Position numbers and translations under genes: made by a program. From Candidatus Omnitrophota bacterium (GTDB lineage: Bacteria; Hinthialibacterota; Hinthialibacteria; Hinthialibacterales; JAKPRU01), in the NCBI GenBank assembly GCA_029570205.1, contig JAKQSI010000118.1, forward strand, positions 1-64,000: a stretch of 64,000 nt of DNA, in the 5' to 3' direction. This document shows, piece after piece, positions 1 to 64,000 of this stretch. The stretch's first letter is position 1; each line of letters begins with the position of its first letter. The notes under the pieces were generated by a model. It searched no databases, was not told the DNA's origin, and worked only from the letters and a program-made list of their open reading frames with translations.

Positions 1-142
1 AGAGATGGTGATGCCGGGTGACAATGTAGAGATACGGGGTGAGTTGATCACGCCGATTGCGATGGAGCCGGAGTTGCGGTTCGCCATCCGGGAAGGCGGG
101 CGGACCGTCGGCGCCGGTGTCGTCGCGGAAATCATCGAATAG
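1..142 (+). CDS. tuf: Elongation factor Tu, C-terminal fragment (cut by window edge)
   Basis: The frame starts at base 2 and stops with TAG at 140-142, giving the last 46 residues of EF-Tu. The end reads [12 protein letters not shown], then [20 protein letters not shown], which is the conserved domain III tail of the GTPase that delivers aminoacyl-tRNA to the ribosome. The rest lies upstream of the window. The gap to rpsJ is 23 bases, the usual str/S10 junction, so the two are probably cotranscribed. Confidence 0.95.
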
Positions 143-165
143 GCCGGAAGGAAGGACGATCCATT

Positions 166-477
166 ATGGAACAGCCCAACAAGATTCGGATTCGGCTCAA
201 GGCCTATGACCATCGGGTCCTGGATCAATCGACGAAGGAAATTGTGGAAACCGCCCGCCGTACGGGGGCGAAGATCGTCGGACCGATCCCTCTGCCGACT
301 AATATCTCGCGGTATACGGTGTTGCGCGGCCCTCATGTCGATAAGAAATCCCGCGAGCAATTCGAAATTCGCGCGCATAAGCGACTTGTGGATATCCAGG
401 ATTGGAGCCCAAAAACCATGGACGCACTGACGCATCTCGATTTGCCGGCAGGTGTTCATGTGGAGATCAAACTGTAG
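166..477 (+). CDS. rpsJ: 30S ribosomal protein S10
   Basis: A full-length 103-residue S10, first gene of the S10 operon. It sits in the head of the 30S subunit and also acts with NusB in antitermination. The family is recognised by [16 protein letters not shown] near the N-terminus and by GPIPLPT and [14 protein letters not shown] in the middle. An AAGGA-type ribosome binding site precedes the ATG. rplC follows after 22 bases. Confidence 0.98.
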
Positions 478-499
478 GTTCGAGGCTGTGGAGGAGGCC

Positions 500-1153
500 A
501 TGTTGAAGGCCATTATCGGAAAAAAAATTCGGATGACCCAGGCGTTCGGCCAGGATGGGCGTGTGGTTGCCCTTACGGCCATTCAAGCCGGGCCATGCCC
601 GATTGTCCAGATAAAAACACCCGATCGGGACGGCTATGGCGCCATCCAGGTCGGGTACGAACCGGACCGGCGCACACGGGGACCGAAACAACCTATCGCC
701 GGGCATTTCCAGAAAGCCGGGGTGAAGCCGCACCGGATCCTCAGGGAGTTCCGGCTCGATTCTCCCGAAGAATACCAGATCGGACAGAATGTGACAGTGG
801 CAGGATTCGAGCCGGGCGACCGTGTGGATGTTTCGGGGATCTCGAAAGGGCGTGGGTTCGCGGGAGTTGTCACCAAGCACAATTTCCGTGGCGGTCGGGA
901 TACTCACGGCTCCATGTTCCACCGAGCGCCCGGATCCATCGGCGCTTCCTCGTGGCCCTCTCGCGTATTCAAAGGGCATGGACTTCCGGGTCATCTGGGT
1001 GCGAAAAAGACAACTGTGCAGAGCCTGGAAGTTCACCAGGTAGATGCGGAAAACCATATTTTGTACGTCCGGGGAGCGGTTCCCGGTCCCAGTGGCGGAA
1101 TTGTGGTGGTCAGGGCGACAACAAAAAGCCAACCCAGGCCAAAGGCGAAATGA
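500..1153 (+). CDS. rplC: 50S ribosomal protein L3
   Basis: A 217-residue L3, an early-assembly 23S rRNA-binding protein that reaches the peptidyl-transferase region. Diagnostic stretches are LKAIIGKKIRMTQAF at the start, GDRVDVSGISKGRGFAGV in the middle, and GSIGASSWPSRVFKG with GHLGAKKTTVQ after it. The ATG at 500 is chosen because a GGAGG-type site lies just upstream; a longer frame back to 452 runs into rpsJ and adds non-homologous residues. The stop overlaps the rplD start as ATGA, implying translational coupling. Confidence 0.97.
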   Translation: MLKAIIGKKIRMTQAFGQDGRVVALTAIQAGPCPIVQIKTPDRDGYGAIQVGYEPDRRTRGPKQPIAGHFQKAGVKPHRILREFRLDSPEEYQIGQNVTVAGFEPGDRVDVSGISKGRGFAGVVTKHNFRGGRDTHGSMFHRAPGSIGASSWPSRVFKGHGLPGHLGAKKTTVQSLEVHQVDAENHILYVRGAVPGPSGGIVVVRATTKSQPRPKAK

Positions 1154-1845
1154 CGATGGCAACGGCTGAAGTATACAACATGCAGCGAGAAACGACCGGA
1201 ACGATTGAGTTGTCTCCGGCGGTGTTTGAAGTGGACCCCAAACCGGAGCTGGTTCACCAGGTCCTGGTGGCCTATCGTGCCAACCAGCGACAGGGAACAT
1301 CCTCCACGAAAAACCGAAAAGACGTTCGGGGTGGCGGTAAGAAACCGTTCCGACAAAAGGGAACCGGTTGGGCGCGACAGGGCACCACGCGCGCGCCGCA
1401 CATGCGCGGTGGAGCCACACAATTCGGTCCGCATCCGCGTTCGTATCGGCAGCGGATTACGAGGAAAATGCGTCAGGAGGCTCTCCGCCAAACCCTGTCG
1501 GCGAAGTTTCGCGGCGGTAATCTGGTCGTCCTGGACGGCCTGGATGTCGCGCAACCGAAAACGGCGGTCTTTGCAAAAGCGTTTGAGAAATTTGAACTGC
1601 GCGGAAAGATGAAAAAGGAAAATTCCACCGGGCGTCGCCGCACAACGGAGCGAAGCGGGCGGGTTTTGCTGCTCGATGTGCAGCCAAGCCAGGCCGCTCT
1701 GCTCTCCGTGCGAAACTTGCAGCGTGTGGACCTGTTGCCCGCCCGGGATATTTCGGCGCTGCATGTGGATCAGGCCAGAACGGTTGTGATCACCCGCGAG
1801 GCCGTGAAGCAATTGCAGGAAACGTTAGGAGGGGCAGCCCGATGA
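1150..1845 (+). CDS. rplD: 50S ribosomal protein L4
   Basis: A 231-residue L4, which binds 23S rRNA and lines the exit tunnel with its long loop. The loop is visible as GGGKKPFRQKGTGWARQGT followed by RGGATQFGPHPRSY. The ATG at 1150 overlaps the rplC stop; a second in-frame ATG at 1156 is an equally possible start. The frame stays open far upstream, but that part is antiphase rplC sequence. The stop overlaps the rplW start by four bases. Confidence 0.97.
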   Translation: MTMATAEVYNMQRETTGTIELSPAVFEVDPKPELVHQVLVAYRANQRQGTSSTKNRKDVRGGGKKPFRQKGTGWARQGTTRAPHMRGGATQFGPHPRSYRQRITRKMRQEALRQTLSAKFRGGNLVVLDGLDVAQPKTAVFAKAFEKFELRGKMKKENSTGRRRTTERSGRVLLLDVQPSQAALLSVRNLQRVDLLPARDISALHVDQARTVVITREAVKQLQETLGGAAR

Positions 1846-2141
1846 AAAGCCCTGGAGCTCACGACATCATTCAGGAGGCGGTCTTTACGGAACGTTCCAC
1901 AAATCTGACGGACCGGACCAATACTTACACGTTCCGTGTCGCCATGGGAGCCAACAAGATCGACATCAAACGTGCGGTCGAAGAGGCTTTCAGTGTCAAG
2001 GTAAAAAATGTTCGTACAATCCGTGTTCCCGGCAAGACTGTCACGCGATGGGCACGACGGCGATTTGTCAGCGGAAGTACAGAACAATGGAAAAAAGCCA
2101 TGGTGACCCTCAAGCCGGGTCATCGGATTGACTTTGTATAA
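1842..2141 (+). CDS. rplW: 50S ribosomal protein L23
   Basis: A 99-residue L23, located at the tunnel exit where signal recognition particle and trigger factor dock. Family features are [15 protein letters not shown] near the start and [20 protein letters not shown], followed by VKNVRTI. The start overlaps the rplD stop (ATGA), and GGAGG lies just upstream inside rplD. rplB follows after 14 bases. Confidence 0.97.
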
Positions 2142-2155
2142 AAGGAGAAGGGGCG

Positions 2156-2986
2156 GTGCCTATTAAATCCTATAAACCGACCACTTCCAGTCGACGCTTT
2201 ATGACGGTCTTGACCTATGAGGGTCTGACCAAAAAGGAACCGGAACGCGCCCTCTCGGAATCGATTCACAGCTCCGGAGGTCGCAATAATTTCGGTCGGA
2301 TGACAATCCGGCACCGTGGCGGCGGCCATAAGCGTCGATATCGCATTATCGACTTTCGGAGAAACAAGGACGGAGTCCCCGCGAATGTCGCCGCCATCGA
2401 GTATGACCCTAACCGCTCGGCCTTCATCGCCCTGTTGCATTACGCCGATGGCGAGAAACGTTACATCATTGCGCCGGATGGCCTGAAAACCGGGCAGACC
2501 GTCATGTCGGGTCCGGAAGCGGAACACGTCGTGGGCAATTGCCTCCCTATCCGAAATATCCTGGATGGAACTATCGTTCACGCGGTGGAGTTGAAACTGG
2601 GCAAGGGAGCCTCTCTGGCGCGAGCCGCCGGAACCAGCGCGCAGGTCGTCGCAAAGGAGGGCAAATACGGGCGGCTCAAGCTTCCCTCCGGGGAGATTCG
2701 CTTGGTTCACCTGGACTGCCGCGCTACCATCGGTCAGACCAGCAATCTCGATCATGAGAATATCAGCATCGGGAAGGCCGGACGGAAACGCTGGATGGGA
2801 CGCCGACCGCATGTTCGCGGCGTCGCGATGAATCCCGTTGATCACCCCCTGGGCGGTGGCGAAGGGAAATCATCCGGCGGGCGGCATCCCTGCTCTCCCT
2901 GGGGAAAGCCGACCAAAGGTTACAAAACAAGACGGAACAAACGAACCGATCGGATGATTATTCAACGACGGCGTAAAAAGAAATAA
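2156..2986 (+). CDS. rplB: 50S ribosomal protein L2 (GTG start)
   Basis: A 276-residue L2, a primary 23S rRNA-binding protein needed for subunit association and peptidyl transfer. It has [12 protein letters not shown] at the start, the RNA-binding OB/SH3 core, and near the C-terminus [18 protein letters not shown], which carries the conserved histidine. The start is GTG at 2156 behind an AAAGGAGAAGGGG site. Confidence 0.98.
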
Positions 2987-3015
2987 TACTCGGATGAACA
3001 GCAGAGGAAATCGCC

Positions 3016-3300
3016 ATGGGACGATCGTTGCGTAAGGGTCCTTATATCGACAAGAAACTTCTCACAAGGATCGAAGCGCTTAATGTGGAGAACAAAAAGC
3101 AGGTCCTGAAAACCTGGGCCAGAAGCTGCACTATTGTCCCCGAGATGGTCGGCCACACCATCGCGGTATACAACGGAAGGAAATTCGTTCCGGTGTATCT
3201 CACGGAGAACATGGTCGGGCACAAATTGGGCGAATTCTCCCCGACTCGTACGTTCCGAGCGCACGGCGGCAAGACGGCTCGCATTCTCAGGCAGAAATAA
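3016..3300 (+). CDS. rpsS: 30S ribosomal protein S19
   Basis: A 94-residue S19 of the 30S head, which contacts the A-site finger and pairs with S13. Recognised from [15 protein letters not shown], the [18 protein letters not shown] block and [18 protein letters not shown]. An AGAGGAAA site precedes the ATG. It lies between rplB and rplV in the canonical order. Confidence 0.98.
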
Positions 3301-3332
3301 CGCGGACTACTCGAAACCGAAGGACTGGTACA

Positions 3333-3695
3333 ATGGGCAAAGAGAAACGACGGGGACCCCGAAGCATGAGCGCACGGTTGCAGCGCGTGCGGATCTCGCC
3401 GAGCAAAATGCGTCTCGTGGCCGATCTGGTTCGGGGTAAGAAATATGACGAAGCGGTCAGCGTGCTCCGGTTTGTCAATAAACGCGCCGCGCCGATTCTG
3501 CTCAAACTGATCAAATCGGCGGGAGCCAATGCGGAAGAGCGTACGGAGTATGCCACGGACGAACTGTATGTCCGAAGCGTTTGTGTGGATGGGGCCGGAT
3601 CGTTTGTGCGAAGACGTCCCGGATTTCGAGGACGTCCCGCGTTGATCCGTAAACAAATGAGCCACGTAACGGTGGAATTGGCTCCCACGGAGTAA
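3333..3695 (+). CDS. rplV: 50S ribosomal protein L22
   Basis: A 120-residue L22, which binds 23S rRNA and contributes a beta-hairpin to the exit tunnel. Conserved parts are [17 protein letters not shown], then [18 protein letters not shown], and the hairpin region ending [17 protein letters not shown]. The N-terminus has a short basic extension. rpsC follows after 44 bases. Confidence 0.97.
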
Positions 3696-3739
3696 ACGAA
3701 AGGCAGAAAGAAACCGACGGGGCGGTACGGAGAGTTTTG

Positions 3740-4405
3740 ATGGGACAAAAAGTTCATCCATACGGATTCAGGCTGGGCTTCATTAAAGATTGGAGTTCGC
3801 GATGGTACGCCGAACGGGACTACGCAAGTTTTCTTCATGAAGATTTGGCGATCCGCGAAGCGATCAAGAAACGTCTCGCCCATGCGGCGATCAGTCGCGT
3901 CGAGATCGAACGGTTCACACAGCGGATGCGGATCAATATCCACGCGGCCCGGCCCGGAATTATCATCGGTCGAAAAGGTTCCGAGGTCGAACGACTGAAG
4001 AAAATCCTGGCTCGTTTGACGGACCGCCAGGTTCATATCACGATCAAAGAAGTGAAATCTCCCGATTTGGAGGCCCAGCTGGTCGCGGAGAATATCGCCA
4101 TGCAGCTGGTCCGACGTGTCTCGTTTCGTCGTGCCCTCAAGAAAGCGCAGCAGGCCACCATCAGCGCCGGCGCGCAAGGGGTCAAAGTGATGGTGGCGGG
4201 TCGTCTGGGCGGCGCGGAAATGTCCCGCACGGAATGGTACCGCGAGGGACGTGTGCCGTTGCACACTCTGCGGGCGGATATCGATTACGGATTCGCGGAA
4301 GCGCGAACTACCTACGGACAGATTGGGGTGAAAGTCTGGATTTTCAAAGGGGAAGTGATCGGCGAACGCCCGAAAGAAGAGGAAACCGAGGAGGCCATTG
4401 TCTGA
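3740..4405 (+). CDS. rpsC: 30S ribosomal protein S3
   Basis: A 221-residue S3 at the mRNA entry channel. The start [17 protein letters not shown] is typical, followed by the KH domain with [16 protein letters not shown] and a C-terminal domain with [17 protein letters not shown] and [11 protein letters not shown]. The ATG at 3740 is used; a TTG one codon earlier would only add a residue. The stop overlaps the rplP start by one base (TGATG). Confidence 0.97.
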
Positions 4406-4812
4406 TGTTACAACCGGCTCGTGAAAAGTTTCGTAGAGTGCATCGCGGCAATCGCCGGGGTATCGCCTGCCGGGGCAATAAGGTCAACTTCGGGGAATTC
4501 GGCCTCAAAGCGATGTCCCCCGCCTGGGTGACCGCGCGACAGATCGAAGCGGCCCGTATCGCCATAACCCGAAAGGTCCGCCGTCGCGCCAAGCTGTGGA
4601 TTCGCATTTTCCCCCACAAACCCATCACCGCCAAACCGGCGGAGACACGCATGGGCAAGGGAAAAGGAACCCCCGAAATGCATGTCGCGGTTGTCAAACC
4701 GGGGCACATCCTGTTCGAACTGAGCGGTGTACCGGAAGAATTGGCCCGGGAAGCATTCCGACTCGCGGGGCATAAGCTGCCCCTCAAGGTCGCCTTCGTC
4801 ACTCGCGTGTGA
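4405..4812 (+). CDS. rplP: 50S ribosomal protein L16
   Basis: A 135-residue L16, which binds 23S rRNA near the A-site tRNA elbow. Visible signatures are [20 protein letters not shown] and the [18 protein letters not shown] block. The ATG at 4405 shares one base with the rpsC stop; the same frame is open further upstream only as antiphase rpsC sequence. Confidence 0.97.
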
Positions 4813-4849
4813 GGATAAAGATCGGTAAAGCGTACGGAAGAAGAGAACC

Positions 4850-5065
4850 ATGAAAGCGGATGAATTTCGAGCGTTAACGGACCATGAACTGGTCAATCAT
4901 ATTGATGATCTTAAGCGAAGCTTGCTCCAGATGCGGATCCAGCTCCATTCGGGGCAACTGTCCGGTTCAAGCCAGGTTCGTGAACTTCGCCGGGATATCG
5001 CGCGGGCGTTGACGGTTCAGAACGAGCGCCGACAGGCTGTCGCCACCGCCCCTGCGGGGAAATAA
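4850..5065 (+). CDS. rpmC: 50S ribosomal protein L29
   Basis: A 71-residue helical-hairpin L29 next to L23 at the tunnel exit. The pattern LTDHELVNHIDDLKRSLLQM, followed by VRELRRDIARALTVQNER, matches the family. It sits between rplP and rpsQ as expected and has an alanine-rich tail. Confidence 0.94.
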   Translation: MKADEFRALTDHELVNHIDDLKRSLLQMRIQLHSGQLSGSSQVRELRRDIARALTVQNERRQAVATAPAGK

Positions 5066-5077
5066 GAGGATATGCCC

Positions 5078-5335
5078 ATGCGGAATCGACGAAAAGTACG
5101 TGAAGGAAAAGTGGTCAGCACGGCCATGGATAAAACCGCGGTGGTCGTGGTAGAACGGCTGGTGACACACCCGCAATACAAAAAAACCATACGACGGCAC
5201 AAACGGGTCGCGGTCCATGATGAAAACGGGGCGTGTCAAATCGGCGACATCGTCCGGATTATGGAAACTCGACCTTTGTCGAAAACAAAACGATGGCGCT
5301 ATCTCGAAACGGTACGCAAGGCCGTTCAACTCTAG
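5078..5335 (+). CDS. rpsQ: 30S ribosomal protein S17
   Basis: An 85-residue OB-fold protein S17, which binds 16S rRNA helices 7 and 11. Conserved features are GKVVSTAMDKTAVVVVE, then YKKTIRRHKRVAVHDE and the CQIGDIVRIMETRPLSKTK block. Two in-frame ATGs exist, at 5072 and 5078. The AGAGGA site at 5065-5070 is correctly spaced only for 5078. Confidence 0.95.
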   Translation: MRNRRKVREGKVVSTAMDKTAVVVVERLVTHPQYKKTIRRHKRVAVHDENGACQIGDIVRIMETRPLSKTKRWRYLETVRKAVQL

Positions 5336-5353
5336 CGGCGCAGGAGTGATTCG

Positions 5354-5722
5354 GTGATACAGGAATATACGAATCTGATAGTTGCAGACAATTCGGGCGC
5401 CCGCCGAATTATGTGTTTCAAAGTGTTGGGCGGGTCCAAACGGCGATATGCCCGAATCGGAGATATTGTCGTGGCCAGTGTTAAAGAGGCCATCCCGGAA
5501 AGCAATATCAAAAAAGGTTCCGTTGTGAAGGCCGTGATCGTGCGCACCAAAAAGGAACTTCGGCGGCCCGACGGTTCGACCATCCGCTTCGACAACAATG
5601 CAGCGGTCATCGTGAACGAGGCCAGGGATCCCGTTGGAACCCGTATTTTCGGTCCGGTGGCCCGGGAATTGAGAGAACGGAAGTTTATGAAAATCGTCTC
5701 GCTTGCCCCGGAGGTACTCTGA
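5354..5722 (+). CDS. rplN: 50S ribosomal protein L14 (GTG start)
   Basis: A 122-residue L14, which contacts L19 and the 30S interface. It starts [19 protein letters not shown] and contains [18 protein letters not shown] and [20 protein letters not shown]. The start is GTG at 5354 behind GCAGGAG. The stop TGA shares its final base with the rplX ATG. Confidence 0.98.
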
Positions 5723-5961
5723 TGAAAACAGTGGACAGAATTCGGCTCAAGAAGGGCGATGCGGTGAAAGTTCTGGTCGGAAAAGACCGGGGACGAACCG
5801 GACGGATTCTTCGGGTGGATCGCAAACGGGGCCATGTGTACGTGGAAGGGATCAATCTCCAGAAGCGGCATCGGCGCCCCGAGCCGCAGCGCCAGATTCC
5901 CGGTGGAATTATCGAGCGCGAAGGCCCGATCCATCCCTCCAATGTGGTCAAGGTTCGGTAA
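5722..5961 (+). CDS. rplX: 50S ribosomal protein L24
   Basis: A 79-residue KOW-domain protein L24, an assembly initiator on 23S rRNA. The KOW core is LKKGDAVKVLVGKDRGRTG, followed by VYVEGINLQKRHRRP and GGIIEREGPIHPSNV. It is on the short side for L24, losing some C-terminal residues relative to many homologues. The start overlaps the rplN stop by one base. Confidence 0.96.
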   Translation: MKTVDRIRLKKGDAVKVLVGKDRGRTGRILRVDRKRGHVYVEGINLQKRHRRPEPQRQIPGGIIEREGPIHPSNVVKVR

Positions 5962-5979
5962 GAAATCGAGGAAGCGACA

Positions 5980-6549
5980 ATGGCAGAAAAAAAGAAAGAA
6001 CCATCCTATCGGCCACGGCTCGCCGTCCTCTACCGGGAACGCGTCGTGCCGGAAATGATTCAGGAATTCGGATACAAGAACGTCATGCAGGTTCCGAAAG
6101 TCTCGAAAGTTATTATCAACATGGGCGTCGGCGAAGGCAGCCGCGACCAGAAGCTTCTTGAGGCTTTGCGGGATAGCTTGGGAGTGATCGCAGGCCAGAA
6201 GCCGGTGATTACCAAGTCCCGAAAGGCCATCGCCAACTTCCGCCTTCGCCAGGGAATGTCGGTCGGATGCAAAGTCACCCTGCGTCGGAGCCGGATGTAC
6301 GATTTTCTGGACCGCCTTATGAGCATCACCATTCCCCGCGTCCGTGACTTTCGCGGGTTGTCGCCGCGCTCGTTCGACGGACATGGGAATTATGCCATGG
6401 GATTGCAGGAGCAACTGGTATTCCCGGAAATCGAGTATGACAGCATCCCGCAGGTGCAGGGAATGGATATCGTGATTGTGACAACGGCGAAGACGGATGA
6501 GGAAGCGGCGGCTTTGCTCACCCGCCTCGGAATGCCGTTCAGACGATAG
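5980..6549 (+). CDS. rplE: 50S ribosomal protein L5
   Basis: A 189-residue L5, which binds 5S rRNA. Recognised from [20 protein letters not shown] with VGEG after it, [20 protein letters not shown], and [20 protein letters not shown] lysine-rich leader of about 10 residues precedes the conserved [10 protein letters not shown]. rpsZ follows after 13 bases. Confidence 0.97.
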
Positions 6550-6562
6550 AGGAGTACGAGCA

Positions 6563-6748
6563 GTGGCAAAAACCAGCCTGCGCGTGAAAGCGCGCCGCCC
6601 GCAAAAATTCAAGGTCCGGCAATACCACCGGTGCAAACGATGTGGACGTTCCAGGGGGTATTACCGGAAATTCCAGCTGTGCCGGGTCTGCGTGAGACAA
6701 TTGGCCCTGGGAGGCCACCTTCCAGGGGTGATTAAGGCGAGCTGGTGA
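6563..6748 (+). CDS. rpsZ: 30S ribosomal protein S14, zinc-binding short form (GTG start)
   Basis: A 61-residue type-Z S14 of the 30S head. Four cysteines at C24, C27, C40 and C43 form the zinc ribbon, the exact spacing of the zinc-dependent form; the long zinc-free form is not in this cluster. The GTG at 6563 follows a GGAG site and gives the standard start [19 protein letters not shown] longer frame reaches back into rplE and is not credible. Confidence 0.96.
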
Positions 6749-6799
6749 CGCTCCGGTCGAGGGCGGAACAGGCTCTGATAGAGCGAATGGAGTGCGATA

Positions 6800-7198
6800 A
6801 TGCCGGTTACAGATCCGATTGCTGATCTCTTAACACGTATCCGAAACGCCAATTTGGCGGCCGAGGAAAAAGTAGAAGTCCCCTTGTCGAAAATCAAAAG
6901 GGGGATTGTGGATATCCTCAAACGGGAAGGATACATCCGCAACTATCGTGTCCTCGAGGACCGAAAACAGGGAACCATTCGTGTGTTCCTGAAATACGGT
7001 CCGAAACAGGAACGGGTGATCAGCGGATTGACCCGTGTCAGCCGCCCCAGTCTGCGGCAGTATTGCGGTCGAGATACCGTCCCCCGGATTCTCGGCGGGA
7101 TGGGAATCTGCATTCTGTCTACTTCCCGTGGATTGATGACCGATAAAGAGGCGCGCCGACGGGGAATCGGAGGAGAAATCCTCTGTAAGATTTGGTGA
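6800..7198 (+). CDS. rpsH: 30S ribosomal protein S8
   Basis: A 132-residue S8, a central-domain 16S rRNA binder and, in E. coli, the translational repressor of the spc operon. Conserved parts are [35 protein letters not shown] and the C-terminal [20 protein letters not shown]. Order rpsZ-rpsH-rplF is standard. Confidence 0.98.
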
Positions 7199-7249
7199 GT
7201 CGCTGCGAGGGCAGCGGAGATTCGATAGTACTAGATGACGGAGACAAAC

Positions 7250-7786
7250 ATGTCGAGGATCGGCCGACGACCCATACCTGTTCCGAGCGGAGTGGAAGTG
7301 ACTCTCTCCGGAACGCAGATTCAAGTCAAAGGTCCCAAGGGACATTTGGAAATGTCCATTCCGGTGCCGATCACGGTTCGGAAGGACGCCGGTGTGTTGG
7401 TAGTGGAACGCCCCAGCGACACCCGGATTCACCGGGCGCTCCATGGTCTGACACGGGCCTTGGTTGCCAATATGGTCACCGGAGTGACCTCCGGATTTAA
7501 GCGCCAATTGGAAATCCAGGGCGTGGGCTACCGTGCCGCCGTTCAGGGAACGGCACTGAACATTGAGGTCGGCTATTCCCATCCCATTCGATACGAACTG
7601 CCGAAAGGCATCAGCGCAACTGTGGACCGGAATGTGATGATTACCCTCGAAGGGATCGACAAACAACTTCTGGGTGAAACCGCCGCGAAAATCCGTTCGT
7701 TCCGGCCCCCGGAACCCTATAAAGGCAAAGGGATCCGGTACGTGGGCGAGTTTGTGCGGCGCAAAGTGGGCAAGAAGAACGCCTGA
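7250..7786 (+). CDS. rplF: 50S ribosomal protein L6
   Basis: A 178-residue two-domain L6 near the factor-binding site. It begins SRIGRRPIPVPSGVEVTL and ends with the conserved EPYKGKGIRYVGEFVRRKVG. The ATG at 7250 has a GGAG at 7240-7243 with good spacing; an upstream in-frame ATG at 7235 would add five residues without a binding site. Confidence 0.97.
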   Translation: MSRIGRRPIPVPSGVEVTLSGTQIQVKGPKGHLEMSIPVPITVRKDAGVLVVERPSDTRIHRALHGLTRALVANMVTGVTSGFKRQLEIQGVGYRAAVQGTALNIEVGYSHPIRYELPKGISATVDRNVMITLEGIDKQLLGETAAKIRSFRPPEPYKGKGIRYVGEFVRRKVGKKNA

Positions 7787-7819
7787 TTGCCCGGAACGGT
7801 CAGATAAAAGAGGAAACCG

Positions 7820-8179
7820 ATGCATCGAAAGCTGGTTGGACGGGAACGAAGACATAAACGAGTTCGAAAGAAAATCCACGGAACGGGGGAACGCCCGCGT
7901 TTGTGCGTCTTCCGAAGCGCCAAACACATCTATGCCCAGATTGTCGATGACGACAGGGGCATAACCTGTGTCGCCTTTTCCAGTATGGCGAAGGATTTCA
8001 ACCGTGAAACGACCAGGGGAACGAATGTGGAAGGCGCCAAGACCGTGGGGTTGGAGTTGGCGAAGCGCGCCCTTGCGGTCGGGATTTCCCGTGTGGTTTT
8101 CGATCGAGGCGGATACATCTATCACGGACGTGTGAAAGCCCTGGCGGATGGCGCACGAGAGGGCGGACTGGAGTTCTAA
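7820..8179 (+). CDS. rplR: 50S ribosomal protein L18
   Basis: A 119-residue L18, which binds 5S rRNA together with L5. It has the basic N-terminus [20 protein letters not shown] and [17 protein letters not shown], then [20 protein letters not shown] near the end. An AGAGGAAA site precedes the ATG. Confidence 0.97.
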
Positions 8180-8225
8180 GACTCAGAGTCCGGGAGCCAC
8201 GTTCAATACAGGACAACGGATAACC

Positions 8226-8768
8226 ATGCCAGAAGACGCAAAGATTGAGAGAATAGACGACGAAACTCCGGAGATGCCGGAGGAAAAAGAAACCGAACTG
8301 AAAGACCGCGTCATCTACGTGAATCGTGTGGCAAAGGTAGTGAAAGGCGGTCGCCGGTTCAGTTTCAGCGCACTCGTCGTCGTGGGCGATGAGGCCGGGA
8401 TGGTGGGCGTCGGATTTGGGAAGGCGGGCGAGGTGGCCGATGCAATTCGCAAAGCCATCGAGCAGGCCAAGAAGAATATGTTCAGCATCCCGCTGCTCGG
8501 AACCACCATTCCTCACGAAGTGATCGGCAAGCGAGGGGCCGGACGGGTTTTGCTGAAACCGGCCTCGCGGGGAACAGGTGTTATTGCGGGGGGCCCGGTT
8601 CGGGCCATCGTCGAAACCGCCGGAGTCAAAGATATTCTGGCAAAATCGCTTCGCAGCGCCAATGCGCTCACCGTGGTTAATGCCACCGTGGACGCGCTTA
8701 AGCAGCTCCGATACAAGGAACAAATCGCAAAAATGCGTGGAAAAACGGTTGAGGAGATATTGGTCTGA
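8226..8768 (+). CDS. rpsE: 30S ribosomal protein S5
   Basis: A 180-residue S5, which helps set translational fidelity with S4 and S12. It has the double-stranded RNA-binding domain ([20 protein letters not shown], then [20 protein letters not shown]) and the C-terminal domain with AGPVRAIVE-like sequence. An acidic N-terminal extension of about 25 residues ([13 protein letters not shown]) precedes it. The stop overlaps the rpmD start by one base. Confidence 0.96.
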
Positions 8769-8950
8769 TGCCAGGGCAACTGAAAATCACTCTCAAGCGC
8801 AGTGTTATCGGTCGAGTCCCCAAACACCGTCGAACGGTTAAGGCTCTCGGTCTGCGCAAACTCGGCAGCTCTGTGATCCAGCAGGATACTCCGCAGATAC
8901 GCGGGATGATTCGAACCGCCGGCCTCCTAATTGAGGTCGAGGAAGTGTAA
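8768..8950 (+). CDS. rpmD: 50S ribosomal protein L30
   Basis: A 60-residue L30, present in the usual place between rpsE and rplO. The sequence [20 protein letters not shown] followed by [20 protein letters not shown] is typical of the family. It overlaps the rpsE stop by one base, so translation is probably coupled. Confidence 0.95.
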
Positions 8951-8963
8951 GAGGTACGGGATC

Positions 8964-9392
8964 GTGGCTAAATCTGGAAGAAAACGTGTTGGGCGGGGAC
9001 CGGGATCGGGCGCAGGAAAAACCGCCGGACGGGGAACAAAAGGCCAACTAAGCCGCTCCGGAATAAAGCGCCGGGCCTTCTTTGAAGGCGGACAGATGTC
9101 CCTCGCCCGTCGAATCCCAAAACGCGGATTCAAAAATCCATCTCACAAGGAATACCAGGTGGTCAACCTTGGAGTTCTGGCTTCGAAATTCGAGGCCGGT
9201 GTGACCGTGACACCGCAGTCTCTTCGTGAGAAGGGGCTTGTTCGTCACCCCGATCGCCTTATCAAAATCCTGGGCGGAGGCGAGATCGGAATCGCTTTGA
9301 CCGTCCAGGCGGATGCTTTTACCGCATCCGCGCGAGAAAAATTAGCCCGGGCCGGTGGAGGGGCGCAACCGCGCCAGGCAGCCGCCCAATAG
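8964..9392 (+). CDS. rplO: 50S ribosomal protein L15 (GTG start, short N-terminus)
   Basis: A 142-residue L15, a late-assembly 50S protein. The glycine-rich segment RKRVGRGPGSGAGKTAGRG begins only about five residues from the start, so the usual LHELKPAEGS-like leader is absent. GQMSLARRIPKRGFKNP is also conserved. The GTG at 8964 has GAGG nine bases upstream; an alternative in-frame ATG at 8931 lies inside rpmD. The tail is alanine-rich. Confidence 0.94.
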   Translation: MAKSGRKRVGRGPGSGAGKTAGRGTKGQLSRSGIKRRAFFEGGQMSLARRIPKRGFKNPSHKEYQVVNLGVLASKFEAGVTVTPQSLREKGLVRHPDRLIKILGGGEIGIALTVQADAFTASAREKLARAGGGAQPRQAAAQ

Positions 9393-9420
9393 CATCGTGC
9401 TCGAATCGGAACACGGAACG

Positions 9421-10776
9421 ATGATTGATCAGGTTGTACGCATATTTCGAGTTCGCGAGCTCCGCAAGCGGATTCTGTTTACGGCGGCCATGCTCGCAAT
9501 TTTGCAGATCGGGGCTTTTATCTCGGTGCCGGGTGTCGATCCCCAAGCTATCAAATCGGTCAGCGCGCCCGGCGGGATGTTCAGCCTGATCGACCTTTTC
9601 TCCGGCGGCGCATTTCGGCGCGTTTCCATTTTCGCCTTGGGAATCATGCCCTATATCAGCGCCTCCATTATTCTTCAGCTCCTCACGGTGGTCTGGCCGT
9701 ACCTGGAGGAGATATCCAAAAGCGGCGAAGAGGGACGCAAGAAAATCAACCAATGGACCCGCTACGGCACGGTCCTCATTACCGCCTTTCAGGCGTTGAT
9801 GTTTTCCGTGGCGGTCGGGACCTGGACCGGTGCGGGTGGAGCGCCCATTGTTCCCAATAACGGTATCGGTTTCCGGATTATGTGCATGTTCGCCATGACC
9901 ACGGGAACGGTTCTTATCATGTGGATGGGCGAACAGATCACGGAACGGGGGATTGGGAACGGGATTTCGCTGATTATTTTCGCCAATATCGTTGCCCGGC
10001 TGCCGAGCACGGTTGCGGCAGGCATTTTCTACATTCAATCGGGCAGTACCAGTTTCACACCGATGAAAGCGCTTGCCACGTTGGTGATGTTCATTCTGGT
10101 AGTCATGGGAATTGTCTACATCCAATTCGCCGAGCGCCGGATCGGACTTCCGGGAGGTCGGACCTTCCGGGGGGGGCGAATGTATGCCGGACATCAGCCG
10201 CGTCTGGATCTGAAAGTAAATACCGCGGGGGTGATCCCCGTTATTTTCGCCTCTTCCATTTTGATGTTGCCGTTGACATTCCAGCAATTCACACCACCTC
10301 TGGAGGCCAATCCCGCTCTGGCATGGATTCACACCTCCCTGACTTGGATCGTGAACATTCTCACCCCGGGGACACTGACCTATACCGTAATTGACGTAGT
10401 CTTAATCGTATTCTTTTCCTTTTTCTATACGGCGATTGTATTCAATCCTAAAACCGTTGCGGAGAATCTTCAGAAAAGCGGAAGAGCGATCCCCGGCATT
10501 TCGCACGGAAAGAAAACCGAAGAGTTCCTGGAGGGTGTTTTGCGTCGGATTACCTGGGTCGGGGCGTTTTTTCTTGCCGCGGTTGCAGTCTTTCCTGACA
10601 TTGTCCAGCGGCAGATGGAGATTCCCGGTAATATCGCCAACTTCCTTGGTGGAACTTCACTGATTATCGTGGTCGGGGTCGCAATCGATACCGTTCGCCA
10701 AATCGACAACCAACTCAAGATCCGTGAGTACGACCGTATCCTCAAGGGTCGCATTCATGGACGGTCAGGAATGTAA
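9421..10776 (+). CDS. secY: Protein translocase subunit SecY
   Basis: A 451-residue, ten-span membrane channel of the Sec translocase. Typical sequence includes FRVRELRKRILFTAAMLAIL at the N-terminus, GIMPYISASIILQLLTVVWP in helix 2, and the cytoplasmic loop with RMYAGHQPRLDLKVNTAGVI and PVIFASSI. The ATG at 9421 starts the conserved protein; upstream frame sequence overlaps rplO out of phase. adk begins one base after the stop. Confidence 0.97.
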   Translation: MIDQVVRIFRVRELRKRILFTAAMLAILQIGAFISVPGVDPQAIKSVSAPGGMFSLIDLFSGGAFRRVSIFALGIMPYISASIILQLLTVVWPYLEEISKSGEEGRKKINQWTRYGTVLITAFQALMFSVAVGTWTGAGGAPIVPNNGIGFRIMCMFAMTTGTVLIMWMGEQITERGIGNGISLIIFANIVARLPSTVAAGIFYIQSGSTSFTPMKALATLVMFILVVMGIVYIQFAERRIGLPGGRTFRGGRMYAGHQPRLDLKVNTAGVIPVIFASSILMLPLTFQQFTPPLEANPALAWIHTSLTWIVNILTPGTLTYTVIDVVLIVFFSFFYTAIVFNPKTVAENLQKSGRAIPGISHGKKTEEFLEGVLRRITWVGAFFLAAVAVFPDIVQRQMEIPGNIANFLGGTSLIIVVGVAIDTVRQIDNQLKIREYDRILKGRIHGRSGM

Positions 10777-10777
10777 A

Positions 10778-11434
10778 ATGCAGCTGCTCATTTTCGGTCC
10801 GCCCGGCGCGGGAAAAGGGACGCAGGCCGTGCGCATCGCCCAGGCGATGGGGATCCCCCACGTCTCCACAGGAGATTTGTTCCGCGCCAACATGCGTGAC
10901 GGTACGGAGCTCGGCAAGAAAGCCCAGGAGTATGTGATCAGGGGCGAACTGGTTCCCAACGAGATTGTCATTGCCATGGCCCTGGATCGCATCGGACAGG
11001 CGGACTGCCAAAAAGGCTTTCTCCTGGATGGGTTCCCACGGGATGTGGAGCAGGCGGAGCAATTGGAGAAGTGGTTGCATGAACGCGGAAAAAACATTAC
11101 AGCGGTGCTTTCCATCGAACTGGATGATGAAACGATCATCGAGCGGATTACCTCGCGCCGTGTGTGCCGCCATTGCGGAGCGACCTATAACCTGTCCGCT
11201 CAGCCGCCGAAAGTGGAGAATGTTTGCGACAGGTGCGGTGGCCCGGTCGTTCAACGACCGGATGATCGGCGGGAAGTGATTGAGAATCGTTTGAGAGTGT
11301 ATAAGAAACAGACTGCTCAGGTTGAGGATTTTTACCGGAAACGCGGCGTGCTGAAGACAATCTCCGGGGATGGAGATATGGATAGTGTCTTTGGACGGAT
11401 TCAGGAGGTTTTGAACGGTCTTGAAAATAAGTGA
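10778..11434 (+). CDS. adk: Adenylate kinase (zinc-lid form)
   Basis: A 218-residue adenylate kinase, interconverting ATP plus AMP with two ADP. The P-loop GPPGAGKGT is at residues 7-15, GFPRD marks the AMP site, and the LID domain carries two CxxC pairs (CRHC and CDRC), so it should bind zinc. The AGGA at 10767-10770 supports the ATG at 10778. It lies directly after secY, as in many bacteria. Confidence 0.97.
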   Translation: MQLLIFGPPGAGKGTQAVRIAQAMGIPHVSTGDLFRANMRDGTELGKKAQEYVIRGELVPNEIVIAMALDRIGQADCQKGFLLDGFPRDVEQAEQLEKWLHERGKNITAVLSIELDDETIIERITSRRVCRHCGATYNLSAQPPKVENVCDRCGGPVVQRPDDRREVIENRLRVYKKQTAQVEDFYRKRGVLKTISGDGDMDSVFGRIQEVLNGLENK

Positions 11435-11524
11435 AGCACACTGGTCTGTGTCGATGGAAAAGGTTACAATAATAAGCTGCGGTTTTATCGGTCTTGCCGC
11501 GGCGATTGTCAGGGGACACACACG

Positions 11525-12274
11525 ATGACCACACTGAAATCAGCGGAGGAATTGCAGCGGCTTCGAGAAAGCAATCGACTGGTTGCCGAAGTGATGCAGA
11601 ATCTCCTGGAAATGGTCGAGCCGTCTATCAGTACCCTCGACCTCGATGCAGAGGCAGATCGTTTGATTCGTGAACGGGGCGCCATTCCCGCGTTCAAAGG
11701 GTACCGGGATTATCCGAATACGATCTGTGCCAGTGTCAATGAACAGGTTGTCCATGGAATCCCGTCCTCCAGAAAACTCAGGGAAGGAGATTTGGTGAGT
11801 ATTGATGTTGGGGTCCGGTACAGGGATTTTTACGGCGACATGTGTCGTACCGTCCCCGTGGGGAAAATCAGCGCTGCTGCCGAGCGTCAGATTCAGACCG
11901 CTCGCATCTGTTTATCGGAAGCCTGCAATAAGGCGGTTGTAGGGAACCGACTGGGCGATATTTGCATGACCATTGAGGCCATCGCCCATCGTAACGGGTA
12001 TGAAGTGGTTCGGGATTATGTGGGACACGGGATCGGACGCCGGTTGCATGAGGACCCCCAGATCCCGAATTTCGGAATTCCGCGACCGAACATTCGTCTC
12101 CGGCCGGGACTTGTTCTTGCCATCGAGCCGATGCTGAACGCGGGAAATTGGGAAGTAGAACGCTTGTCGGATGAATGGACGGTTATTACAAAGGATCGCA
12201 AACTGTCCGTCCATTTCGAGGATGTTGTCGCGGTAACAGAAGACGGGCCGGAAATTCTGACCCGTGTCGACTAG
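11525..12274 (+). CDS. map: Methionine aminopeptidase, type I
   Basis: A 249-residue enzyme that removes the initiator methionine in the cytoplasm. The pita-bread fold metal ligands are visible: DVGVRYRDFYGD (two Asp), GHGIGRRLHEDPQI (His), AIEPMLNAG (Glu) and HFEDVVAV (Glu). It lacks the N-terminal zinc-finger extension. A 90-base gap separates it from adk, and infA follows after 36 bases. Confidence 0.96.
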   Translation: MTTLKSAEELQRLRESNRLVAEVMQNLLEMVEPSISTLDLDAEADRLIRERGAIPAFKGYRDYPNTICASVNEQVVHGIPSSRKLREGDLVSIDVGVRYRDFYGDMCRTVPVGKISAAAERQIQTARICLSEACNKAVVGNRLGDICMTIEAIAHRNGYEVVRDYVGHGIGRRLHEDPQIPNFGIPRPNIRLRPGLVLAIEPMLNAGNWEVERLSDEWTVITKDRKLSVHFEDVVAVTEDGPEILTRVD

Positions 12275-12310
12275 CTGTGAAGGAATGAGAAAAGAAACCG
12301 ATCCGAGGCA

Positions 12311-12529
12311 ATGGCGAAGAAAAATGTCATTGAAGTGACAGGGAAGATTATCGAGACTCTCCCGAATGCCATGTTTCGAGTGGAACTGGAGAACGGGCAT
12401 AAAGTCCTTGCGCACATTTCGGGTCGGATGCGAATGCATTACATCCGGATTCTTCCCGGGGATCAGGTTACGGTGGAACTTTCACCGTACGATCTGACCC
12501 GGGGACGAATCACCTATCGGACTGTCTGA
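12311..12529 (+). CDS. infA: Translation initiation factor IF-1
   Basis: A 72-residue OB-fold protein that blocks the A site during initiation. The sequence [20 protein letters not shown], with [20 protein letters not shown] and [11 protein letters not shown], is almost textbook. It is placed between map and rpmJ. Confidence 0.98.
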
Positions 12530-12567
12530 GAGGCCCCGGCGAGAAATCGCAGGAAAGAAGGTGGATC

Positions 12568-12681
12568 ATGAAAGTCAAAGCATCGGTCAAACCGATTTGC
12601 GAAAAATGCAAAGTCATCCGTCGCAAAGGCGTGGTTCGGGTTATTTGCAAGAATCCACGGCACAAGCAGCGGCAGGGCTGA
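12568..12681 (+). CDS. rpmJ: 50S ribosomal protein L36 (zinc-binding form)
   Basis: A 37-residue L36 starting [21 protein letters not shown]11, C14, C27 and H32 give the C+ zinc ribbon. The stop is TGA at 12679-12681. AGGAAAGAAGGTGG upstream provides the ribosome binding site. It bridges infA and rpsM in the standard alpha-operon order. Confidence 0.97.
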
Positions 12682-12729
12682 ACGCTTCAAGCGGGACTTT
12701 GGGTCCCCCAGGAATGATGGAGGAACACT

Positions 12730-13104
12730 GTGGCACGTATTGCCGGCGTTGACCTTCCACGCGAAAAGCGAGTGGAAATCGGTTTAACTTATATCTTCGG
12801 TATCGGGCGGGCCTTATCCAACCGGATTCTGAACCTCGCCCAGATCAGTCCCGATACGCGTGTGAAGGATCTGTCCGAAGAGGAGATCAGCAAAATCAGC
12901 AGTATCATCCAGCGGGAATGTGTTGTGGAAGGTGATCTGCGTCGGGAGATCAATGTCAATATCAAACGCCTGATGGATATCGGGTGTTATCGGGGTCTCC
13001 GCCATCGGCGCGGCCTGCCGGTTCACGGGCAGCGGACCCGCACAAATGCCAGAACCCGCAAGGGTCCCAGGCGAACCGTAGGCGCAAAGGCAAAGAAGAA
13101 ATAA
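12730..13104 (+). CDS. rpsM: 30S ribosomal protein S13 (GTG start)
   Basis: A 124-residue S13 of the 30S head, contacting the P-site tRNA and the 50S. It has [20 protein letters not shown], the helix-hairpin-helix IFGIGRALS, and the C-terminal [20 protein letters not shown]. The start GTG at 12730 follows a GGAGGA site. Confidence 0.98.
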
Positions 13105-13129
13105 GGGACGGCAGAACGGAGCATCGAAT

Positions 13130-13516
13130 ATGGGACGTCAGACTCGAGGGAAAAAGAAGGTCAAGAAGAATGTGCCGCGCGGGGTGGTTCACATCCAGGC
13201 AACATTTAACAATACCATTGTCTCGGTTACCGATATGGAGGGCAATGTGATTTCCTGGGCGAGCGCGGGCAACATGGGATTCAAGGGATCCCGCAAAAGC
13301 ACGCCGTATGCCGCGCAGGTAACGGCGTCGGAAGCCACCAAGCGAGCGATGGAGCATGGCTTGTCCAGTGTTGAAGTCTGGGTGAAGGGGCCAGGCTCCG
13401 GGCGGGAAGCGGCGATTCGTTCTCTGCAAGCCGCCGGTCTTCAGATTCGGGTGATTAAGGATGTAACGCCCATCCCCCATAACGGATGCCGACCGCCGCA
13501 GCGACGGCGTGTGTAA
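13130..13516 (+). CDS. rpsK: 30S ribosomal protein S11
   Basis: A 128-residue S11 of the 30S platform. Conserved sequence includes [20 protein letters not shown], then [14 protein letters not shown] and [18 protein letters not shown], ending THNGCRPP-like ([14 protein letters not shown]). It follows rpsM directly. Confidence 0.98.
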
Positions 13517-13532
13517 GGAAAGGAGAAGTTCT

Positions 13533-14177
13533 TTGGCGCGTTATCGAGGTCCAGTCTGCAAATTGTGCCGTCGCGAAGGCACGAAACTCATGCTGAAAGG
13601 TCAGAAATGCCTCTCGGCCAAGTGCCAGTTTCATCCCGCTAAAAAGCGCGCTCGAACGTACGCGCCGGGTGAGCATGGCCAGCGCAGGGTCGCCAAGGTC
13701 TCCAATTACGGCACTCAACTTCGCGCAAAACAGAAATTCCGCCGAACCTACGGCGTTCTCGAGAGGCAATTCCGTCGCTATTTTAAAGAGGCGGCCCGAA
13801 TGCGTGGGGTCACCGGCGAGAACCTGGTCCATCTCCTCGAACGCCGCCTGGATAATGTGGTTTATCGGCTGGGTTTCGCGTTGTCGCGTACCCATGCACG
13901 GCAGTTGGTACGGCACAACCATGTTCTCCTGAACGGAAAACGAACCAATATCCCATCTGTTCTGGTCAAGGTGGGGGATGAGATTATGATTTGCGAGAAG
14001 GGCCGGAAGATGGTCGTAGTCCAGGAGTCTCTGCGCCTTGCCGAGTCGCTGGGCGCACCGGCATGGGTCAGTCGGGATGTGGAACGGATGGTCGGACGTT
14101 TGGAGCGCTTGCCTACTTTGGAGGAAGTTCAGCCTCCGGCCAGCCCGCAGCTGATCGTGGAGCTCTATTCCAAGTAA
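13533..14177 (+). CDS. rpsD: 30S ribosomal protein S4 (TTG start)
   Basis: A 214-residue S4, which nucleates 16S rRNA assembly and in E. coli represses the alpha operon. The N-terminal cysteines (CKLC, then KCLSAKC) form the zinc-binding variant. The S4 RNA-binding domain includes LERRLDNVVYRLGFALSRTH and RQLVRHNHVLLNGK. The start is TTG at 13533 with AAAGGAGAAG at the right spacing; an ATG at 13509 overlaps rpsK and adds non-homologous residues. Confidence 0.96.
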   Translation: MARYRGPVCKLCRREGTKLMLKGQKCLSAKCQFHPAKKRARTYAPGEHGQRRVAKVSNYGTQLRAKQKFRRTYGVLERQFRRYFKEAARMRGVTGENLVHLLERRLDNVVYRLGFALSRTHARQLVRHNHVLLNGKRTNIPSVLVKVGDEIMICEKGRKMVVVQESLRLAESLGAPAWVSRDVERMVGRLERLPTLEEVQPPASPQLIVELYSK

Positions 14178-14228
14178 AATTGCGGCGCCGATTCCGGCGC
14201 AAGACCGGATCGCACGAAGGTGATCAGA

Positions 14229-15335
14229 ATGATAGATTTCAAGTCCGTTGTCATGCCCGGACGGGTGGTCGTAGAAACCGACACCCTCACAGACCGATAC
14301 GGCAAGTTTACCGTCGAACCGCTGGAACGTGGATTCGGCACCACGCTGGGGAATTCACTCCGACGGGTGTTGATCTCTTCCATTCAGGGCGCTGCCGTTC
14401 GGGCTATTCGTATCACCGATGTGGCGCAGGAAGTGTCGGCCATCCCCGGCGTTGTCGAGGATGTTACCGATATCGTGCTCAACGTCAAAAGCCTTCGGGT
14501 AAAGAACCACCGCAACGCTCCGGTAACCCTTTTTCTGGAAGCCTCCGGGGAAGGAGAGGTGACGGCGGAAAAAATTCAGCCGAACCCCGATGTCGAAATC
14601 CTGAACAAAGATTTGCATATTGCCACCTTGTCCGAGGACGGTCGACTGGAAATGGAATTGTTTATTGATGTCGGACGGGGGTATCTGCCGGCCGATATGC
14701 GCGATCAGGAGCGATATTCGCAAAACACCATCCTGGTTGACGCCATATTCACACCCATCGAACGGGTTCAATATACCGTCGAAAATGCGCGTGTGGGGGA
14801 TGTGACCGATTACGACCGACTGATTCTTCAAATTTGGACGGACGGAACGGTCCGACCTGTGGATGCGCTCAGCTTCGCCTCTAAAATCCTGAAGGATCAT
14901 CTGGTGCTTTTTATGAACTTCGAGGAAGAAGAACCCTCCGCCGCGGATCAGAAAGCCGAGGGCGAGTCGGATCTGAATCCCTTGCTCTTCAAAGGTGTCG
15001 AGGAACTGAACCTCTCCGTGCGTGCCTTCAACTGTCTGAAAGCGGCCAATGTCAAGACCATCGGCGATCTGGTCCAGCGGAAGGAATCGGAGATGTTGAA
15101 ATACCGGAATTTCGGCAAGAAATCCCTTACCGAAATCAAGGCGGTTCTGGCTAACATGGGATTGACATTGGGAATGACCCTCCCGGAAGCGAGTCTGGCC
15201 AGTCGACCATACTCCGAGGCATTAGAGACCATGGCGGAAGCGGCGGAAGCAGAGCAAGTGGAAGAGCAGCCGAAAGAGAATTCGGAAGAGGAATCGGAAG
15301 AGGAATCGCAAGAAGAATCGCAAGAGGAATCCTGA
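14229..15335 (+). CDS. rpoA: DNA-directed RNA polymerase alpha subunit with acidic repeat tail
   Basis: A 368-residue alpha subunit. The N-terminal dimerisation domain has EPLERGFGTTLGNSLRRVLI; the C-terminal domain (LNLSVRAFNCLKAANVKTIG, then RNFGKKSLTEIK) binds UP elements and activators. It is about 35-40 residues longer than usual because of a glutamate-rich tail ending in four E-E-S/Q type repeats (15279-15332). The ATG at 14229 has AAGG eight bases upstream; GTG at 14220 is the alternative. rplQ follows after 78 bases. Confidence 0.97.
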   Translation: MIDFKSVVMPGRVVVETDTLTDRYGKFTVEPLERGFGTTLGNSLRRVLISSIQGAAVRAIRITDVAQEVSAIPGVVEDVTDIVLNVKSLRVKNHRNAPVTLFLEASGEGEVTAEKIQPNPDVEILNKDLHIATLSEDGRLEMELFIDVGRGYLPADMRDQERYSQNTILVDAIFTPIERVQYTVENARVGDVTDYDRLILQIWTDGTVRPVDALSFASKILKDHLVLFMNFEEEEPSAADQKAEGESDLNPLLFKGVEELNLSVRAFNCLKAANVKTIGDLVQRKESEMLKYRNFGKKSLTEIKAVLANMGLTLGMTLPEASLASRPYSEALETMAEAAEAEQVEEQPKENSEEESEEESQEESQEES

Positions 15336-15413
15336 TCCCCAGTATTGTGAGAAATCCAGGATCAGGGAACCCGGAATCAAACAGGTTCAAATCACAAAGC
15401 GGGAATTATACCA

Positions 15414-15791
15414 ATGAGACATCAAAAACGCGGAAGAAAACTAAACCTCAGTGTGGCTCATAAATTGTCGATGATGCGGAATCTCACGTGTTCCCTGATC
15501 CGACACGGGCGTGTGCGAACCACCGTGGCGAGAGGGAAGGAATTGCAGCGTTTTGTCGAGCCGCTCGTAACTCTGGCGAAAGAAGACACAATTCATCATC
15601 GTCGGCGGGTGGCCCGCCACGTGCACGACAAGCAAGATCTCCAGTCTCTTTTCGGCGAACTCGGTCCGGAGCTGAAAGGGACTGCGGGCGGATATACCCG
15701 TCTGATCAAATTGGGCAATCGTACCGGCGATGGCGCTCCGGTCTGTTTTGTGGAGTTTGTGACGCACACTCCCGACCTGGAAGCCCATTAA
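15414..15791 (+). CDS. rplQ: 50S ribosomal protein L17
   Basis: A 125-residue L17, the last gene of the cluster. It starts RHQKRGRKLNLSVAHKLSMM with RNLTCSLIRHGRVRTTVARG, then a conserved core and VEFVTH near the end. The next gene is convergent, which marks the end of this ribosomal transcription unit; no clear hairpin terminator is visible in the 59-base gap. Confidence 0.97.
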   Translation: MRHQKRGRKLNLSVAHKLSMMRNLTCSLIRHGRVRTTVARGKELQRFVEPLVTLAKEDTIHHRRRVARHVHDKQDLQSLFGELGPELKGTAGGYTRLIKLGNRTGDGAPVCFVEFVTHTPDLEAH

Positions 15792-15850
15792 GCCGCCCTC
15801 ATTCCATCGGTTATCCTGTAAAAGACCTCTCGTTTGCGGCAAGTTCGGGA

Positions 15851-16396
15851 TCAGCTGTTGAGATCGTTTTTCTTGCCGAATCTCGGAAAAAGCAAGTTGA
15901 CATCGCCTTCGCTCACGATTCCATTGGACGGATCATAATCAATGTCGCTCTGGTGCAGATCGGGGCCGACACCGCGAATCATGAATCCGTATTTCTTCAT
16001 CTGCTGTATATAGTAGGCCGATCTCGGGCCTGTAAGGTAACCGGGCAGAAACGTCCACGGTTCAGTGTGATGCAACCCCCACCAGTATTTGCTTGTGTTC
16101 GCTCCTTCCACGGTCCGGTTATCCTCCTGGAAAACGTCCTTTACCGGAGCGCTGATATAGGCGATGGGCGTGGTAAACCAGTTGTGCTGCGTGGGAGTGT
16201 CCTCATGTTTCGGAACAGCATTTCGATCCATGGCGTACATCATTATCGCTTTATAGAGCGCATTCTCATTTGCTTGGGAACGGCATACCTTGGCGCGGAT
16301 TTGCGCGCTAATAAAGTTTGGAACTGCAACCGCTGCCAGAATCCCGATAATTCCGACGACAATCAGGAGTTCAATCAGCGTAAATCCTTTTCGCAT
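15851..16396 (-). CDS. Type IV pilin-like / type II secretion pseudopilin
   Basis: A 181-residue protein with a class III prepilin leader: MRK then GFTLIELLIVVGIIGILAAV, cleaved before F by prepilin peptidase, followed by NFISAQIRAKVCRSQANE. The rest is a small globular domain rich in aromatic residues and glycine, without the usual paired C-terminal cysteines. Such GspG-like proteins are numerous in Hydrogenedentota, Sumerlaeota and PVC bacteria, and the exact role is unknown. A GAGGA site precedes the ATG. No pilus assembly genes are nearby. Confidence 0.85.
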   Translation of the reverse strand: MRKGFTLIELLIVVGIIGILAAVAVPNFISAQIRAKVCRSQANENALYKAIMMYAMDRNAVPKHEDTPTQHNWFTTPIAYISAPVKDVFQEDNRTVEGANTSKYWWGLHHTEPWTFLPGYLTGPRSAYYIQQMKKYGFMIRGVGPDLHQSDIDYDPSNGIVSEGDVNLLFPRFGKKNDLNS

Positions 16397-16891
16397 TTGA
16401 CCGTTCCTCTATTTTTTCAAAACCACGCCATTTCCATCTGATCTCAATATAAATTATTCACAGATGCGTTTATGTATACTAGCCTGAATCTGTTTTTGAG
16501 AACACGATGATCACGCTGGAGGGGGATTTTCGGACCGGCGAGTAACCATGCCGTGAATCGAATTCTCGGTGGAAAATAACCGACCGGCATGGAAATGGGT
16601 ACTGTGAGGAAAGGCTTTCAGTTCTCCGGCCGGAGAAGAACCGCTGACCAACAGCGGAGGATTTTGAAGACCTCTTTTCACGGGCAACAGAATACGACAG
16701 GCGCCCGCACCCGATGAGTCTTTCCCCGATCCGGGTCCCCGGTTTGACCGACCGTTTCCGCAGGCGAAAGCGCGAAAAGACACAGAATCAGGGACTGAAA
16801 ATCGACGCGCCATTCGCTTATGGAGGAGAAATCTGGGTCCCTTGCTCGCTACAACCCATTGAGGGAAAACGCCCTCATCCTTCTCAGAATG
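16397..16891. other. Intergenic region without recognisable gene
   Basis: About 495 bases between two minus-strand genes. Short open frames on both strands show no family signature, ribosome binding site or plausible composition. A GAGGG/CCCTC hairpin (about 16860-16876) lies just downstream of the DUF342 gene, but no T-run follows it on the minus strand, so a terminator is not claimed. The stretch near 16440-16500 is AT-rich and probably contains the pseudopilin promoter. Confidence 0.5.
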
Positions 16892-18514
16892 CTACTTCTT
16901 CACTTCCTTCTCCGATTCCTGCTGCCGGTCGCGGAAGGGGAATGCCTGAATCTCGCCATCCATGATGGCAAAGGTGCATTTTTTCATGGGATTCTTGGGG
17001 ATGAACGTCTGGTTCAGAATCCGCAAAACGGTCCCCGGCCAGGTGTATCCTCTCACATTGATGCTCCGTTCGACTGTCATTTGACGAGTTCGTTCCAGAG
17101 TCAATTCATTGATCTCTTGATCGATTGTCTGGACCTGGTTTTTGAGAACCGTGAAGGCTTTTTGTACTTTCTCGACCATTGCCTGCTTGTCCGCCGGCAA
17201 TGTCCCCGCTTTTTCCTTGATTTTCGCCAGGGCCAACAGAAGCTGTTCGAGTTTTTTCATATTGGGTTCCAGGCTTTGCCGCTTCTTCTCCAGCGAGCTG
17301 ATCTTTTCATTGAGTTCGTCCAGACGCGGTCCGACGATGACCACCGTTTTCACACCCATTTCGGAACCGATATCGTCCGCTGTTACCGCTCGGTTGGCGT
17401 AGATCGTCCCTCCCAGTATGACCGCTTTCTTGCCCTCCACAATGAGTTGACCTTCTGTCTCAATGTTACAGTGAGTAACCGGTCCCTGGATGATGATATC
17501 GCCCTTGGCCCGCAGATTCGCTTCATTGGCGAATCGTGCAACGATTTCCTTTTCGGCGGTCAGCAAGGCTTTTCCACTGCCTTGAATCCCCGTGTTGATT
17601 GCAATTCGGCCTCCCGATACGATCTCGGCGGCATCTACCAGCCCGGTAATGTTGATGTCTTCGTTTGATTTCACCATGAAATCCGAAAGAACCCCACCGT
17701 TGACGACCACGGCCACCGTGGAAGAGATATTCCCTGTCCTATAGCTGATATCGCCGCTGATTGTGAGACAGGGGATGACCTCCAGTTTTTCTTTGGTTCC
17801 GGTCAGGCATCCCTCGATAGCGGCGCTCAACCGGTTCCCATCCTCGGAAAGCGTCGTGTTCTTGCCGCCGCTTAACTTGGCCTCCTTGCCGTCCGTTGCG
17901 GAGATCTCGTTGCCGTATACGTCCCGTCCGGGAACTCCGGCAGTGGGCGGATGTCGCTCCGCAAGCAGCTTGCCCTGTTCCACGGATTGGAACAGACCCA
18001 ATTCGCGCAGATTCACTCCACCGGTCTCCAATACGCGAGGACGGCCCGACAGGCAATTGAGGTCGATATGGTACTCGATGGTTCCGTCCTGGCCGTTTTG
18101 CGGCTGAATCCCTCGTGCTACCACAACTTCCTTGTTGAAAAGCTTCTTCTCAAACAGATCGTTCAATGCATTCTCGTCGATTCCAAAGACGATGCCCTCG
18201 GACATGATGTATCTGCGGATTCGTTCCGGTGTCCATTGCTTTGCATAATGAAAGTCCAGATCGATGGAGGCATGCATCTTGGAAGCGCTGACTGTAAGCG
18301 AAAGCCCTTCCCCTTCTTTTCCTTTTCCAACGTCTTTGGGATGGGGGCTATCTTGTTCGGTGGGAGGCTGTTCCTTTGCAGGAGGGGATTCCATCTCCTC
18401 AGAGATGTCCGCTTTGCCGGAGGAGTGTTCTGAATCCTTCAGGGGGGATGGCTGCTTGTTTTCGGTCTCCGAGGCTTTCTTTGCCTCGGAGGACTTCTTT
18501 GTGGCGCTGGACAT
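16892..18514 (-). CDS. DUF342 / FapA-family protein
   Basis: A 540-residue cytoplasmic protein. Residues 1 to about 75 are a low-complexity Ser/Glu/Pro/Lys segment, probably disordered. Then comes the FapA (DUF342) domain with PPTAGVPGRDVYGNEI, followed by a polymer-forming beta-helix region (GDISYRTGNISSTVAVVVNG, GGRIAINTGIQGSGKALLTA) and a coiled coil (LDELNEKISSLEKKRQSLE). FapA was named from Vibrio polar flagellar assembly, but the family is common in non-flagellated bacteria; no flagellar gene is near. The ATG at 18514 is set by AGGAGC upstream; an in-frame GTG three codons earlier is too close to that site. Confidence 0.85.
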   Translation of the reverse strand: MSSATKKSSEAKKASETENKQPSPLKDSEHSSGKADISEEMESPPAKEQPPTEQDSPHPKDVGKGKEGEGLSLTVSASKMHASIDLDFHYAKQWTPERIRRYIMSEGIVFGIDENALNDLFEKKLFNKEVVVARGIQPQNGQDGTIEYHIDLNCLSGRPRVLETGGVNLRELGLFQSVEQGKLLAERHPPTAGVPGRDVYGNEISATDGKEAKLSGGKNTTLSEDGNRLSAAIEGCLTGTKEKLEVIPCLTISGDISYRTGNISSTVAVVVNGGVLSDFMVKSNEDINITGLVDAAEIVSGGRIAINTGIQGSGKALLTAEKEIVARFANEANLRAKGDIIIQGPVTHCNIETEGQLIVEGKKAVILGGTIYANRAVTADDIGSEMGVKTVVIVGPRLDELNEKISSLEKKRQSLEPNMKKLEQLLLALAKIKEKAGTLPADKQAMVEKVQKAFTVLKNQVQTIDQEINELTLERTRQMTVERSINVRGYTWPGTVLRILNQTFIPKNPMKKCTFAIMDGEIQAFPFRDRQQESEKEVKK

Positions 18515-18637
18515 GAAGGTCACCGCTCCTTCTTATCAGTCGTATCAAACAGTGTATACCAATTACCCCGTCTTTGGTAAACCGGTCTTATGGGCACAAT
18601 ACTCATTCTCGCCACATCGGTTCGCGCGGAATCGTCA

Positions 18638-18666
18638 TTGTATTGTCCCGGTTGCCGCATTATACT
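18638..18666 (+). promoter_or_regulatory. Candidate sigma-70 promoter for the methyltransferase gene
   Basis: TTGTAT (18638-18643) and TATACT (18661-18666) are separated by 17 bases, a good -10 with a moderate -35. Transcription would start near 18673, about 95 bases before the downstream ATG. The intergenic region lies between divergent genes, so a + strand promoter is expected here. Confidence 0.5.
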
Positions 18667-18768
18667 ATTGAATCAAGCCCAAAATGTCCCTTCGGGGTGT
18701 CGCTTTTTCCTGGAGGGGGCGCTGGAAGACGGAGATCAATCCCTTACCTTTCGAAGGACTCCCGAACT

Positions 18769-19794
18769 ATGACCAATGACTTGATCGTGATAGCGGAAAA
18801 TATCCATGCCACGCGAATTGTGCTGTCCCCGGAACGCAAGGGCAAAAAATGTGTTGTCCTTGATGACGGTTCCGTTGCGATTCCCTTTGTGGATCCGAAC
18901 GGCCGCGAGAGGCAGTTGCGACTTCCCCAGGCTTACCGAGAATCCCAGGAGTATGCCGATGGAAAGATTAAACATGTTCGAGTCGCCATTGAAATGGGAA
19001 TGAGCGGAGAGGCCGACGGGGTGGACTATCTCCGGTCCCTGGCCCAAGCGCAGATCGAGGCGGGCGCGGCGTTTCTCGACGTAAATGTCGATGAGGTCTC
19101 TCCGATGGTGGAGAGACAGATTGAGGCGATGAGGTGGATCACCGGTGTCCTGGCCCCGTTCAGCCGTGTGCCGCTGAGCATTGACTCCTCTCACCCGGAG
19201 GTGATCGAGGCCGGCTTGAAAGGGTGCGATGTCTCCAAGCGGCGTCCGTTGATCAATTCCGCTTCCCTGGAACGTCCCGAAGTACTGGACCTGGCGGCCC
19301 GGTACGATACGGAGGTCATTATCAGCGCGTGTGGCGCCTCGGGCATTCCTTCCGGTGTCGAGGACCGTGTCGCCAACATCGAGGAAATGGTTAATCTGGC
19401 GAAGGCGAGAGGAATCGGCCTTGACCGGATCCACCTGGACCCGCTGGTCCTGCCGGTTGGGACGGACTCGGAGAACGGGAATTATTTCCTGGAAACCGTT
19501 CGGTGGGCGAGAAGCCGCTATGGGGCCGAGATACACATCAGTGGAGGGCTTTCCAATGTTTCGTTCGGGGTTCCTGCCAGGAAACTCCTGAACGAGGTGT
19601 TTCTGATCCTGGCTATGGATGCCGGGTGTGACAGCGCGATTATCGATCCGACCCAGGTTCGGGCGCAGAATATTCAAAAGATAGATCGGGACAGCCTTGG
19701 TTTTCGGCTGGCATCGGATGCATTAACCGGCAAAGATCCGTTCTGTATGGAATATGTGACCGCTTTCCGTGAGGGGAGACTGACGGAACAGTAG
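18769..19794 (+). CDS. Pterin-binding (DHPS-fold) methyltetrahydrofolate:corrinoid methyltransferase-like protein
   Basis: A 341-residue TIM-barrel protein of the pterin-binding family, as in MeTr/AcsE and the MtrH/MtgA group, which move a methyl group between methyltetrahydrofolate and a corrinoid protein. Visible pieces are AENIHATR at the start, [15 protein letters not shown] for pterin binding, [17 protein letters not shown], and the C-terminal [18 protein letters not shown]. No corrinoid protein or activator is adjacent, so the methyl donor and acceptor are unknown. Start chosen at ATG 18769, with GAAGGA upstream. Confidence 0.82.
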
Positions 19795-19798
19795 GTTC

Positions 19799-19881
19799 GG
19801 GCGGGTGGTGTAATGGCAGACACAGAGGACTTAAAATCCTCTGGCCTCACGGCCGTGCGGGTTCGAATCCCGCCCCGCCTA
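19799..19881 (+). tRNA. tRNA-Leu (anticodon UAA)
   Basis: A class II tRNA of 83 bases. The acceptor pairs GGGCGGG (19799-19805) with CCCGCCT (19874-19880), discriminator A at 19881. The D arm closes with GTG/CAC, the anticodon stem GAGGA/TCCTC holds a loop with TAA at 19832-19834, the long variable arm forms a GGCC/GGCC hairpin, and the T arm is GCGGG-TTCGAAT-CCCGC. CCA is not encoded. It starts four bases after the methyltransferase stop and borders the decayed accessory island. Confidence 0.95.
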
Positions 19882-20002
19882 TCTCACGCAATCCTGTACG
19901 GGCAAGGACAGTCATGCGCCTCGCCAAGGTTTCCTCGCTACTGCCCAACTGTCGCGATTTGCTCACTGTCAATGTCACCTCCGGTCCCATTCTTGCGGGC
20001 CA

Positions 20003-20236
20003 TTGGAATGGCATCTCTGTGAGGACTTAAAAAAATCCTACCTTGCGAAGGAATTTGAGGGCGGATACCGTGACGATCGGGAACAATGGCCGACGATCCA
20101 GGACCGCATGATCCAGGCCATGGTGAACCTCGATAAGGCAATACGCCCTTATGTGGACCAGTTGCGAGAAGTCGTGGCAGAAGGAGAAACGAACCTCGTC
20201 CAAAAAACAAACGGAGCCGATCCGATGGGGAGATGA
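20003..20236 (+). pseudogene. C-terminal remnant of a DUF4268-type protein
   Basis: An open frame of 77 codons starting with TTG and lacking a ribosome binding site. Its core, FEGGYRDDREQWPTIQDRMI followed by AMVNLDKAIRPYVDQLR, resembles the C-terminal end of DUF4268 nuclease-associated proteins as I recall that family. Nothing homologous continues upstream, so it looks like a truncated tail left by a rearrangement beside tRNA-Leu. A NucS-like N-terminus occurs 2 kb away on the opposite strand. Confidence 0.5.
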
Positions 20237-20339
20237 TCTGTAAAACAGGAAAAGTATTTCAGGTAGAATAGATATTGCCGCAGTGGCAATATCATTCGAA
20301 TGGGAGAGATGATCGGCAAAACAGGAGAAGTTTTGCAGG
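20227..20339 (+). repeat. Imperfect 37-38 bp direct repeat
   Basis: Copies at 20227-20263 and 20302-20339 share most positions; both contain AGATGATC, AAAACAGGA and CAGG in the same order. Both can encode GEMI-KTG-V-Q, so the first copy appears to be a duplicated fragment of the four-helix-bundle gene, overlapping the end of the DUF4268 remnant. Confidence 0.6.
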
Positions 20340-20470
20340 AGTTGGAAGAAACCGTGTATTGGCTTGAACGTTTGTCAGAATCCGGCATTTTTCGAAATAG
20401 GAGAGTTGTCTGACTGCAGGAGACCAATAAGCTGACCGCGATCTTGTGACGAGTGCAAAAACCATCAAGC
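20300..20470 (+). pseudogene. Four-helix-bundle (23S rRNA intervening-sequence type) protein remnant
   Basis: The frame from ATG 20300 to TGA 20413 encodes GEMIGKTGEVLQELEETVYW then LERLSESGIF, which matches the third helix of the small four-helix-bundle family (often labelled S23 or IVS protein). After the stop the next helix continues in other frames as LLQETNKLTAIL and SAKTIKPRR, so at least two frame lesions are present. The N-terminal helices are missing, so it is non-functional. Confidence 0.55.
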
Positions 20471-20521
20471 CTCGGAGACTAAGATGATTCATAATTCAGC
20501 AACTGCGGTGGAAATCATGCA

Positions 20522-21634
20522 ATGAAGCCTTACGAGCCTGAAAGTCTGCCTTTGGATTGTATTGACTGGGCTGCGCATGTGTCCCTCATCGGACAGGCGA
20601 ATGCGGCTTTGGCACGCTATGACGGGATGGTGCAAAGCATCGTGAATCCGCTCGTGCTTCTCTCGCCGCTGACAACCCAGGAAGCCGTGCTGTCCTCGCG
20701 GATCGAAGGGACACAGGCCAACATGGAGGAGGTCTTGGAATATGAGGCAGCCCCGGAAAAGCCCGTGGAGCCGACCAAATATGACGATATCCAGGAAATC
20801 ATCAACTACCGACGGGCCATGGGGCAATCTGTCGAATCCCTCAAAAAACGACCGCTGTGCCTGAATCTTGTCAAAGAATTGCACGCTACCCTTCTTGAGA
20901 GCGCCCGAGGCAGAAATAAAGCGCCCGGGCAGTTCCGAAAGATTCAGAACTATATTGCCCCTCCTGGCCGCCCTATGGAGGAAGCCGACTTTGTTCCGCC
21001 TTCTCCGGAAAAGTTGCCTGCCGCACTCGATAACTGGGAAAAATACTTGCACCTGGAAGAAAAGGACGTTTTGGTTCAACTTGCAATCGCCAAAGCCCAG
21101 TTCGAAATCATTCATCCTTTTTTGGACGGCAATGGAAGACTTGGTCGAATGTTGATCCCCCTATTCCTCTATGCCAAGGGTCTGCTTTCCGAACCGACGT
21201 TTTATGTGAGCGCCTATTTGGAGGAACACCGCGACATTTATTATGAGCGCCTGCGGGCAATCTCAAAAGAAAAAGACTGGAACGGGTGGATAACCTTCTT
21301 CCTTACAGCCGTCAATGAACAGGCGAAACAGAACACCCAGACGGTGAGAGCGGTCATGGATCTCTACGAGAGACTCAAAGGGGTTATTGTCGATCTCACT
21401 CATTCTCAGTATGCTCTTCAGACCCTGGATGCCATCTTTTCACGGCCGATTTTCCGCAGTACTCAGTTTCAAGCACAAGCGGGAATCCCTACGCGACCGA
21501 CAGCCGGACTGGTCCTTCGGAAGCTGGAGGAGGGGGGGATTTTGAAGGTCTTCGAAAAAGGCAGCGGAAGGCGACCGGCCCTGATTGTTTTCTCGGATCT
21601 GATCAATCTTGTGGAGGGAAAAGCGGTTGTGTAA
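20522..21634 (+). CDS. Fic/DOC-family protein with class II autoinhibitory motif
   Basis: A 370-residue cytoplasmic Fic protein, expected to transfer AMP or another nucleotide monophosphate to target hydroxyls. The catalytic motif HPFLDGNGRLGR is intact at residues 198-209. The inhibitory motif SSRIEG (residues 58-63) fits the (S/T)xxxE(G/N) alpha-inh pattern placed N-terminal to the Fic fold, so activity should be self-inhibited. The last 80 residues look like a winged helix (TRPTAGLVLRKLEEGGILKV) that could bind DNA. It is the only intact gene in the island; the stop codon lies within the first copy of the repeat array at 21627. Confidence 0.9.
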   Translation: MKPYEPESLPLDCIDWAAHVSLIGQANAALARYDGMVQSIVNPLVLLSPLTTQEAVLSSRIEGTQANMEEVLEYEAAPEKPVEPTKYDDIQEIINYRRAMGQSVESLKKRPLCLNLVKELHATLLESARGRNKAPGQFRKIQNYIAPPGRPMEEADFVPPSPEKLPAALDNWEKYLHLEEKDVLVQLAIAKAQFEIIHPFLDGNGRLGRMLIPLFLYAKGLLSEPTFYVSAYLEEHRDIYYERLRAISKEKDWNGWITFFLTAVNEQAKQNTQTVRAVMDLYERLKGVIVDLTHSQYALQTLDAIFSRPIFRSTQFQAQAGIPTRPTAGLVLRKLEEGGILKVFEKGSGRRPALIVFSDLINLVEGKAVV

Positions 21635-21720
21635 AGCCCATGATCAACAAGAATGCTTGTGTAAAGCAAAACTGGTTTCACTTTACACAAAACCCCCAGC
21701 TGCTTACTCGCTTTACACAA
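21627..21720. repeat. Symmetric four-copy 11-bp repeat array
   Basis: TTGTGTAAAGC occurs at 21627-21637 and 21657-21667; its reverse complement occurs at 21680-21690 (first base A instead of G) and 21710-21720. Copies within each pair are exactly 30 bases apart, with 19-base spacers, around a centre near 21674. The first copy overlaps the Fic stop codon and the last ends 13 bases before the HsdR-like frame. It may be an operator array, possibly for the Fic winged-helix domain, or the remains of mobile-element ends. Confidence 0.75.
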
Positions 21721-21733
21721 GGAGAATCTCCTG

Positions 21734-22039
21734 ATGCCCGGCCGGCATACACAATATGCCTTCAAAACCGCCATTGAGCGCCACCTGACCACGGCGGGCG
21801 GATATGAGAAAGGCAACCGGGATACTTTCGACGCAAAGCGTGGCCTTTTCCCCCAAGATGTGATCTCCTTTATCCGGGAAACCCAGCCCTATGAATGGGA
21901 ACATCTCGCCAGTTTGCAGAAGGAAAAAGCCGAGGAAACCCTGCTGGACGATCTCTGCCGGGCACTGAACTCCGAACACGAGGCCATTTCGCGAGATAGC
22001 TCGCATAACGCAAACTCTGGATGTCGACCGGGTCCTTGA
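21734..22039 (+). pseudogene. Truncated N-terminus of a type I restriction enzyme R subunit (HsdR)
   Basis: The first roughly 80 codons match the HsdR start: FKTAIERHLTTAGGYEKGN, then DVISFIRETQPYEWEHL and EKAEETLLDDLCRALNSEHE. Similarity ends near 21980, and the remaining codons are antisense to a NucS-like fragment before the stop. The nuclease and helicase domains (about 900 residues) are missing, so it is a remnant. No hsdM or hsdS is present. Confidence 0.65.
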
Positions 22040-22310
22040 CATGTCCCCGCTTCCGCTCAATTACCACGATCATGCCTTGCGGATCTACAGCAAGGAGATC
22101 CAAGCGATCCTTTGTGTCTGGAATTTGGACCTGTCGTCCGAAGATGAGCAACGGTTCCCCAAGGATCTGTGGTTGTTCTGCGATCCAGTCTTCAAGGTTT
22201 TCTTCAAGGAGTTTCTCGTCCTTGAGTCGGGTTTCTTTAACTTGAGCAGGTCCTTTATCTGTGATCTTCCACAGAGTTATTGTGCTCGTGTCCTTCCTCT
22301 CAAATTTCAT
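21870..22310 (-). pseudogene. N-terminal remnant of a NucS/DUF91-like nuclease protein
   Basis: Residues 1 to about 108 resemble the nuclease domain of NucS-like proteins: WIAEQPQILGEPLLIFGRQV, then DRLDLLAVDPQGMIVVIERK, a PD-(D/E)xK-type core. After SLRYASYLAKWP the frame runs into antisense HsdR-like sequence and loses similarity, so the gene is cut at about 21985. It may be the front half of the same kind of protein whose DUF4268-like tail lies at 20003-20236. Confidence 0.55.
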
Positions 22311-22471
22311 TAGCCATGATGATGCTCAATTGCTTCCCTACGCATACATCCTTCGTCCCTTCGGTTCCGGGATGGGTTTGAATTTATTCCGGAATCCCAA
22401 GTCTTTACCCTCCAACATCCTATCTTCCCCCCACCACCATGTCAATCGGCTGACCAGGACGAGAATTCCTC

Positions 22472-23599
22472 TTATCCCTTCAGCATTTCCCCATAAATCC
22501 CCGCGACAGTCTTGGTCATCTGCTCCGGTTTGAATTGGGCGCTCTGTATGAGACCTTTTGCGCGGATATCCGCGCGGAGATCCGGTTCGGTTGCCAAGCG
22601 CTCCAAGGTCTCAGCCCAGCCTTCCGTGTCCTGCGCTTTCAGTACCAGCCCGGCATCTCCACATACCTCCGGCAACGCCCCGCCGTTCGAGACAACGACC
22701 GGTGTTCCGCACGCCATCGCCTCCGCCACCGGCAGGCCGAACCCCTCGCAAATCGAGGGCTGCAGCAAGGCCGTCGCCGCCCGGTATGTTGCGGGCAAAA
22801 ACGTGTCCGGTATGTGCTCCAAAACCCGAACGTACTCCCGCAGTTTCAGTTGATTCAAGACCATGTCCACCCGCCGGTCTGTGCCTCCTCCCCGGCATAG
22901 AACTAAGCGAAGCGGTTCCCGTGCCGTTCGGGCAAGATATCTCTGATAGGCTTCCAGCAGAAAAGGCAGGTTCTTGTATCGTTTCCACCGACCGACGTGC
23001 AGAAAGAAGCCGGGGCTGAGACCCAGGGACCTGAGATGTTCATGGTCCGATCCTGATGAAGCTGGGATGAATCGCGAATCCACGGAATTGGGCAGGACAC
23101 GAATCTTGTCCCTTGAAATGCCCTGTATCTCCACTCGTTGGGCCACCCAACGCGATACCGCAAGCGCTCGATCTGCAACCTCAAGAGAATGAGTCACATA
23201 CCGTCGATGAAACAAGCATTTATACCAGGCAACCATGGGATGGGAATCGTCGAAGAAATCCGGCATTTCCAGCGCCATCAGGTCATGCACCGTAACCAGC
23301 ACGGGGCACTTCACTTTCCACGGGGCCAGAAAAAAAGGCGAGTGAAACAGGTCCACCTTTGCGGCATTTACGATTTTGGCGAATCCATGGGTTGTGAAAC
23401 GGGAAAGATGATGTCGATCGCAAATGACCGGCCGGATTTGACGTTGGGACAGCAGAACTTCTCTGCCGGATGGCAGACACCAGACGATGAGTTCAGCCTG
23501 CGGGAATGCGGCAACAACCGATTGGATCAATTGCTGCGAATAACGGCTGATGCCATCCGGTTCGGGTCGGATAGCGCGTCCGTCAATCCCTATTCTCAT
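22472..23599 (-). CDS. Glycosyltransferase family 4 protein
   Basis: A 375-residue GT-B fold enzyme using a nucleotide-activated sugar at the cytoplasmic membrane. The N-terminal half starts RIGIDGRAIRPEPDGISRYS and contains DLFHSPFFLAPW. The C-terminal donor domain has FFLHVGRWKRYKNLPFLLEA and the EX7E motif EGFGLPVAE, then ACGTPVVVSNGGALPEV. Donor and acceptor are not predictable. The BMC gene begins upstream on the same strand. Confidence 0.92.
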   Translation of the reverse strand: MRIGIDGRAIRPEPDGISRYSQQLIQSVVAAFPQAELIVWCLPSGREVLLSQRQIRPVICDRHHLSRFTTHGFAKIVNAAKVDLFHSPFFLAPWKVKCPVLVTVHDLMALEMPDFFDDSHPMVAWYKCLFHRRYVTHSLEVADRALAVSRWVAQRVEIQGISRDKIRVLPNSVDSRFIPASSGSDHEHLRSLGLSPGFFLHVGRWKRYKNLPFLLEAYQRYLARTAREPLRLVLCRGGGTDRRVDMVLNQLKLREYVRVLEHIPDTFLPATYRAATALLQPSICEGFGLPVAEAMACGTPVVVSNGGALPEVCGDAGLVLKAQDTEGWAETLERLATEPDLRADIRAKGLIQSAQFKPEQMTKTVAGIYGEMLKG

Positions 23600-23632
23600 G
23601 GCTATGGGTGTAATCTACCTGCCCGGTCTTGG

Positions 23633-23983
23633 TTATTTTTTCGGCCTGGCCGGTTTGGATTTCGATTCCGGCGGAGCGGGAGTGATATCCCAACCGGAGT
23701 TGCTGCTCCATTCGCCTTCGGAGTTAATGATGGATTCCAACTCCTCATGCGGTCGCGGAATGACATGAGTGGAGATTAACTCACTAACCTTGGCCGCTGC
23801 CGCGCCCCCGGCTTCCACCGCCGCTTTTACATCCGCCACCTCGCCGCGCAATTTGACGGTGGTAAGTCCGCTGCCGGGATACTCAATCTGAACAACCCGG
23901 ACCTCCGCCGCTTTCAACGCCGCATCCGTTGCCTCGGTGGCTCCGACAAAACCTTTTACCTCGATCAGGCCTAATGCCTCCAC
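23633..23983 (-). CDS. Bacterial microcompartment shell protein, BMC-H type
   Basis: A 116-residue single BMC-domain protein that should form flat hexamers of a microcompartment shell. The domain is clear: EALGLIEVKGFVGATEATDA, then VTVKLRGEVADV-like TTVKLRGEVADVKAAVEAGG, and the hallmark ISTHVIPRPHEELE. A 30-residue tail rich in Ser, Pro and Lys follows. The GTG at 23983 gives the normal family start behind a purine-rich stretch; a TTG 21 codons earlier is less likely. No second shell protein, pentamer or encapsulated enzyme is seen within 20 kb on either side. Coordinates are followed by a glycosyltransferase on the same strand. Confidence 0.9.
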   Translation of the reverse strand: MEALGLIEVKGFVGATEATDAALKAAEVRVVQIEYPGSGLTTVKLRGEVADVKAAVEAGGAAAAKVSELISTHVIPRPHEELESIINSEGEWSSNSGWDITPAPPESKSKPARPKK

Positions 23984-24087
23984 GGTTGGTCTCTTTTCTT
24001 TTCCAAAAAGAATTGTGGAACTTCCTGCCGACCAGTCTAACCCCAACCGGTCATCTTGTCAGGGCAAGTTGGTCCTCAAAAACTGCC

Positions 24088-24597
24088 TCATGCCGGTCCA
24101 AGATTCAAATTGTCATTCACCGCCTGGATTTTTTCAACTGTTCGTTGCCTGTATTGCCTCAGACGATCCCGAAGACCAGTGTCATGCGCCGCAAGAATCT
24201 CAACCGCCAGGATTCCGGCGTTTCGGGAACCGTTGATGGCCACCGCGGCTACCGGCACGCCCGGCGGCATCTGAACCGTGGACAGAAGCGAGTCCAGCCC
24301 TCCCAGCGATGAGGTGGCCAGCGGGATTCCAATCACCGGCAGGACCGTGTGGGCGGCAACCGTCCCGGCCAGGTGCGCCGCCAGTCCGGCCCCGGCTATC
24401 AGCACACGCAACCCGCGCTTTTCTGCCTCGATTGCATACTGAATGGTCAGATCGGGCGTTCGATGCGCGGAAAGAATTTTCACCTCGTACCCAATGTAAA
24501 ATTCTCCCAGTACCTCCCAAACGCCGCGCATCCGGTCAAGGTCCGACTCGCTTCCCATAAGAATGCCGACTAAGACGGGGTTGTCTGCTTTGCTCAT
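24088..24597 (-). CDS. purE: N5-carboxyaminoimidazole ribonucleotide mutase / AIR carboxylase
   Basis: A 169-residue PurE of purine biosynthesis. The phosphate-binding GSESD is at residues 15-19, followed by LSAHRTPD and GAGLAAHLAG, then PVIGIPL. The usual HLPG reads HLAG here, a variant that may indicate the class II (direct AIR carboxylase) group; this assignment is tentative. purK is not adjacent. Confidence 0.93.
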   Translation of the reverse strand: MSKADNPVLVGILMGSESDLDRMRGVWEVLGEFYIGYEVKILSAHRTPDLTIQYAIEAEKRGLRVLIAGAGLAAHLAGTVAAHTVLPVIGIPLATSSLGGLDSLLSTVQMPPGVPVAAVAINGSRNAGILAVEILAAHDTGLRDRLRQYRQRTVEKIQAVNDNLNLGPA

Positions 24598-25249
24598 TAT
24601 TCACAACTCCTGTGGATAACTTTTCAATATCAAGGCTATGCACAACAACTCACAAACCGGGAACCACGAATCTTTAAACCTGATAAAACCAGCCCAAATG
24701 AACGAAATATCAAATTTCCCCTGAAGAAATATAAATATAACAAACTGAATTATCAGGACTTATCTACACAATGAGAGAATCCCCGATGAAAAACAGGCTC
24801 CAAATTTCCCCGTTCGCGCGTCTTGTTGAATGAATCGCCGGACGGATTTGTATCGTCCTGAGATGGCCTGTGGATAACTTGTGTGGAAATCGCGTGAAAT
24901 AACGCGCAAAGGTCCACAAACTCGTATCTTCCATGCCACCGGATTTCCACGGGCAAACTTCCATTACGTCTGAGGATATTCAACTTCACCGATACACCCT
25001 CGGCGGACTTAAAATGTCTCCCCACAAAACAAAATGGCTCAACGTCCCAGTCCGGGGAACAACTCCAAGAAACATGAGACTAGACCCCATGGACGGGAGG
25101 CGGAAGGGTTCCGAGTGGAGATTTTTTTCTGCTTTTCCGAAGTTACGGCAGGTGTAATTTCCCATTGACATGGCCTCCCTCTCGCCTATGATAAAAGATC
25201 GGTAATCTGTTTGTCATTCCGGGAAAGACATTGCGGTTGAGGACCTTGT
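24598..25249. other. AT-rich intergenic region with DnaA-box-like 9-mers
   Basis: About 650 bases upstream of both purE (-) and dnaE (+), with no credible gene. TGTGGATAA, the reverse of the DnaA box TTATCCACA, occurs exactly at 24612-24620 and 24869-24877; TTATCTACA (one mismatch) is at 24760-24768, and TGTGGAAAT is at 24882-24890. The block 24660-24770 is notably AT-rich. It could be an origin or a DnaA-controlled regulatory region. Confidence 0.5.
25165..25192 (+). promoter_or_regulatory. Sigma-70 type promoter for dnaE
   Basis: A perfect -35 TTGACA (25165-25170) and a -10 TATGAT (25187-25192) are separated by 16 bases. Transcription would start near 25199, about 50 bases before the dnaE ATG. 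This is the strongest promoter match I see in the window. Confidence 0.75.
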
Positions 25250-28200
25250 ATGCCGACTTCATTTGTCCATCTCCATGTTCATTCCACATATAGCCTCCTG
25301 GATGGAGCCTGCCGGATTGAGGATTTGGTGAAATGCACCGCCGGGTTGGGGATGAATGCCCTGGCGCTGACCGACCACGGTAACATGCACGGCGCGCTGG
25401 AGTTTTATTGGGCGTGCGAAAAGGAGGGAATCCGCCCGATTATCGGGTGTGAGCTCTATTTCACCCGTGGAGACCTGAAAGGGAAGAACGGCGAGACGGA
25501 TCGAGATAATTACCACCTGATTCTTCTCGCGAAGGATGTGGAGGGATACCGGAATCTTCTCAAATTGGTTTCTTTTGCCCACCTGGAGGGTTTCTACTAT
25601 CGTCCGCGGATCAACTGGGATGTTCTGAAGAACCATCATCGCGGCCTGATCTGCACCTCGGCCTGCTTGAAAGGCGAGGTTCCCAGCCTTCTGTTGCACA
25701 ACCGGTATGACGAAGCGAAACGGGTATCGGGAGAGTTCGCCCGTCTGTTCGGAGAGGGAAACTTCTACCTGGAGGTGCAGAATAACGGATTGCCCGAACA
25801 GCGCCGAATCAACCAGGCCCTGCGCGAGGTTTCCCAGGAACTGAGCATCCCCCTCGCAGCAAGCACAGATGTCCATTATATCTCACCGGACGATGCCGAT
25901 ACGCAGGATATCCTGATCCGAATCGGGACACGCAAAACCCTGGATGAAGAAAATCCGCTCGGCATGAAGACAAGGGAGTTGTATCTGAAATCTGCGGAAA
26001 TGATGCGGAACCAGCTCCCGGACTTCTCAGACGCCCTTGACAACACCCGCGACATCGCCCGCCGCTGCAATCTCGAACTGAAATATGACGGCAAGACCCT
26101 TCACATGCCGAAGTTCGAGATTCCATCCGAGGAGGAGAGCAAAGAAGCATTCCTGCGGCGGCTCGTATGGAAGGGCGCGGGGGAGCGATACGGGACGGTG
26201 ACGGAGGAAATCCGGGAGCGAATCGAGCGGGAATTGGCCGTGATTATCGGCCAAAATTTCACCGCCTATTTTCTCATTGTCTGGGATTTCATGCGGTACG
26301 CCCATGAGCAGGGTATTTCTACCGGTCCCGGTCGCGGGTCGGCGGCCGGATCGGTGGTGGCGTATTGCCTGCGAATCACGGATATCGATCCGCTGGAGCA
26401 TGTTCTGCTGTTCGAGCGGTTTCTCAATCCCGACCGCATTTCACCGCCGGATATTGATATCGATTTCTCGGATCTGCGTCGCGATGAGGTAATCCGGTAT
26501 GTCCAGAATAAGTACGGGCACGACCATGTGGCGCAGATTGCCACATTCGGAACGATCGGCGCGAAGAATGCCATCCGCGATGTCGGCAGGGTCATGGCGA
26601 TTCCCCCCTCCGAATGTGACCGGATCTGCAAACTTGTCCCGGAACAGCTTGGAATCAGCCTGGAGGAGGCGCTGAAAGAGTCGCCGGAATTACGACAACT
26701 GCGCGATCAGGACCCCCGATATCGGGAGCTGTTCGAACGCGCAATGAGCATCGAAGGCATGGTTCGGCAAACATCTACCCACGCTGCCGGCGTGATTATC
26801 GCGCCGACCGAACTCACCCAGTATACCCCGCTGATGCGCGGCGCCGACAAAGAGGAGGACATCTGCACCCAGTATTCCATGAAGAGCCTCGAGAAAATCG
26901 GACTGCTCAAAATGGATTTCCTCGGCCTGAAAAACCTTTCCATTATCGACCGCTGCCTGCAGTTGATCCGCGAAACCCGTGGGGAGGAAATCGACATCGC
27001 GCGGATCCCTCTTGACGACTACCCGACCTATGAACTTCTGGGACGGGCGAAAACAAACGGCGTGTTTCAGCTGGAATCGACCGGCATGAAAGATATTCTA
27101 AAGAAGCTGAAGCCGACGCAATTTAGCGATCTCGTCGCCATTCTGGCCCTCTACCGACCAGGACCGCTCGGAAGCGGGATGGTCGATGATTTTATTAAAC
27201 GAAAACACGGACGGCAGAAAATTACTTATGACCATCCGTTGCTCGAACCGATCCTGCGTGAAACCTACGGAACGATCCTGTACCAGGAACAGGTAATGCG
27301 CATCGCTTCGGCCATTGCCGGATTTACCCTGGGACAGGCGGATATTATGCGCCGCGCTATGGGAAAAAAAGACCTGGAACTGCTCAACGAGCAAAAGAAC
27401 CTTTTCCTGGAAGGCGCGGTAAAGAACAATGTTCCCCGTGAAACGGCATCGAAATTGTGGGACCTGATTCATCATTTCGCGGGATATGGGTTCAATAAAT
27501 CCCATAGCGCCGCCTACGCTATCATTACATATCGAACCGCCTGGCTGAAAGCGCATTACCCGAAAGAATTTCTCGCCGCCCTGATGACGGCGGATATGGG
27601 CAACACAACCCAGATCAACAAGTACCGCAAAGATTCCAAGGAGATGGCGATCGAGATTCTTCCGCCGGATATTAACCAGTCCGGCGAGGATTTTTCCATT
27701 ACCTCTACCGGGATTCGTTTCGGTCTCGCGGCCATCAAGAATGTCGGCGCGGGTGCGGTCAAGTGCATGATTCGGGAGCGCGAACGAAAGGGGCTATACC
27801 GCTCGCTGCAGGATTTCTGTGTCCGCGCGGAGCCGGGGGCCATCAATCGCGGCGTTGTGGAATCGATGATCCGCGCGGGCGCATTCGACAGCCTGGGACA
27901 TACACGGAACACCCTTCTGACGGCATTGCCGGATGTTTTGGAGCGCGCCCAGGGGGAAGCGCGTGATCGTGCCACCGGACAAATTTCCCTGTTCGGCGAT
28001 ATGGACGAAGAAGAAACAAGAGAAGAAGAACTGAAAGAACTGCCGGAACTGCCGGGCGATGAGTTGCTGCGGTATGAAAAGCTCCTGTTGGGCAACTACA
28101 TTACCGGCCACCCGCTGGCGGAATACGAGAGTGAATTGAACCTGTTTTCTACAGTCAGTGCGGAGGAGCTCAACGATGAGAGTGCGAGCCTGGATGCCGT

Positions 28201-28768
28201 ACGCGTTGCGGGGATTATTGTAGAGGTTAAGCGTCGCACGGCGAAAGCGAGCGGCGACCGATTCGCCATTCTGACCCTGGAAGATCTGACGGGAACCGTC
28301 GAGGTAGCCGTGATGCCGAAGGTACTGGAGGCGAAAGGGCATCTGATCGCTGAGGAGCGTATTGTAGTTGTTTCCGGAAGAGGCGAGCGACGGGGAGACC
28401 AGGTTTCGGTACGGGCCGATACGTTGTGTACCCTGGAGGAAGCATGGTCGCAGTATATTGCGCGGGTACATATTCGGATGCAGGCGTCCGGGATGGACGA
28501 TCATCGGCTGAAATCTCTCGGCGAAATGTTGCAGCAGCATCCGGGACGGATTCCGGTAACGCTTCATATCTTGATCCCGGGTATGGGTGAGGTCCTCTAC
28601 GAGGTCGAGCAGAGTTTCCATGTGAGTCCCGGCCCGGATTTGCAGGAATCGGTAGAACTTCTTCTGGATGAAGAATCGGTCTGGTTCAGCAAAACAAGCC
28701 CCTCTTCGAGTAGCGGGAACGGGTACGGTAACGGGCGAAACGGCAGCCGGCGGATACGAAGCAATTAA
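25250..28768 (+). CDS. dnaE: DNA polymerase III subunit alpha
   Basis: A 1172-residue replicative polymerase of the DnaE1 type. The N-terminal PHP domain starts FVHLHVHSTYSLLDGA; the palm active site is PDIDIDFSD with acidic residues around 401-405; GRGSAAGSVVAYCLRI precedes it. The fingers include ALYRPGPLGSGMVDDFIKRK and GYGFNKSHSAAYA. A C-terminal OB domain (VRVAGIIVEVKRRTAKASGD) is near residue 985. The ATG at 25250 follows GAGGA. The last 20 residues are a Ser/Gly/Asn-rich tail. Confidence 0.98.
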   Translation: MPTSFVHLHVHSTYSLLDGACRIEDLVKCTAGLGMNALALTDHGNMHGALEFYWACEKEGIRPIIGCELYFTRGDLKGKNGETDRDNYHLILLAKDVEGYRNLLKLVSFAHLEGFYYRPRINWDVLKNHHRGLICTSACLKGEVPSLLLHNRYDEAKRVSGEFARLFGEGNFYLEVQNNGLPEQRRINQALREVSQELSIPLAASTDVHYISPDDADTQDILIRIGTRKTLDEENPLGMKTRELYLKSAEMMRNQLPDFSDALDNTRDIARRCNLELKYDGKTLHMPKFEIPSEEESKEAFLRRLVWKGAGERYGTVTEEIRERIERELAVIIGQNFTAYFLIVWDFMRYAHEQGISTGPGRGSAAGSVVAYCLRITDIDPLEHVLLFERFLNPDRISPPDIDIDFSDLRRDEVIRYVQNKYGHDHVAQIATFGTIGAKNAIRDVGRVMAIPPSECDRICKLVPEQLGISLEEALKESPELRQLRDQDPRYRELFERAMSIEGMVRQTSTHAAGVIIAPTELTQYTPLMRGADKEEDICTQYSMKSLEKIGLLKMDFLGLKNLSIIDRCLQLIRETRGEEIDIARIPLDDYPTYELLGRAKTNGVFQLESTGMKDILKKLKPTQFSDLVAILALYRPGPLGSGMVDDFIKRKHGRQKITYDHPLLEPILRETYGTILYQEQVMRIASAIAGFTLGQADIMRRAMGKKDLELLNEQKNLFLEGAVKNNVPRETASKLWDLIHHFAGYGFNKSHSAAYAIITYRTAWLKAHYPKEFLAALMTADMGNTTQINKYRKDSKEMAIEILPPDINQSGEDFSITSTGIRFGLAAIKNVGAGAVKCMIRERERKGLYRSLQDFCVRAEPGAINRGVVESMIRAGAFDSLGHTRNTLLTALPDVLERAQGEARDRATGQISLFGDMDEEETREEELKELPELPGDELLRYEKLLLGNYITGHPLAEYESELNLFSTVSAEELNDESASLDAVRVAGIIVEVKRRTAKASGDRFAILTLEDLTGTVEVAVMPKVLEAKGHLIAEERIVVVSGRGERRGDQVSVRADTLCTLEEAWSQYIARVHIRMQASGMDDHRLKSLGEMLQQHPGRIPVTLHILIPGMGEVLYEVEQSFHVSPGPDLQESVELLLDEESVWFSKTSPSSSSGNGYGNGRNGSRRIRSN

Positions 28769-29094
28769 CGGCTAGCCTATGCATTGCATTCGCAGGGATC
28801 CGCTCCGAAACCACAAGGCGGAAACCCATGCGGCTTTTTTCTTCTGATGAACCTGCGCGGCCCTCTTTTGGTAGATCCGCTCGGAAACTGACCCGTTTGT
28901 CTGTCTAGTTGTTGATCCCCCGCGATGTCTTACCCGTCATCTTGATCTCTTTCAAGTTGTTTTTTCTGAAAAATATATTTCTATCTATATTATTATCATT
29001 CCGGCTGTGGAGGATGTGAGCAGATGCCTGGAATGGGCTATGGATTCTGTTAGCTGGGTCAATTTCCGGTCGGACTGTGACCAAGAAACCTTCA
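28769..29094. other. Intergenic region between dnaE and the beta-helix gene
   Basis: About 330 bases between convergent genes, with no gene signature. A strongly AT-rich patch lies at about 28955-29000. A terminator for dnaE could not be identified; the only strong hairpin is at the far end and serves the opposite strand. Confidence 0.5.
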
Positions 29095-29131
29095 CAATAA
29101 AAACGGGCCTGACAGAGGGCGCCAGGCCCGT
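29095..29131 (-). terminator. Rho-independent terminator of the beta-helix gene
   Basis: ACGGGCCTG (29103-29111) and CAGGCCCGT (29123-29131) form a perfect 9-bp GC-rich stem with an 11-base loop. Read on the minus strand the stem is followed by TTTTTATTG. It lies 22 bases past the stop of the minus-strand gene ending at 29153. Confidence 0.9.
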
Positions 29132-29152
29132 TGCAAGGATCATTCGAAATTC

Positions 29153-30610
29153 TCAGTAAACCGACCATTCGTCGATTGCCGTTCCCATCGGTCCCTGGGA
29201 ACCGATATAGGTCCCTCCTTGTCCCGCTGTCTTGACAGGCGAATCGGCGGCCAGTTTAAATCCGTCCCGTGTGAACGTCCCAAAATCGCCGCTCGGATTC
29301 ACGTACTTCGGGTCCACTTCCAGGTTGTTTGAACCCGTAACATTCGTGAATGGCTCACTGGCAACAAAGACATTGCAGTAGTTTGCGGTCAGGGCATTTG
29401 GTTCATAATGCGTGGGATCGTTGACATTACCGTTGTACAGTCCGCTGTCGCCGACAACATTCGTGTTGGTCATGGTCAACGCCAGTCCCGCTGTGGCGCC
29501 GACATCCACACGGACTTCGTAAGGCAGGTTGCCTGTCAGGACATTCTGGTAGAAGTCGCAGTGGTGCACGCTGACCGCGGTTTCCTCGCCGCTGTCATGC
29601 AGCCAGAGACCCTCCCCGTTGCTGCCGGCCGCGATACACCCGGTAATCGTAATTTCCCCCTCTTCAATCTCCATGCCTTGGCCCTCGCTGCCGATAAACA
29701 CGGAGTTTTCGACCGTTCCAATGATGGGCCGGGTGCCGCGCGTTCCATCCATATCCACATTAAACCCATCACCTCGGCATCCCAGAACAGTGCAATTCCT
29801 GACCACATTGTATCCGCCGCCGAGCTGGATGCCGCCGTTGCAATTGATGATGGTGTTGTTCTCAAACAAGTTGCCCGAACCTTTGGCAACAGTGGCATCG
29901 GAGCTGTTCGGATAAGCCCCGTCATCGACCTCGATGCCGGTCTCCTCGCAGTTTTGGATAGTGCAGTTTCGGATGGTGACGGATGGATCCGTCGGGGTTC
30001 CACTCTGAAGTTTGGCGACGGTGGGGCCATAGTTCGCCAGTTCGACAAGGCAATTCTCAATCAGCACACCTGTGGGAGCGGTCTGTACGCCTGCTGTAAT
30101 GATGCTGAGGTTGTCTCCCGGATATCCGGTTCCTGCGCCGCCGGCTCCTCGAATGGTGCAATTCCGAACAGTAACATTGCTGCAATCGAATAGGCTCACA
30201 ATCGCGCTGAGTCCCCCCGCATTTAAGGCCGTGGTGGAGTTCTCAAAAGTGATTCCTTCGATGAGAACTCCCTGGCAACCAAAAAATAAGGCTCCCATAT
30301 AGTCGATCCCGGGGATTCCCAAGGCTTCAACACGTTCCATGTTGTTCTTGGCCCGAATCGTTGGAGTCTGCCCTTCGGCAGCCCGCAGCGTAAACGAGGC
30401 CGCCAAGCCCGCCGCTGCGCCTGCGATGATATCCTCATCGTAGGTGGCGCTATCGCCGATGATAATCGTGTCCCCATTCTTGATCGATGCCAATGCCATC
30501 GCCACGCTGGCGACAGTTCCTGTGCCATCTTTCTTCACCGTGACCGTGGCCCCCATGGCCGTTGAGACGATCAAGGCCACAGCCACCGCAACAACGAACG
30601 TGCGCATCAT
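29153..30610 (-). CDS. Secreted right-handed parallel beta-helix repeat protein
   Basis: A 485-residue protein with a Sec signal peptide (RTFVVAVAVALIVSTAMGA). The rest is a series of roughly 25-residue coils typical of pectate-lyase-like helices: VLIENCLVELANYG, VTIRNCTIQNCEETGIEV, NVVRNCTVLGCRGDGFNV. This DUF1565/NosD-like fold is common in carbohydrate-active or surface proteins; no catalytic residues can be assigned. AAAGGAG precedes the first ATG. A terminator follows. The upstream gene on the same strand is a radical SAM protein, 120 bases away. Confidence 0.85.
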   Translation of the reverse strand: MMRTFVVAVAVALIVSTAMGATVTVKKDGTGTVASVAMALASIKNGDTIIIGDSATYDEDIIAGAAAGLAASFTLRAAEGQTPTIRAKNNMERVEALGIPGIDYMGALFFGCQGVLIEGITFENSTTALNAGGLSAIVSLFDCSNVTVRNCTIRGAGGAGTGYPGDNLSIITAGVQTAPTGVLIENCLVELANYGPTVAKLQSGTPTDPSVTIRNCTIQNCEETGIEVDDGAYPNSSDATVAKGSGNLFENNTIINCNGGIQLGGGYNVVRNCTVLGCRGDGFNVDMDGTRGTRPIIGTVENSVFIGSEGQGMEIEEGEITITGCIAAGSNGEGLWLHDSGEETAVSVHHCDFYQNVLTGNLPYEVRVDVGATAGLALTMTNTNVVGDSGLYNGNVNDPTHYEPNALTANYCNVFVASEPFTNVTGSNNLEVDPKYVNPSGDFGTFTRDGFKLAADSPVKTAGQGGTYIGSQGPMGTAIDEWSVY

Positions 30611-30730
30611 GTCCGATTACTCCTTTCCAGTCACTCTATAGTACGGCCGTCCAATGCGGCCCTTTTCGTGATTATAGAGCAGAACAGACCCTTTGAGAAG
30701 CAGGAAATTGAACAAAAATCACACGAATAA

Positions 30731-32212
30731 TCAAAAAAGATGGCGGGCAAATCGTCGAAAGGCCATGAATACCCGCTTGGCCTCGCCCGGATGGCAAATC
30801 AGAGTCTGCAACATGCGGAGGCAATACCGGGGAGCGAGATAGTATCGTCGCCTGGCTTCATCGCAGAATTGCATCAGTTCTTTGGCGGAGAGTTCCGGGG
30901 TATCAATCAGGCATCGGTGCTGCCCGGTTTCGGTCAACCAATCGCGATAACCGGATGCGTGGAGGTAGTTGTTCTCCTTTGCCCATTGATAGGCGGCCGT
31001 TCCGGGGTAAACCATGATGGGGAAAAACTGCGCAGTATCGCAGGAGAGTCTCTTGGCATACTGAAATGTGTTTTCGAGGCTTTCGCGTGTTTCGCCCGGT
31101 CCGCCGAGAAGGAAGCAGCCGTGAATCATAATTCCTGCGCGGCGGGCATCCTCCCGGAAGCGAATTCCACGGTCCGAGTTTTGCCCCTTGCGCATACCTT
31201 TCAGCACCCCGTTATCCGCGCTTTCGAACCCGACACAGAGTAACCGACAACCTGCTCGTTTCATTAGAGATAGAGTTTCCAGGTCAACATCGGTTCGAGA
31301 ATTGGCGGTCCACGGAAGACGGTTTCCGGAGCGGATCAGTTCTTCACAGATCGCCCATGTCCGTTCCTTATTCGCAGTGAACGTGTCATCCTCAATAAAC
31401 ACCTCGCGGACAGAGGGGATATCGCGCCGGATATACTCAAATTCGCTTGCAACGGACTGCGGGCTGCGGGTCCGGTACTGATGACCGTGCATCACTTGGG
31501 GATACAGACAGAACAGGCAGTGGAAAGGACATCCCCGGCCGGTGATGATGGTGACAACCGGATGACGGGTGATCGAATAGAAGTAATCCTCGATACGCAG
31601 GTGTCTTTTGTAGACTTGGCTGACCCAGGGAAGTGAGTCGAGATCCTTTATTTTGTCCCTCGGTTGCGCTGCCAGATCAGCCCCCTCTGTGTCCGAATCG
31701 CTCTTCCCAAGACTGGGGCGGGGCAGGGAGCGGTTGACGATTGCTGTGCCGGGTACGCCGATGGCCTCTTCCCCGCGTTCTTTGCGTCGGCAAAGATCCA
31801 CCACGGTTTCATCGTATTCACCCAAACAGACTCCTCGGAGATCCGGGTACGTTCGGAGGGTTTCCTCATAAGTAGCGGTGACATGAGTCCCGACGGGGAA
31901 AACCCAGGTTTCCGGGAATTGCCGCTGCATGCTTTGGGCAAGCGCGAGATCACTTTCGGCGCTGGGGGTGCTGGTGTCAATGAAAACAAGTTGCGGTTCC
32001 CAGGACCGCATGAGACGAAAAACGGCCTCATTATCCATACCAGTGGCGGGACAATCCACGAGTTTGGTTTCAAATCCCTCCCGTTCCACCATGCCGGTCG
32101 CATACGCGGGCCAGATCGGGTAATACAGTGTGCCGGAACGAATTACGCCGGGACTTCTCTGGCTGCGCGAGTAGCGGGGCAAAAACGGAGGATTTAGAAA
32201 AAGAACACGCAT
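30731..32212 (-). CDS. B12-binding-type radical SAM protein
   Basis: A 493-residue protein. The N-terminal part (RVLFLNPPFLPRYSRSQ, then PQLVFIDTSTPSAESDLAL) looks like the cobalamin-binding Rossmann domain of the BchE/hopanoid-type class, though the DxHxxG motif is not evident. The radical SAM cluster motif CPFHCLFC has cysteines at 228, 232 and 235, followed by VFIEDDTFTANKER. The substrate is unknown; relatives modify lipids, natural products or tetrapyrroles. It is divergent from the cobalamin riboswitch operon. Confidence 0.85.
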   Translation of the reverse strand: MRVLFLNPPFLPRYSRSQRSPGVIRSGTLYYPIWPAYATGMVEREGFETKLVDCPATGMDNEAVFRLMRSWEPQLVFIDTSTPSAESDLALAQSMQRQFPETWVFPVGTHVTATYEETLRTYPDLRGVCLGEYDETVVDLCRRKERGEEAIGVPGTAIVNRSLPRPSLGKSDSDTEGADLAAQPRDKIKDLDSLPWVSQVYKRHLRIEDYFYSITRHPVVTIITGRGCPFHCLFCLYPQVMHGHQYRTRSPQSVASEFEYIRRDIPSVREVFIEDDTFTANKERTWAICEELIRSGNRLPWTANSRTDVDLETLSLMKRAGCRLLCVGFESADNGVLKGMRKGQNSDRGIRFREDARRAGIMIHGCFLLGGPGETRESLENTFQYAKRLSCDTAQFFPIMVYPGTAAYQWAKENNYLHASGYRDWLTETGQHRCLIDTPELSAKELMQFCDEARRRYYLAPRYCLRMLQTLICHPGEAKRVFMAFRRFARHLF

Positions 32213-32570
32213 GATGGAGTGGGCCGATATTCACAGATCGGAAGGCTCTACCGCCTGCGGGTGAGCGAACCGTACAGCTGCCCGCCTCGGCGCTCGGGTC
32301 GCTTTCCAGCGGAGCCTTATCTCCCGGCGAGCAAGCACCAGTATACTTGGATTCTTCGGACAGAGAAGAACAGAAACAAACCGAATTCCCTGTCACCAAG
32401 ACGAAAAATGTGTTCTCCATGTCCCCGAACAGGTGTTACCTGTGTCTTCGGTGCAAACAGACCTGATGGATGAGATTTATTCCCGGGCCATCAATCTTCC
32501 CGAGCAGTCTGTCAAGCCAATTCGTTTATGGGTCACTGGCAATTCCACCCAGACCGTCTTATCATATCTC

Positions 32571-32757
32571 TTATCGGTGGGTCAACAGGGAAGCCGGTAC
32601 GAGTCCGGCGCGGTCCCGCCACTGTAACCGGGAACGAAACCTCAATCGCCATTGTCTCCCTCTCAAGGAGATGAGAAGGCGAGGAAGTAGGAACCCTTAT
32701 CGGACGAATGCACGATGAGGAGATGGCCCGGAAGCCAGGAAACCTGCCCTCCGATCA
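32571..32757 (+). promoter_or_regulatory. Cobalamin riboswitch
   Basis: The conserved B12 elements are all present: AGGGAAGCCGGT, AGTCCGG, the core CCCGCCACTGTAACCGGG and the B12 box region GAAGCCAGGAAACCTGCC. P1 closes with ATCGG (32573-32577) and CCGAT (32751-32755). The peripheral arm around 32650-32690 is extended. It lies in a 680-base leader and reads toward a pseudopilin gene and btuCD, so adenosylcobalamin should repress that operon. The remaining leader (32213-32570) shows no gene. Confidence 0.95.
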
Positions 32758-32892
32758 CCCCGGGAACCTGGAAGCTGACCGAGGAGAATGCTCCGGTGTG
32801 AGAGAACGAATCTTGCAATATCACCGCCTTTTGTCGTTCCGAATCGCAGCGCCGTCATTCACTCGCACATCTTCCGTTCTCCGCGTACGAGG

Positions 32893-33612
32893 ATGCGCCT
32901 GAGAATGTCAGTGTCCTTTTCTTCAAAAACCGGCGGATTTACGCTGATCGAAATCCTGATTGTTGTCGCGATTATCGGTGTCCTTTCCGCAATCGTAAGC
33001 GCAAACTATTTTGAGGCTGTCGAGCGCGCCGACAAGGCCGCGTGTCAGCAAAACCTCCACACCGTCTATTCGGCCCTGCAATCGTACCGACTCGACTATA
33101 ACCGATTCCCCCCGGGCGATGGTCTTGCGGATATGCGCTCCCATCCTGATCTCACCGTGTTCGGATGCGGCCCGGCGGCGAACGGCTATTGGAGCGGTGT
33201 CTCCCTGCTCCTGACCGAGCTGGGATACTGCTCCGAAGACAGCCTGTATTGCCCGGCATTGAGACGCGCCCACTATACACCGGTTCCCGCGTATTCCGCT
33301 TCCGGCCAATCCGGATTCTCCGGCAAACAGATTCCACAGTGGCGTTATCTCCGTTTCGCTTACAACAGTGCGGCAACCGATTCAGGCGGATACGAGGGGG
33401 GAGAACAAAATATCGAGAAAGATCTCGATGCGGATATCTGGCTGGTGCGCTGCCTGCACCTGGATATCGGACAATTCGATAAGGAACGAGATATTCCTTT
33501 CCCGTTTCGAGTAAACATCGATGAAGAAAATCCCGCTTGCAGCTGGTATGGAGAGTTCGAACTGACTCTCCAGGGATCCATTCGGCTTCGCCCGGTCGAG
33601 CGGCGAAATTGA
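32893..33612 (+). CDS. Pseudopilin-like protein under the cobalamin riboswitch
   Basis: A 239-residue protein with a class III leader: a basic segment, then GGFTLIEILIVVAIIGVLSA, a GFTLIE cleavage site plus hydrophobic helix. After it come NYFEAVERADKAACQQNLHT and a globular domain of about 190 residues with five cysteines (AACQQN, TVFGCGP, LGYCSEDSLYCP). ATG 32893 or 32905 may be the start; neither has an ideal site. It is the first gene after the riboswitch and 55 bases before btuC, so it is probably cotranscribed with the B12 importer. A role in cobamide capture is possible but inferred only from position. Confidence 0.8.
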   Translation: MRLRMSVSFSSKTGGFTLIEILIVVAIIGVLSAIVSANYFEAVERADKAACQQNLHTVYSALQSYRLDYNRFPPGDGLADMRSHPDLTVFGCGPAANGYWSGVSLLLTELGYCSEDSLYCPALRRAHYTPVPAYSASGQSGFSGKQIPQWRYLRFAYNSAATDSGGYEGGEQNIEKDLDADIWLVRCLHLDIGQFDKERDIPFPFRVNIDEENPACSWYGEFELTLQGSIRLRPVERRN

Positions 33613-33667
33613 CCCGGCTCTTCGACCGTGCCATTCCGACGGACATTTGACATCTGGAAACCTGTTT

Positions 33668-34648
33668 ATGAAAAATCCCCGTCGCCTGATTGCCCCGTTA
33701 ATCGCCTCCCTTGCGGCGCTGGTTTGGGTGGAAATCTCGATAGGACCGGTGGGGCTGTCTTTTGCAGACCTGCTTGCCGCGCTGGCATCTCCGGAATCGG
33801 CGAACGGCGTGATTATCTGGGATTTACGCATTCCGAGAATCGTTTATGCGCTTTGTGTCGGCAGCGGGTTGGCGGTATGTGGATTGGCATTACAGGGGCT
33901 TTTCAGAAATCCGTTAGCCGAACCGTTTACGCTGGGGATTTCCGGTGGAGCCGCTCTCGGTGCGGTTCTTGTCTTGACTACCGGTCTGCCGTTCGGCTCG
34001 GTGGGCATGGCCGCGGCGTCCTTTTTGGGCGCTCTGGTTGTTTGTCTGGTCGTTTATTTGCTGGCCGCTCGCACACTTTTTTCCGCAACCGCGCTGATTC
34101 TGGGCGGTGTGATGCTCGGATTTTTCGCTCAATCCGGGGTCCTGCTCGCCATTGCGCTGGCGCCGGGCCTGCGCGCCCAGGGAGCCATGATGTGGCTGAT
34201 GGGAGACATGAGTTACGCGCCGAGGGATCTTCTTCTTCCTGTACTCACTCTAACCGCGGTCGGCGTGGTGTTCCTGTTCCGTCAAGCCCGTGGATTAAAC
34301 GTCCTCTCTTTGGGAGATGAGAAAGCAACCTCCCTCGGCCTGAATGTGCCCCGATTGCGGCGCAACGTATTTCTGGGGTGCAGCCTGATTACCGGGACCA
34401 CTGTCGCGGTGCTGGGCATCATCGGCTTCGTCGGCTTGATTATCCCGAATGCCGTCCGGCGATTGGCGGGCGGCGACCATCGAACACTGTTTCCGCTGTC
34501 CGCACTGGCAGGGGCCTGTTTTATTCTTCTCTGCGATGTCCTGGCCCGTTCGCTACTCGATCCTGTCGAGTTGCCGCTCGGCATCGTTACAGGATTTGTC
34601 GGCAGTCTCGCGTTCTTATGGATTTTCGTATCCCGTAAACGGGTGTGA
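33668..34648 (+). CDS. btuC: Cobalamin-type ABC transporter permease (FecCD/BtuC family)
   Basis: A 326-residue inner-membrane permease with about ten helices. Family sequence includes WDLRIPRIVYALCVGSGLAV with CGLALQGLFRNPLAEP, then LGISGGAALGAVLV, and the coupling loop GFVGLIIPNAVRRLAGGDHR. FecCD permeases also carry iron siderophores and heme; the riboswitch upstream argues for cobamides. The ATG at 33668 is the first in-frame ATG. No substrate-binding protein (BtuF) is encoded in the operon. Confidence 0.9.
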   Translation: MKNPRRLIAPLIASLAALVWVEISIGPVGLSFADLLAALASPESANGVIIWDLRIPRIVYALCVGSGLAVCGLALQGLFRNPLAEPFTLGISGGAALGAVLVLTTGLPFGSVGMAAASFLGALVVCLVVYLLAARTLFSATALILGGVMLGFFAQSGVLLAIALAPGLRAQGAMMWLMGDMSYAPRDLLLPVLTLTAVGVVFLFRQARGLNVLSLGDEKATSLGLNVPRLRRNVFLGCSLITGTTVAVLGIIGFVGLIIPNAVRRLAGGDHRTLFPLSALAGACFILLCDVLARSLLDPVELPLGIVTGFVGSLAFLWIFVSRKRV

Positions 34649-34657
34649 TGCAAAGCC

Positions 34658-35395
34658 ATGCTGAAATTGGAACATGTTGTTATAGAGATTTCCGGAAGAT
34701 ACATTGTCCGTGACTTTTCCGCCGGATTCCCGGAGAAATCTCTAACCTGTATTATCGGCCCAAACGGTGCAGGGAAGAGTACTCTTCTCCGCGCTGTTTC
34801 AAATATCCTTCCGCTTACCCGGGGAACGCTCTCCTTTCAATCGGTCGATCTGCAATCACTACCGGCCCGCGAGCGGGCACGAAGGCTCTCTTATCTTCCT
34901 CAGACCATGCAATATGCTCCATCCTTTCCGGTTTCGCTGTTCGTCGAACTTGGAGGCGATCCCTGGGGCAATGAATGGGAACCGGCGTGGAAGGCGGAAC
35001 ACCTCGAACGTTGCCTGCATCTCTGCAATGTCGCCCATTTGAAGGAACGGGAAGTGGCCACCCTGAGCGGCGGAGAACGCCAGCGCGTCTATCTGGCCCA
35101 GGTGATTTATCAGAATACCCCGGTCATCCTGCTCGATGAACCCAGTTCATTCCTGGACCTGAAAAACATCGTGTTAATCGAAAACGCGCTGGCCCGCATT
35201 CGCGATGACGGGCGAACCATCCTGATGGTGACGCATGATCTGCACACCGTCCGTCGTATCGCAACACAGGTTATCGCCATGAAAGATGGGACACCATTCG
35301 CGGTAGATACGCCCGCTGCAGTTCTAAATCCGTCGCTTATCGCGGAATTGTTCGACCTGGACTGCGAAACATTACGCGAGCGCTTCTTCAAGTGA
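34658..35395 (+). CDS. btuD: Cobalamin-type ABC transporter ATP-binding protein
   Basis: A 245-residue ATPase pairing with the permease nine bases upstream. Walker A is GPNGAGKS, the Q-loop lies in SYLPQT, the signature is LSGGERQR, Walker B is VILLDEPSSFLD and the switch histidine follows in VTHDLHTV. It ends the riboswitch operon; the next gene is convergent, 96 bases away. Confidence 0.92.
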   Translation: MLKLEHVVIEISGRYIVRDFSAGFPEKSLTCIIGPNGAGKSTLLRAVSNILPLTRGTLSFQSVDLQSLPARERARRLSYLPQTMQYAPSFPVSLFVELGGDPWGNEWEPAWKAEHLERCLHLCNVAHLKEREVATLSGGERQRVYLAQVIYQNTPVILLDEPSSFLDLKNIVLIENALARIRDDGRTILMVTHDLHTVRRIATQVIAMKDGTPFAVDTPAAVLNPSLIAELFDLDCETLRERFFK

Positions 35396-35491
35396 TCGCT
35401 ACAGCAATAATTTTCCAAATGCAAATGAGTACAGATTCGCGTTCCGCAAATGAAAGCGTAAACCAACTCGAATTCTTTACAGAATCACGGA

Positions 35492-37951
35492 TTACCACCG
35501 TGGGTAGACCTTCAACCCAAACCAGTTGGCTTCCTTTTCCGTTCTCTCCAATTCAACAAACCGGATATCGTGTACATCTGCCGAAGGAAAGAGAGAATAT
35601 GCTTTGCCGCTTTCCGTCTCAAAACTCAGAATATCGCCGGAGATTTCGCGCCCGCCCTTCCCGGAATGCGATAGCAGCCGGGCCGGTCCGTCGAACGGAT
35701 TCTTCACCCGACAGGGACGTCCCGCCTCGCTGACTATCCGGACCGACAACACCTTACCATTCTGCATCACGGAGGAGACCAGAAATCCCTCTTCCGCCCG
35801 GAGTCCGACAAAAGAAGCATTTCGCCACGCATCCGGCATGGCCGGAAATACACGAATAATTCCACGTTGGCTCTGCAAAAGCATCTCCATTAAAGCCGCC
35901 GCGTATGCAAATCCCGCCTCGAGCGTCATCGGTTCATAAGTAAACTGCGAGTAACCGAACTGCCGATAATCGCCATTTACATGCAAGGTAGATGGAGTAA
36001 TAAATCCGTTGGCATACATATCCAGCATGGCCCAGCTCATGTTCGGATATCCCGCGCGGGAGGCAATGCACGAGGCCCATGGGAATGCCCAGCCGGTCCA
36101 CATCATGTACCCTGTGCGGCGCCAGTGTTCAACGGACCGACGGATCAGGTTGCGCGTCTCCTCTCCGTCATCTATACCCAGCAGGCCGAGCGGATAAATG
36201 CCCATCAAATGCGAGTGGTGCCGATGGGAAAAATCCAAACTGTAGTCGCGGGAAATTCTAAGCCCGTTTTCATCCGTTTGATAATCGACGAGACGATCGA
36301 GGGTCTCTTTCCAGCGCCCGGCTTCGGGATCGTTCAGATTCAGGATCTCATTCGCTTCCAGTAACGATTGGGCGAGGAACCGAATCAGGTACAGATCGCA
36401 ATTCGGGTCGGAGGTCCATGCTCGAATGCTTCCTTCGTAATACTCCGGCGAACTGGACAGCGGGATGTGCAGCTTACCATCTTCGCCTTGTTCCAGTAGA
36501 TTCATGTACGTTCGCAAAAACGGTTTCATAAACGGAACGGCCTTGTTCCGCAGGAAATCCCGGTCCATGGAATATCGCCAGTGCATCCAATACTGGTGTG
36601 CCAGCCACGCTCCATTTCCCGGCCAGAACTCCGTCGGGGGGTAACCGTGAACACGCACTCCGCCCGGCCCCAGCGCGCATCCCGACCAGGCTCCATCGAA
36701 TCCGAAAAACTCACGACAATTCTTTTCGAATCGGGGCAGGCACTTCAGGAAAAAATCATATAACGGCTGACCGAATTCCAGGCGATTGGAGGTATAAATC
36801 GGCCAGGTACTTTCTTCGACATTCATGTCGAGGTGGTAATCCCCGGCCCATGGCGGCATCGCCCCGTCCAATGTCCATAATCCCTGTAACGTAATCGGAC
36901 ATCCGTTCGGGCGTGTGCTACATGCTAATTTGTACATTTCCGCGTAGTACAAATTCTCCAGTCGTGCATCCGGTACGGAAAGCGCCGAAACTTTCCAATA
37001 GTCTGCCCACCAGGCCTCATGCTCCTTGCGCAGTTCCCCGATGCCCTGCGTTCGAGCCTCCTGCACAACAGCGAGTGCCTGCCTGTCCGAATCACCTGTA
37101 TCGCTTACAATTAAAGAAACCCAAAGAGTCATCCCGCTGGAGCTATATTCGGGATGCCAGGCAACCGAGTACGAACCGCCCGTGGGGAAACGCTGATACA
37201 GGACCGTGCCTCCGGTCATCTCCCGAATCTCCGCCGGTGGATAGCCCCAATCGGACAGCGTCTTCTTTGCGCCATCATCGAGATGGTCCAATGTGGCTCG
37301 AATCGCCGGAGCGTGATCCCTGGACAGACCGTCGAATTGCATCACGAGTAACGGTTTCCCGTTCTGTGTCCACGCCCGCCATGGAACAGTGTTCGCTGGA
37401 ATCTGTAATTCTCCCTCGACAATTCCTTCATAGAGCCGAAGGCGGGCATTCAATGATTTAAAGGCTTTCTCCTCACCGTCCGCGTCAAAGGTAAATTCAA
37501 TGCGTGGCATGGGGAGACGGGTTACGTCGGTCTGGCGTTTTCCGTCCGTCCTGCGATTAACACTGCTGGGAAACATCGTCTCCCAGAGTTCTTTTTCCCG
37601 ATTCTCCGCCACCGCTTTTCGTACCCAGGGGTAGTTGTATTTCTCCGGATCGACAGGAACCTCCCTTGTCTCCCATGCGGCATAGCTGTCCAGTGTGATC
37701 TTCCAGGGGTTGCCGGTTCCCCAGATCATGGCGCCGATTTCCCCGTTGGCCAGCGGAATCCCGTCCAGCCAGCGTTCGGGCGCGCGTTCGTAGATAAAAT
37801 CGTGTTGCCGCAAGTAGGATGCCATATCCGGCATGATTAGTGATGACACAGGAGCGGCCATGGGCAATCCTCCATGGAATATCATCGCGATAAACAAACT
37901 CAGGATGACAACGGAATAGTGATTGGTTGTTTGGTAGAGCATTCCTCGCAT
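35492..37951 (-). CDS. Secreted GH95-type glycosidase (alpha-L-fucosidase-like)
   Basis: An 819-residue protein with a signal peptide in the first 35 residues (VVILSLFIAMIFHGG). The GH95 layout is visible: an N-terminal beta-domain beginning near PERWLDGIPLANGEIGAMIW, an (alpha/alpha)6 barrel with LDMNVEESTWPIYTSNRLE and DFSHRHHSHLMGIYPL, and a C-terminal beta-domain. GH95 enzymes release alpha-L-fucose or galactose by inversion; family membership is probable, substrate is not. ATG 37951 follows GGAGG; TTG at 37969 would bypass that site. Confidence 0.78.
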   Translation of the reverse strand: MRGMLYQTTNHYSVVILSLFIAMIFHGGLPMAAPVSSLIMPDMASYLRQHDFIYERAPERWLDGIPLANGEIGAMIWGTGNPWKITLDSYAAWETREVPVDPEKYNYPWVRKAVAENREKELWETMFPSSVNRRTDGKRQTDVTRLPMPRIEFTFDADGEEKAFKSLNARLRLYEGIVEGELQIPANTVPWRAWTQNGKPLLVMQFDGLSRDHAPAIRATLDHLDDGAKKTLSDWGYPPAEIREMTGGTVLYQRFPTGGSYSVAWHPEYSSSGMTLWVSLIVSDTGDSDRQALAVVQEARTQGIGELRKEHEAWWADYWKVSALSVPDARLENLYYAEMYKLACSTRPNGCPITLQGLWTLDGAMPPWAGDYHLDMNVEESTWPIYTSNRLEFGQPLYDFFLKCLPRFEKNCREFFGFDGAWSGCALGPGGVRVHGYPPTEFWPGNGAWLAHQYWMHWRYSMDRDFLRNKAVPFMKPFLRTYMNLLEQGEDGKLHIPLSSSPEYYEGSIRAWTSDPNCDLYLIRFLAQSLLEANEILNLNDPEAGRWKETLDRLVDYQTDENGLRISRDYSLDFSHRHHSHLMGIYPLGLLGIDDGEETRNLIRRSVEHWRRTGYMMWTGWAFPWASCIASRAGYPNMSWAMLDMYANGFITPSTLHVNGDYRQFGYSQFTYEPMTLEAGFAYAAALMEMLLQSQRGIIRVFPAMPDAWRNASFVGLRAEEGFLVSSVMQNGKVLSVRIVSEAGRPCRVKNPFDGPARLLSHSGKGGREISGDILSFETESGKAYSLFPSADVHDIRFVELERTEKEANWFGLKVYPRW

Positions 37952-38032
37952 TGCTATCGCATCCTCCAAAAAAGAATCTCTGGTCCTTCTGTCTTATTCG
38001 TCCCATCTATCTCCCTCCGCACAGGTAGTCTC

Positions 38033-38083
38033 TTCTCCCCCTCTCCATTCTTGGAGAGGGGGCCGGGGGGTGAGGATAACACC
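38033..38083 (-). repeat. Dispersed intergenic hairpin repeat, copy 1
   Basis: CCCCCTCTCC and GGAGAGGGGG pair in a 10-bp stem with a six-base loop, next to GGGGTGAGG. On the minus strand this reads CCTCACCCC then CTCTCC-loop-GGAGAGGGGGAGAAG, matching the copy at 44101-44142. It lies between two minus-strand genes. Confidence 0.6.
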
Positions 38084-38096
38084 CCCGGCTCCGATT

Positions 38097-39704
38097 TCAT
38101 CCGATATCCGTCAGCAGCCCGGAATCCAAGCCGTTGATCTCCACCTCCCGACGGGCCGAACCGAATGTTACCGTGAAAGTCTCTTTCGTCTCCGAAAGAT
38201 TCCACAGCAACACAGCGCGTGCGGTCGGATACCAGGCGCAAACTACCGGCTTTTCGTCCTCCACAGAAGGAACTTCCGGCAATTGGGGCAGGATCTCTTT
38301 TTTAAACGCGAACAATGACGTTAAATCCTGCGCGATCGGAATTGCCCCGTCAATCGCAACGCCGCTTTCCGGTCGAATAACAAACTTCGTCCCGCTGGAC
38401 CGCAGATCACTCGCTGCCGCCGCCTGCGCATCCGAATCGGACAGGAAAGTCCACCCCTCCTGCGCAGGTGTCTCGGTTACCTCAAACGGTATCCCGGTTG
38501 CGAGGAACAGGCTGTACGGCTGATCCTTGCTCACATACCGGCTCCATTCTCCCCAGTAGTGTTTGAACGGTCCCCGTGGTTTGTGACCGGCAATGCGCTC
38601 ATGCTCCGCAGCCTGCTTTTTCATCGCCGGGGCCAGGACCTCCCAATGCCCCAGCGGGAATGGTGTCATCCCGGACATGAACATCGTATTCCGCACATCG
38701 CTGATTGTGGAAATAACCAGTTTCGCCGCCATATTCTTTGCGGAAAGTTTATCCGCCGGAAAGGCCGTCGTCTCGCTATACGCCAGTTCAGGAGAAACGA
38801 ACCGGCGATGGAACAGCGAACTGAACAGCTCATTCGTCTTGTTATTGAGTTTCCCAAATGAATTGTCATCGAACATCAATTCCCCCACCCGCAGTGGCAC
38901 ATCCCGATAGTCTGCCAATCGAATCCCTGCCTTTTCTGCGCCCAGGTACATGACCATGTTGCCCAGACGCAGATTCGGGGCAGCCTTTTGCTGTTCCCGG
39001 AACGACTCGGTTAATTGATCGCATGTAAACTCCACCCAATCCCGCAAAATGGGAGTCAGAACACGGCGACTGACATCCTCCAGAAGTTCATTCCATTTTG
39101 CCGCAGTGTACCCGCCCCTTTTCAGAAATTGCTCGCGATGCCGATCGCAGAAACAGCCGCCGATGGTTCCGGGGCCGACCGCCAGGCGGAAATCATCGTC
39201 CAGAAAAACCTCCGAGATTCCGATATCCTGAATCCGGCGCAGAGCCTCCGCGTTTTCTTCTGTCGCGGGCGGGTGCAATGAGGTCCCCGCGTATTTCGAC
39301 CCATCCGGGCGAACGGCAATCCTCCATCGCTCCGGCGGGGTGAGTGGAAACGTCCCCGATTTCTCGCCGAGCGAGTCGCCCGGATGTCCCAACGGCACAT
39401 TCACCACATGCGCCCTCAGTCCTGCTTTCGCAAGGCGGTCCCGACATGCCCTGAGTGTGTCGGGATGGCTGTACCAGTGGCCATAGAAAAAGGCTCCCAT
39501 CCAGATATCGGTCACCCCCGCATCCTGAACCACCTTCACCCTCTCCGGTTCCTCCGCGATGGACTGCGGCGAAAGGCATAGGTGAAACGTGCGTTTCGGT
39601 TCCGTCTCGCATCCTCCGCCCCGCGCGAGAAAAAACCCGGCCCCTGCCATAGTTGAAACTTGAATCATTCTGCGCCTGGTCATTTCATCGGCGATCCACG
39701 TCAT
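38097..39704 (-). CDS. Tat-signal protein with probable TIM-barrel domain, function unknown
   Basis: A 535-residue protein beginning with a twin-arginine leader (TRRRMIQVSTMAGAGFFLAR), followed by a Cys that could be lipidated. The body shows barrel-like strands with acidic residues (VTDIWMGAFFYGH, EVFLDDDFRLAVGPGTIGG with CFCDRHREQF) reminiscent of glycoside hydrolase-like families in PVC genomes, but I cannot name one. The start ATG 39704 has AAGGAG six bases upstream. It follows the Gfo/Idh gene divergently and sits upstream of the GH95 gene on the same strand. Confidence 0.7.
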   Translation of the reverse strand: MTWIADEMTRRRMIQVSTMAGAGFFLARGGGCETEPKRTFHLCLSPQSIAEEPERVKVVQDAGVTDIWMGAFFYGHWYSHPDTLRACRDRLAKAGLRAHVVNVPLGHPGDSLGEKSGTFPLTPPERWRIAVRPDGSKYAGTSLHPPATEENAEALRRIQDIGISEVFLDDDFRLAVGPGTIGGCFCDRHREQFLKRGGYTAAKWNELLEDVSRRVLTPILRDWVEFTCDQLTESFREQQKAAPNLRLGNMVMYLGAEKAGIRLADYRDVPLRVGELMFDDNSFGKLNNKTNELFSSLFHRRFVSPELAYSETTAFPADKLSAKNMAAKLVISTISDVRNTMFMSGMTPFPLGHWEVLAPAMKKQAAEHERIAGHKPRGPFKHYWGEWSRYVSKDQPYSLFLATGIPFEVTETPAQEGWTFLSDSDAQAAAASDLRSSGTKFVIRPESGVAIDGAIPIAQDLTSLFAFKKEILPQLPEVPSVEDEKPVVCAWYPTARAVLLWNLSETKETFTVTFGSARREVEINGLDSGLLTDIG

Positions 39705-39804
39705 TTTGCGCTCCTTACGGAATCCCATTCTTTTTGTATAGTATGCCTGCTCGAAACCGGACAGTGAATATCCGGAGAATACTCCTCAATAGTCGGAGAA
39801 TGCC

Positions 39805-41133
39805 ATGAAAAATCAACCGTTCATTACCCGTCGAACATTCCTGGAAACATCCGGGAAAGGAGCCGCTGCCCTTGCTGCCGTCGTCTCAACCGCCCCGGCC
39901 ATCCTGAGCGCAAAATCGCCCAACGAAACCATTGGGGTTGGTTGTATCGGCCTCGGAGTAAGAGGCGGCACGCTGTGCCATCAGGCCGCGAAGGTTGAGG
40001 GTGTCAAGGTCGTCGCTCTGTGCGATGTCTATAAGCCTCATGTCGAAAAGGGCCTGGAACTCGGCGGGAATTCCGATGCCAAGACATACCTGGATTACCA
40101 TGAGCTGCTCGCTGATCCGAACGTCGATGCCGTCACCATCGCCACACCGGACCACTGGCATTCGCAAATGCTGATGGATGCGGCACAGGCCGGTAAAGAT
40201 ATCTACATCGAAAAGGGCTGGACCCGGACCATCGATGAAGCCAAGGCGATGCACGCGGCAATCAAAAGCAGCGGTGTAATGATGCAGCTGGGGCATCAGA
40301 GCCGCGAGCGCACGGCGGGCGTTCAGGCTCGTGAGTTGATTCGTGCAGGGGCGCTGGGACCGATTACGCTTGTTCGCACCGGGCGCTTTGAGAATCGCCC
40401 TCTCGGGCAGAATGTCTGGCGCTGGTATGGCGATTACGGCCGATACGAACGCCCTGACCCGGCGCAGGTTCAGCGCGATCTTGATTGGGACCGATGGCTT
40501 GGTCCCGCCCCCAAACGACCGTTCAGCATGGAACGATTCTGGCACTGGCGCTGCTATTGGGATTACGGAACCGGCGTTGCGGGCGATCTCCTGTCCCATG
40601 AAGTCGACTTCGCCCAGGCCATGCTCGGTTACGGAATCCCGGATACCTGCATGACTGTCGGCCTGAATGCGCTTCTGCACGACGGTAGAGAAGTCCCTGA
40701 CACCTGGAACACCGTTTACACTTACGAACAGCAAGCCTGCACCGTCACGTTCGACTGCAGCATGAACAGCTGTGCGCGGATTCAGCCCCCCGTCTTTTAC
40801 GGAAAAGAGGCTGTCTTGCAGTTTGATACCATTGCGCAATCGGTGAATACATTCGATGTCTACGCGGAACGTGGAGTGAAATACGGCGCGAAAATCGAAG
40901 CCGGAGAAATACCATCGGATGAGCCGTTCCTGAAATTCGATCCGGCAAAAACACCCGCGCAACCATACCATATCGAGGACTTCTTCCAGTCCGCTCGTTC
41001 CCGACACAAACCAAAATGCGATGAGGATCAGGCATTCATCGAGGCCGCCATTATTGTCATGGCTACCATCGCCTATAAAGAAAACCGCCCTGTCCGCTGG
41101 GACCGCGAAAAACAGGACGTAGTCTTTGCTTGA
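39805..41133 (+). CDS. Tat-exported Gfo/Idh/MocA-family oxidoreductase
   Basis: A 442-residue NAD(P)-dependent sugar or inositol oxidoreductase-like protein. The Tat leader is ITRRTFLETSGKGAAALAAV; the Rossmann motif GVGCIGLGVRGG follows at about residue 45. The usual catalytic EKP reads EKG in DIYIEKGWTRTIDEA, which may change catalysis. LLSHEVDFAQAMLG and a C-terminal YHIEDFFQSARSRHKP segment are typical of the exported subgroup in PVC and allied phyla. It is followed after 26 bases by a nitrilase-family gene. Confidence 0.9.
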   Translation: MKNQPFITRRTFLETSGKGAAALAAVVSTAPAILSAKSPNETIGVGCIGLGVRGGTLCHQAAKVEGVKVVALCDVYKPHVEKGLELGGNSDAKTYLDYHELLADPNVDAVTIATPDHWHSQMLMDAAQAGKDIYIEKGWTRTIDEAKAMHAAIKSSGVMMQLGHQSRERTAGVQARELIRAGALGPITLVRTGRFENRPLGQNVWRWYGDYGRYERPDPAQVQRDLDWDRWLGPAPKRPFSMERFWHWRCYWDYGTGVAGDLLSHEVDFAQAMLGYGIPDTCMTVGLNALLHDGREVPDTWNTVYTYEQQACTVTFDCSMNSCARIQPPVFYGKEAVLQFDTIAQSVNTFDVYAERGVKYGAKIEAGEIPSDEPFLKFDPAKTPAQPYHIEDFFQSARSRHKPKCDEDQAFIEAAIIVMATIAYKENRPVRWDREKQDVVFA

Positions 41134-41159
41134 TAGATATTCGCCCGGAGGAATGATCC

Positions 41160-42056
41160 ATGCTCTCGCTCGGTTTCCTTTTATTCAGCTTCGCCCAAAC
41201 ACAAGTGGTGAATACCATCGCCCCGCCGGACATCCTTTCGGCCTCGATCTCTGTCGCCGCGATCCAATTCTCGCCCGCCGCTGAGATTGAACAGAACACA
41301 CAGAAGATTATCGACTACCTGAAACAATGCTTCGAGCGTGGCATTCGTGTAGCCGTCTTTCAGGAATGCGCCATCACAGGTTACGACAAAGACGCGATTG
41401 GGAAGGCGAGACCGGATCAGCTGGCAGAGGCCGAAAAGAAAATCGCGGATGCCTGCAAACAGTTCAATGTCTATTCCGTGGTCGGAACCCCTTACCCTTC
41501 AAACGGTACATTGTACAACACAGCGGTGGTATTCAATCCCGAAGGGAAAGAAATCGAGCGATACGCGAAAATCCAGCTGGTCGGCGGGGATGACTGGGCG
41601 GAGCCTGGGAACACCCTGTCCATATTCGACATTGACGGAATGCCCTGCTCGATCATTATCTGCCATGACGAACGCTATCCCGAATTGGTACGCCTGCCGG
41701 TATTGGCGGGAGCGCGGTTAGTCTTTTACGTTTCCAGCGAATCCAATGTCAAGGCCGAAAGCAAGCTGGGGCCGTACCGCGCCCAGATTCAGGCTCGCGC
41801 CGTTGAGAATAATGTGTTCATCGTCCATGCAAACTCCCCGGCCATGATGTCGCACGGGCAAAGCCGCATCATCGCCCCCGATGGCAATATCATTATCGAG
41901 GCAAGCATGTTCCAGGACGAACTGATTTCCGCCATCCTGGACATGCAAAAAGCCACCGCCGAAAATGCCCAAAAAAGCTTTCGGTGCGAAACATTACGCG
42001 CCTGGTGGGAGGAAGGGATCAGGAAGGTTGTGGACCGAAGAAAAACAAAGCCTTGA
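41160..42056 (+). CDS. Exported carbon-nitrogen hydrolase (nitrilase superfamily)
   Basis: A 298-residue amidase-type enzyme hydrolysing a C-N bond. The Glu-Lys-Cys triad is E69 (AVFQECAITGYD), K137 (RYAKIQLVGG) and C168 (IIICHDERYPEL). A short hydrophobic N-terminus (SLGFLLFSFAQTQ) suggests export, unusual for this mostly cytoplasmic family. It follows the Gfo/Idh gene with a short gap and is probably cotranscribed. Confidence 0.88.
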   Translation: MLSLGFLLFSFAQTQVVNTIAPPDILSASISVAAIQFSPAAEIEQNTQKIIDYLKQCFERGIRVAVFQECAITGYDKDAIGKARPDQLAEAEKKIADACKQFNVYSVVGTPYPSNGTLYNTAVVFNPEGKEIERYAKIQLVGGDDWAEPGNTLSIFDIDGMPCSIIICHDERYPELVRLPVLAGARLVFYVSSESNVKAESKLGPYRAQIQARAVENNVFIVHANSPAMMSHGQSRIIAPDGNIIIEASMFQDELISAILDMQKATAENAQKSFRCETLRAWWEEGIRKVVDRRKTKP

Positions 42057-42074
42057 TTCTGAAGACAGCATTCA

Positions 42075-42713
42075 TCACGAATGTATTTTCTGCAGTTCCT
42101 TTACCAGAAGATCCACATCCGTCGACGGGCAACTGCTATTTGTATCCTTGTTGTGCTTCCGGAGTATTTTTGCATTCTCCAATGCCTTTTCAAGTTCGGG
42201 CATGAGCAGATCCAAAGGAGCCGAAGCCTTATCATAATCTTTGATATACTCTTTCAAACAATTCTCAACTTCATCACAGTCTTGAAATGGCCTGGTCGTG
42301 TATGTGAAATGCAATAAATACCAGAACTCAAAACAGGGCACCGATAGAGCGACGTAGATTTTATTACCCTTTGCCTTGTCTATCGCCTCATCCAAGTCCA
42401 CGTGTTTGTCGCGATCAAACACACACCATACCTGATCGTACACAACTCCCTTTCCATGTTTCGCCTCATTTTTGCGGTTGTCACGGAGTTCTATTGCATA
42501 TTTGACGATGGAAACGGGAGAGTTGCCAAGATCGGGGCCGAACACTTCCACATTCAACGGATGAATACGCCATCTCTTCTTCAATCCCTCAAGATAATTC
42601 CGTTCTGTTTTCTCCCCTTCGCAAACAACTAGAATAATATCGCCGGTTTTCTCAAATACTGGCTCCCTCAGCCTAAAGGAACGTTCTGACCATGGCCCAC
42701 GGTGTTTCTTCAT
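42075..42713 (-). CDS. RloB-family protein (AbiLii-like)
   Basis: A 212-residue RloB-like protein: ILVVCEGEKTERNYLEGLKK near residue 30, VWCVFDRDKHVDLDEAI, and PCFEFWYLLHF, a Toprim-like acidic pattern seen in this family. RloB genes pair with an AAA ATPase in restriction-linked operons and in AbiL abortive infection. The start overlaps the stop of the ATPase gene by four bases, so the pair is translationally coupled. Local GC is lower than in neighbours. Confidence 0.88.
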   Translation of the reverse strand: MKKHRGPWSERSFRLREPVFEKTGDIILVVCEGEKTERNYLEGLKKRWRIHPLNVEVFGPDLGNSPVSIVKYAIELRDNRKNEAKHGKGVVYDQVWCVFDRDKHVDLDEAIDKAKGNKIYVALSVPCFEFWYLLHFTYTTRPFQDCDEVENCLKEYIKDYDKASAPLDLLMPELEKALENAKILRKHNKDTNSSCPSTDVDLLVKELQKIHS

Positions 42714-43996
42714 TTGAATGGAAAATCTCCCAGGAATGGAATTGCACCGTACCGCCCCGCCAGATACCCCTTCTGAAGCGCTTCATCAGGACGTGGCTTG
42801 TAATCCGTCAACGGATAAAGAACCGTCGCCCCTTCGTCATTCTTCTCCGTAAACCAAATTTGATCCCGCCGGAACAGATCGACATCCAACAACGTCGTGT
42901 CGTGTGTGGTCAAGACAAGTTGCGCGTTTTCGAGATTCACCTTTGGCGATTGCATGTACCTTATTAGGTTGCGAACAAGTGATGGATGTATTTTGGCGGC
43001 GATTTCGTCTATGCAAATTGTGCATCCGAGTTTCAGCGTTAGAAGCCACGGCCCCAACAGCGAAAAGTACTTTAAGGTACCTGCCGACTCCTCATCAAGA
43101 GAAAAATAAATCCCTTTTTCTTCCCCATTCATGCAATGCTTCATGCGAATGTCCACAACTTTCTTGTCTCCCAGCGAGCGTAACGTCTTTTCTCTTTCGT
43201 CTCTCGGCATTGCATCTGGAAATGGGATTTCGTCCGGTTTGAATTCTTGAATTTGAATCTCCGTAATGCCGAGATCGGCTAGCGTGATCATAGCACCAAC
43301 GAGATCATAGAGTGACTTGTGCGCCAGCATCATTCTAATTGTGCCGTCAAATGACGGATCGGATCTAGAAAAATCCATAAACCGAAGAAAAACACCAAAC
43401 CACTGATAGACCATACTCAGCTGCTCATGATTGAATTGCGCCGCAACGGAAAGAAACAATGCATTCTCTCTCGTCCTGTCTTTCAGGCTTCTTCTTTCGC
43501 CCTTGTATTTTGAACCGAAGTTCCAATCATACTTGCCGCTATCAGGATCAAATCTACGCTCAAACCACCGTTGCGGCTGCCCTTGCGGATAGGCAATAAG
43601 CCATTCCTCATAAACTCTTTTCTTATCCAACGCGAATCCGTATTGATACCGGACTCCCTCATGAACAAATATCACCTCAAATTCACTCGGCTCCTGCTCT
43701 TTCTGGCTGTCCAATCGAAATGGTTCAACTCCCGTTTCTTCCCCAGGTTTTAGTTCGCTGGCGGATTTCTCGACAAAATCGCGCATGAATTTCATGGCCT
43801 TGATGAGGTTGCTCTTGCCCGAGGCGTTCGCCCCATAGACAGCGACGCTCTTCACCAATTTGGTATTCTTCAGACCGGGCAAGTCCAGTTCAATCAGGTT
43901 GTCCGGCAGCGTCTTGTCTCGGTTGCTCGCCACAAGGCTTAACACCTGGCGATCCCGGAACGAGCGATAATTGGTAACGGCAAATTCAATGAGCAT
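42710..43996 (-). CDS. AAA-family ATPase, RloA / AbiLi-like
   Basis: A 428-residue SMC/ABC-like ATPase. IEFAVTNYRSFRDRQVLSLV at the start and Walker A GANASGKSN (about residue 55) define the AAA_15/21 type; the late part has SAGTLKYFSLLGPWL, CIDEIAAKIHPSLV (Walker B) and QLVLTTHDTTLLD. With RloB it forms a likely phage-defence unit acting by ATP-dependent sensing and an RloB effector. Composition is visibly AT-richer than the flanking genes, a sign of transfer. Confidence 0.9.
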   Translation of the reverse strand: MLIEFAVTNYRSFRDRQVLSLVASNRDKTLPDNLIELDLPGLKNTKLVKSVAVYGANASGKSNLIKAMKFMRDFVEKSASELKPGEETGVEPFRLDSQKEQEPSEFEVIFVHEGVRYQYGFALDKKRVYEEWLIAYPQGQPQRWFERRFDPDSGKYDWNFGSKYKGERRSLKDRTRENALFLSVAAQFNHEQLSMVYQWFGVFLRFMDFSRSDPSFDGTIRMMLAHKSLYDLVGAMITLADLGITEIQIQEFKPDEIPFPDAMPRDEREKTLRSLGDKKVVDIRMKHCMNGEEKGIYFSLDEESAGTLKYFSLLGPWLLTLKLGCTICIDEIAAKIHPSLVRNLIRYMQSPKVNLENAQLVLTTHDTTLLDVDLFRRDQIWFTEKNDEGATVLYPLTDYKPRPDEALQKGYLAGRYGAIPFLGDFPFK

Positions 43997-44100
43997 TGCC
44001 TTTATTCCTTTATATCAGGTCGATTGGAACGGAATATCCGTTTGAATCTCAGAAGAAATATATCATAATCCCAAGATCACCGCAAGTAGGACAATTGGAC

Positions 44101-44142
44101 TTATCTCCCTCACCCCAACCGTCTCCCGGAGGGAGAGGGGGA
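44101..44142 (+). repeat. Dispersed intergenic hairpin repeat, copy 2
   Basis: TTATCTCCCTCACCCCAACC followed by GTCTCCCGGAGGGAGAGGGG resembles the element at 38033-38083 read on its minus strand: CCTCACCCC, then a CTCC/GGAG hairpin, then GAGAGGGGGAAG. The 230-base gap between the RloA gene and the chelatase gene holds nothing else recognisable. Confidence 0.55.
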
Positions 44143-44226
44143 AGATTTGCGGGGGAGGGCGACATTGCTATTGACGCCCCCTCTTCCCCTTCCTATCGTC
44201 ATAGTTGATTGCATTGGAAGAAGATC

Positions 44227-45408
44227 ATGAATCGTATTCTCTATCCGTTCTCGGCGATTGTGGGCCAGGATGCGATGAAAACCGCGCTGTTGCTGAACGC
44301 GGTAGACTCCACCATCGGCGGGGTCCTGATTCGCGGCCAGAAAGGAACCGGAAAATCCACCGCTGCCCGCGCCCTGGCGGCTCTCCTGCCCCCAATCGAA
44401 ACCGTGGATGGATGCCTGTTCCATTGCCCCCCGGATGATCCCGATTCCATGCACGAGGGCTGCCTTGAACGATTTGCTGGTGGCGAAACGCTTCCACGAA
44501 CCCGGCGTGCCACCCCGTTTGTCGAACTTCCCCTCAGCGCCACCGAGGACCGAATCGTGGGAACGCTGCATATCGAACATGCGCTCCGCACCGGCCAACG
44601 CCGTTTCGAACCGGGGCTTCTCGCAGCCGCCAACCGGGGCATCCTCTATGTGGATGAGGTCAACCTTCTGGACGACCATCTGGTGGATATGCTGCTGGAT
44701 GCCTCGGCGTCCGGGATCAATGTTGTGGAACGCGAGGGCATTTCGTATTCCCACCCGGCGCGCTTCATGCTGATCGGAACCATGAATCCCGAAGAGGGGG
44801 ATTTGCGCCCGCAATTCCTCGACCGTTTTGGTCTGTGCGTTTCGGTGAAAGGGCTTCCCAGCCCCGAAGACCGCGCTGAAATCATCGGTCGCCGGATGCA
44901 GTTTGAGCAGGATCCACACGGATTCCGCGATGAATGGTCCGAGGAGGAACAGAGCCTTTCCGAGCGGATTATCGCAGCGCGTGAGCGTCTCAACAGCATC
45001 AATATCTCGGACGAGATTACTGATCTGGCGGTTCGGGTGGCGCTTGAGGCCGAGGTCCACGGTCACCGGACCGACATCGCCCTTCTGAAAACGGCACGCG
45101 CCCTGGCTGCCTTGATGGAAAGAGACTTTATCATTGCGGATGATGTCATTGAGGCCGCTCAATTCGTCTTGCCTCACCGCATTCAGAATGCTCCCCTGGG
45201 AACTCCGGAAACATTATTCGGCAAGATCCGCGAAGCCATCTCCCGCGCTATGGGCGAGATTCCACGTGAAAAGCAACAGCCCGCCCCAACGGCTTACGAG
45301 GATGACCTGGAATCCATGCAATTCCCTGGATCGGGCGCTCCGGGCAGTGTGCTGTTCACCTTTCTCAAAAAAAAACGGATGAGGAGGTGTTTGATGCGGA
45401 CGAGTTAG
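44227..45408 (+). CDS. Mg/Co chelatase AAA+ subunit (ChlI/BchI-like), frame-0 product
   Basis: A 393-residue AAA+ ATPase of the magnesium/cobalt chelatase family. It starts PFSAIVGQDAMKTALLLNAV; Walker A GQKGTGKST is at residues 37-45; Walker B is GILYVDEVNLLDDH, and HPARFMLIGTMNPEEGDLRP carries sensor residues. After FLKKK the frame ends in a short unrelated tail. At the A9 run (45367-45375) a -1 slip joins it to the VWA frame, which would give a 678-residue ChlD-like protein. The upstream B12 operon suggests a cobalt chelatase. ATG 44227 has AAGAAG upstream. Confidence 0.85.
   Translation: MNRILYPFSAIVGQDAMKTALLLNAVDSTIGGVLIRGQKGTGKSTAARALAALLPPIETVDGCLFHCPPDDPDSMHEGCLERFAGGETLPRTRRATPFVELPLSATEDRIVGTLHIEHALRTGQRRFEPGLLAAANRGILYVDEVNLLDDHLVDMLLDASASGINVVEREGISYSHPARFMLIGTMNPEEGDLRPQFLDRFGLCVSVKGLPSPEDRAEIIGRRMQFEQDPHGFRDEWSEEEQSLSERIIAARERLNSINISDEITDLAVRVALEAEVHGHRTDIALLKTARALAALMERDFIIADDVIEAAQFVLPHRIQNAPLGTPETLFGKIREAISRAMGEIPREKQQPAPTAYEDDLESMQFPGSGAPGSVLFTFLKKKRMRRCLMRTS
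45367..45375 (+). promoter_or_regulatory. Candidate -1 programmed frameshift slippery site (A9)
   Basis: Nine A residues are read CTC-AAA-AAA-AAA-CGG in the chelatase I frame. Shifting back one base gives AAA-ACG-GAT-GAG-GAG and continues without a stop into the VWA gene. The I-frame protein stops 33 bases later. Poly-A slippage of this sort is known for chlD genes that encode two chelatase subunits. Confidence 0.65.
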
Positions 45409-46262
45409 TCTGCATGGCTGATATCGACTTGGGCCAAATCAAAGCCAAATCGAAACCCCCGGGTCGAAAAAGCGACACCCGAACTCTTTCCCGTTCGGGG
45501 CGTTATGTCACTTCCCGACCCGTCCAAGACTGGGAGCGTCCCGCCGATATAGCTATCGATGCAACCCTGCGCGCGGCGGCGTTGAGTCACGCGGGTCCAG
45601 CTGAACCGTTCTTGGTCGAGCCACAGGATCTTTGCCGGAAAATCCGAAAGCGTCCTCAATGCAACCTGGTAGTCTTCCTTGTGGATGCCTCCGATTCCAT
45701 GGGAACGCACCGACGAATGTCCGCGGCAAAAGGGGCTATCCTGGCCTTACTCACCGGCGCATATCAGAAGCGCGACCGGGTGGCGCTGGTATCTTTCCGG
45801 GGGATGCAGGCCGAGATTCTTCTGCCGCCAACGACCAGTGTGACTCTGGCTCGCGAACGCTTGCGCCGTCTTCCAACCGGCGGGGCAACGCCATTCGCCG
45901 ACGGCCTGTTGAAAGCCTGGCGAACCATACAAATGGAACGAATCAAAGATCCGCATATCAATCCGCTTCTCGTGGTGGTTTCCGATGGCGACGCAAATGT
46001 CCCGCTTGAAAGCGGGCGCGCAATCCTCAAGGAATTGTGCAGTCTGGCTCAGGCCGTTCACGAAGATGGAATCCGTTCCCTGGTGATCGATACCAACACG
46101 GAACTGATCCCCCGCGATGAAATGGTCCGCATTGCAAAGGCTCTCGACGCACGGTACCACCACATCAAGGAACTGAAAGCCAAAAGCCTGATTGAGGCTG
46201 TTCAGGACATTGAAATTCGCTCGGATTGTCTGAACCAAGATCCCCCGCTTCCGACATATTGA
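45387..46262 (+). CDS. Chelatase VWA-domain region (ChlD/BchD C-terminal part)
   Basis: A 291-codon frame, with GTG as first possible start. An acidic/basic linker (DTRTLSRSGRYVTSRP) precedes a VWA domain: VVFLVDASDSMGTHRRMSAA has the MIDAS DxSxS at residues 100-104, then GGATPFADGL and VVVSDGDANVPL. It lacks its own ribosome binding site; GAGGAGG overlaps the GTG and ATG 45414 is too far away. The frame is open back through the A9 site, so it is better read as the second half of a frameshifted chlD-like protein than as a separate gene. The metal could be Co or Mg; no large subunit (CobN/BchH) is in the window. Confidence 0.8.
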   Translation: MFDADELVCMADIDLGQIKAKSKPPGRKSDTRTLSRSGRYVTSRPVQDWERPADIAIDATLRAAALSHAGPAEPFLVEPQDLCRKIRKRPQCNLVVFLVDASDSMGTHRRMSAAKGAILALLTGAYQKRDRVALVSFRGMQAEILLPPTTSVTLARERLRRLPTGGATPFADGLLKAWRTIQMERIKDPHINPLLVVVSDGDANVPLESGRAILKELCSLAQAVHEDGIRSLVIDTNTELIPRDEMVRIAKALDARYHHIKELKAKSLIEAVQDIEIRSDCLNQDPPLPTY

Positions 46263-46300
46263 CCTCCACTGCCCTTACCCCCACAATACGTCTCACAATC

Positions 46301-46333
46301 GCCGGTGACGGAGATGTCCCCCGTCAGCCCGGC
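46301..46333. other. Strong hairpin before the 770-residue gene
   Basis: GCCGGTGACGG and CCGTCAGCCCGGC pair with a two-base bulge. No T-run follows on either strand, so it could be an RNA structure in the 5-prime leader of the next gene or a Rho-type end of the chelatase transcript. Confidence 0.35.
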
Positions 46334-46369
46334 GGGCACGACAACAAGAACTGAAACGAGGACGAAAAA

Positions 46370-48682
46370 ATGCTCTGTCCGCTCTTCCCCCTTACCGCTG
46401 CCCTGTTGATCGGGCTCACTCAGACCTCCGCTGATCCGGTCCTTCCCATGGGAAACGCGCCAAAACCCCTGGATTTTCCCCATTTCCCCAGCCGAATGCA
46501 CACCTTTGTGTGGCGCAACTGGCCCCTGGTGCAAGTCGGACGGCTTGCGGAAGTGCTGGACACATCACCGGAGAATGTCCGGACTGTCGCGGAATCCATG
46601 GGTCTCCCGCCACAACAGCCCATCCCGGAAAAAGACCGTAACCGCGTCCATGTCTCTCTGATCCGCCGCAATTGGCACCTGTTGCCATACGACCAGTTGC
46701 TGACTCTTCTGGATATGTCCGCCGATGAATTGGCCTACACCCTGCGCGAGGATGACTTCCTGTTCGCCAAACTCGGCTTACTGAAACCCGATTGCTCACC
46801 CCTTCAGTACACTCCCCCTACACCGGAACAACTCCAACGCTGCGATGAGATCAAGAAAATCGCCGGAGAAATCTTCGGTTCCAACTCCGGCTCTCCCCAG
46901 GAAAAGCTCCTGCAATTCATCGAAGAGCTGAGCCGTAAAGACCCCGCAATAAAATGGAACGGGAAACCGGAAACGTCCCGATTCTCCCCCCGATATATTT
47001 ATTCCTATTTCGCCGTGTATGGCGACCCCCTGATGAATCCCGACCTGGACCCATTCCCGGAAGGTTTATTGCAGCGACTCTCGGCGCTTGGAGTGGATGG
47101 TGTCTGGATGCACACCGTTCTCCGGCATCTTGCACCGAGCGACATCTTCCCTGAATTCGGCGAGAACCACGAGATACGGTTGAACAATCTCCGGAATCTG
47201 GTCGAACGCGCGAAAAAATACGGGATCGGCATCTATCTATATATGAACGAACCCCGCGCCATGCCTCCCGCTTTCTTTGAGAAACGCGAACACCTGCGTG
47301 GAGTAGAGGAGCTCGGCTATTTCTCGATGTGTATCTCCACCCCGGAAGTGCGCCGGTGGCTCACGGATTCTCTGGCATACATCTTCGAGAACGTTCCCGG
47401 TCTCGCGGGTGTGTTCACGATCACCGCATCCGAGAACCTGACCAATTGCGCGTCTCACTACAAATGGAGAAACTGTCCTCATTGCAAGGACCGCGCCGCT
47501 GCGGAGATTATCGCCGAGGTAAACACCCTGATCGAAACCGGCGTCCATCGCGGTAACCCGGATGCCAAGGTGATTGTCTGGGACTGGGGCTGGCAGGATG
47601 AATGGGCCTGCGATGCGATCCGACAGCTGCCGAAATCCGTCTTGCACATGTCGGTCAGCGAATGGTCCCAACCGGTCCGCCGGGGTGGAGTGGAAACCGC
47701 TGTGGGGGAATACTCCATTTCGGTGGTGGGTCCCGGCCCCAGGGCCACGAAACATTGGGCCGCAGCAAAAGAATGCGGACTCAAAACAATGGCCAAAGTT
47801 CAGTTCAATAATACCTGGGAATTGTCGGCGGTCCCGTACCTGCCCGTAATGGACCTGATCGCCCGGCACTGCGAGAACCTGCTGACCGCAAACGTGGACG
47901 GATTGATGATGAGCTGGACGCTTGGCGGGTATCCGTCTCCCAACCTGGAATTGGTGCAGAAATTCGACCGGGATCCCGCTCCTGCAAAAGAAGAAGCATT
48001 GGATGCACTGGCGACGGATTATTTCGGCCCCGGAGCCGCCGAGGCCCGCAAAGCCTGGACTGCATTCAGCAACGCTTTCCAGGAATATCCTTACCACGGC
48101 GGCGTGGTATACAACTGCCCGGTTCAATATGGCCCGTCGAACCTGCTTTATGCCATGCCCACAGGCTACACCGCAACCATGGTCGGATTCCCCTATGATG
48201 ATGTGGATGGCTGGCGCGGACCGTATCCTCCCGATGTCTTCGCCGAGCAGTTCGAAAAGGTAGCATCCGGGTGGAAGTCGGGTCTGCCTGACCTGGAACG
48301 CGCCGTGGAACAAGCGCCTGCCGGGAAAAAGCAGACAGCGGAAGAACAACTCCGGTTTGCCCGCGCCGCGCAACTGCATTTCGCCACGGTCGCCAATCAA
48401 ACTCGATTCACCCTCGCCCGAAACGCCCTGCTGAATACGACAAATCCTCTTCCCGAAACGGAACGTCAAAAAACGATTGAATGGATTCGGCGGATCGTTC
48501 AGGATGAAATTCGGATTGCACAGGACCTCTATGGCCTTGCCTGCTCGGATTCCCGTATCGGTTTCGAGGCCACCAATCACTACTATTACATCCCCAGCGA
48601 TCTCGTAGAAAAAGTTATCAACTGCCGCTATGTCTTGCAGCAAATGACCTCGCCGGAAGGCAATCCGCCCCATGAGCCGTAA
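46370..48682 (+). CDS. Large secreted protein, probable TIM-barrel glycosidase, family not identified
   Basis: A 770-residue protein with a hydrophobic N-terminus (PLFPLTAALLIGLTQTSA). An N-terminal alpha-helical domain repeats the pattern WRNWPLVQVGRLAEVLD and RRNWHLLPYDQLLTLLD (roughly residues 45-130), a two-copy motif. The middle resembles a glycosidase barrel (GVDGVWMHTVLRHLAP, GIGIYLYMNEPRAMPP, GVFTITASENLTNCAS with a CxxC pair in WRNCPHCKD). A helical C-terminus follows. I do not recognise a named family. Confidence 0.7.
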   Translation: MLCPLFPLTAALLIGLTQTSADPVLPMGNAPKPLDFPHFPSRMHTFVWRNWPLVQVGRLAEVLDTSPENVRTVAESMGLPPQQPIPEKDRNRVHVSLIRRNWHLLPYDQLLTLLDMSADELAYTLREDDFLFAKLGLLKPDCSPLQYTPPTPEQLQRCDEIKKIAGEIFGSNSGSPQEKLLQFIEELSRKDPAIKWNGKPETSRFSPRYIYSYFAVYGDPLMNPDLDPFPEGLLQRLSALGVDGVWMHTVLRHLAPSDIFPEFGENHEIRLNNLRNLVERAKKYGIGIYLYMNEPRAMPPAFFEKREHLRGVEELGYFSMCISTPEVRRWLTDSLAYIFENVPGLAGVFTITASENLTNCASHYKWRNCPHCKDRAAAEIIAEVNTLIETGVHRGNPDAKVIVWDWGWQDEWACDAIRQLPKSVLHMSVSEWSQPVRRGGVETAVGEYSISVVGPGPRATKHWAAAKECGLKTMAKVQFNNTWELSAVPYLPVMDLIARHCENLLTANVDGLMMSWTLGGYPSPNLELVQKFDRDPAPAKEEALDALATDYFGPGAAEARKAWTAFSNAFQEYPYHGGVVYNCPVQYGPSNLLYAMPTGYTATMVGFPYDDVDGWRGPYPPDVFAEQFEKVASGWKSGLPDLERAVEQAPAGKKQTAEEQLRFARAAQLHFATVANQTRFTLARNALLNTTNPLPETERQKTIEWIRRIVQDEIRIAQDLYGLACSDSRIGFEATNHYYYIPSDLVEKVINCRYVLQQMTSPEGNPPHEP

Positions 48683-48769
48683 GAACCGGGCGCAGAATGC
48701 CTGCGGTTTCTCCCCGGGGATTCCTGTGCTTATTTTCCCCGTCTCTTTCTTCTTTTCAATTCTTAATGT

Positions 48770-50002
48770 TTAATTTGTAATTCTATTCACTTCTTCCAGC
48801 ATGGCTACCACATTCTCCGGCGGCACATCCGCGAGAATGTTGTGTACCTGCTGAAAGACAAATCCCCCGCCCGGCCTGAAAATGTCCACCATTTCGCGGA
48901 CATGTCTCCGCACTTCATCCGGTGTGCCTTTCATCAGGACCCCCTGGGTATCACAGCCGCCGCCCCAGAATGTGAGATCCTTTCCGAATTCCGTCTTTAA
49001 TTCTCTGGGATTCATACCTTCGCAAGTGATCTGCACGGGATTGATCGCATCCAGCCCCGCCTCAATCAGGTCGCCCAGAATAGGACGAACACCCCCGCAG
49101 CAGTGAAGCATCACGTTGACATCCGCCAATTCCTTCGCGCGATTCCAAAGGATTTTATGCCGTGGTTTGAAAAACTCCCGGTACATCTTCGGCGAGATTT
49201 GAGGGCCGGTCTGCATTCCCAAATCATCGCCGAACAAGATGACATCGATATACTCCCCGACACACCCCAGGAACGATTCCAGATTCTTCAGGTGCATTTC
49301 CACAACGCGATCCAAAAATTCATGTGCCCTTCTCGGCTCCCCGGCAAGAAGCATAAAGAAACGGTCGTTCCGATACAGGAACTGCCCCATCTCCAGCAGG
49401 TTTCCGCCGAACAGGCCGATGATGGCGCGGTCTGTCTCCTGGCGCAGTTTCTTTGCCCCGTCGCGAAGAATCTCTTTCCCGTTCGGTCCGGCGACCAGCG
49501 GACCGGGGGGACAGGCGATGGCCGTCCACATCGATTCCTGCATGGCCGCCGGGATGTTGTCGATATCATCCTGCTCAAGAAACGGGTAACTGCACTGCTC
49601 GAAATAAATCGCTCCATCCGGGAGTTTGGCAATCACATTTCCATTTTGGGACCGTATTACCCATTCTTTCTCGCGACGTTCCGGACCGGCCCAGGCCGGC
49701 ATTTGGCAAGGCGTTCCGTCAGGGAGAACCCAATCGGTCCAGGCGTCGTCCCCGCGTGCGAACGCGCGCCCCAACTCGATCGTGTCGATCCCGAAAAGGT
49801 CCAGGATATCCTCATCCACTATCGCCAGCTGCTGGATCGGATCGTACACACGCACCGGACGCGGCGGTAATCCAAGATATTTCCGCAACTTGGGATACAC
49901 CATCGCGCTGGTCCCGGATGATCGGTGTCCCGACAGGTCCACCGGCACACGGTCAGGCTCGATATGGTTCAACGATGCAAGGACTCGCTCCCTGGAGTTC
50001 AT
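48770..50002 (-). CDS. Uroporphyrinogen decarboxylase (URO-D) family protein
   Basis: A 410-residue TIM-barrel protein. It starts NSRERVLASLNHIEPDRVPV, as in MtaA/CmuA-like URO-D relatives, and has FGDDLGMQTGPQISPKMYRE and HCCGGVRPILGDLIEAGLDA, then GKDLTFWGGGCDTQGV, with His and Cys residues where methyltransferase members bind zinc. These proteins move methyl groups to or from corrinoids or remain uncharacterised; haem synthesis is unlikely. No corrinoid protein is adjacent. Confidence 0.85.
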   Translation of the reverse strand: MNSRERVLASLNHIEPDRVPVDLSGHRSSGTSAMVYPKLRKYLGLPPRPVRVYDPIQQLAIVDEDILDLFGIDTIELGRAFARGDDAWTDWVLPDGTPCQMPAWAGPERREKEWVIRSQNGNVIAKLPDGAIYFEQCSYPFLEQDDIDNIPAAMQESMWTAIACPPGPLVAGPNGKEILRDGAKKLRQETDRAIIGLFGGNLLEMGQFLYRNDRFFMLLAGEPRRAHEFLDRVVEMHLKNLESFLGCVGEYIDVILFGDDLGMQTGPQISPKMYREFFKPRHKILWNRAKELADVNVMLHCCGGVRPILGDLIEAGLDAINPVQITCEGMNPRELKTEFGKDLTFWGGGCDTQGVLMKGTPDEVRRHVREMVDIFRPGGGFVFQQVHNILADVPPENVVAMLEEVNRITN

Positions 50003-50184
50003 TTCTCCGTCTCCTTCCGATGAAATTGCCCTGATTATATTCCATTTGGCAATAAATGGAAAATCGTCAGGATTGTGTTCACTGACCTTTTGTGTTTGAC
50101 CGGTTTATAGGTAGACTTTTCGGATGTGTTTCTTGGGGCCACACAATGGCGGCCCGACACAATCTTTCTTCACAGGTTATGGGC

Positions 50185-51369
50185 ATGAAAATCGGAGTTC
50201 CCAAGGAAACCTTTCCTGGTGAGCGACGGGTATCTCTCGTTCCCGCTGTTCTTCCTTCGTTGACCAAGGCGGGCTTCGAAGTGCTGGTGGAATCCGGCGC
50301 GGGAGTCAGCGCCGCGTATCCCGACCAGGCATACTCGGAAAAAGGCGCGACAGTGGTTCCAGGTCGGGATGCGTTGTTCTCCCAGGCTGAGATTGTCACT
50401 CAAGTTCGTGGCCTCGGAGCCAATCCCGATGCCGGTCGGCAGGACTTGGCACGACTGCGCAAGGGGCAGGTGGTTCTCGGACTGCTTGAACCGCTCGCCG
50501 TACCGCAATCCGTTCAGGATCTGGCACAGACCGGCGTCACTGCCTTTGCGATGGAGTTGATGCCTCGGATCACTCGCGCACAAAGCATGGATGTGCTTTC
50601 CTCCATGGCCACCGTCTCCGGCTACAAGGCCGTCCTGATGGCGGCGGATACGCTGCCTCGGATGTTTCCCCTGTTAATGACCGCCGCCGGAACGGTATCT
50701 CCGGCGCGGGTGTTCGTGATCGGCGCGGGAGTTGCCGGTTTGCAGGCCATCGCCACCGCCCGACGGCTGGGAGCGGTGGTTCAGGCGTATGATGTCCGAC
50801 CCGCTGTCAAGGAACAGATCATGAGTCTCGGCGCAAAGTTTGTCGAATTGCCCCTGGAGGTAAAAGACGCCGAAGACAAGGGCGGCTATGCGAAAGAAAT
50901 GGACGAAAGTATCCTGCGCCGCCAGCGTGAAATGATGGTCCGCGTTCTCGCCGAAAGCGATGTGGTCATCACCACCGCCGCTATCCCCGGGAAACCTGCA
51001 CCGAAATTGATCACTGCCGATATGGTGGCCGGCATGGCCCCCGGTTCGGTAATTGTCGATGTCGTCGCCGACAGGGGAGGGAACTGCGAACTCACCCGGC
51101 CCGGCGAGAATGTGGTCGAGCATGACGTACAAATCCTTGGACCGACCAATCTTCCCTCCATGGTGCCCTATCACGCCAGCCAGATGTATTCCAAAAACAT
51201 GGCTGCCTTTCTGCTGCATCTGGTCAAAAAAGGCGAACTGCAATTGAACCTGGAAGATAATATCACCTGTGAGACCCTCGTCGCGCGAGATGGCGAGGTC
51301 GTTCATCCCGCCGTTCGAGAGGCATTGGGATTGCCGAAACAGGAATACACAGAAAAGAGGAGCAAATAA
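50185..51369 (+). CDS. pntAA: NAD(P) transhydrogenase alpha subunit, NAD-binding part
   Basis: A 394-residue subunit of the proton-translocating transhydrogenase, hydride transfer from NADH to NADP. It starts KIGVPKETFPGERRVSLVPA, shared with alanine dehydrogenase, and has the Rossmann motif VIGAGVAGLQAIATARRLGA and GPTNLPSMVPYHASQMYSKN. ATG 50185 has AGG eight bases upstream; ATG 50179 is possible. The stop overlaps the next ATG by one base. Confidence 0.95.
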   Translation: MKIGVPKETFPGERRVSLVPAVLPSLTKAGFEVLVESGAGVSAAYPDQAYSEKGATVVPGRDALFSQAEIVTQVRGLGANPDAGRQDLARLRKGQVVLGLLEPLAVPQSVQDLAQTGVTAFAMELMPRITRAQSMDVLSSMATVSGYKAVLMAADTLPRMFPLLMTAAGTVSPARVFVIGAGVAGLQAIATARRLGAVVQAYDVRPAVKEQIMSLGAKFVELPLEVKDAEDKGGYAKEMDESILRRQREMMVRVLAESDVVITTAAIPGKPAPKLITADMVAGMAPGSVIVDVVADRGGNCELTRPGENVVEHDVQILGPTNLPSMVPYHASQMYSKNMAAFLLHLVKKGELQLNLEDNITCETLVARDGEVVHPAVREALGLPKQEYTEKRSK

Positions 51370-51647
51370 TGGCCGATTTTGCCGACATTTTGACAATTTT
51401 CGTCCTGGCGATGTTTGTCGGTTTTGAAATCATTACCAAGGTCCCCCCCACATTGCATACACCCCTCATGTCCGGGTCCAATGCTATTTCGGGTATTACC
51501 CTTGTCGGCGCGCTGATCGCCGCCGGGTCCCATGAATGGCTCACTGCAACTCTCGGATTTCTCGCGGTGGTTTTCGCCACGATCAATGTGGTCGGCGGGT
51601 TCCTGATAACGCACCGCATGTTGCGGATGTTCCGAAGGAAAGAATGA
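51369..51647 (+). CDS. pntAB: NAD(P) transhydrogenase alpha subunit, membrane part
   Basis: A 92-residue membrane subunit with three predicted helices (FADILTIFVLAMFVGFEIIT, SGITLVGALIAAG, GFLAVVFATINVVGGF). The segment VPPTLHTPLMSGSNAISGI is the family hallmark. It lies between pntAA (one-base overlap) and pntB (four-base gap), the split-alpha arrangement of Rhodospirillum-type enzymes. Confidence 0.95.
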   Translation: MADFADILTIFVLAMFVGFEIITKVPPTLHTPLMSGSNAISGITLVGALIAAGSHEWLTATLGFLAVVFATINVVGGFLITHRMLRMFRRKE

Positions 51648-51651
51648 ACCC

Positions 51652-53037
51652 ATGCTGAACCAGACAATCGTAAATCTACTCTATCTTCTTTCTTCCGTGC
51701 TGTTTATCTACGGGCTGAAGGGATTATCGCATCCCCGGACAGCCGTGCGGGGGAACCTGATTGGTGCGGTCGGAATGCTGATCGCGATTGTCGCAACGCT
51801 CATGTTGGGGAATGTTCGCTGGGAGATTGTCATCTCCGGGATGATTATCGGTTCCGGCATTGGAACTGTCTGGTCGTTCAAGGTTCCCATGACCGCCATG
51901 CCGGAACTGGTAGCCATGTTCAACGGGTTCGGTGGAATTGCCTCGGTACTCGTTGCCGGTGCGGCTTTCATCACTACCGAAACGGAAAATGTCGATCTGC
52001 AAATGACGATTTCCACAGCGGCCTCCGGGCTGATCGGAGGCGTAACCTTTACCGGCAGTGTGGTCGCGTTCTTCAAGCTGCAGAATGTGAAATGGATACC
52101 CGACGGCGGGTTCTTCAGGGGACAGCAGGTACTCAGCACGGTTCTCCTGATCCTGTGTGTACTGTTGGGGGCCGTGCTTGTTTATAGCCCCGCGAGTGTC
52201 TGGGCCTATTGGGTGATCGTCCCGCTTTCCTTTGTGCTGGGCGTTACACTGGTCAGCCCCATCGGCGGGGCGGATATGCCGGTCGTGATCGCGCTCCTTA
52301 ACTCCTATTCCGGATTGGCAGCCTGCGCCACGGGTTTCGTTTTGAACAATAGTGTATTGATTGTCGCCGGTTCGCTGGTCGGCGCGTCGGGAGTGATTCT
52401 CACGAACATCATGTGCAAGGCGATGAATCGTTCCGTTTGGCATGTCGTGTTTGGAACACTTGGCCCGAGCAGTTCCACTCCCTCTGCCGATGATGTCTAT
52501 GCCGGGAAGGTGAAAGCCACTTCTCCCGAAGAGGTTGCGATGCTCTTTGACGGGGCACGGCGGGTTGTGATCGCTCCCGGATACGGCATGGCGGCAGCCC
52601 AATGCCAGCATGTCGTGCGGGACTTGGCTAATCTTCTGGAGGCGCGCGGAATTGAAGTGGAATATGCCATTCACCCGGTGGCCGGACGAATGCCGGGACA
52701 CATGAATGTCTTGCTCGCCGAGGCCGACATCCCGTACGACAAACTGAAAGAAATGGACGAAATCAATCCGACTTTCTCGCAAACCGACGTTGCTATCGTG
52801 ATCGGTGCAAACGATGTCGTGAATCCGGTCGCCCGGACCGATCCCAACAGCCCTATCGCCGGGATGCCCATTCTGGATGTGGACAAAGCCAGGACGGTCG
52901 TCGTGATCAAGCGTAGCCTCAGCCCCGGATTTGCCGGTATCCCGAATCCCCTGTTCGCAGCGGATAACACCCTCATGCTGTTCGGCGACGGCAAGAAAGC
53001 CGTCCTCGAAACCATCGCCGCCATCAAGGCAGGGTGA
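51652..53037 (+). CDS. pntB: NAD(P) transhydrogenase beta subunit
   Basis: A 461-residue subunit with about eight N-terminal helices and a C-terminal NADP domain. Conserved parts are FTGSVVAFFKLQ, the PVVIALLNSYSGLAACATGF block, APGYGMAAAQCQHVVRDLA and HPVAGRMPGHMNVLLAEADI, and VKRSLSPGFAG-like KRSLSPGFAGIPNPLF. It completes the transhydrogenase operon; followed by an inverted repeat. Confidence 0.96.
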   Translation: MLNQTIVNLLYLLSSVLFIYGLKGLSHPRTAVRGNLIGAVGMLIAIVATLMLGNVRWEIVISGMIIGSGIGTVWSFKVPMTAMPELVAMFNGFGGIASVLVAGAAFITTETENVDLQMTISTAASGLIGGVTFTGSVVAFFKLQNVKWIPDGGFFRGQQVLSTVLLILCVLLGAVLVYSPASVWAYWVIVPLSFVLGVTLVSPIGGADMPVVIALLNSYSGLAACATGFVLNNSVLIVAGSLVGASGVILTNIMCKAMNRSVWHVVFGTLGPSSSTPSADDVYAGKVKATSPEEVAMLFDGARRVVIAPGYGMAAAQCQHVVRDLANLLEARGIEVEYAIHPVAGRMPGHMNVLLAEADIPYDKLKEMDEINPTFSQTDVAIVIGANDVVNPVARTDPNSPIAGMPILDVDKARTVVVIKRSLSPGFAGIPNPLFAADNTLMLFGDGKKAVLETIAAIKAG

Positions 53038-53046
53038 GAAATGTTT

Positions 53047-53144
53047 GTCTGAACCTTGATTCGCCTGATTACAGGATTCTCTTGATTCGCCGAGTGTTTT
53101 CTTCATCATGGTAATCCTATAATCCTGCGAATCATGGTTCAGAC
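53047..53144. repeat. Long imperfect inverted repeat after pntB
   Basis: GTCTGAACCTTGATTCG at 53047-53063 is the reverse complement, with one mismatch, of CGAATCATGGTTCAGAC at 53128-53144. Internal segments with CTGATTACAGGATT and GGTAATCCTATAATCCTG extend the symmetry. This TCTGAACC...GATTACAGGATT style of palindromic repeat is widespread in bacterial genomes. It may end the pntB transcript. Confidence 0.65.
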
Positions 53145-53216
53145 TACCCTACAACTCTCACACCATCTCAACCTACCATCCCATCAATATGTCCCAAGAT
53201 TTCCAGGAGGCCCCTC

Positions 53217-54023
53217 ATGTCTATTCCCCGACGTACCTTTGTTCGATTGACCGGGCTGGGAACTCTCGCTGCCCTGTCCCGTACCGCATCGTCCGACAGT
53301 CCGAATGACAAATCTCAAGGAGAAAAACCCATGGCCATTGCCGATAAAGCCGGCTACCTGGCGAACATCATCACCGTTCTGAAAACCGAATGGCCCAAAA
53401 ACCGCACCGTGAACATTGTCTGCCATGGCCATAGCGTCCCGTCGGGATATTTCAAAACCCCCGTGGTGGATACGTTCAACGCCTATCCCCATCTTCTGCA
53501 CCGCGCGATCAAAGCGGTGTATCCGTATTGTGTCGCGAATGTAATTGTCACCGCCATCGGAGGTGAGAACTCCCAAAGCGGCGCGGCGCGTTTCGAAACC
53601 GAGGTCCTTTGCCATCGTCCGGATGTCCTCACGATTGACTACGCTCTCAATGACCGTGGGCTGGGATTGCAGACGGCCCGCGCCGCCTGGGTGTCCATGA
53701 TCGAGAAGGCCCTGGCCGCGGATGTCAAACTCTTGCTGATGACCCCCACGCCGGATGAAAGCCACATCCCGGACAAGGCCGATGAACCGCTCAACCAACA
53801 TGCTCAGCAGATTCGCGACCTTGCGGCGGAATACGGTGTCGGACTGATCGACAGCCTGGCCGGTTTCGATGCTTACCAGAAAGCGAACGGGAATGTCACC
53901 GACCTTCTGTCACAGATCAATCATCCGAATCGCAAAGGGCACGATATCGTCGCCAAAGAGCTGTTCAGCTGGTTTTCCGATCAGCCGTATCCGCCGACGG
54001 TCGAGAACTGGAAACCGCAATAA
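53217..54023 (+). CDS. Exported SGNH/GDSL-type hydrolase
   Basis: A 268-residue hydrolase with a Tat-like leader (IPRRTFVRLTGLGTLAAL). SGNH blocks are visible: CHGHSVPSG (nucleophile Ser), YALNDRGLG (Asn block) and NHPNRKGHDIVAKELF (His). Such enzymes often deacetylate polysaccharides, which would fit the exported glycosidases in this window. It lies 180 bases after pntB and is probably a separate unit. Confidence 0.82.
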   Translation: MSIPRRTFVRLTGLGTLAALSRTASSDSPNDKSQGEKPMAIADKAGYLANIITVLKTEWPKNRTVNIVCHGHSVPSGYFKTPVVDTFNAYPHLLHRAIKAVYPYCVANVIVTAIGGENSQSGAARFETEVLCHRPDVLTIDYALNDRGLGLQTARAAWVSMIEKALAADVKLLLMTPTPDESHIPDKADEPLNQHAQQIRDLAAEYGVGLIDSLAGFDAYQKANGNVTDLLSQINHPNRKGHDIVAKELFSWFSDQPYPPTVENWKPQ

Positions 54024-54219
54024 AACCTGTTCGTGGGGCGAGTTTGGGTCACCGGAAAGAACCCCCACTCCGGTCTTTTCCTTGGGGGACAGGGTGAAAC
54101 TTGCCGCTTTTTGAGATAACCTCAGTAGAGTCATCCCGAGTCCGGCAACCCTCGGTGATGGGGGTGACATCCAAGTCGTCCCTATTACCCCCCAATGCGA
54201 CAACAGGGGAGAATGCGAA

Positions 54220-56529
54220 GTGGAATGCGACGGATCATCGCCCATGGAACGATTTCGGATCATACCGGCGTTTTGGGTCCTGGGGTGTTCCGCCACCGCG
54301 ATTCAGGTTTTGATTCTTCGCGAATTATTTGTCCTCCTGTCAGGGAATGAGTTGTGTTTCGGTTTGGCGCTGGGGGTGTGGTTGATCGGCATTGCTGCGG
54401 GCGCGTTTGTAGCGGTGTTTCTGGTCAACCGGAGTGAGCCGAGTTTTCTGTTTTCCGGTTGCCTTGCGGCAGGTCCGATCCTGGCTCTCGGCTCGGTTCT
54501 GGCGATACGAATGCTCCGTTCTTTCCTGGCAGTTCCGCTTGGGGAGCAAATTCTACCGGGTTCATCCTTGATTCTGTCGTTAATCTGTGTTGCGCCGCTC
54601 GGCATGTTGATCGGGATCGCGTTCCCGCTGGCCGTAACATACCTTGGAAAGAGTGCGGTCCGGCGCGAAACATTGACTCACCCGGTCGGACAAACCACTT
54701 CTACTGTGTATGCCTGGGAATCGTTCGGAAGCCTGGTGGCCGGAGCGCTGATTTCCTTCTACCTGGTGGGCCGATTTGGGGCGGTGGAGATTCTGCTCTG
54801 GGTCGCCGTCCTGACCTCCGCTGTCGCATCGTTACTTTTTCTCCCCAGCCGACTTGGCGAGACATATCTGCTCATCGCGGCCATTCTCACTCTTGTAGTC
54901 GCTACGGATGCGGGGAAATCGCTCGAACACTGGAGCAACCTTCAACGCTGGAAGGGATTCGGGTACGGAAATTGGGTTCTCTCCAGGGATACCCCCTACG
55001 AGCACCTCGATCTGGGACGCACTGCCGATCAGTTCAACCTGTATTCAAACGGTTCTCTGCTCTTCTCGTTTCCTGATCCGTACACGGAACAAATCTCCGC
55101 GCATCTCTGGATGTCGCTTCATCCGAATCCCCGGAATATTCTGCTGATCGGCGGAATGGGCGGACGGTATCTGCTGCCGATTGTCGATCACCGACCCGAA
55201 CGGGTTGACTATGTGGAGCCGGACCGGGCGGTGATTGAAACAGTCCGTAACCGAAGCGAATTTCGACTGGCGCAGATTTTGGACTCCGACAAAGTCCATG
55301 TTCACATTACCGATGCCCGGCGATTTGTGAGGGAAACCGAACAACGCTACGACCTGGTAATTGTCGATCTACCCGAGCCTTCGACTGCGCTTCTGAATCG
55401 GTACTACACAAAGGAGTTCTATTCGGAAATCCGGGATATTCTTGCTCCGGATGGGCTGCTGGTGACCGGTGTGGAAGCGCCGTCTACCTATATGGCGGGC
55501 GAGTTCGGCACATACACGGCCTCAATTTTCCGGACGTTACAGAGTGTTTTTGAACACGTGGGGCTTCTGCCGGATGGGAATCTGCTCATGGTGGCTTCGT
55601 CGACACAGGCGCTTTCGCTGGATCGGCCGGAAATCTATGTGGATCGCCTTCGATCTCGCTGGATTTCCTCGTCCACTTTTACACCGGAGGCTGTCCTGAA
55701 TCACATTCTTCCGCAGAGGGCGAAGGCGGCCCGCGATGCCCTGGACAAACTCCGGTGGGTTCCCTGCAATACCGACTTTTCCCCACAGAGTTATCTCAGA
55801 AAATTGGTTCTCTGGAGCCGCGAAAGCGGCGGCGATTCTCTCGCGGATATGCTTGATAACCTTGGAAGCTGGAGCCGATTCCTGCTGGTCATGCTGCTGT
55901 TAGTCGCTTCTGTTCCGTGGGTTTTTCTCGGCATGGTCCCGAAACGTGTTTCTCTCTTTACTTCTGTTGGGGCGGTGGGGTGTGCCGGGATGGGATTGGA
56001 ACTTGTGGCCATCTACATGTACCAGAATCTGTATGGCTACTTGTACAGGGAGATCGGGTTCCTGGTAGCGGTTTTTATGGCGGGACTCACTTCAGGTGCA
56101 ATTCTTGGACGGTGGATTGCAAAACGGCCGAATGCTCAACGGATTCTCGTTCGGGTTCTGTTCGGTATGGCCGGGTTTGCTTTCCTGTTTCCATTTTTTC
56201 TGTGGGGCTTGTCCACAATCCAGCCGGGTCATTCTGTCGGGCTGATAGTTTATGGCGGGTTGATTCTGGTGACAGGCTGCCTGGTGGGCGCTGTTTTCCC
56301 GGTAGCCGTCGCGGTCCTGGCCGAACGTCAATCCGGCGATGGAGGTAAGGTGGTTGCTCTGGCCGATGCCGCCGACCACTTGGGCGGCGCGGTCGGCGCA
56401 TTTTTACCCGGAGTTCTCCTGTTCCCGCTTTTTGGGGTGTTTTGGACCTGTGTTCTTCTGGGTGTCGGACTGGCCTGTGTCGCGATCGGGGTCCTGATGG
56501 CTACTTACCTGGAATCACCGTATTTCTAA
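54220..56529 (+). CDS. Membrane-embedded spermidine-synthase-like protein
   Basis: A 769-residue protein in three parts. Residues about 15-230 hold seven or so membrane helices (FWVLGCSATAIQVLILRELF, GVWLIGIAAGAFVAVFLVN); residues about 240-470 resemble the spermidine synthase fold (ILLIGGMGGRYLLPIVDHRP, VDYVEPDRAVIETVR, DLVIVDLPEPSTALLNRYYT with KEFYSEIRDIL); residues 540-765 hold another six to seven helices. Known fused SpeE/MFS-like proteins are similar, but the substrate is unknown. GTG 54220 has GGGGAG nine bases upstream; ATG 54244 is the alternative. Confidence 0.85.
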   Translation: MECDGSSPMERFRIIPAFWVLGCSATAIQVLILRELFVLLSGNELCFGLALGVWLIGIAAGAFVAVFLVNRSEPSFLFSGCLAAGPILALGSVLAIRMLRSFLAVPLGEQILPGSSLILSLICVAPLGMLIGIAFPLAVTYLGKSAVRRETLTHPVGQTTSTVYAWESFGSLVAGALISFYLVGRFGAVEILLWVAVLTSAVASLLFLPSRLGETYLLIAAILTLVVATDAGKSLEHWSNLQRWKGFGYGNWVLSRDTPYEHLDLGRTADQFNLYSNGSLLFSFPDPYTEQISAHLWMSLHPNPRNILLIGGMGGRYLLPIVDHRPERVDYVEPDRAVIETVRNRSEFRLAQILDSDKVHVHITDARRFVRETEQRYDLVIVDLPEPSTALLNRYYTKEFYSEIRDILAPDGLLVTGVEAPSTYMAGEFGTYTASIFRTLQSVFEHVGLLPDGNLLMVASSTQALSLDRPEIYVDRLRSRWISSSTFTPEAVLNHILPQRAKAARDALDKLRWVPCNTDFSPQSYLRKLVLWSRESGGDSLADMLDNLGSWSRFLLVMLLLVASVPWVFLGMVPKRVSLFTSVGAVGCAGMGLELVAIYMYQNLYGYLYREIGFLVAVFMAGLTSGAILGRWIAKRPNAQRILVRVLFGMAGFAFLFPFFLWGLSTIQPGHSVGLIVYGGLILVTGCLVGAVFPVAVAVLAERQSGDGGKVVALADAADHLGGAVGAFLPGVLLFPLFGVFWTCVLLGVGLACVAIGVLMATYLESPYF

Positions 56530-56549
56530 TGTAGTGTAATCCGTGCCTT

Positions 56550-56694
56550 GTATTGTCGTTCCGAACGAATGTGAGGAATCTCAGCGGGGCAGCATACAGA
56601 TATGAGATCGCCACGTCGCAGCCCGTCGCAGACTCCGGGAGGCTCCTCCTAAGAAAGATGGGCCGTCGACAGGCACGGAGGCGTGTCCCACTAT
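56550..56694. repeat. Degenerate intergenic repeat sequence
   Basis: GTCGTTCCGAACGAATGTGA with GGAATCTC just after it resembles the widespread dispersed repeat of the type GTCATTCCGAGCG...GAGGAATCT. It is followed by an imperfect hairpin GGCACGGAGGCGTGTCC (56671-56688). No coding signal is seen between the spermidine-synthase-like gene and aroE. Confidence 0.4.
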
Positions 56695-56818
56695 AGTAGG
56701 CCAGGCGTCTCTGCCTGGCGGCTACCCAGTAGGCCAGGCGTCTCTGCCTGGCGGCTACCCAGTAGGCCAGGCGTCTCTGCCTGGCGGCTACCCAGTAGGC
56801 CAGGCGTCTCTGCCTGGC
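56695..56818. repeat. 33-bp tandem repeat of hairpins, 3.8 copies
   Basis: Units at 56695-56727, 56728-56760 and 56761-56793 are identical; a fourth is cut after 25 bases (56794-56818). Each unit carries GCCAGGC-GTCTCT-GCCTGGC, a 7-bp stem with a six-base loop, flanked by GTAG and CTAC that can extend the stem. A related hairpin (AGGC-CTTTGT-GCCT, about 56834-56847) follows. It sits 60 bases before aroE and could act as repeated structured RNA or a variable-number tract. Confidence 0.9.
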
Positions 56819-56878
56819 AGGTCAAGGGCTGACAGGCCTTTGTGCCTTTCAATGGGCGGAAAGGAAACTCTGTACCTC

Positions 56879-57745
56879 ATGGTTGATGCCTCTACCGTTC
56901 TGTGCGGGGTGATCGGCAATCCCATCGCGCATTCCATGTCCCCCGCCATGCACAATGCCGCTTTTTCCGCATTGGGATTGAACTATGTCTACCTGGCATT
57001 CAAAGTGGAAGATGTCGCGGAGGCGCTGAATGGTGTTCGCGCCCTCGGAATTCGTGGCCTGTCTGTGACCATTCCGCACAAAGTTTCGGTGATGGATCAT
57101 CTCAATTATGTTGACCGTACCGCCGAGCGTATCGGCGCGGTGAATACAATTGTCAACGAAGCGGGGCAATTACTCGGAACCAACACCGATGGTCTTGGAG
57201 CGCTTCATGCCCTGGAGCAGGTCCAGCCGGTCGATGGTCGGCGTATTCTGATTCTCGGTGTCGGCGGGACCTCTCGCGCCATCGGGTTTACGCTTGTGTC
57301 CGAGCGAAAACCGATATCGATTGTCCTTGCCGGGCGAAAACCGGAAAAGACAGCCAACCTGGCGCGCGAAATTCAATCTTCTTCCACATGCCCTGTCATC
57401 CCATCGGATTTCGATCCGCGATCCCTTGTTGAAACGATTTCGCAGGCCGATATCGTGATCAACACAACGCCCATCGGTATGTTCCCGAATGTGACAGAAT
57501 CGCCGGTTCCCGATGGGGTGTTTGACAGCCGTCAGGTTGTCTTTGATGCGATCTACAATCCGCCGAAAACCCGCTTCCTGTTTCAGGCGGAACAGGCAGG
57601 CGCAAGAATAATCAACGGTCTCCCGATGTTTGTCCATCAGGGAGCGGAGCAGTTCCGCCTGTGGACCGGAATGGAGCCGCCCGTTGAGGTTATGGAGCAG
57701 GCGGTCCGGCAATGCTTGCGCATCGCACCTGGTAACGAAGGTTAA
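56879..57745 (+). CDS. aroE: Shikimate dehydrogenase
   Basis: A 288-residue NADP-dependent enzyme of the aromatic amino-acid pathway. Active-site pieces are GNPIAHSMSPAMHNAAF, the catalytic lysine in SVTIPHK, NTDGLGA, and LGVGGTSRAIGF for NADP. INTTPIGMFPN and NGLPMFVHQGAEQF close the fold. ATG 56879 (residue VDAST next) is chosen because it starts the family alignment; ATG 56852 is possible. ispD follows after seven bases. Confidence 0.95.
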   Translation: MVDASTVLCGVIGNPIAHSMSPAMHNAAFSALGLNYVYLAFKVEDVAEALNGVRALGIRGLSVTIPHKVSVMDHLNYVDRTAERIGAVNTIVNEAGQLLGTNTDGLGALHALEQVQPVDGRRILILGVGGTSRAIGFTLVSERKPISIVLAGRKPEKTANLAREIQSSSTCPVIPSDFDPRSLVETISQADIVINTTPIGMFPNVTESPVPDGVFDSRQVVFDAIYNPPKTRFLFQAEQAGARIINGLPMFVHQGAEQFRLWTGMEPPVEVMEQAVRQCLRIAPGNEG

Positions 57746-57752
57746 TTTAAAA

Positions 57753-58448
57753 ATGTCTACCGCTGCTGCTGTTGTTGTTGCGGCCGGGCAGGGGAAACGG
57801 ATGGGAGGCGAGACCAACAAGGTTCTCCTTCCCCTGGCCGGAAAACCTGTCCTGGTCTATTGCCTGGAGACTTTGAATCGCTCCGAACGAGTGGATCGAA
57901 TGATTGTCGTCACGCGCCGGGAAGACTTGCAGACAGTCGAGACCCTGGCGCAGAAACATGGCATTATTAAAGCCGGGGGAGGGATTGTCCCCGGCGGGGC
58001 CGAGCGATTCGATTCCGTTCTGGCGGGTCTCAATGCCCTGACGGATAGCCCACCCGATTCGGTCCTGATTCAAGACGCCGCGCGGCCCTTCCTGACAGAG
58101 CAGATGATTCGGGATACGCTGGACGCGCTGACCGAATCGCCCGGAGCCGTCGCCGGTGTACCCTGCAAAGATACAGTCAAGATGGTTGATGACGCCCGTA
58201 CCGTGATCGCCACGCCGGACCGCTCTTCGCTCTGGATTGTCCAAACCCCGCAGACCTTTCGATTCAGCGCGATTCTGAACGCTTATCGCGGCTATCGGCC
58301 CCCGCCGTATCCGACCGATGATGCCATGCTTCTGGAATATCGCGGTGAAAAGGTCACAATGGTCATGGCGTCGTACGCCAATATAAAAATCACGACCCCC
58401 GAAGATCTTCGTATCGCAGAGATCCTGTTGCGTCTGAGGACAGAATGA
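57753..58448 (+). CDS. ispD: 2-C-methyl-D-erythritol 4-phosphate cytidylyltransferase
   Basis: A 231-residue IspD of the MEP isoprenoid pathway, converting MEP and CTP to CDP-ME. It shows VVVAAGQGKRMGGETNKVLL, LIQDAARPFL, VPCKDTVK and PQTFRFSAIL, then the DDA in TDDAMLLE. ATG 57753 has GAAGGT upstream; the frame extends into aroE out of phase. ispE overlaps by four bases. Confidence 0.95.
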   Translation: MSTAAAVVVAAGQGKRMGGETNKVLLPLAGKPVLVYCLETLNRSERVDRMIVVTRREDLQTVETLAQKHGIIKAGGGIVPGGAERFDSVLAGLNALTDSPPDSVLIQDAARPFLTEQMIRDTLDALTESPGAVAGVPCKDTVKMVDDARTVIATPDRSSLWIVQTPQTFRFSAILNAYRGYRPPPYPTDDAMLLEYRGEKVTMVMASYANIKITTPEDLRIAEILLRLRTE

Positions 58449-59320
58449 CCGACACCGTTGCCGATGCCCGCGCGAAACTCAACCTCTTTCTGGCGGTCAG
58501 AGAAGCGCGCCCGGATGGATACCATGAGTTGGATATGGTCAACGTCGAGGCGGGTCTGAGTGACCGGCTGACTTTTTGTGACCGGATCGTACCGGGCATA
58601 CAGATGCGCTCTAATAACAGACGAATTCCTCTCGACGAGAGAAACCTGGTGTGGAAAGCAGTCAGTCTGCTTTTGGGAGATCGCCCCAATCCGGGAATCC
58701 GCATCGAGATTGACAAAAGAATCCCCGTGGGAGCCGGTCTCGGTGGTGGAAGCAGCAATGCCGCCATTACCCTCCGCGTTTTAAATGAGACGCGGTCTCT
58801 CGGTCGGGATCGGGACCTTCCTGAGTTAGCCGCGCAGATCGGTTCGGATGTCCCGTATTCATTGATCGGTGGACTGTGCCGTTGCCGAGGGCGTGGCGAG
58901 CGGGTTGAGCGGATTGACGTAGCGCAATCTTCGGAACCGTGGCTTCATGTCCTCCTGATTCTCCCGAATGTCGCGGTCCGTACGGCGTATGCCTACAGGT
59001 GGCTGGATGAATGCGGGATTCAAGACGAATGCCACCCCTCCGCCCTTCTCGATGCAATCGAACGACGGAATATCGGGGAGATCCGTGACAATCTTCACAA
59101 TTCCTTCGGTCCCGTGGTCTCCGAGTGGGTTCCGCAGATCAGGCACATTAAAGCCGTCACGAAAACGCTTTTCGGCCTGGAACCGCATCTTTCCGGCTCC
59201 GGCTCCGCCATGTTTCTCCTGTCGGATCAGGCCGGGGAACTGTCCGAAATGAGGGATCGTCTGCGGGACGGCTTGCATTGGCCCCCTTGCCGGTTCGAGA
59301 TTGCCCCGTTGACGCTCTGA
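58445..59320 (+). CDS. ispE: 4-diphosphocytidyl-2-C-methyl-D-erythritol kinase
   Basis: A 291-residue GHMP kinase, next step of the MEP pathway after IspD. It shows ARAKLNLFLAVREARPDGYH, the ATP motif PVGAGLGGGSSNAAITL, and GSDVPYSLIGG with the catalytic Asp. LSGSGSAMF closes the fold. The start overlaps the ispD stop (ATGA), so the two are translationally coupled. Confidence 0.95.
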   Translation: MTDTVADARAKLNLFLAVREARPDGYHELDMVNVEAGLSDRLTFCDRIVPGIQMRSNNRRIPLDERNLVWKAVSLLLGDRPNPGIRIEIDKRIPVGAGLGGGSSNAAITLRVLNETRSLGRDRDLPELAAQIGSDVPYSLIGGLCRCRGRGERVERIDVAQSSEPWLHVLLILPNVAVRTAYAYRWLDECGIQDECHPSALLDAIERRNIGEIRDNLHNSFGPVVSEWVPQIRHIKAVTKTLFGLEPHLSGSGSAMFLLSDQAGELSEMRDRLRDGLHWPPCRFEIAPLTL

Positions 59321-59362
59321 CACCCAAACAATCCCCGTCCTTTCCACTCATCCCTTCATCCT

Positions 59363-59536
59363 TCATCTGCAAGGCGGTGGATTCAATTCGATATCGTCAA
59401 TGGCCGACCGCATCGCTTTGTGAATGCGCTCCATCGCCGGAATAGCCGCACCGCCGGAAATCCCGGTTATCAGCGCGCACAACAGGAATCCACTCAGCAG
59501 TCGATATTGGAGTCTCATTTGAAACAAACCGCGCAT
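59363..59536 (-). CDS. Small predicted membrane or exported protein
   Basis: A 57-codon frame starting RGLFQMRLQYRLLSGFLLCA, then LITGISGGAA. The N-terminus looks like a signal or membrane segment, and the tail MRSAIDDIELNPPPCR is mildly acidic. GGAGG sits six bases before the ATG at 59536, which is the main support. It lies 86 bases past the GH106 gene on the same strand. No family is known to me; the longer upstream frame to 59641 lacks a binding site. Confidence 0.45.
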   Translation of the reverse strand: MRGLFQMRLQYRLLSGFLLCALITGISGGAAIPAMERIHKAMRSAIDDIELNPPPCR

Positions 59537-59621
59537 TGTTGCCTCCGTCGATTCATAATACGGTGTTCGATTGGGCGACCTCGCAGGGTGTTCGGACCCG
59601 CTCATGCCCCTGCTGCCGTTC

Positions 59622-62600
59622 TCATCGGATCGGAACGGCAATTTCTTTTGCAGCGTGAATCGTCACCGGTCCCATCAACCCGGAGGCCGGCAGCGGGCGG
59701 AATCCAACCGGCATCCCGTACGCTGTCATGCTGCCCTGGCCGAAATGGGGAACCAGCTCTTCGGGAACCGGCGGAGGTTCTTTGAGATGGGACATGCGGT
59801 TGATCAGGGTGTTCGTCACATGAACCGTCATCTGATTTAACCCCGCTTTCAATGTATCGGTTACATTCAGCCTTTGCCCGCGCATCCATTGAATACCAAC
59901 CGGCGTTCCGTTCAATTCTACCTCCGCTACGTTGCCGACTTTGCCGAGATCCAACTCCAGCCTCAATGCGGATCTCTTGTATGTTTCCGGTAACTCGAAC
60001 GCAATCTCATAAACTCCCGTCCCGCTGAATGCTTCGGTCTCCGCGTCTTCCGTCCAGGACCGCAGCACGGTTACCCGCTTTTCAACGCGCGGAAATTCCC
60101 GCCCCTCAAGCGTTATTTTCCATTCCCCCGTCACGGTAAACGGAGCGGGAATATCATCAATATCGGCTGTCACCAATGTTTCCTTCGAGCCGTCTTTCAA
60201 TATCGCGAGATGCTTTCCGTTCTCCCGCGCTGTGCCCCGAATGCTTTCTCTCCCGACCTCCAGAATCTCATCGAAATTCGAATGCTCCACATGCCGTTCT
60301 TCTTCGCTGCTTTGGAATAGCACAAAGATCGATTCGTAAGGGGCCAGGTGTAGCGGAATCTCCGTCCCATCCGGGACCTCACGATATTGGAACAGCCGGG
60401 AAATCTCGCCTGTGTATGGATTCCAGCGCCATGGCACGGCATCCTTCACACGAAATGTAACCGGAATGTTGCTTATCCGGTCCTGGATGTTCGTTACGAA
60501 ATACAGGTCCGCTCCGTCCCATTTCCGGTGAACAAAGGTCAGGCCGTCGTTTTCGCGCAACCCTTCCAAGGTGAAATTGATGCCGAAATCGGGCGGAACA
60601 TGCTTCCGCATCGTGTTCACAAACGGGTCCAGTGCGCTGCTTCGACGGTCCAGGACATCGGTGCGGTCGATCACCTTCTTAATATGGTAGGTCCAGCCAT
60701 CACCGCACGGGTTCGGAGCTGTATCGTTCGTCCCGCTTGGTTCCTTGAACATTTCTGCCACAATCTCTTTGATTCTGCGATCTCCTTCCTCGCGCCCGAT
60801 CAGTCCGACAGAACACTCCGGCGCTCGCTCCAGGGCAATAACCACCCCGCCGCTGCGCGCGTAGTTCCGGACGAATTCCATGGTTTTCAATGGAAGCGCC
60901 TGGATATTCGGAAGAAGGAGAATCTTGTATTCCATGTCTCGAACGAGAATCTTCCCGTCCGCAACACGCGCATGGTTCTGGAGGATATCGTCATTCAGAA
61001 GATCGAAGTCGTAGCCGTTCGCGACAAGGAGTTTGCCTAATTCACCCCAGTCGAAATCGCGGTTCCATCGCCGTGGGTTCGTCGCGTGCCGGGTCCATTG
61101 GTTTGCCAACGGAGAATAGAGCGCGACATCGGGCGCGAAATGCCCCTGGCGCAACAGGTAACAGCAACGCGCGACATACTTCGAAAGGAGCGGATAGTAT
61201 CGCCACCAGATATTGGGATGGCTGATCCAGATCGCCGCGTTGAATGCGCGTGTAGGCGCGGGGTCCTGTTCCGGCGAGAAACTGTACCCGGCGTTGTAGA
61301 ACTTGTTAGACCCTGTCCGCAGGAAAATGTCGCTTGCGATTTTCAACTCCTCCAGCGTGGCCCGAAACGGTTCCCAGTGGAGATACGTGTAGGCTTCCAC
61401 GGTCACGATATTCCGCCCATACAGGTGAGCGCCGGAGGAGACCAGCTTCTTTGGACCGATCCGCGTGTCGAACCACGGCACGGCGTCCTTCTCCCCCGCG
61501 GTGATTTCCATCTCCGGAATGTGCGTCATTCCGGCTCCTTCGATAATGTCCGTCGTAAACCCATAAGGCTGAATGCGGCCCCGGACATTGTGGGCTTCGC
61601 ACCATTCCAAAAACGGCTTGAAAAACGTATTCAGGCCGACCTCGTGCAGGAACTCATTCACGTCATAGCGGATCCTGGGAGTCAACTCGCCGATATCCCA
61701 CCAGATTGCCGGAAGGTACCGCGTCAAGTCATAGCCCTTCCTCTTCTCGAACTGATCGAACAGGTCGTTGCTCCAATACAGCCCGCTCGGTGCAAGCGCG
61801 ACCTCAAAACTATCGCAGAAAAGCGAATCGACTGTTTTGCCGAATTCCTCGCCGACGGCTTTGTAGAAACGACCGCCGAACGATTCGCAATACCTGCGCA
61901 TCGCCGCTTCGCTGAAATGATCCAGCGCATGGCCCTGGCCCGTATAGATCAGCCAGAATGCCATCAACCGCCATCTCCCTTCCGGGACCTGCCACGTGAT
62001 CCGACGCCCCTCACATTGAGGCGTCAGAATAACCAGGGAATTCTCTTCGATTCTCCCTTCCACGAGTTTTCCCGTAACCACGGCTTCCAGCGCTCCGTTT
62101 TCGGGCACTTCCGTCATTGGGACTTCCCAAGTCGGATGCGCCGAATGCAATGTTATCGGCAGATTCCCGGAAAAGGTCTGTGGTCCTTCGAGATCGAGAG
62201 ACGTTGATACCAGGCTCTTGCTCCGGTCTTCCTGGGGCACATCAGGACAGCCGATTACCCACCCCGGCCCGCTGAAATTGAATGACACCTCCATCCCCAA
62301 CCGTTTCGCCTCCGCAACTGTGTGACGGATCATCTCAAAAAACTCATCCGATAGAAACGGGATGTTTCCCTTTGTGTACACGGCCTCCATGGAGATTTGT
62401 TCTACTCCGCCGATCCCCTTGGCGTGCATCTCCTCCAGTTCCCAGGTAATTTCCTCTTTCGTCACCGCGTTACCCATCCACCACCACCGTGTGTGCGGCC
62501 AACAATCCACCGGCGGATTCTGAAAGTTCTCACGCAGTTTTGGGAGCATCTCTGCGCCCTCTATATTCAGGTTGGGGCACAGCAAAACGGCTGACAGAAA

Positions 62601-62642
62601 GAAAATACCTGGAATGCTGGAACACGAGAATCTGAAATCCAC
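59622..62642 (-). CDS. Secreted GH106-type alpha-L-rhamnosidase
   Basis: A 1006-residue glycosidase. The signal peptide is FRFSCSSIPGIFFLSAVLLC; the mature start PPVDCWPHTRWWWMGNAV is the GH106 hallmark. The barrel shows FCDSFEVALAPSGLYWS and EMEITAGEKDAVPWFD, GLNTFFKPFLEWCEAHNV; the C-terminal domain ELDLGKVGNVAEVELNGTPV is a galactose-binding-like beta-sandwich. It should release terminal alpha-L-rhamnose, inverting. GTG 62642 has AGGAGG eight bases upstream, better than the longer frame to 62705. Confidence 0.85.
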   Translation of the reverse strand: MDFRFSCSSIPGIFFLSAVLLCPNLNIEGAEMLPKLRENFQNPPVDCWPHTRWWWMGNAVTKEEITWELEEMHAKGIGGVEQISMEAVYTKGNIPFLSDEFFEMIRHTVAEAKRLGMEVSFNFSGPGWVIGCPDVPQEDRSKSLVSTSLDLEGPQTFSGNLPITLHSAHPTWEVPMTEVPENGALEAVVTGKLVEGRIEENSLVILTPQCEGRRITWQVPEGRWRLMAFWLIYTGQGHALDHFSEAAMRRYCESFGGRFYKAVGEEFGKTVDSLFCDSFEVALAPSGLYWSNDLFDQFEKRKGYDLTRYLPAIWWDIGELTPRIRYDVNEFLHEVGLNTFFKPFLEWCEAHNVRGRIQPYGFTTDIIEGAGMTHIPEMEITAGEKDAVPWFDTRIGPKKLVSSGAHLYGRNIVTVEAYTYLHWEPFRATLEELKIASDIFLRTGSNKFYNAGYSFSPEQDPAPTRAFNAAIWISHPNIWWRYYPLLSKYVARCCYLLRQGHFAPDVALYSPLANQWTRHATNPRRWNRDFDWGELGKLLVANGYDFDLLNDDILQNHARVADGKILVRDMEYKILLLPNIQALPLKTMEFVRNYARSGGVVIALERAPECSVGLIGREEGDRRIKEIVAEMFKEPSGTNDTAPNPCGDGWTYHIKKVIDRTDVLDRRSSALDPFVNTMRKHVPPDFGINFTLEGLRENDGLTFVHRKWDGADLYFVTNIQDRISNIPVTFRVKDAVPWRWNPYTGEISRLFQYREVPDGTEIPLHLAPYESIFVLFQSSEEERHVEHSNFDEILEVGRESIRGTARENGKHLAILKDGSKETLVTADIDDIPAPFTVTGEWKITLEGREFPRVEKRVTVLRSWTEDAETEAFSGTGVYEIAFELPETYKRSALRLELDLGKVGNVAEVELNGTPVGIQWMRGQRLNVTDTLKAGLNQMTVHVTNTLINRMSHLKEPPPVPEELVPHFGQGSMTAYGMPVGFRPLPASGLMGPVTIHAAKEIAVPIR

Positions 62643-62810
62643 GCGAAAAACCTCCTGAATAAGAATGATCTTTGTTGAGAGATGGTCGAGGAATCTTACA
62701 CACAAACAACGCAGCCCACTCCTGCCAGGAATGCGAATCGGCTATTCTATCTCTGTGAATGGAATGCCACCGGCGTCATTCCGGCAAATGCCAAAATCCA
62801 AATCGGGTAG

Positions 62811-62829
62811 CACAGGTTTTCAGCCTGTG
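62811..62829. repeat. Short intergenic hairpin repeat
   Basis: CACAGG (62811-62816) and CCTGTG (62824-62829) pair around a seven-base loop. A second hairpin GGAATG/CATTCC lies at 62761-62782. The style matches the AGGC-TCTCT-GCCT repeats upstream of aroE, a common short palindromic family in such genomes. Confidence 0.45.
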
Positions 62830-62888
62830 GGATGATATCCATCTCATCATCAAAGAGATAGGGGTTTTTAAACTTGAAGAATCGAAGC

Positions 62889-63992
62889 ATGTCGCGAATA
62901 TCGCTTTGCTTGCTCCTGCTTGGTTGGATATCTTCGCATCTCCCTGTCCCGGCTTGTGATGTGCCGGTGTTTCGCTATGCCCTGGAACGCTGGCCTGCCG
63001 ACCGCTATCAACTCACCGTGTATCACCGTGGACCTCTCACCCCTGAATCCAAAACTCTCGTTGATTCGCTGGACGCGCGATCTTTCAGCCGGGTTCCCTA
63101 CTCGAATTATGAACTCTCCCTGGTCGATCTTGCTGTTCTTCAGCCTTCTCAAGTACCGCAAGAATTCGATCCCGAATTGACTTCCCCCTGGATTGAATTG
63201 AAATATCCCGACTATTCCTTGCCGAATCAAACGGTCTGGTCCGGGGCGCTCACCCCGGAAGTTGTGCGCACTCTTCCTGATTCCCCCGCTCGCCGTGAAA
63301 TCGCCAGGCGGATTCTCAGCGAGGAAACGGCTGTCTGGATTCTGCTGGAGAGTGGCGATACCTCCAAAGATGATCCGGCTTTCTCTCTTCTTGAGGAAAC
63401 TCTGAACGAATTGGAAAAAGAGTTGGAGATTCCGGAACAAACCTATTTTCAGGGATTGCCGGCCGGGGGAACCATGCCGGATCTCAAAATCGACTTCTCG
63501 GTTCTCCGTGTCTCGAGCACAGACCCTGATGAGAGATTTCTTGTTGAAATGCTGATTCGCAGTGAGCCGGATCTTTTGGAGTACGCCTCCGAGCCGATGG
63601 TGTTTCCGGTGTATGGACGTGGCCGGATTCTGTACTCACTGGTCGGGAAGGGAATCACGAAAGAGAATATCGCGGAAGCCTGTCAGTTCCTTGTCGGACC
63701 GTGTTCCTGCCAGGTCAAAGCGCTCAATCCGGGTGTGGATCTGTTGATTGCCGCCGATTGGGAAGCCGGTGTCGGGGAAAGCCTTGTGGCGGAATGGGAA
63801 AGATCCACAATCATGGGTGTTCCGGCCGCGCTGGGCAATGCGACCGGCGAACTCGCAATGGCCGAAAGCGACACAGCCTCAGCCTTCGGGCTGGAAGGTT
63901 GGGCAAATCGAAATATCTTGTGGGTCCTGGTGGCGATTGTGGCGGTCAATGTGGTCTTCATGCTGATTTTGAAACTCCGTCGGTCAAAATGA
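62889..63992 (+). CDS. Exported single-span protein of unknown function
   Basis: A 367-residue protein with a signal peptide (RISLCLLLLGWISSHLPVPA) and a mature start CDVPVFRYALERWPADRYQL. The body is acidic and shows no catalytic motif, except a CSC pair (LVGPCSCQVKALNPGVDLLI). One C-terminal membrane helix (ILWVLVAIVAVNVVFMLILK) ends in a short basic tail, so most of the protein would lie outside the cytoplasm. The CDVPVFRYALERW start is conserved in related uncultured genomes as far as I recall, often near ABC transporters. The start is ATG 62889; a TTG at 62874 is less likely. Confidence 0.75.
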   Translation: MSRISLCLLLLGWISSHLPVPACDVPVFRYALERWPADRYQLTVYHRGPLTPESKTLVDSLDARSFSRVPYSNYELSLVDLAVLQPSQVPQEFDPELTSPWIELKYPDYSLPNQTVWSGALTPEVVRTLPDSPARREIARRILSEETAVWILLESGDTSKDDPAFSLLEETLNELEKELEIPEQTYFQGLPAGGTMPDLKIDFSVLRVSSTDPDERFLVEMLIRSEPDLLEYASEPMVFPVYGRGRILYSLVGKGITKENIAEACQFLVGPCSCQVKALNPGVDLLIAADWEAGVGESLVAEWERSTIMGVPAALGNATGELAMAESDTASAFGLEGWANRNILWVLVAIVAVNVVFMLILKLRRSK

Positions 63993-64000
63993 ATCCGCCT

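Follow-up and report, generated by a model that had tools for sequence, protein, structure and literature searches.

A pseudopilin family linked to cobalamin riboswitches and its possible part in cobamide capture

Why would a pseudopilin be the first gene behind a cobalamin riboswitch, immediately ahead of the inner-membrane genes of a B12 importer? This arrangement occurs in the window, a 64,000-nucleotide stretch of a Candidatus Omnitrophota genome (contig JAKQSI010000118.1, positions 1 to 64,000), where a sequence-only reading had suggested that the pseudopilin could replace a cobamide-binding protein or anchor a capture fibre. The elements it named (riboswitch, GFTLIE pseudopilin, btuC and btuD) are borne out by family models and coordinates (Table 1). 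The aptamer, one of two cobalamin riboswitches in the genome, is full length and scores well above the RF00174 gathering score of 31.5 bits. It ends 127 nt ahead of the most likely pseudopilin start codon (ATG 32893; other ATGs lie at 32788 and 32905), and the pseudopilin stop codon is followed after 55 nt by the ATG of btuC. NCBIfam BtuC is the top-scoring family for the permease, at 210.7 bits and below its cut-off of 334, and the ATPase reaches 118.1 bits with NCBIfam BtuD, also below cut-off (281), with FecE, heme and other ATPase models scoring higher.

Table 1. Features of the riboswitch-led gene run, in window coordinates.
Feature	Coordinates	Strand	Evidence
Cobalamin riboswitch aptamer (RF00174)	32562..32765	+	cmscan, model 1-189, 89.7 bits
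B12-riboswitch-linked pseudopilin, 239 aa	32893..33612	+	PF07963 N_methyl 28.9 bits
Prepilin cleavage/methylation motif and N-terminal helix start (GFTLIE...)	32926..32997	+	PF07963 match, genome search
Pseudopilin globular domain (consensus GxGPAAxGxW ... RYAYNxAAxDAGG ... WLxRC)	33118..33609	+	family alignment
btuC-like FecCD permease	33668..34648	+	PF01032 282.7 bits; alternative start TTG 33647
btuD-like ABC ATPase	34658..35395	+	PF00005 ABC_tran 91.9 bits

A terminator or promoter between the pseudopilin and btuC had been named as evidence that would count against this arrangement. That gap holds no terminator-like site. The start of btuC is overlapped by one promoter-like match, at 33647-33676, and promoter-like matches in the region are at chance level (2 found, 2.2 expected from shuffling). 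We infer that the pseudopilin, btuC and btuD form one transcript. Neither BtuF nor an outer-membrane receptor is encoded in this operon, as had been noticed.

The pseudopilin matches N_methyl above the cut-off of 21.2 bits, and in its structure model the N-terminal helix spans residues 18-69. C51 is the sole cysteine inside this helix, and the five cysteines that had been counted beyond it are C92, C113, C120, C187 and C216. Among 14 aligned family members C92/C113 and C120/C187 are kept or lost as pairs, and may form two disulphides. The protein shares the prepilin motif and the long N-terminal helix with GspG, PilA and ComGC but scores under the equivalog cut-offs of all three (for GspG TIGR01710, 54.2 bits against 88.85, covering residues 15-86 only), and it differs from them in having its own globular domain and a cobalamin riboswitch ahead of its gene. 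Foldseek returned no match to the model at E <= 0.001 (best E 0.05). In a second structural comparison every row at Z >= 3 was a pilin or pseudopilin (best Z 6.0), and we do not claim a new fold. Neither comparison found a close solved relative of the globular domain, and homology therefore gives no ligand site.

A 162-position model of the globular domain was searched against 386 genomes (E <= 1e-4) and found the family in 17, comprising 13 of the 14 genomes of its own class and 4 outside the class. This search sets the globular domain apart as a family of its own, with one copy in 16 genomes and two in the remaining one. Close relatives are present in all eight same-order genomes, the copy in G002 being in two pieces on two contigs. 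A cobalamin riboswitch stands upstream of the family's gene run in 17 of 17 carriers; these riboswitches are related by descent and not independent for p-values, and the second G008 copy (L151), with only 212 nt of contig upstream, falls outside the count. The pseudopilin is first in the riboswitch-led run in 11 cases, second in three, third in two and last of six genes in one. Because its place varies while the riboswitch stays, the link has survived rearrangement. We conclude that the link between riboswitch and pseudopilin is genuine, specific and conserved.

The association with btuCD is looser than the sequence-only reading implied. While the riboswitch is constant, btuC and btuD are found near the pseudopilin in only five carriers (G000, G001, G002, G011 and G279), and the stretches read around the pseudopilin in the other 12 contain no btuC or btuD match above 60 bits. 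The order riboswitch-pseudopilin-btuC-btuD is kept in all three genomes of the genus (this one, G001 and G002) but is confined to it; G011 has riboswitch-propeller-pseudopilin-btuD-btuF-btuC, and G279 has riboswitch-btuF-btuC-btuD-267 aa-propeller-like-pseudopilin. The neighbours differ from carrier to carrier; btuCD, cobT and genes for a secreted propeller-like protein or for a tandem transcobalamin-like protein all occur, and some carriers have no neighbour that we recognised. CobT follows the pseudopilin in G003 and G007, and an ExbB-like channel, DUF2149 and CobN follow it in G008:C47, where a distant relative of the propeller is also present. The next same-strand gene in G005 and G012 lies 250-340 nt past the pseudopilin and is not a recognised B12 gene. 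Judged by gene content, much of this company points to cobamide acquisition. A secreted 269-aa protein in G025 has no PDB sequence match and no Pfam match, with the LIC_13355 lipoprotein family scoring below cut-off.

The genome's second riboswitch, on contig C16, leads genes for a transcobalamin-like protein, a propeller-like protein and the only BtuF-like (PF01497) protein of the genome. The first two have secreted-type N-termini by eye. The model of the transcobalamin-like protein (pLDDT 82.8) consists of two beta domains in tandem. Haptocorrin, intrinsic factor, transcobalamin and 3u7z fill its 15 best structural rows at Z 12.1-13.1, the next unrelated structure scoring 5.7. Comparison with 3u7z, 4kki, 3kq4, 2bb6 and 5no0 gives Z 12.8-13.1 and places the model in the beta-domain fold. 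Foldseek with the same model also found B12 carriers, interleaved with ubiquitin-fold proteins at lower probability. PDB profile searches with the sequence gave nothing significant (best E 1.4 and 0.31, unrelated), and the carriers were found by the model only. The modelled protein appears to have a B12-carrier beta-domain fold and may bind B12. Pfam DUF4430 has no match in three members of this protein's family or in a relative from G344; two distant relatives in G046 score 23.8 (cut-off 23.8) and 16.8 bits (below it), the latter standing behind a cobalamin riboswitch. The propeller-like protein matches BNR_4 marginally (30.4 bits, cut-off 27.3), its relative in G006 falls under that cut-off (22.8 bits), and a PDB profile search found a xylanase and sialidases only (E 0.01-0.05). 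A pseudopilin past btuF on C16 (L034 4972-5769, minus strand) was considered as a second link and rejected, since a gene on the other strand, cysK-like by eye, lies between it and btuF, and since the family matches do not include it.

CbiC was found in none of 14 genomes searched, and these bacteria are therefore probably B12 salvagers without corrin-ring synthesis of their own. The genome of the window (93% completeness) has no match to the TonB-dependent receptor barrel (PF00593) or Plug (PF07715), searches that were both positive in E. coli, Caulobacter and Bacteroides, three of the 14 control genomes. Plug was not found in 11 of the 17 carriers, this genome included. Plugs are present in the other six, which means that the system also occurs in genomes with receptors. 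Of 20 Plug matches across the class, two are on a riboswitch contig (~88 and 236 kb off) and 18 on other contigs; no TonB-receptor match lies near any riboswitch. The genome of the window also has six secretin matches.

We propose, at a probability of roughly 0.6, that the pseudopilin belongs to a cobamide-capture system, as its dedicated envelope or surface component, in diderm bacteria that are probably unable to make the corrin ring. We favor this reading because the riboswitch link holds in every carrier, B12-related partners accompany the pseudopilin in part of them, and one partner model has the transcobalamin-like fold; the CbiC and Plug results and the secretins add to it. Against it count the 12 carriers with no btuC or btuD match in the stretches read, the carriers in which an opposite-strand gene (G004, G010, G013 and G173) or no recognised B12 gene (G005 and G012) comes next, the plugs of six carriers, the lack of a close solved relative for the globular domain and the marginal propeller match. 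Under riboswitches of the cobalamin class, low cell B12 releases expression. Here it would release that of the pseudopilin, whose processing and assembly would fall to the type II secretion or type IV pilus-like machinery of the cell. The assembled protein may present or organize extracytoplasmic B12-binding partners, namely the secreted tandem transcobalamin-beta-like protein and the secreted propeller-like protein, whose genes share a run with the pseudopilin in some relatives but follow the second riboswitch in this genome. Once captured, at the outer membrane or beyond it, cobamide would pass to BtuF and be imported by BtuCD. Pseudopilin and partners would accordingly be located at the surface, one or other of them would bind B12 and hand it over to BtuF, and the pseudopilin may have a part in the crossing of the outer membrane. 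More specifically, and only tentatively, there may be a pseudopilus-based B12 route free of TonB receptors, in which the pseudopilin carries or docks the tandem transcobalamin-like and propeller proteins and secretin-based extension and retraction delivers B12 to BtuF-BtuCD, in the manner of DNA uptake by competence pseudopili.

The main rival, which we consider unlikely but take seriously, is that the pseudopilin is a dedicated part of a type II-like export system for the propeller and transcobalamin-like proteins and does not itself act in uptake. Type II pseudopilins serve secretion, both candidate cargoes adjoin the pseudopilin in some genomes and carry the N-termini described above, and the six secretin matches would suit export. 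Several of these proteins also have a C-terminal tail motif in common, possibly a sorting signal. The motif occurs at 11 of 283 protein ends compared with 1 of 14,150 internal cuts, for a pattern drawn from the same sequences, and its association with a crude signal-peptide test is not significant (9/114 vs 7/169, p 0.2). Against export, in G004, G010, G013 and G173 the pseudopilin is followed by a gene on the other strand, leaving no cargo gene after it behind its riboswitch, and a pseudopilin reserved for one cargo group would be unusual in type II systems.

Less probable still is a pilus-like adhesin or attachment fibre, induced by B12 starvation and directed toward B12 producers or surfaces without any transport role. 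Adhesion is a frequent job of pilins, and riboswitch control in the 12 genomes without btuCD nearby would fit it, but in part of the genomes the pseudopilin shares its run with btuCDF, CobT or CobN and with the protein modelled as B12 carrier-like. That the pseudopilin acts as the periplasmic substrate-binding protein of BtuCD instead of BtuF, as the sequence-only reading had offered, now appears very improbable. Its position beside btuC in an operon without BtuF invites the idea, but we reject such replacement for this genome, where a PF01497 protein lies behind the other riboswitch; in G011 and G279 BtuF-like genes even share the pseudopilin's run, and the pseudopilin itself has no PF01497 match. 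The reading had also held that a btuF elsewhere, controlled by a riboswitch of its own and showing no conserved link to the pseudopilin, would tell against it; btuF is indeed separate here, but it is linked to the pseudopilin in those two relatives. Finally, that one of many pseudopilins landed at this locus by chance can be set aside despite 82 N_methyl matches in the genome, since at that number <0.5% of riboswitches are expected to be followed within 500 nt by a same-strand N_methyl gene, and a separate, riboswitch-linked family conserved in 17 of 17 carriers at one copy (two in a single genome) refutes it.

The proposed capture system resembles E. coli BtuB-BtuFCD in its inner-membrane half (FecCD permease, ATPase and BtuF-like protein) and differs in that no TonB-dependent receptor barrel or plug was found in this genome. 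Bacteroides B12 loci combine the BtuB TonB receptor with the BtuG propeller and BtuH lipoproteins (PMC6143338, PMC8941943). They and the system proposed here are riboswitch-controlled salvage systems pairing BtuFCD with an extracytoplasmic B12-binding array that includes a beta-propeller, although here binding is presumed and the propeller match marginal. In contrast to the Bacteroides loci, no TonB-receptor match is near any riboswitch here; a pseudopilin takes that place, together with a tandem transcobalamin-like protein, and the propeller-like protein matches BNR_4, with no BtuG family in Pfam and NCBIfam scans. In planctomycetes, also diderms, pili-like fibres bind dextran and the authors speculate on uptake, the word "pilin" being absent from the text (PMC5394234). 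The likeness lies in nutrient capture by a pilus-like surface fibre, putative here; the organisms and the ligand differ.

Titles and abstract openings in the open-access literature searched contained nothing that connects pseudopilins or prepilins to a cobalamin riboswitch, nothing that links cobalamin or its riboswitch to DUF4430 or transcobalamin-like proteins, and nothing on TonB-independent B12 uptake with pili or on pseudopilin expansion. The riboswitch ahead of the family in every carrier, often with B12 uptake genes or a carrier-like protein nearby, suggests a mode of B12 capture for which we know of no earlier description. To our knowledge, how a cofactor of B12's size passes the outer membrane in diderms without TonB receptors is an unsettled question, as is why some bacteria carry scores of pseudopilins. 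Here the riboswitch and part of the neighbors name the likely ligand, giving the latter question a testable case of one pseudopilin for one nutrient. Transcobalamin-type domains, best known from animal B12 transport, are also placed in a bacterial riboswitch-controlled gene set. Both repeats of the partner are modelled with the beta-domain fold of transcobalamin, intrinsic factor and haptocorrin, whereas the model differs from these carriers in lacking the alpha/alpha-barrel domain and in doubling the beta domain in tandem.

The gene order claimed in the sequence-only reading is present in the window: the cobalamin riboswitch is followed by the pseudopilin gene, and btuC begins 55 nt past that gene, with btuD next. 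That reading was to be abandoned on a transcription break between pseudopilin and btuC; no terminator-like site was found in this gap, and the sole promoter-like match in it runs across the start of btuC and occurs at the frequency expected by chance. Divergent from the operon lies a B12-binding radical SAM protein (PF02310, 44.5 bits; PF04055, 69.6 bits), a possible consumer of the vitamin.

Because the genome contains 82 N_methyl matches, this motif by itself says little about the pseudopilin. Whole-protein close relatives were detected in all eight same-order genomes (G001-G008) among 61 searched, the G002 copy being in two pieces; beyond the family, among the matches listed, similarity mostly spans residues 10-90, which cover the N-terminal helix and slightly beyond. 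At E <= 1e-4, a globular-domain model built from alignment A5 has matches in 17 of the 386 genomes searched. These carriers comprise 13 class genomes (only G009 of the 14 lacks a match), G025, G173 and G312 from one family outside it, and G279 from another; G008 has two copies. Invariant residues include GxGPxxxGxWxG, RxAY, AxD and WxxR, and cysteines 92/113 and 120/187 behave as pairs, both kept or both missing, across 14 aligned members. The predicted structure is pilin-like (pLDDT 78.7); solved relatives match at Z 6.0 at best, so the model is no evidence for or against a B12 site.

All 27 cobalamin riboswitches in the 14 class genomes were sorted by the genes behind them, with six proteins as queries in a translated search and by reading of the ORFs. 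Thirteen, in 13 genomes, have the pseudopilin in the same gene run, seven precede a transcobalamin-like protein (the G011 copy partial with an internal stop), and three precede btuF-btuD-btuC. Outside the class, the pseudopilin follows a riboswitch in G025, G312, G279 and G173, the last a partial aptamer match (model positions 47-167). The association thus holds in 17/17 carriers; the second G008 copy (C47), with just 212 nt of contig upstream, was left out of this judgement. G009, the one class genome without the family, has a pseudopilin of a different type as the first recognisable gene, ~290 nt behind its riboswitch (L201, contig C1115). The remaining three riboswitches directly precede secreted-type proteins of ~400-700 aa (L202, G010:C37; L199, G012:C5; L200, G013:C563) that are alike by eye (LxFTxxPxGYxxDSI...); the two tested, from L202 and L199, had no NCBIfam match over cut-off. 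We infer that these are candidate B12-binding proteins.

Feature coordinates and gene orders behind cobalamin riboswitches (G, compared genomes; L, DNA stretches)
Source	Position	Feature or gene order
Window	32562-32765	Cobalamin riboswitch (RF00174), full-length
Window	32893-33612 (+)	Pseudopilin gene
Window	30731-32212 (-)	B12-binding radical SAM protein
Window	29153-30610 (-)	Tail-motif protein
L034 (own contig C16)	8027-9436	Tail-motif protein
L013, L145, L146, L147, L149, L150, L152, L194, L195		Tail-motif proteins
L156 (G025)	8902-9711	269-aa secreted-type protein, riboswitch-pseudopilin interval
L220 (G312)	7273-8082	269-aa secreted-type protein, riboswitch-pseudopilin interval
G001, G002 (same genus; G002 on two contigs)		Riboswitch, pseudopilin, btuC, btuD, as window
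G006, G008		Riboswitch, transcobalamin-like protein, propeller, pseudopilin
G011		Riboswitch, propeller, pseudopilin, btuD, btuF, btuC
G279		Riboswitch, btuF, btuC, btuD, 267-aa secreted-type protein, propeller-like protein (26% identity), pseudopilin
G003, G007		Riboswitch, pseudopilin, CobT
G025, G312		Riboswitch, 269-aa secreted-type protein, pseudopilin
G004, G010, G013, G173		Riboswitch, pseudopilin; following gene on opposite strand
G005, G012		Riboswitch, pseudopilin; next same-strand gene 250-340 nt on, not recognised as B12 gene

The expected riboswitch-pseudopilin-btuCD synteny was recovered in the same genus, and its riboswitch link in every carrier, but btuC and btuD lie close to the pseudopilin in only 5/17 genomes; they were not seen nearby in the other 12, where genes were partly judged by eye and further B12 genes may be missed. 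The btuF-btuD-btuC sets with their own riboswitch are those of G003, G004 and G006. That gene order is shuffled while the riboswitch stays argues against frozen inheritance of one arrangement. The 269-aa protein of G025 shows weak similarity to the LIC_13355 lipoprotein family, at 37.9 bits against a cut-off of 120.

A second cobalamin riboswitch of the source genome, on contig C16, precedes three same-strand genes, encoding a transcobalamin-like protein (283 aa, N-terminus of secreted type), a propeller-like protein and the genome's only PF01497 protein, whose best NCBIfam match, BtuF, scores 117.8 bits, below the cut-off of 234. The second protein is termed propeller-like on a marginal match to BNR_4, 30.4 bits here (just over the cut-off of 27.3) and 22.8 in G006 (under it). 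The transcobalamin-like protein occurs in 9/9 genomes of the order and 12/386 in all, the matches in G011, G046 and G344 being no more than weak and partial. Its structure model (8 sequences; pLDDT 82.8) has two repeats. The best 15 matches in a second structural comparison were haptocorrin, intrinsic factor, transcobalamin and 3u7z (Z 12.1-13.1; next 5.7), and Foldseek returned these structures at E 2e-4 to 1e-2, interleaved with lower-probability ubiquitin-fold proteins. Sequence profiles did not reach them, and the protein itself has no match to Pfam DUF4430 (cut-off 23.8); among its distant G046 relatives, the score is 23.8 bits for one and 16.8 for another, which stands behind a cobalamin riboswitch.

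CbiC (PF02570), a corrin-ring synthesis enzyme, was found in 0/14 class genomes and by the same search in 7/14 controls; on this one gene, the bacteria are therefore probably B12 salvagers. TonB-receptor plugs were present in 6/17 carriers and not found in 11 (7/13 of the class, 4/4 outside). Eighteen of the 20 plug matches in class genomes are on contigs other than those bearing a riboswitch; two are on a riboswitch-bearing contig, at ~88 and 236 kb from the riboswitch. This separation is not proof of distance, because the assemblies are fragmented. The source genome (93% completeness) yielded neither receptor barrel nor plug, and six secretin matches.

We favour, at roughly 60%, a dedicated role of the pseudopilin in capturing cobamide at the envelope: its partners would be the transcobalamin-like protein and the propeller-like protein, and the captured cobamide would pass to BtuF-BtuCD. 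The chief rival, that the pseudopilin is a dedicated secretion part for those two putative binding proteins, appears unlikely. The ABC-transporter half of the system is ordinary. Bacteroides BtuG is described as a seven-bladed propeller lipoprotein beside BtuB with femtomolar cyanocobalamin affinity (PMC6143338), and further extracytoplasmic B12 binders are reported there (PMC8941943, PMC12751083, PMC13398666); compared with BtuB-BtuG, the present arrangement appears to be an independent, receptor-free counterpart. The nearest published idea noticed is that of planctomycete pili-like fibres that bind dextran, for which an uptake role is the authors' speculation (PMC5394234). The placing of a pseudopilin behind a cobalamin riboswitch is conserved within the class and four genomes outside it, and is partly tied to the tandem transcobalamin-like protein; judged by titles and abstract starts, no such conserved riboswitch-linked pseudopilin was found in searches of open-access full text. 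We class it as an apparently new variant of riboswitch-controlled cobamide salvage. Were the pseudopilus to carry the vitamin across the outer membrane, the system would be categorically new.

Downstream of the second pseudopilin copy on G008:C47 (L151) is a distant propeller relative, 23% identical, and directly after these two come genes for an ExbB-like channel, a DUF2149 protein and a CobN-like chelatase; CobN-ExbB gene sets in other organisms accompany TonB-type uptake. Several proteins of the clade, including B12 propeller-like proteins, end in a short tail resembling [VI]-x(1,4)-W-x-[LMVIW]-[YHF] (e.g., ...TAIDEWSVY). A crude test gave no significant link with signal peptides. The pattern, derived from the same data, occurs at 11/283 ORF ends vs 1/14,150 internal cuts, and could serve as a signal for sorting or secretion.
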